From Clostridiales bacterium (lineage in GTDB: Bacteria; Bacillota_A; Clostridia; Oscillospirales; Oscillospiraceae), in the NCBI GenBank assembly GCA_019417795.1, contig DXUR01000081.1, positions 1 through 9,311 on the forward strand: a DNA stretch of 9,311 nt, given 5' to 3'. The stretch's first letter is position 1. Every line of letters begins with the position of its first letter. The position numbers and the translations under genes are program-made. Below, in pieces: positions 1 to 9,311 of this stretch. The notes beneath the pieces are model-generated. The model ran no database searches. It was not told the DNA's origin and saw only the letters and a program-made list of their open reading frames with translations.

Positions 1-1742
1 GTATTTCCGGGGCGTGTGCCGTTTACAAGCTGTACGCCGCTTAAATCCTCGGACGGGTTTGTGTCCGGGGAACCGCCGCCGAAAATGAGGGGCTTGTTCC
101 CGCTGGTTTCCAAGTACACCCGGAACATTTCAAGCTGCTCCGGCGTGAGTAACCCCGGCGCAAGCTCGGATATGGGCTTGTTCTCCAGCTTGACGTTGAG
201 AATGTAATAGTTATAGGCTACGTCTACCTCGTATTCGTAGGTTTCCGTAGAGGTTTCCCCCGTTACCGGGTCGGTGATTGTCCGCGTCCCTTTCCGGGTT
301 TCCGTGCGGTGGCGTACCTCCACTTCCTCCGTGAGAGTGAGGGTATATTGCAGCGCAAAGATACGCTCTATTTCTGCCTGTGCCGTTGCCGGGGTATAGG
401 TCTGTAAAAGCGCGGTAAGGTAGGACGCTAATTCATGGGGGTTATGCCCGATACTGTCAAGGTCATAGCGGTACTCGTCATAGCCGGGGTTGTCACGCTC
501 GATATTGTCAATCTCGCGTTGCAGCTCCGTTTCCAGTGCCGCATAGTTGTTTTCCACGGCGACTAAATCCGCGTCCTCCGACGTGTAGGAAGTCCCGACA
601 ATGCCGTTTACCATGCCGGAAAACATAGCACCGCAAGAGGACAGCGCGGAAGATACCATGATGAAAAGCAGCAGCGCACCTATGGCGATACAGACACCCG
701 CCGGGTGCCGCCCTACAAATGCGACAGCTTTCTTTGTTTCCTCTGCGGTCTTTTTCGCGGCTTTTCTTGTGTTCTCCGCTGCGTTCTTGACAGACTTTGC
801 GCCCTGTGCCTTGACGGTCTTTGCATACTGCTTTTTGATACGCTGCTTCTGCATATACCGGGAGAACGGATTGGACGCGGCGATCTGCGGGTTGTCGTGG
901 AGTGCCTTTTGGTAGAGGTAATTGGCGTTTGCCTTTTCCGCTGCCTTTTCAGCCTTTGCCGCCGCCCGGTAGGGTTTGAGCTTGTGGCTGTGGTAGCCCT
1001 CCTTGATCTTCCTTGCCCCGTACTTCGCGCCTTTCTCCGCTAATTCCTCGGATTTGTGCGCACCCTCCACGCCGGAATTGTCCTTTTCCACGGAATGTAC
1101 CTTGTTATGGACGAAAATACCCGCTTCCTGCGCGGGGCGGGATAACGGGTTTTTATGTGCCTTGCCGCCGTTCATTGGCTTTTCCCGTTCCTCGAAACGT
1201 AGGCGGGTCTTGCCTTTCCCGGTGGTTTCGTCAAAGGTACGTTCCTTGACAAGTTTCTTTTCTTTTGGGATTTTCGCCCTCGCTTCGTCCAGCCTGTCAG
1301 CGGCTTTGTCGGATTTTTTGATGTATCTTTCCAGCTCCGGCGTTGCCCGTTCTTCCTCGGTGAATTGCAGCCGGGAAGTGTGGGCGCGGCTTTCGGCTTC
1401 TGCCTGTGCTTTCCTTGCCGCCTTTTTGCTGGCGTTGCGGGTGTGCGCCCCGTCGATATGCTCTAAGACGCGCTCGGCGGTTCCCGTGTCCTGTGCGGCT
1501 TCCGTCCCCGGCGCATGGGGCAGGGGCGGCGCGTTGGGGGAAATATCCGGCGCGGGATTGCCCGGTATGGGCTGCGCTGCCTGTGCGTCCTGTGCCGCCT
1601 GTTGCTCCGGGGTTTTATTGAGGGCAGCTTCCCGCGCCCGTTTACTGATACGCTTTTGTTTCCCGGTAGCCGCGTTTACTTCGATAGCCCCGTCACGGGT
1701 CATTTTCTGCGTGATCTTGTCACGGGCTTTGTACTGCTTCAT
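1..1742 (-). CDS. Conjugation-associated C40/NlpC-P60-type cell wall hydrolase, N-terminal 580 residues (3' end truncated by window)
   Basis: The gene starts at ATG 1740-1742 behind a strong GGAGGTG site (1750-1756) with 7-nt spacing, and runs off position 1 without a stop. The first ~340 residues are hydrophilic and rich in Lys, Ala and Glu. They include the stretch KDNSGVEGAHKSEELAEKG, which I recall from the CD1107/CD1108-like C40 peptidase family proteins of Tn1549-type elements. One membrane segment follows at about residues 345-366 (VCIAIGALLLFIMVSSAL). The rest up to residue 580 would be outside the membrane. In this family the C-terminus carries the NlpC/P60 (C40) or lysozyme-like catalytic domain that cuts peptidoglycan locally for channel assembly; that domain lies beyond the window and is not seen. 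The start overlaps the 3' end of the upstream methyltransferase by 23 bp, which suggests translational coupling. Topology (N-in, C-out) is inferred. Confidence 0.88.
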   Translation of the reverse strand, partial: MKQYKARDKITQKMTRDGAIEVNAATGKQKRISKRAREAALNKTPEQQAAQDAQAAQPIPGNPAPDISPNAPPLPHAPGTEAAQDTGTAERVLEHIDGAHTRNASKKAARKAQAEAESRAHTSRLQFTEEERATPELERYIKKSDKAADRLDEARAKIPKEKKLVKERTFDETTGKGKTRLRFEEREKPMNGGKAHKNPLSRPAQEAGIFVHNKVHSVEKDNSGVEGAHKSEELAEKGAKYGARKIKEGYHSHKLKPYRAAAKAEKAAEKANANYLYQKALHDNPQIAASNPFSRYMQKQRIKKQYAKTVKAQGAKSVKNAAENTRKAAKKTAEETKKAVAFVGRHPAGVCIAIGALLLFIMVSSALSSCGAMFSGMVNGIVGTSYTSEDADLVAVENNYAALETELQREIDNIERDNPGYDEYRYDLDSIGHNPHELASYLTALLQTYTPATAQAEIERIFALQYTLTLTEEVEVRHRTETRKGTRTITDPVTGETSTETYEYEVDVAYNYYILNVKLENKPISELAPGLLTPEQLEMFRVYLETSGNKPLIFGGGSPDTNPSEDLSGVQLVNGTRPGN

Positions 1743-2562
1743 GGTCTGTCACCTCCGATCTGCGCCCAAAAAGGCGCGAAATTGAATATTGTTGCTTCCT
1801 GCAATCATGCTGTGTAAATGAAATACGCTCCTTTTTCAGCCGTGGCAGAATGATATGTTTTACATAGGTTTCATTGGTTTCAGCAGCGATAAAGTAACGG
1901 TCATGTTTGGCACACGGGACAATCTCGCTTCCCGAACCTGCAAAGGGAATAACAATCAGATCCCCCGCCTTGCTGCTTGCAAGTATCATTCTTTCTGCCA
2001 GCTTTTCCGGCTTTTGTGTGGGGTGCCCCGTTGATTCCCTGTAATTGGGCATAATCCTTGAACATTCCCACACATTCCCGCAGGACTTTCCTTTTGGATT
2101 TTTCCGTTTGTCCTTTTCCCCGCCCTCATCATAAGGAACGCGGATAGCGTCTATGTTGATTTCATGCAGGGGGTTACTGTAAAACCACAAAAATTCTGTT
2201 TCATTCCGATAGGCTGCTTTTGCGGGTCGCCCTGTCCTGTAATTCCATACAATCAGATTCCGCTTGATCCAGTCAAATTTATCCAAGACTTCAACGGATA
2301 ACTTGTCGATCATCTGGCTGCTTCCCCAACAGTAAAATGCTCCCGTAGGCTTTAGGATTCTGTAACATTCCCTTACCCATTCCGTACACCATGCAAGGTA
2401 TTCCGAAACGGTCTGAAAAACAAAATCAAAATCACCTTTTATGCGGTAGTAGGGCGGGTCAGCAATTATTAAATCCACACTCCTTTCCGGCAGTACCCGC
2501 AGTACCTCTATACAGTCAGCGCGATAAATACAGTTCTTTTTTAGTTGTTCGACATTTAACAT
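1720..2562 (-). CDS. Beta-class N6-adenine (N4/N6) DNA methyltransferase, orphan
   Basis: This 280-residue protein has the N6_N4_Mtase (PF01555-type) layout. The catalytic motif IV DPPY is at residues 35-38, followed by the target-recognition region, HPTQKP at 180-185, and the SAM-binding motif FAGSG at 207-211. The order IV-TRD-I defines the beta class, and DPPY favours adenine-N6 methylation of DNA. Motif I is slightly off-type: IPFAGSGSE replaces the common DPFxGSGT, so the leading acid is missing. The start is ATG 2560-2562, with AGAGG (2568-2572) 5 nt upstream, 32 bp after the virB4 stop. Its last 23 bp overlap the next gene, whose RBS lies inside it. Sampled lines are about 40-47% GC, against about 58-60% in virB4, so it looks like a later insertion into the operon. 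No restriction endonuclease is seen nearby. Target sequence is unknown. Confidence 0.88.
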   Translation of the reverse strand: MLNVEQLKKNCIYRADCIEVLRVLPERSVDLIIADPPYYRIKGDFDFVFQTVSEYLAWCTEWVRECYRILKPTGAFYCWGSSQMIDKLSVEVLDKFDWIKRNLIVWNYRTGRPAKAAYRNETEFLWFYSNPLHEINIDAIRVPYDEGGEKDKRKNPKGKSCGNVWECSRIMPNYRESTGHPTQKPEKLAERMILASSKAGDLIVIPFAGSGSEIVPCAKHDRYFIAAETNETYVKHIILPRLKKERISFTQHDCRKQQYSISRLFGRRSEVTDHEAVQSP

Positions 2563-2594
2563 TCATACCTCTTTTCCGCTTTTTACAAGGGCAT

Positions 2595-5015
2595 TTACGC
2601 GCCGCTCACTTCCTCCGGCTTCGTCGTCATAACGCGGTACAGCTCGGTATCTTTCGGGAAGCGGTCTATAAAGGGCAGAATGACGTTGCCATAGAATAAA
2701 AGCCCCTCGCCCGCTTCGGAATGGGTGACATAGCTCATTTGCTGCGGGGAGATATTGAGCTGCTTTGCAAGGATAGCCCGGTCGCCCGCCGCCTGATTGA
2801 GCATGAGGACAAAATCACTGTTTTCAAAGATGTTCTCTACCTCGCGGGAAGCAAGCAAATCTTTGACATTCTGTGTGATTGCCGTGGGTATGCCGCCCCA
2901 TTTTCTGAAACGCTTCCAAATCTCCACGGAATAGGCGGCGGTCTGCTCGTCTTTCAAAAGCAAATGAAATTCGTCCATAAAATACCTTGTGGATTTCTTC
3001 GCCGCACGGTTCACGGTGACGCGGTTCCACACTTGATCTTGAACAATAAGCATACCCAGCTTTTTGAGCTGCTTCCCAAGCTGTTTAATGTCAAAGCAGA
3101 CAAGGCGGTTGTTCAGTTCCACGTTGGTACGGTGGTTAAAGACGTTAAGGCTCCCAGAAACGTAAAGCTCCAATGCCGCCGCGATACGCGCCGCTTCCGG
3201 CTCCGGCTGCTTCAAAAGCTCGTCGTAAAGGTCGCCCAAAATCGGCATTTTTGCCGGGTCGGGGGAAGCTAAAAACGGGCGGTACACGTTCCTAACGGCG
3301 CGGTCAATAACGGTCTTATCCACGGGCTGCAAGCCCTCCTTGCCGCCGACGATCAGCTCACAAAGGGAGAGGATAAAGTCGCTTTTCAGCGCAAGCGGGT
3401 TGTCGTCCTCGGAATAGTTGAGGTTTATATCCATAGGGTTGACGTAGTGTGTGCTGGTGGGGGAAAGCCTTATCACCTGTCCCTGTAACCTCTGCACAAG
3501 GGGGTAATACTCGGCTTCCGGGTCGCAGATAATGATGTCGTCGTCGGTAATGAGGAAAGCGTTTGTCATTTCCCGCTTTGCCGCAAAGGATTTTCCGCTT
3601 CCCGGCGTTCCCAAGATAAGCCCGTTGGGGTTTTTAAGCTGCTTGCGGTCGCAGAGTATCATGTTGTTGGAAAGGGCGTTCAGCCCATAGTAAAGGCTTG
3701 CTCCCCTCTGAAAAAGCTCCTGCGTGATAAAAGGGATAAAGATTGCCGTGCTGGAAGTCGTCAAGCCCCGCTGTATGGGGATAAGGTTCTCGCCGATAGG
3801 GACGCTTGACATAAGCCCCGCTTCCTGCTGGTAGTCAAGCCGGGTGAGGGCGCAGTTATATTTCTGTGCAATGCCCGCCGCCGCGAAAATGTCATTTTCC
3901 AGCTTCCGCTTCGTGTCTGCCATGTTCACCACAAGGAACGTAAGCAGAAACATACGCTCGTTACGGCTCTGTAAATCCTGCAAGAGATTTTTCGCTTCGC
4001 CGCCAAAAGTGGCAAGGTCAGACGGTATTATATCCATGTCGTACCCGGCGCGGACGGCTTTCTTCTGTTCCTCGATCTTCATTTTGTCAAGGTCGGTGAT
4101 CTTGCGCTTTACCGTCTTGATTGCTTCCGTCTGGTCGATACTGTGGATATGCAGATTGACGATCACGCCCGTTTCAAGGTCTAACATATCCGCAAGCATA
4201 CGGTCGTTTAACTCCGGCGCAAGTATCTGTAAGAACGAAACCGCGCCGATCTTTTTCCCCATGCGGAAATACCGCCCCTCGCCAAAACGGAATGAGGGCG
4301 GGGCGATAAAGTCCTTTGTGGTAAGCCCGGACGGGGCAAGCCATGAGAAATCAAAATGGAACGGCTCTCCCTCCGGGTGGAATACCCCGTGCATGGTCTG
4401 TAAGCGTTCATACCCGGTCATAGGTCGGGCAGATACCCCCAGCACCTTGAAATTGTTCAGTATGTCCGTTTCGATACGGGAAAGCCGGGATTTTGCCGCG
4501 CCCAAGTTGTCGGCTTCAATGCTGAACGTGATATATTTGTGCTTCACAAGCCCGTTGTTCCCTTTGGAAAGCTGGCTTTTCAGCATATCCCCGTATTCCG
4601 TGCGGATAGAGTTGAAAGCGTCGTCCTGTGCCGGAATGTTGATCGCCTTTTCTGCTTCCTCCCGCTGCGTCCCTTGATTGATGAAAGAGAGCTGCACCGA
4701 TACGGAAGCGTCAAAGTAGTTGAGGAAGTCGCACCAGTTCTCAAAAATGGCGGTCTTGTCGTCTGCCTGTGCAAGCTGGTAGTTTATATCCTCAAAGACT
4801 ATGCTCTTGCTGTATTTCTTTTCCGTTATCCGGCATATCCCGTCCGGGTACAGGTTGATGTAGGGGATCGTCTGCTGGGCGGTGTGCGCCTTTCCGTCCC
4901 CCTTTGCCTGTCTGATAATGGCGGCGATCTGCTTCTTTTCGCTGCGGGTCAGCTTCCGCTTAGTTCCGGGGCTTTTTCCCGGTGCGCCGCCTTTGGCTGT
5001 TGTTTCCTTTGACAA
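2595..5015 (-). CDS. virB4: VirB4/TraE-type conjugation ATPase
   Basis: This is the 806-residue hexameric ATPase that powers the type IV secretion channel at the inner face of the membrane. Counting from the chosen TTG start (5013-5015), Walker A GTPGSGKS is at 469-476, IICDPEAEY at 495-503, Walker B RYFMDE ends at D681-E682, and the TAITQN motif is at 711-716. Its length fits full-size VirB4 proteins of Tn1549-type elements. The frame is open upstream to another TTG at 5105, but that would add 30 residues overlapping prgI with no family resemblance. The TTG at 5015 is preceded by a perfect AAGGAGG at 9-nt spacing, and translation from it begins MSKETTAKGG. The chosen gene overlaps the prgI 3' end by 56 bp. 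The downstream methyltransferase starts 32 bp after the TAA. No damage is visible. Confidence 0.96.
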   Translation of the reverse strand: MSKETTAKGGAPGKSPGTKRKLTRSEKKQIAAIIRQAKGDGKAHTAQQTIPYINLYPDGICRITEKKYSKSIVFEDINYQLAQADDKTAIFENWCDFLNYFDASVSVQLSFINQGTQREEAEKAINIPAQDDAFNSIRTEYGDMLKSQLSKGNNGLVKHKYITFSIEADNLGAAKSRLSRIETDILNNFKVLGVSARPMTGYERLQTMHGVFHPEGEPFHFDFSWLAPSGLTTKDFIAPPSFRFGEGRYFRMGKKIGAVSFLQILAPELNDRMLADMLDLETGVIVNLHIHSIDQTEAIKTVKRKITDLDKMKIEEQKKAVRAGYDMDIIPSDLATFGGEAKNLLQDLQSRNERMFLLTFLVVNMADTKRKLENDIFAAAGIAQKYNCALTRLDYQQEAGLMSSVPIGENLIPIQRGLTTSSTAIFIPFITQELFQRGASLYYGLNALSNNMILCDRKQLKNPNGLILGTPGSGKSFAAKREMTNAFLITDDDIIICDPEAEYYPLVQRLQGQVIRLSPTSTHYVNPMDINLNYSEDDNPLALKSDFILSLCELIVGGKEGLQPVDKTVIDRAVRNVYRPFLASPDPAKMPILGDLYDELLKQPEPEAARIAAALELYVSGSLNVFNHRTNVELNNRLVCFDIKQLGKQLKKLGMLIVQDQVWNRVTVNRAAKKSTRYFMDEFHLLLKDEQTAAYSVEIWKRFRKWGGIPTAITQNVKDLLASREVENIFENSDFVLMLNQAAGDRAILAKQLNISPQQMSYVTHSEAGEGLLFYGNVILPFIDRFPKDTELYRVMTTKPEEVSGA

Positions 5016-5367
5016 TCGTGAATACCTCCTTTTCCAGTTTCCGCTGCTTCTCCAAGACAGCGTATAAATTCTGCGTCTGATAGGGTCGCTCCTTTGGTCG
5101 GACAAACTTTGTCTGAATGATGTTCTTCACCACGACTTCAAGGGGCTGTCCGTGTTTCTCGTACATTGCCATGAGGAAGCAGGGGAGCATGACGACGATC
5201 ATCACGAACGACGCTGCGCTGGTTCCCGTGCTGTCCTTTAGCAAGAAAAAAAGCGGCAAGCCCACGATAAGGGCTACCGCAAAACAAATGATCTGCCGCT
5301 TCGTAAGGTTGAAAGCGACTTTCGTTTTGATCTTTGATAAATCCTTTGGTACGGGTACATACGCCAT
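4960..5367 (-). CDS. prgI: PrgI family membrane protein of the conjugation channel
   Basis: This 135-residue protein begins MAYVPVPKDL. It has two membrane segments at about residues 25-44 and 50-69, followed by a basic cytoplasmic tail. This is the PrgI layout of Gram-positive conjugation systems, where the small protein sits next to VirB4 and is taken as a VirB3-like partner of it. The ATG (5365-5367) has AAGGAGG (5376-5382) at 8-nt spacing. The last ~19 residues, which are very basic and end GKKPRN, are encoded in the region shared with the start of virB4. The stop of the MT-A70 gene lies 19 bp upstream of the start. The VirB3-like role is known for the family; nothing beyond the membrane segments is visible here. 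Confidence 0.93.
   Translation of the reverse strand: MAYVPVPKDLSKIKTKVAFNLTKRQIICFAVALIVGLPLFFLLKDSTGTSAASFVMIVVMLPCFLMAMYEKHGQPLEVVVKNIIQTKFVRPKERPYQTQNLYAVLEKQRKLEKEVFTIVKGNNSQRRRTGKKPRN
5025..5031 (-). promoter_or_regulatory. Ribosome binding site that fixes the virB4 TTG start
   Basis: On the minus strand this reads AAGGAGG, 9 nt before TTG 5015. It lies inside the prgI coding sequence. The 30-codon longer alternative start has no comparable site and would overlap prgI further. Confidence 0.85.
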
Positions 5368-5386
5368 ACCGAAAACCTCCTTTCTG

Positions 5387-5923
5387 TCAGAGTTCTATGC
5401 TGTTTTTGGTTTCATTCCCCCATGTGTCCCAGCCCGCCGTTTCCTGCCTTGCGAATAGCTCTATCCGGGGAATGTCGCCCATGAGGGCAACGATTTTGTC
5501 CCGTGTTATGTCCGGCTTTTTGCTGTGCTGCTCTATGGGAGAGATAATGAATTGATGAATACCCGCCGACTTGCGCTTTGGGTGTCCCCGTGTGGCAAGC
5601 AGACAGATTTCCGCATTTCCCCGCGTCCAAAATCCCAAGCCGTAAAACCATGTGTAAGACTTTTTATTGAGTTTCAGCCATACAAAGGCGGCGGTCTTAT
5701 AGGTAAAGCCCCAAGCCTTAATTAGCCGCAGGGCTTCGGGAAGCTGTGGGAATGTCGCCCACAAAAAAAGTGCGCTGTCCTCCGCTGCAAGGTCAGCCAC
5801 GGGGAGCGCACAAAGTTCCTCTATACTCATGGTCGGGTAGTGGTGTTCTGCCGCGCCGGAAAGCCGCTTCTGTGCGTACTTCCACGGGGGATCGGCGTAG
5901 ATTATGCCGTATTTCTTTTCAAT
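5387..5923 (-). CDS. MT-A70 family adenine-N6 DNA methyltransferase, probable AUU start
   Basis: The protein has the MT-A70 catalytic motif DPPW within YGIIYADPPW, then SALFLWAT, the stretch GFWTRGNAEICLLATRG, and a C-terminal ELFARQETAGWDTWGNE typical of phage and element MT-A70 enzymes. It should methylate adenine in DNA using SAM. The start is unusual. The sequence carries a strong AAAGGAGG, and the only codon at suitable distance (11 nt after AGGAGG) is ATT at 5921-5923, giving a 178-residue product with DPPW at 11-14, where related proteins have it. A TTG at 5957-5959 gives 190 residues but has only a weak GGGG upstream and would put the good RBS inside the gene. No ATG or GTG fits. The frame stays open further upstream, but that stretch is better explained by the overlapping 59-codon ORF. 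The 5' end overlaps that ORF by 22 bp; prgI follows after 19 bp. Confidence 0.85.
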   Translation of the reverse strand: MEKKYGIIYADPPWKYAQKRLSGAAEHHYPTMSIEELCALPVADLAAEDSALFLWATFPQLPEALRLIKAWGFTYKTAAFVWLKLNKKSYTWFYGLGFWTRGNAEICLLATRGHPKRKSAGIHQFIISPIEQHSKKPDITRDKIVALMGDIPRIELFARQETAGWDTWGNETKNSIEL

Positions 5924-6081
5924 GGTTTCTTGTCCCTCCTTTCTGTGTGCTTCCTGCAATCCCCATAAAAGGTAATCAAGGCAAAGGTCAATTTCTGCCC
6001 TTTGCCTGTCCCTATGGTATGGGGTTCCTCCCGCGTCAAGGTCGGGTCGTATTTTCGCCGCTTCGCTCTGAAAATCTCCAC
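5902..6081 (-). CDS. Small basic hypothetical protein (59 codons)
   Basis: This frame starts with GTG (6079-6081) and ends with TAA, filling the gap between the VirB6-like gene and the methyltransferase. The product begins VEIFRAKRRKYDPTLTREEP, carries GTGKGQKLTFALITFYGDCRKH in its middle, and ends in a very basic tail. AAAGGAG (6095-6101) overlaps the TAA of the VirB6-like gene and stands 13 nt before the GTG, which is somewhat far. The composition is protein-like: a hydrophobic core LTFALITFYG between charged ends. The 3' end contains the methyltransferase RBS and overlaps that gene by 22 bp, as expected for a translationally coupled pair. Function is unknown. The competing reading, an extended methyltransferase N-terminus in another frame over the same bases, has no start codon with an RBS. 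Confidence 0.6.
   Translation of the reverse strand: MEIFRAKRRKYDPTLTREEPHTIGTGKGQKLTFALITFYGDCRKHTERRDKKPLKRNTA
5935..5943 (-). promoter_or_regulatory. Ribosome binding site of the MT-A70 gene
   Basis: The minus strand reads AGAAAGGAGGG around here, the best RBS in the 140 bp between the VirB6-like gene and the methyltransferase. It lies 11 nt before ATT 5923 and downstream of the alternative TTG 5959, so it argues for the AUU start. Confidence 0.6.
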
Positions 6082-6099
6082 CCTGCCCTTGACACTCCT

Positions 6100-6969
6100 T
6101 TAGTGCGCCGCGAAAATTGACTTTGCAAGTGCGCCGGATTTGAACAGGGAAAAGCAGAGGATAACCGTATATGCCGCAAGGGAAAATATCGCGCTGTGTA
6201 AGTTATCCGCTACAACCATGCTGTTTACAAGGACGGCGTAAATGCCGACGCACACCATAATGAGGAAGCCTTGAAAACCGATAGCGAACAGGGATTTTAA
6301 GTAGTTGTTTCCGATCTGCCCCCATTCCCGGTTTGTCATTGTTGCAAATGGGATAGGCGATACAGAACAGTAAAGGTAAATTTCTATCATGCGCCCGTAG
6401 AGGATAACCGTTATCAATACAGACATGATTTTCATGCACAAGCTCACAAGGCTTGTTTCCATAACCAACAATAGAAGTTCGGGGATTTCCATTGCGTCAA
6501 GCCCGGACTGCATGGAAGCAAGGGCAGCGGCAACATCAATGTTTGTGCTGCCGCTTATCACCCCTGCCGCGCCGGAAACGACGTGCTGCGCAACGTCAAA
6601 GACTGCCATAGTAATATCAAAGGTGTGGGTGACAAGGTACACCGCCACCCACGCCTTGAAAAACCACTTGAAAAACATAAATGTGTCAACGTCGTGCATA
6701 TTGTTCTTTTCCGTCACCATGCTGATAAGCTCCACGCATAGGACGTAGGTAATGACAAGCCCCGCAATGGGTACGATCACATTCTCCGATAACGTGCGTA
6801 TCATGTTGAATATGCCCGCGTTCCAGCCCTGCGGGGTCTGCCCTACCTCGGCGGCGATAGTGCCGACTTTCTCGTTTACGTCCCCGAACATAGTTGACAG
6901 GTTCCCGTTAATGGCTCCTATGAGGATTTCCTTTATCCATTCCGTGATCGCGTCAAGTATGCTCTGCAT
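6100..6969 (-). CDS. VirB6/TrbL-like polytopic conjugation channel protein
   Basis: This 289-residue protein has an amphipathic N-terminus (MQSILDAITEWIKEILIGAI) and about five hydrophobic segments at roughly residues 63-86, 103-126, 163-192, 222-250 and 258-277. Before the fourth comes the conserved-looking CSVSPIPFATMTN, a signature I associate with the TrbL/VirB6 family of clostridial elements. VirB6/TrbL proteins form the inner-membrane part of the DNA channel. The start ATG 6967-6969 lies 20 bp after the Maff2 stop. Its RBS is weak (CAGG about 9 nt upstream), unlike the neighbours, so translation may depend on ribosomes arriving from Maff2. The stop TAA overlaps the RBS of the next small ORF. 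Confidence 0.88.
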   Translation of the reverse strand: MQSILDAITEWIKEILIGAINGNLSTMFGDVNEKVGTIAAEVGQTPQGWNAGIFNMIRTLSENVIVPIAGLVITYVLCVELISMVTEKNNMHDVDTFMFFKWFFKAWVAVYLVTHTFDITMAVFDVAQHVVSGAAGVISGSTNIDVAAALASMQSGLDAMEIPELLLLVMETSLVSLCMKIMSVLITVILYGRMIEIYLYCSVSPIPFATMTNREWGQIGNNYLKSLFAIGFQGFLIMVCVGIYAVLVNSMVVADNLHSAIFSLAAYTVILCFSLFKSGALAKSIFAAH

Positions 6970-6989
6970 AAGCGTTTACCTGTTGCCGA

Positions 6990-7205
6990 TTAGGAGAACA
7001 GGTTTGCAAGCAGGGGTACAAGGGTCGTGCCGATCAGCGCAACGCCGCCGCCCGCCATGAGCTGCTTCATGCCCTGGCTTTTCGCGCCGGGGTTGTCGTT
7101 GCCGTAACCCTCCATGAGATTGACAACGCCCCAAATGCCAAGACCAGCCCCAAGAGCGATAACCAGTGTTTTCAAAACGCCTACTGCGGAAGTAAAAAAT
7201 GCCAT
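6990..7205 (-). CDS. Maff2 family small membrane protein
   Basis: The 71-residue product starts MAFFTSAVGVLKTL. It has two hydrophobic, Gly/Ala-rich segments at about residues 8-30 and 48-69, joined by a polar linker with GYGNDNPGAKSQGMKQ. This matches the Maff2 family found in Tn1549-type transfer operons. The ATG at 7203-7205 has AAAGGA (7213-7218) at 7-nt spacing. A start 13 codons upstream (7244) would place the RBS within the gene and add a polar leader, so I reject it. Size, two membrane segments and position just before the VirB6-like gene resemble mature VirB2/TrbC pilins. That role is an inference; no signal peptide is seen. Confidence 0.9.
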   Translation of the reverse strand: MAFFTSAVGVLKTLVIALGAGLGIWGVVNLMEGYGNDNPGAKSQGMKQLMAGGGVALIGTTLVPLLANLFS

Positions 7206-7220
7206 GATAAAATCCTTTCT

Positions 7221-7251
7221 GCCGCGTGTGCGGCTGTCCGTCAAGCGGACA
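7221..7251 (-). promoter_or_regulatory. Tandem short hairpins in the Maff2 leader
   Basis: Two abutting inverted repeats lie between the 53-codon ORF stop and the Maff2 RBS. They are GCCGC/GCGGC with a 4-nt loop (7221-7234) and TGTCCG/CGGACA with a 5-nt loop (7235-7251). In the operon transcript they end right at the Maff2 RBS. They could protect a processed 5' end or tune translation. No T-run follows, so they are not intrinsic terminators. Confidence 0.5.
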
Positions 7252-7259
7252 AAAGGCGG

Positions 7260-7421
7260 TCAGCGTTTGGTCGCCGCCGCATAAAAAAACCGCCCTGTAT
7301 GAAAGGCGGTGTCCCCACGCTGCGTAAGTTCTGCGGCGCGGCGGTATTCAGTTGTAAGGGTTTGGGCGGTACGTCCCCCGGTAGGGGCGCGTATCATGTA
7401 GCCCGTGTTTACGTTCTTCAT
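7260..7421 (-). CDS. Small hypothetical protein (53 residues)
   Basis: An ATG at 7419-7421 follows AAGGAG (7432-7437) with 10-nt spacing and opens a frame to TGA at 7260. The product begins MKNVNTGYMIRAPTGGRTAQ, continues through TLTTEYRRAAELTQRG, and ends HTGRFFYAAATKR. No membrane segment or known motif is recognised. The strong RBS, ordinary composition and place between the hairpin region and Maff2 argue for a real gene. The last third of the gene overlaps the terminator-like hairpin, with the T-run coding for Phe-Phe. Function is unknown. A longer overlapping frame at 7348-7584 on the same strand has no RBS and a less protein-like sequence. Confidence 0.65.
   Translation of the reverse strand: MKNVNTGYMIRAPTGGRTAQTLTTEYRRAAELTQRGDTAFHTGRFFYAAATKR
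7282..7310 (-). terminator. Intrinsic terminator-like hairpin, possible attenuator
   Basis: Read on the minus strand, ACCGCC (7305-7310) pairs with GGCGGT (7289-7294) across a 10-nt loop, followed by a run of seven T (7283-7289; the first is also the last stem base). This is the form of a rho-independent terminator facing the direction of transcription, between the VirD4 group and the Maff2 group. It lies within the last codons of the 53-codon ORF, so a translating ribosome would cover it. That arrangement would suit partial termination or attenuation. The stem is only 6 bp, so strength is uncertain. Confidence 0.45.
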
Positions 7422-7491
7422 TTCCGATCAGCTCCTTAAAAAATCTTTTTATGAATGACAGGTAGGAAAGGGTCTGTTTCCGTAGCCGTCG

Positions 7492-7642
7492 GCGGTGTGG
7501 GAATATGGGTAACTGGCTGCTCTTTTGGGATTGTGGGTAACTCTGTTTGCAGGACGTGGGAAAGCCGCACTTTGGCTTTTCCATGTGCTGTGAATGGAGT
7601 TATCCATGATCCCATAGCCTGTTATCCACATTTCCATGCCGC
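7492..7642 (+). repeat. 151-bp imperfect inverted repeat; candidate structured plus-strand RNA or ssDNA hairpin
   Basis: Arms 7492-7566 and 7574-7642 close on a 7-nt loop (7567-7573). Aligned base by base, the plus strand forms an inner stem of 40 pairs (7526-7566 with 7574-7614, one G-G mismatch). A 7x1 internal loop follows (7519-7525 against 7615), then an outer stem of 25 pairs (7492-7518 with 7616-7642, mismatches 7514/7620 and 7505/7629). Thirteen of the 65 pairs are G.T(U) wobbles. The same bases on the minus strand give A.C mismatches, so the fold strongly favours the plus strand. Each arm also holds two copies of a ~16-bp unit GTTAYCCAYRWTYCCA (7498-7513 and 7526-7541 on minus, 7599-7614 and 7621-7636 on plus) plus a weaker third copy near the loop. 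This is the main content of the gene-free stretch 7422-7659. No clear promoter was found on either strand. Confidence 0.8.
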
Positions 7643-7659
7643 AAATCTTTTAAGCCCTG

Positions 7660-7854
7660 TCACTGTTTCGGGACAAGCCCCATGCGGCGGGCTATTTCCT
7701 CCGCGTAAAGCTCCACATAGCGGCGTTCCATTTCTTCCCGCCACGCCCGTATTCCCGCATCAATGGTGTTTGCCATATCCAGCAGCCACTTCATTTCAAG
7801 CTGTTTCCGCTGCTCCCGCTGCTTCTGCTGTTTCTTTCTGATACGCTTATTCAT
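7660..7854 (-). CDS. Small charged, probably coiled-coil hypothetical protein (64 residues)
   Basis: Starting at ATG 7852-7854, behind a perfect AGGAGG (7864-7869) with 9-nt spacing, the product begins MNKRIRKKQQKQREQRKQLE and ends ARRMGLVPKQ. It is extremely rich in Lys, Arg, Gln and Glu, with helix-forming composition throughout and no membrane segment. It could bind nucleic acid or a partner protein, but no family is recognised. The start overlaps the stop of the preceding small ORF by 8 bp. The frame opens further upstream (7995), but only the internal ATG has an RBS. After its TGA comes the long inverted repeat. Confidence 0.78.
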   Translation of the reverse strand: MNKRIRKKQQKQREQRKQLEMKWLLDMANTIDAGIRAWREEMERRYVELYAEEIARRMGLVPKQ

Positions 7855-7880
7855 GGTCTGCGTCCTCCTGTAAATGCGCC
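7847..7880 (-). repeat. Copy 2 of duplicated stop/RBS/start cassette
   Basis: This 34-bp segment matches 8007-8040 at 30 of 34 positions. It holds the TAA of the 55-residue ORF, the ATG of the 64-residue ORF, the AGGAGG site and the codons for LQEDAD. Confidence 0.85.
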
Positions 7881-8014
7881 CGGTTCTTTTCGTAAAGCCG
7901 TTCACAATCCTTGATAAATTTCCGCAGGGCAGCTTGCCGCCGTTGTTCCTCCCGGATTTTCGGGTTGACAAGCACCGTAAACCTCCGCTTATCATTTCCG
8001 GGGCTTTTATTCAC
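7847..8014 (-). CDS. Small basic hypothetical protein (55 residues), GTG start
   Basis: A GTG at 8012-8014 follows a perfect AGGAGG (8024-8029) at 9-nt spacing. It overlaps the virD4 stop by 8 bp. The product begins VNKSPGNDKRRFTVLVNPKI, is helical and charged in the middle (REEQRRQAALRKFIKDCERL), and ends LQEDADHE. Its last residues echo the VirD4 C-terminus LQEDADSE, because both are encoded by the same duplicated cassette. No family is recognised and no membrane segment is seen. A longer frame from 8062 lacks an RBS and would overlap virD4 more. Confidence 0.75.
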   Translation of the reverse strand: MNKSPGNDKRRFTVLVNPKIREEQRRQAALRKFIKDCERLYEKNRAHLQEDADHE

Positions 8015-8040
8015 TGTCTGCGTCCTCCTGTAAATCTGCC
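8007..8040 (-). repeat. Copy 1 of duplicated stop/RBS/start cassette
   Basis: This segment holds the virD4 TAA, the GTG of the 55-residue ORF, the AGGAGG site and the codons for LQEDAD. It is repeated at 7847-7880, 160 bp downstream in the direction of transcription. The copy difference at the start codon is GTG here against ATG there. Confidence 0.85.
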
Positions 8041-9311
8041 CCGTCGATCTCGTAAACGTCAAATTCCTCGTCCGGCTTCACAATGGCGGGGCGGCGTTTG
8101 ATGTGCTTCTCCATGTCAAAAGCGTTTTTCGGGTCAGCGTCGGAGAGGTACTTGTATTTCGGGTGCTTCGTTATGTCGAATTTATCCGAAAAGAACGGGC
8201 GCACCCCACGCACCTGTAAAATACACTTGCCGCCGTCCATAACGGCGATCTCGTCCTGCGTCATAAGCTCCTTTCCCAATTTCTGATAATTCAGCCCGTG
8301 GGAAAGCTCCCGCCCCCGTGTTTCCGACGTGTTGAAGCTGTCTATGGTTTCCTTGCCTAAAATTTCCGACATTTCTTTAAGCGTTGTTTTCTCCTTGCCG
8401 CCCAAGAAAAGGGTTGTGTCGCAATTCCCGGTGATTGTGTCCGCGTTGTCCTTGTAAATGGCTTTTAGCTGGCTCTGTGACTGCAAGATGATTGACGCGG
8501 ATATTTCCCGGCTTCGGATTGTGGCGATCAGCTTCTCGAATTTTGGGATTTGCCCGATATTCGCAAATTCATCAAGTAAGCACCTAACATGGACGGGAAG
8601 CCGCCCACCGTATTCATCATCTGCCTTGTCGCATAAGAGGTTGAATAGCTGGGTATAGAGAATACTCACGACGAAATTAAAGGTGTCGTCGGTGTCGCTG
8701 ATAATGACGAAAAGGGCGGTCTTTCTGTCCCCCAGCGTGTCAAGCTCCATTTCGTCCGTTTCCATAAGCTCCCGCAGCTCCTTAATGTCAAAGGGGGCTA
8801 ACCTCGCGCCGCAGGAAATGAGGATAGAGCTTCGCGTCTTGCCCGCCGATAACAGGAATTTCTTGTACTGCCGGACGGCGAAATGCTCCGGGTCTTTTTC
8901 TTCCAGCCGTTCAAACATGAGGTCAACCGGGCTTTGAAATTCCGGGTCGTCCTCGCGGGCTTCGCTGGCGTTTATCATTTCAAGCAGCGTCGTGAAGTTC
9001 TTTTCTTCCTCCGGGGCTTCATAGTGGATATAGCCGATAAGGGCGCAGTAGAAAAGCCGTTCCGACTTCACCCAAAAATCCTCGCCGGATTTCTCCCCGT
9101 CGCCTTTGGTGTTGGCGATTATGGTATTTACCAACTTCAAAATGTCTTTCTCGCTGCGGATATACGCAAAGGGGTTGTACCGCATGGACTTCTTGAAATT
9201 GATTGTGTTCAGCACTTTTATCCTGTACCCGCCACGCTGTAAGAGCTTCCCGCACTCGATTAAAACCGTGCCTTTCGGGTCTGTGACAACATAGCTGCTG
9301 TGCATTTGCAT
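8007..9311 (-). CDS. virD4: VirD4/TraG-type coupling protein, C-terminal 434 residues (5' end beyond window)
   Basis: VirD4 links the relaxase-bound DNA to the secretion channel and pumps it with ATP. The visible part opens MQMHSSYVVTDPKGT, an internal position in full-length homologues. The membrane anchor and the Walker A loop therefore lie just beyond the right edge, and the ATG at the edge is not the true start. Counting from the edge, DPKG is at 11-14, Walker B CLLDEFANIGQIP has D247-E248, and ILQSQSQL, a conserved TraG/VirD4 stretch, is at 275-282. The C-terminus is acidic and ends LQEDADSE. The TAA overlaps the start of the next small ORF by 8 bp. No frameshift or lost motif is seen in the visible part. 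Confidence 0.95.
   Translation of the reverse strand: MQMHSSYVVTDPKGTVLIECGKLLQRGGYRIKVLNTINFKKSMRYNPFAYIRSEKDILKLVNTIIANTKGDGEKSGEDFWVKSERLFYCALIGYIHYEAPEEEKNFTTLLEMINASEAREDDPEFQSPVDLMFERLEEKDPEHFAVRQYKKFLLSAGKTRSSILISCGARLAPFDIKELRELMETDEMELDTLGDRKTALFVIISDTDDTFNFVVSILYTQLFNLLCDKADDEYGGRLPVHVRCLLDEFANIGQIPKFEKLIATIRSREISASIILQSQSQLKAIYKDNADTITGNCDTTLFLGGKEKTTLKEMSEILGKETIDSFNTSETRGRELSHGLNYQKLGKELMTQDEIAVMDGGKCILQVRGVRPFFSDKFDITKHPKYKYLSDADPKNAFDMEKHIKRRPAIVKPDEEFDVYEIDGADLQEDADSE

Follow-up and report, generated by a model that had tools for sequence, protein, structure and literature searches.

A dispersed long hairpin whose pairing is kept on one strand, common to mobile elements of gut Clostridia

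The hairpin present in the window (the whole 9,311-nucleotide stretch of DNA analyzed here) is one copy of a dispersed element of about 190 nt, composed of a 5' tail and a 60–70 bp hairpin, which is common to several unrelated kinds of mobile elements of gut Clostridia. Its pairing looks kept by natural selection, on the plus strand. Regarding its function, the reading that we favor, with a probability of only about 0.35, is that of a hairpin operating at the RNA level at module borders, where it would stop or process transcripts arriving from the left, perhaps as an oversized transcription stop. The element adds to conjugative elements widespread in gut bacteria a strand-specific structure, kept by compensatory changes, for which no described family was found. 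Since its copies lie at the junction between an element's backbone and its variable cargo, it is relevant to how modules stay independent in such elements.

Architecture and genomic setting of the hairpin

The window covers part of a Tn1549-type transfer region whose genes lie on the minus strand, in the order coupling protein (PF02534), small ORFs, hairpin, small ORF, Maff2, TrbL-like protein and further genes (Table 1). The hairpin sits in the intergenic gap 7421–7660, filling the space between the small ORF on the VirD4 side and the next one. Its stem pairs 7492–7567 with 7573–7642 around a loop at 7568–7572 and contains a one-sided internal loop at 7520–7525, the inner part following the register i+j=15140 and the outer part the register i+j=15134. 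The arm-pair table of the earlier note on this DNA (65 pairs, including 13 G·T, one A·C and two transversions) was reproduced to the base: the remaining 49 pairs are Watson–Crick, the sole A·C pair is 7505/7629 and the two other mismatches are 7553/7587 (G/G) and 7514/7620 (T/T). A general repeat finder returned 15 inverted pairs in the window and none at 7492–7642, probably because the two arms have few exact seeds in common.

Folded as RNA, the segment 7480–7655 reaches −103.8 kcal/mol on the plus strand (z −12.9) and −62.9 kcal/mol on the minus strand (z −5.2), and on neither strand was any of 200 dinucleotide shuffles as good. With DNA parameters, the corresponding values are −46.5 (0/200 shuffles as good) and −27.6 (1/200).

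The stem is preceded by a conserved tail, reaching left to about 7447, which is successively, from 5' to 3', T-rich, A-rich and purine-rich before CCGTAG..GTCGG abuts the stem. The layout common to the copies is an A/T-rich stretch followed by a AGGAATGAGAGGGATT-like motif, a CCGTAGTAGTCGGC-like motif and the stem. The flank profile defining this tail was built on 36 independent copies, window-type copies standing outside that profile. A coding role for the plus-strand ORF 7455–7841 was rejected, since the loop varies in length by 1–2 nt among copies and these indels break the frame among homologues.

Table 1. Features of the window around the hairpin
Feature	Positions	Strand	Basis
TrbL/VirB6-like protein	6100..6969	-	PF19478; bait for collecting related loci
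Maff2 gene, left of the hairpin	6990..7244	-	PF12750
Small transfer-operon ORF separating Maff2 from the hairpin	7260..7421	-	ORF only
Conserved 5' tail of the element	7447..7491	+	Flank profile, 36 independent copies; alignments
Long imperfect hairpin, plus strand giving the stable fold	7492..7642	+	Fold, pair table, homologues
TTATCCACA, DnaA-box-like 9-mer in the outer right arm	7622..7630	+	Motif comparison
AAATCTTTTAAGCC 3' of the right foot, with a short T-run that many other copies also have	7643..7656	+	Sequence, flank comparison
Small ORF, VirD4 side	7660..7995	-	ORF list; no Pfam family
VirD4-type coupling protein, cut off by the window edge	8007..9311	-	PF02534, E 4.5e-51

Pairing is kept on the plus strand

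Homologous copies were compared in an alignment (A1) of 38 non-redundant copies drawn from 62 aligned ones. On the plus strand, 98.8% of its 2166 pair cells form a standard pair, a figure favored by the derivation of the consensus structure from this same alignment, and 15 of the 57 pairs exhibit compensatory changes on both sides. Versions of the structure slid along the alignment gave only 33–51% of cells paired and 2–6 double-change pairs. In a shuffle test of pairing, none of 500 shuffles reached four of the five measures and four reached the fifth. The pair cells comprise 1731 Watson–Crick, 408 G·U, seven A·C and 20 other combinations, and the plus strand is more stable than the minus strand in all 38 rows. 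Collectively, these data strongly support the claim of the earlier note that the plus-strand fold is maintained; an equal rate of A·C in other copies, which it had named as evidence to the contrary, was not seen.

Changes were also placed on a tree, although recombination among mobile elements blurs such trees and the counts are small and approximate. Watson–Crick pairs became G·U 25 times, always by a single change (17 C→T and eight A→G), and A·C five times, once by a double change and four times by a single one (one T→C and three G→A). They became other mismatches 12 times and, by double change, another Watson–Crick pair 25 times. In addition, G→A occurred 16 times where a G·T pair becomes A–T. 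Strand-biased C-to-T change, which had been considered as a rival explanation for the wobbles, thus does not explain the pattern, because A→G makes G·U as well, T→C gave a single A·C, and G→A restores pairs 16 times against the three times it creates A·C.

Among adjacent wobbles, 96 of 97 are tandem 5'-UG/3'-GU and none is 5'-GU/3'-UG, these cells being inherited and not independent. In test helices, this tandem loses 3.0 kcal/mol relative to Watson–Crick pairs with RNA parameters and 4.4 with DNA parameters, while its advantage over tandem A·C is 5.7 and 2.2 kcal/mol, respectively. As far as such model energies can tell, the type of wobble leans toward RNA rather than DNA, short of proof.

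Dispersal among genomes and carriers

The hairpin is not confined to Tn1549-type transfer leaders. It was found in 16 of the 19 genomes searched, at one to 13 places in each, a fraction which is not a prevalence because all 19 genomes hold a related ICE. The 103 BLAST places correspond to 75 distinct copies, from which 12 incomplete matches and one copy with N were excluded before alignment. Six of the incomplete matches are truly cut and most of the others are IME copies with a diverged arm; as a result, most IME copies are missing from the pairing counts. A covariance model matched, at E 1e-6, two of 196 genomes of the class, seven of 196 of the order and 23 of 299 of the family, each count taking in the center genome and that of the family also G230, whose match is a DnaA-box cluster beside dnaA.

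The carriers are ICE leaders, the neighborhoods of relaxase and serine-recombinase genes and chromosomal sites, with a divergent form at an IS transposase. Left flanks vary freely and right flanks sort into classes. One is the transfer leader (Maff2/VirD4 region), and another lies within an element, X, integrated into Maff2, some 100 nt from its right end. In two further classes, the copy adjoins the 3' end of a gene encoding either a 783-aa serine recombinase (PF00239, PF07508) or a relaxase (PF03432). The last class comprises chromosomal sites where the neighbor is a 122-aa ORF, together with a phosphate-binding gene or with regulators. The antisense RNA against the transfer leader suggested in the earlier note is therefore not supported as a general role, because homologous copies occur where no transfer leader exists.

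Several copies deserve individual mention. Three chromosomal ones (L140, L148 and L150) lie 3' of the 122-aa ORF, which has no Pfam match, or of its relative, and their right-hand genes differ. In its divergent form, the hairpin follows an IS transposase gene matching DDE_Tnp_IS240; one genome, G101, contains five nearly identical divergent hairpins (L210, L212, L214, L216 and L218), and in L214, L216 and L218 an IS transposase gene ends 31 nt before the hairpin. At L145, L147, L152, L154, L158 and L163, only the left part of the element is present, followed by other sequence. Among plasmid and phage collections, the hairpin itself was found in one unannotated "phage" record, and two plasmid records match in the Maff2 part alone. 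Two hairpin-containing loci are filed as phage or viral, L121 (MT839717.1) and L090 (IMG/VR), the latter being probably a misfiled ICE fragment because a VirD4-like gene is also present.

A proposed border hairpin acting at the RNA level

According to the reading that we tentatively prefer, the element would act as RNA once a transcript coming from the left runs through it. The giant hairpin, often accompanied by a T-run, would then stop or process this transcript before it enters the right-hand backbone module, and the transfer leader, the relaxase, the serine recombinase or the element end would be shielded by a border insulator. This is consistent with the selection exerted on the plus strand and with the type of wobble, as well as with the position of the copies: right neighbors are Maff2/VirD4, the C-terminal end of the serine recombinase or relaxases, and left flanks are variable. 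The window's own hairpin is immediately to the right of Maff2, the place at which cargo elements are integrated in related ICEs.

The flanks provide further, if mixed, indications. Within the 16 nt past the right foot, 19 of 30 flanks have a T-run of at least four, versus 14% of 1440 control stretches; copies whose flanks are MITE-like, gapped or similar to one another are not part of these statistics. By hand grouping of these 30 flanks, which are not independent, T-runs were found in about eight of 16 classes, often 2–9 nt from the stem. In one copy (L202, G014:C3 near 608,860), a short palindrome stands in place of the whole hairpin body, and the tail, foot, T-run and right flank are kept, a replacement which also argues for a border hairpin. 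However, the T-runs are offset from the stem, are found on the opposite side of the hairpin in eight of 30 flanks and are absent from the divergent relatives L238 and L239. Furthermore, 65 bp of conserved sequence are more than a terminator needs, the slot is empty in several ICEs, and certain chromosomal sites (pst, L150) have a right-hand gene co-directional with the hairpin. No enrichment in sigma-A promoters was found left of the hairpin in 37 flanks, so any transcript must originate outside the element.

A precedent is provided by Tn916, in which an insulating transcription terminator, located at its edge, keeps outside transcription out of the conjugative element (PMC11658703). The present hairpin, for which a comparable role is proposed, differs in having a 60–70 bp stem, a conserved 5' tail and a family spread across unrelated elements, termination being here a proposal.

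A possible independent small RNA gene

It is possible, but rather doubtful, that the element is an independent, mobile gene for an sRNA with a long hairpin that works in trans or is bound by a protein. All the structural evidence (pairing, compensatory changes and tandem wobbles) would suit such a gene, and the conservation of the 5' tail before the stem and of the inner sequence beyond what pairing requires speaks in its favor. Nevertheless, the region upstream of the element exhibits no conserved promoter, the mean best score in −50..−14 being no higher than further upstream in 37 flanks, and a promoter-driven RNA gene was rejected on this ground. Rfam 15 gave no match at gathering score in the window and seven loci; below this score, only miRNA hairpin models were obtained, well under their cut-offs.

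A possible single-stranded DNA hairpin and the DnaA-box-like arms

A hairpin loading replication proteins on single-stranded DNA, whether it serves as a single-strand origin or, by means of a DnaA box in its stem, as an A-site, appears unlikely. Its orientation speaks against it. The Tn1549 nick is given as RYGCTTG|C (PMC7755788). This motif is located upstream of mobC on the antisense strand in three of three ICEs and five of seven IME loci, and on the sense strand in none; it was not found in the IME loci L155 and L160. The mobC gene matched PF05713/PF21983 in the one case tested, and the sequences of L234 and L236 stop short of it. For the window, which is devoid of relaxase, the nick orientation was read from relatives, the hairpin and the relaxase, 18–28 kb apart, being taken as one ICE. 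In ICEs, the plus strand of the hairpin has the sense of mobC, and in IMEs it is antisense to that gene; the stable fold lies on the non-transferred strand in three of three ICEs and on the transferred strand in five of seven IME loci. An origin on the transferred strand is thus contradicted, as in ICEs the stable fold is on the strand staying in the donor, and the single-strand origin during conjugation envisaged in the earlier note finds no support in a fold which flips strand between ICEs and IMEs. The activity of an sso is described as orientation-specific (PMC4595007). The sso1 of ICEBs1, considered here along with plasmid single-strand origins, is likewise a strand-specific structured element in a Gram-positive ICE; in contrast to it, the hairpin is not consistently on the transferred strand, occurs at chromosomal sites too and consists of one long stem, versus three stem-loops for sso1 (PMC4595007).

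In favor of a single-stranded DNA role, the DnaA-box form TTATNCACA is found in the outer right arm of 36 of 38 copies and in both arms of 24. Outside the foot helix, the most frequent non-pair is C/A (3/38), at the N of this box, the next reaching 2/38; the foot pair 28/173 has seven non-pairs. The 9-mer of the window is named after the DnaA-box consensus. In addition, the covariance model has a match downstream of dnaA (PF00308, E 4.6e-74), in a cluster of perfect TTATCCACA boxes (L247, G230:C132) which is probably the chromosomal origin. However, none of nine divergent relatives tested retains a perfect TTATNCACA box and the left-arm box of the window is itself degenerate; the likeness to DnaA boxes is a lead, not a result, because of these nine relatives. 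The precedent is the A-site of the ABC primosome, a hairpin with a DnaA-box-like 9-mer in its stem (PMC6127211). The present hairpin differs from it by the degeneracy of the box in the window's left arm and its absence from the divergent relatives, and its single-stranded DNA role would be putative.

A broader proposal, in which we place still less confidence, is that ICEs, IMEs, serine-recombinase elements, an IS and chromosomes exchange a portable structured element, which serves any carrier without a gene of its own. Its arms would mimic oriC-like arrays of DnaA boxes, altered in such a way that only the folded plus strand keeps its pairing, and might thereby tie the mobile element to the replication or transcription machinery of the host.

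A possible self-spreading hairpin or ordinary inverted repeat

REP elements with RAYT transposases are dispersed palindromes with strand asymmetry and a short motif at their foot. A hairpin spreading by itself, mobilized in single-stranded DNA form by a trans-acting Y1 transposase in the manner of REP/RAYT or IS200/IS605 derivatives, would account for an element which is multicopy, strand-asymmetric and preceded directly by a G(T/C)(A/C)G-like motif, thus sharing dispersal, asymmetry and foot motif with REP elements, and for the IS605-like looking unit at the hairpin foot in some copies. It is nonetheless improbable. The Y1_Tnp match is absent from three of the 12 genomes searched (G001, G008 and G012), which hold six, five and four copies, respectively. 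Among 69 tabulated copies, five share a contig with a Y1 hit, the nearest at 34.6 kb, and 64 are on contigs without one, these being draft contigs. At the slot, pst and response-regulator loci, flanks diverge at the hairpin, and no empty site with a clean target duplication was found. Membership in the REP/RAYT group is not supported, given the lack of Y1 linkage and the presence of copies in the three genomes without a Y1 match, and the stem is far longer than that of REP elements.

MITEs, which are also short, non-coding, dispersed and palindromic, resemble the hairpin in these respects; unlike them, it keeps its pairing on one strand, and neither a target duplication nor a parent transposase was found. 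Least probable of all, and already disfavored, is an ordinary inverted repeat kept by DNA-level events (a protein site or homogenization by template switching) with an inherited wobble bias: template switching can produce compensatory changes in the absence of selection, but such events should act equally on both strands, while the tree gives 25 G·U against five A·C.

The IS605-like looking unit mentioned above is about 300 nt long, has AAATCCAAACTT/AAGTTTGGATTT palindromes at its ends and adjoins the left foot of the hairpin in L110, L120, L125, L133, L135, L138, L162 and L207, and the right foot in L134 and L136.

A literature search, covering titles, abstracts and passages, returned no description of this element. 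It is a new family within two known kinds, the structured element and the dispersed palindrome, and is unusual in its length, conservation and range of carriers.

Occupancy of the slot in related ICEs

Related loci were collected by a scan with the TrbL-like protein, in which the best 80 of 284 genome loci and nine viral-contig loci were retained; the slot was compared in 75 loci and the window, each with at least 750 bases upstream. A window-type hairpin occupies the same slot in 11 loci (L006, L007, L008, L011–L014, L023, L050, L053 and L078), L007 and L008 being identical there, as are L050 and L053. The remaining ICE slots contain an unrelated structured stretch (family B), contain nothing or are displaced by an insertion in Maff2; those without the hairpin include L051, L069, L071, L074, L079, L082 and L083.

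Maff2 is an integration hot spot, elements being inserted at the equivalent of window positions ~7079–7083 in related ICEs (L001–L003, L009, L015, L016 and others). By insertion pattern, type X was recognized in 16 and type Y, inserted nearby, in 14 of the 76 loci, including the window. The ends of element X join to the palindrome CATGAGCA-TT-GCTCATG, which may be the attP of a serine recombinase.

Family B (L027:3315–3495, and the same slot elsewhere) is a structured stretch that replaces the hairpin and is not homologous to it. Its plus strand is the more stable one (−97.6 vs −82.9 on the minus strand), and full-length matches to it were found in six of 18 genomes, with partial matches in four more.
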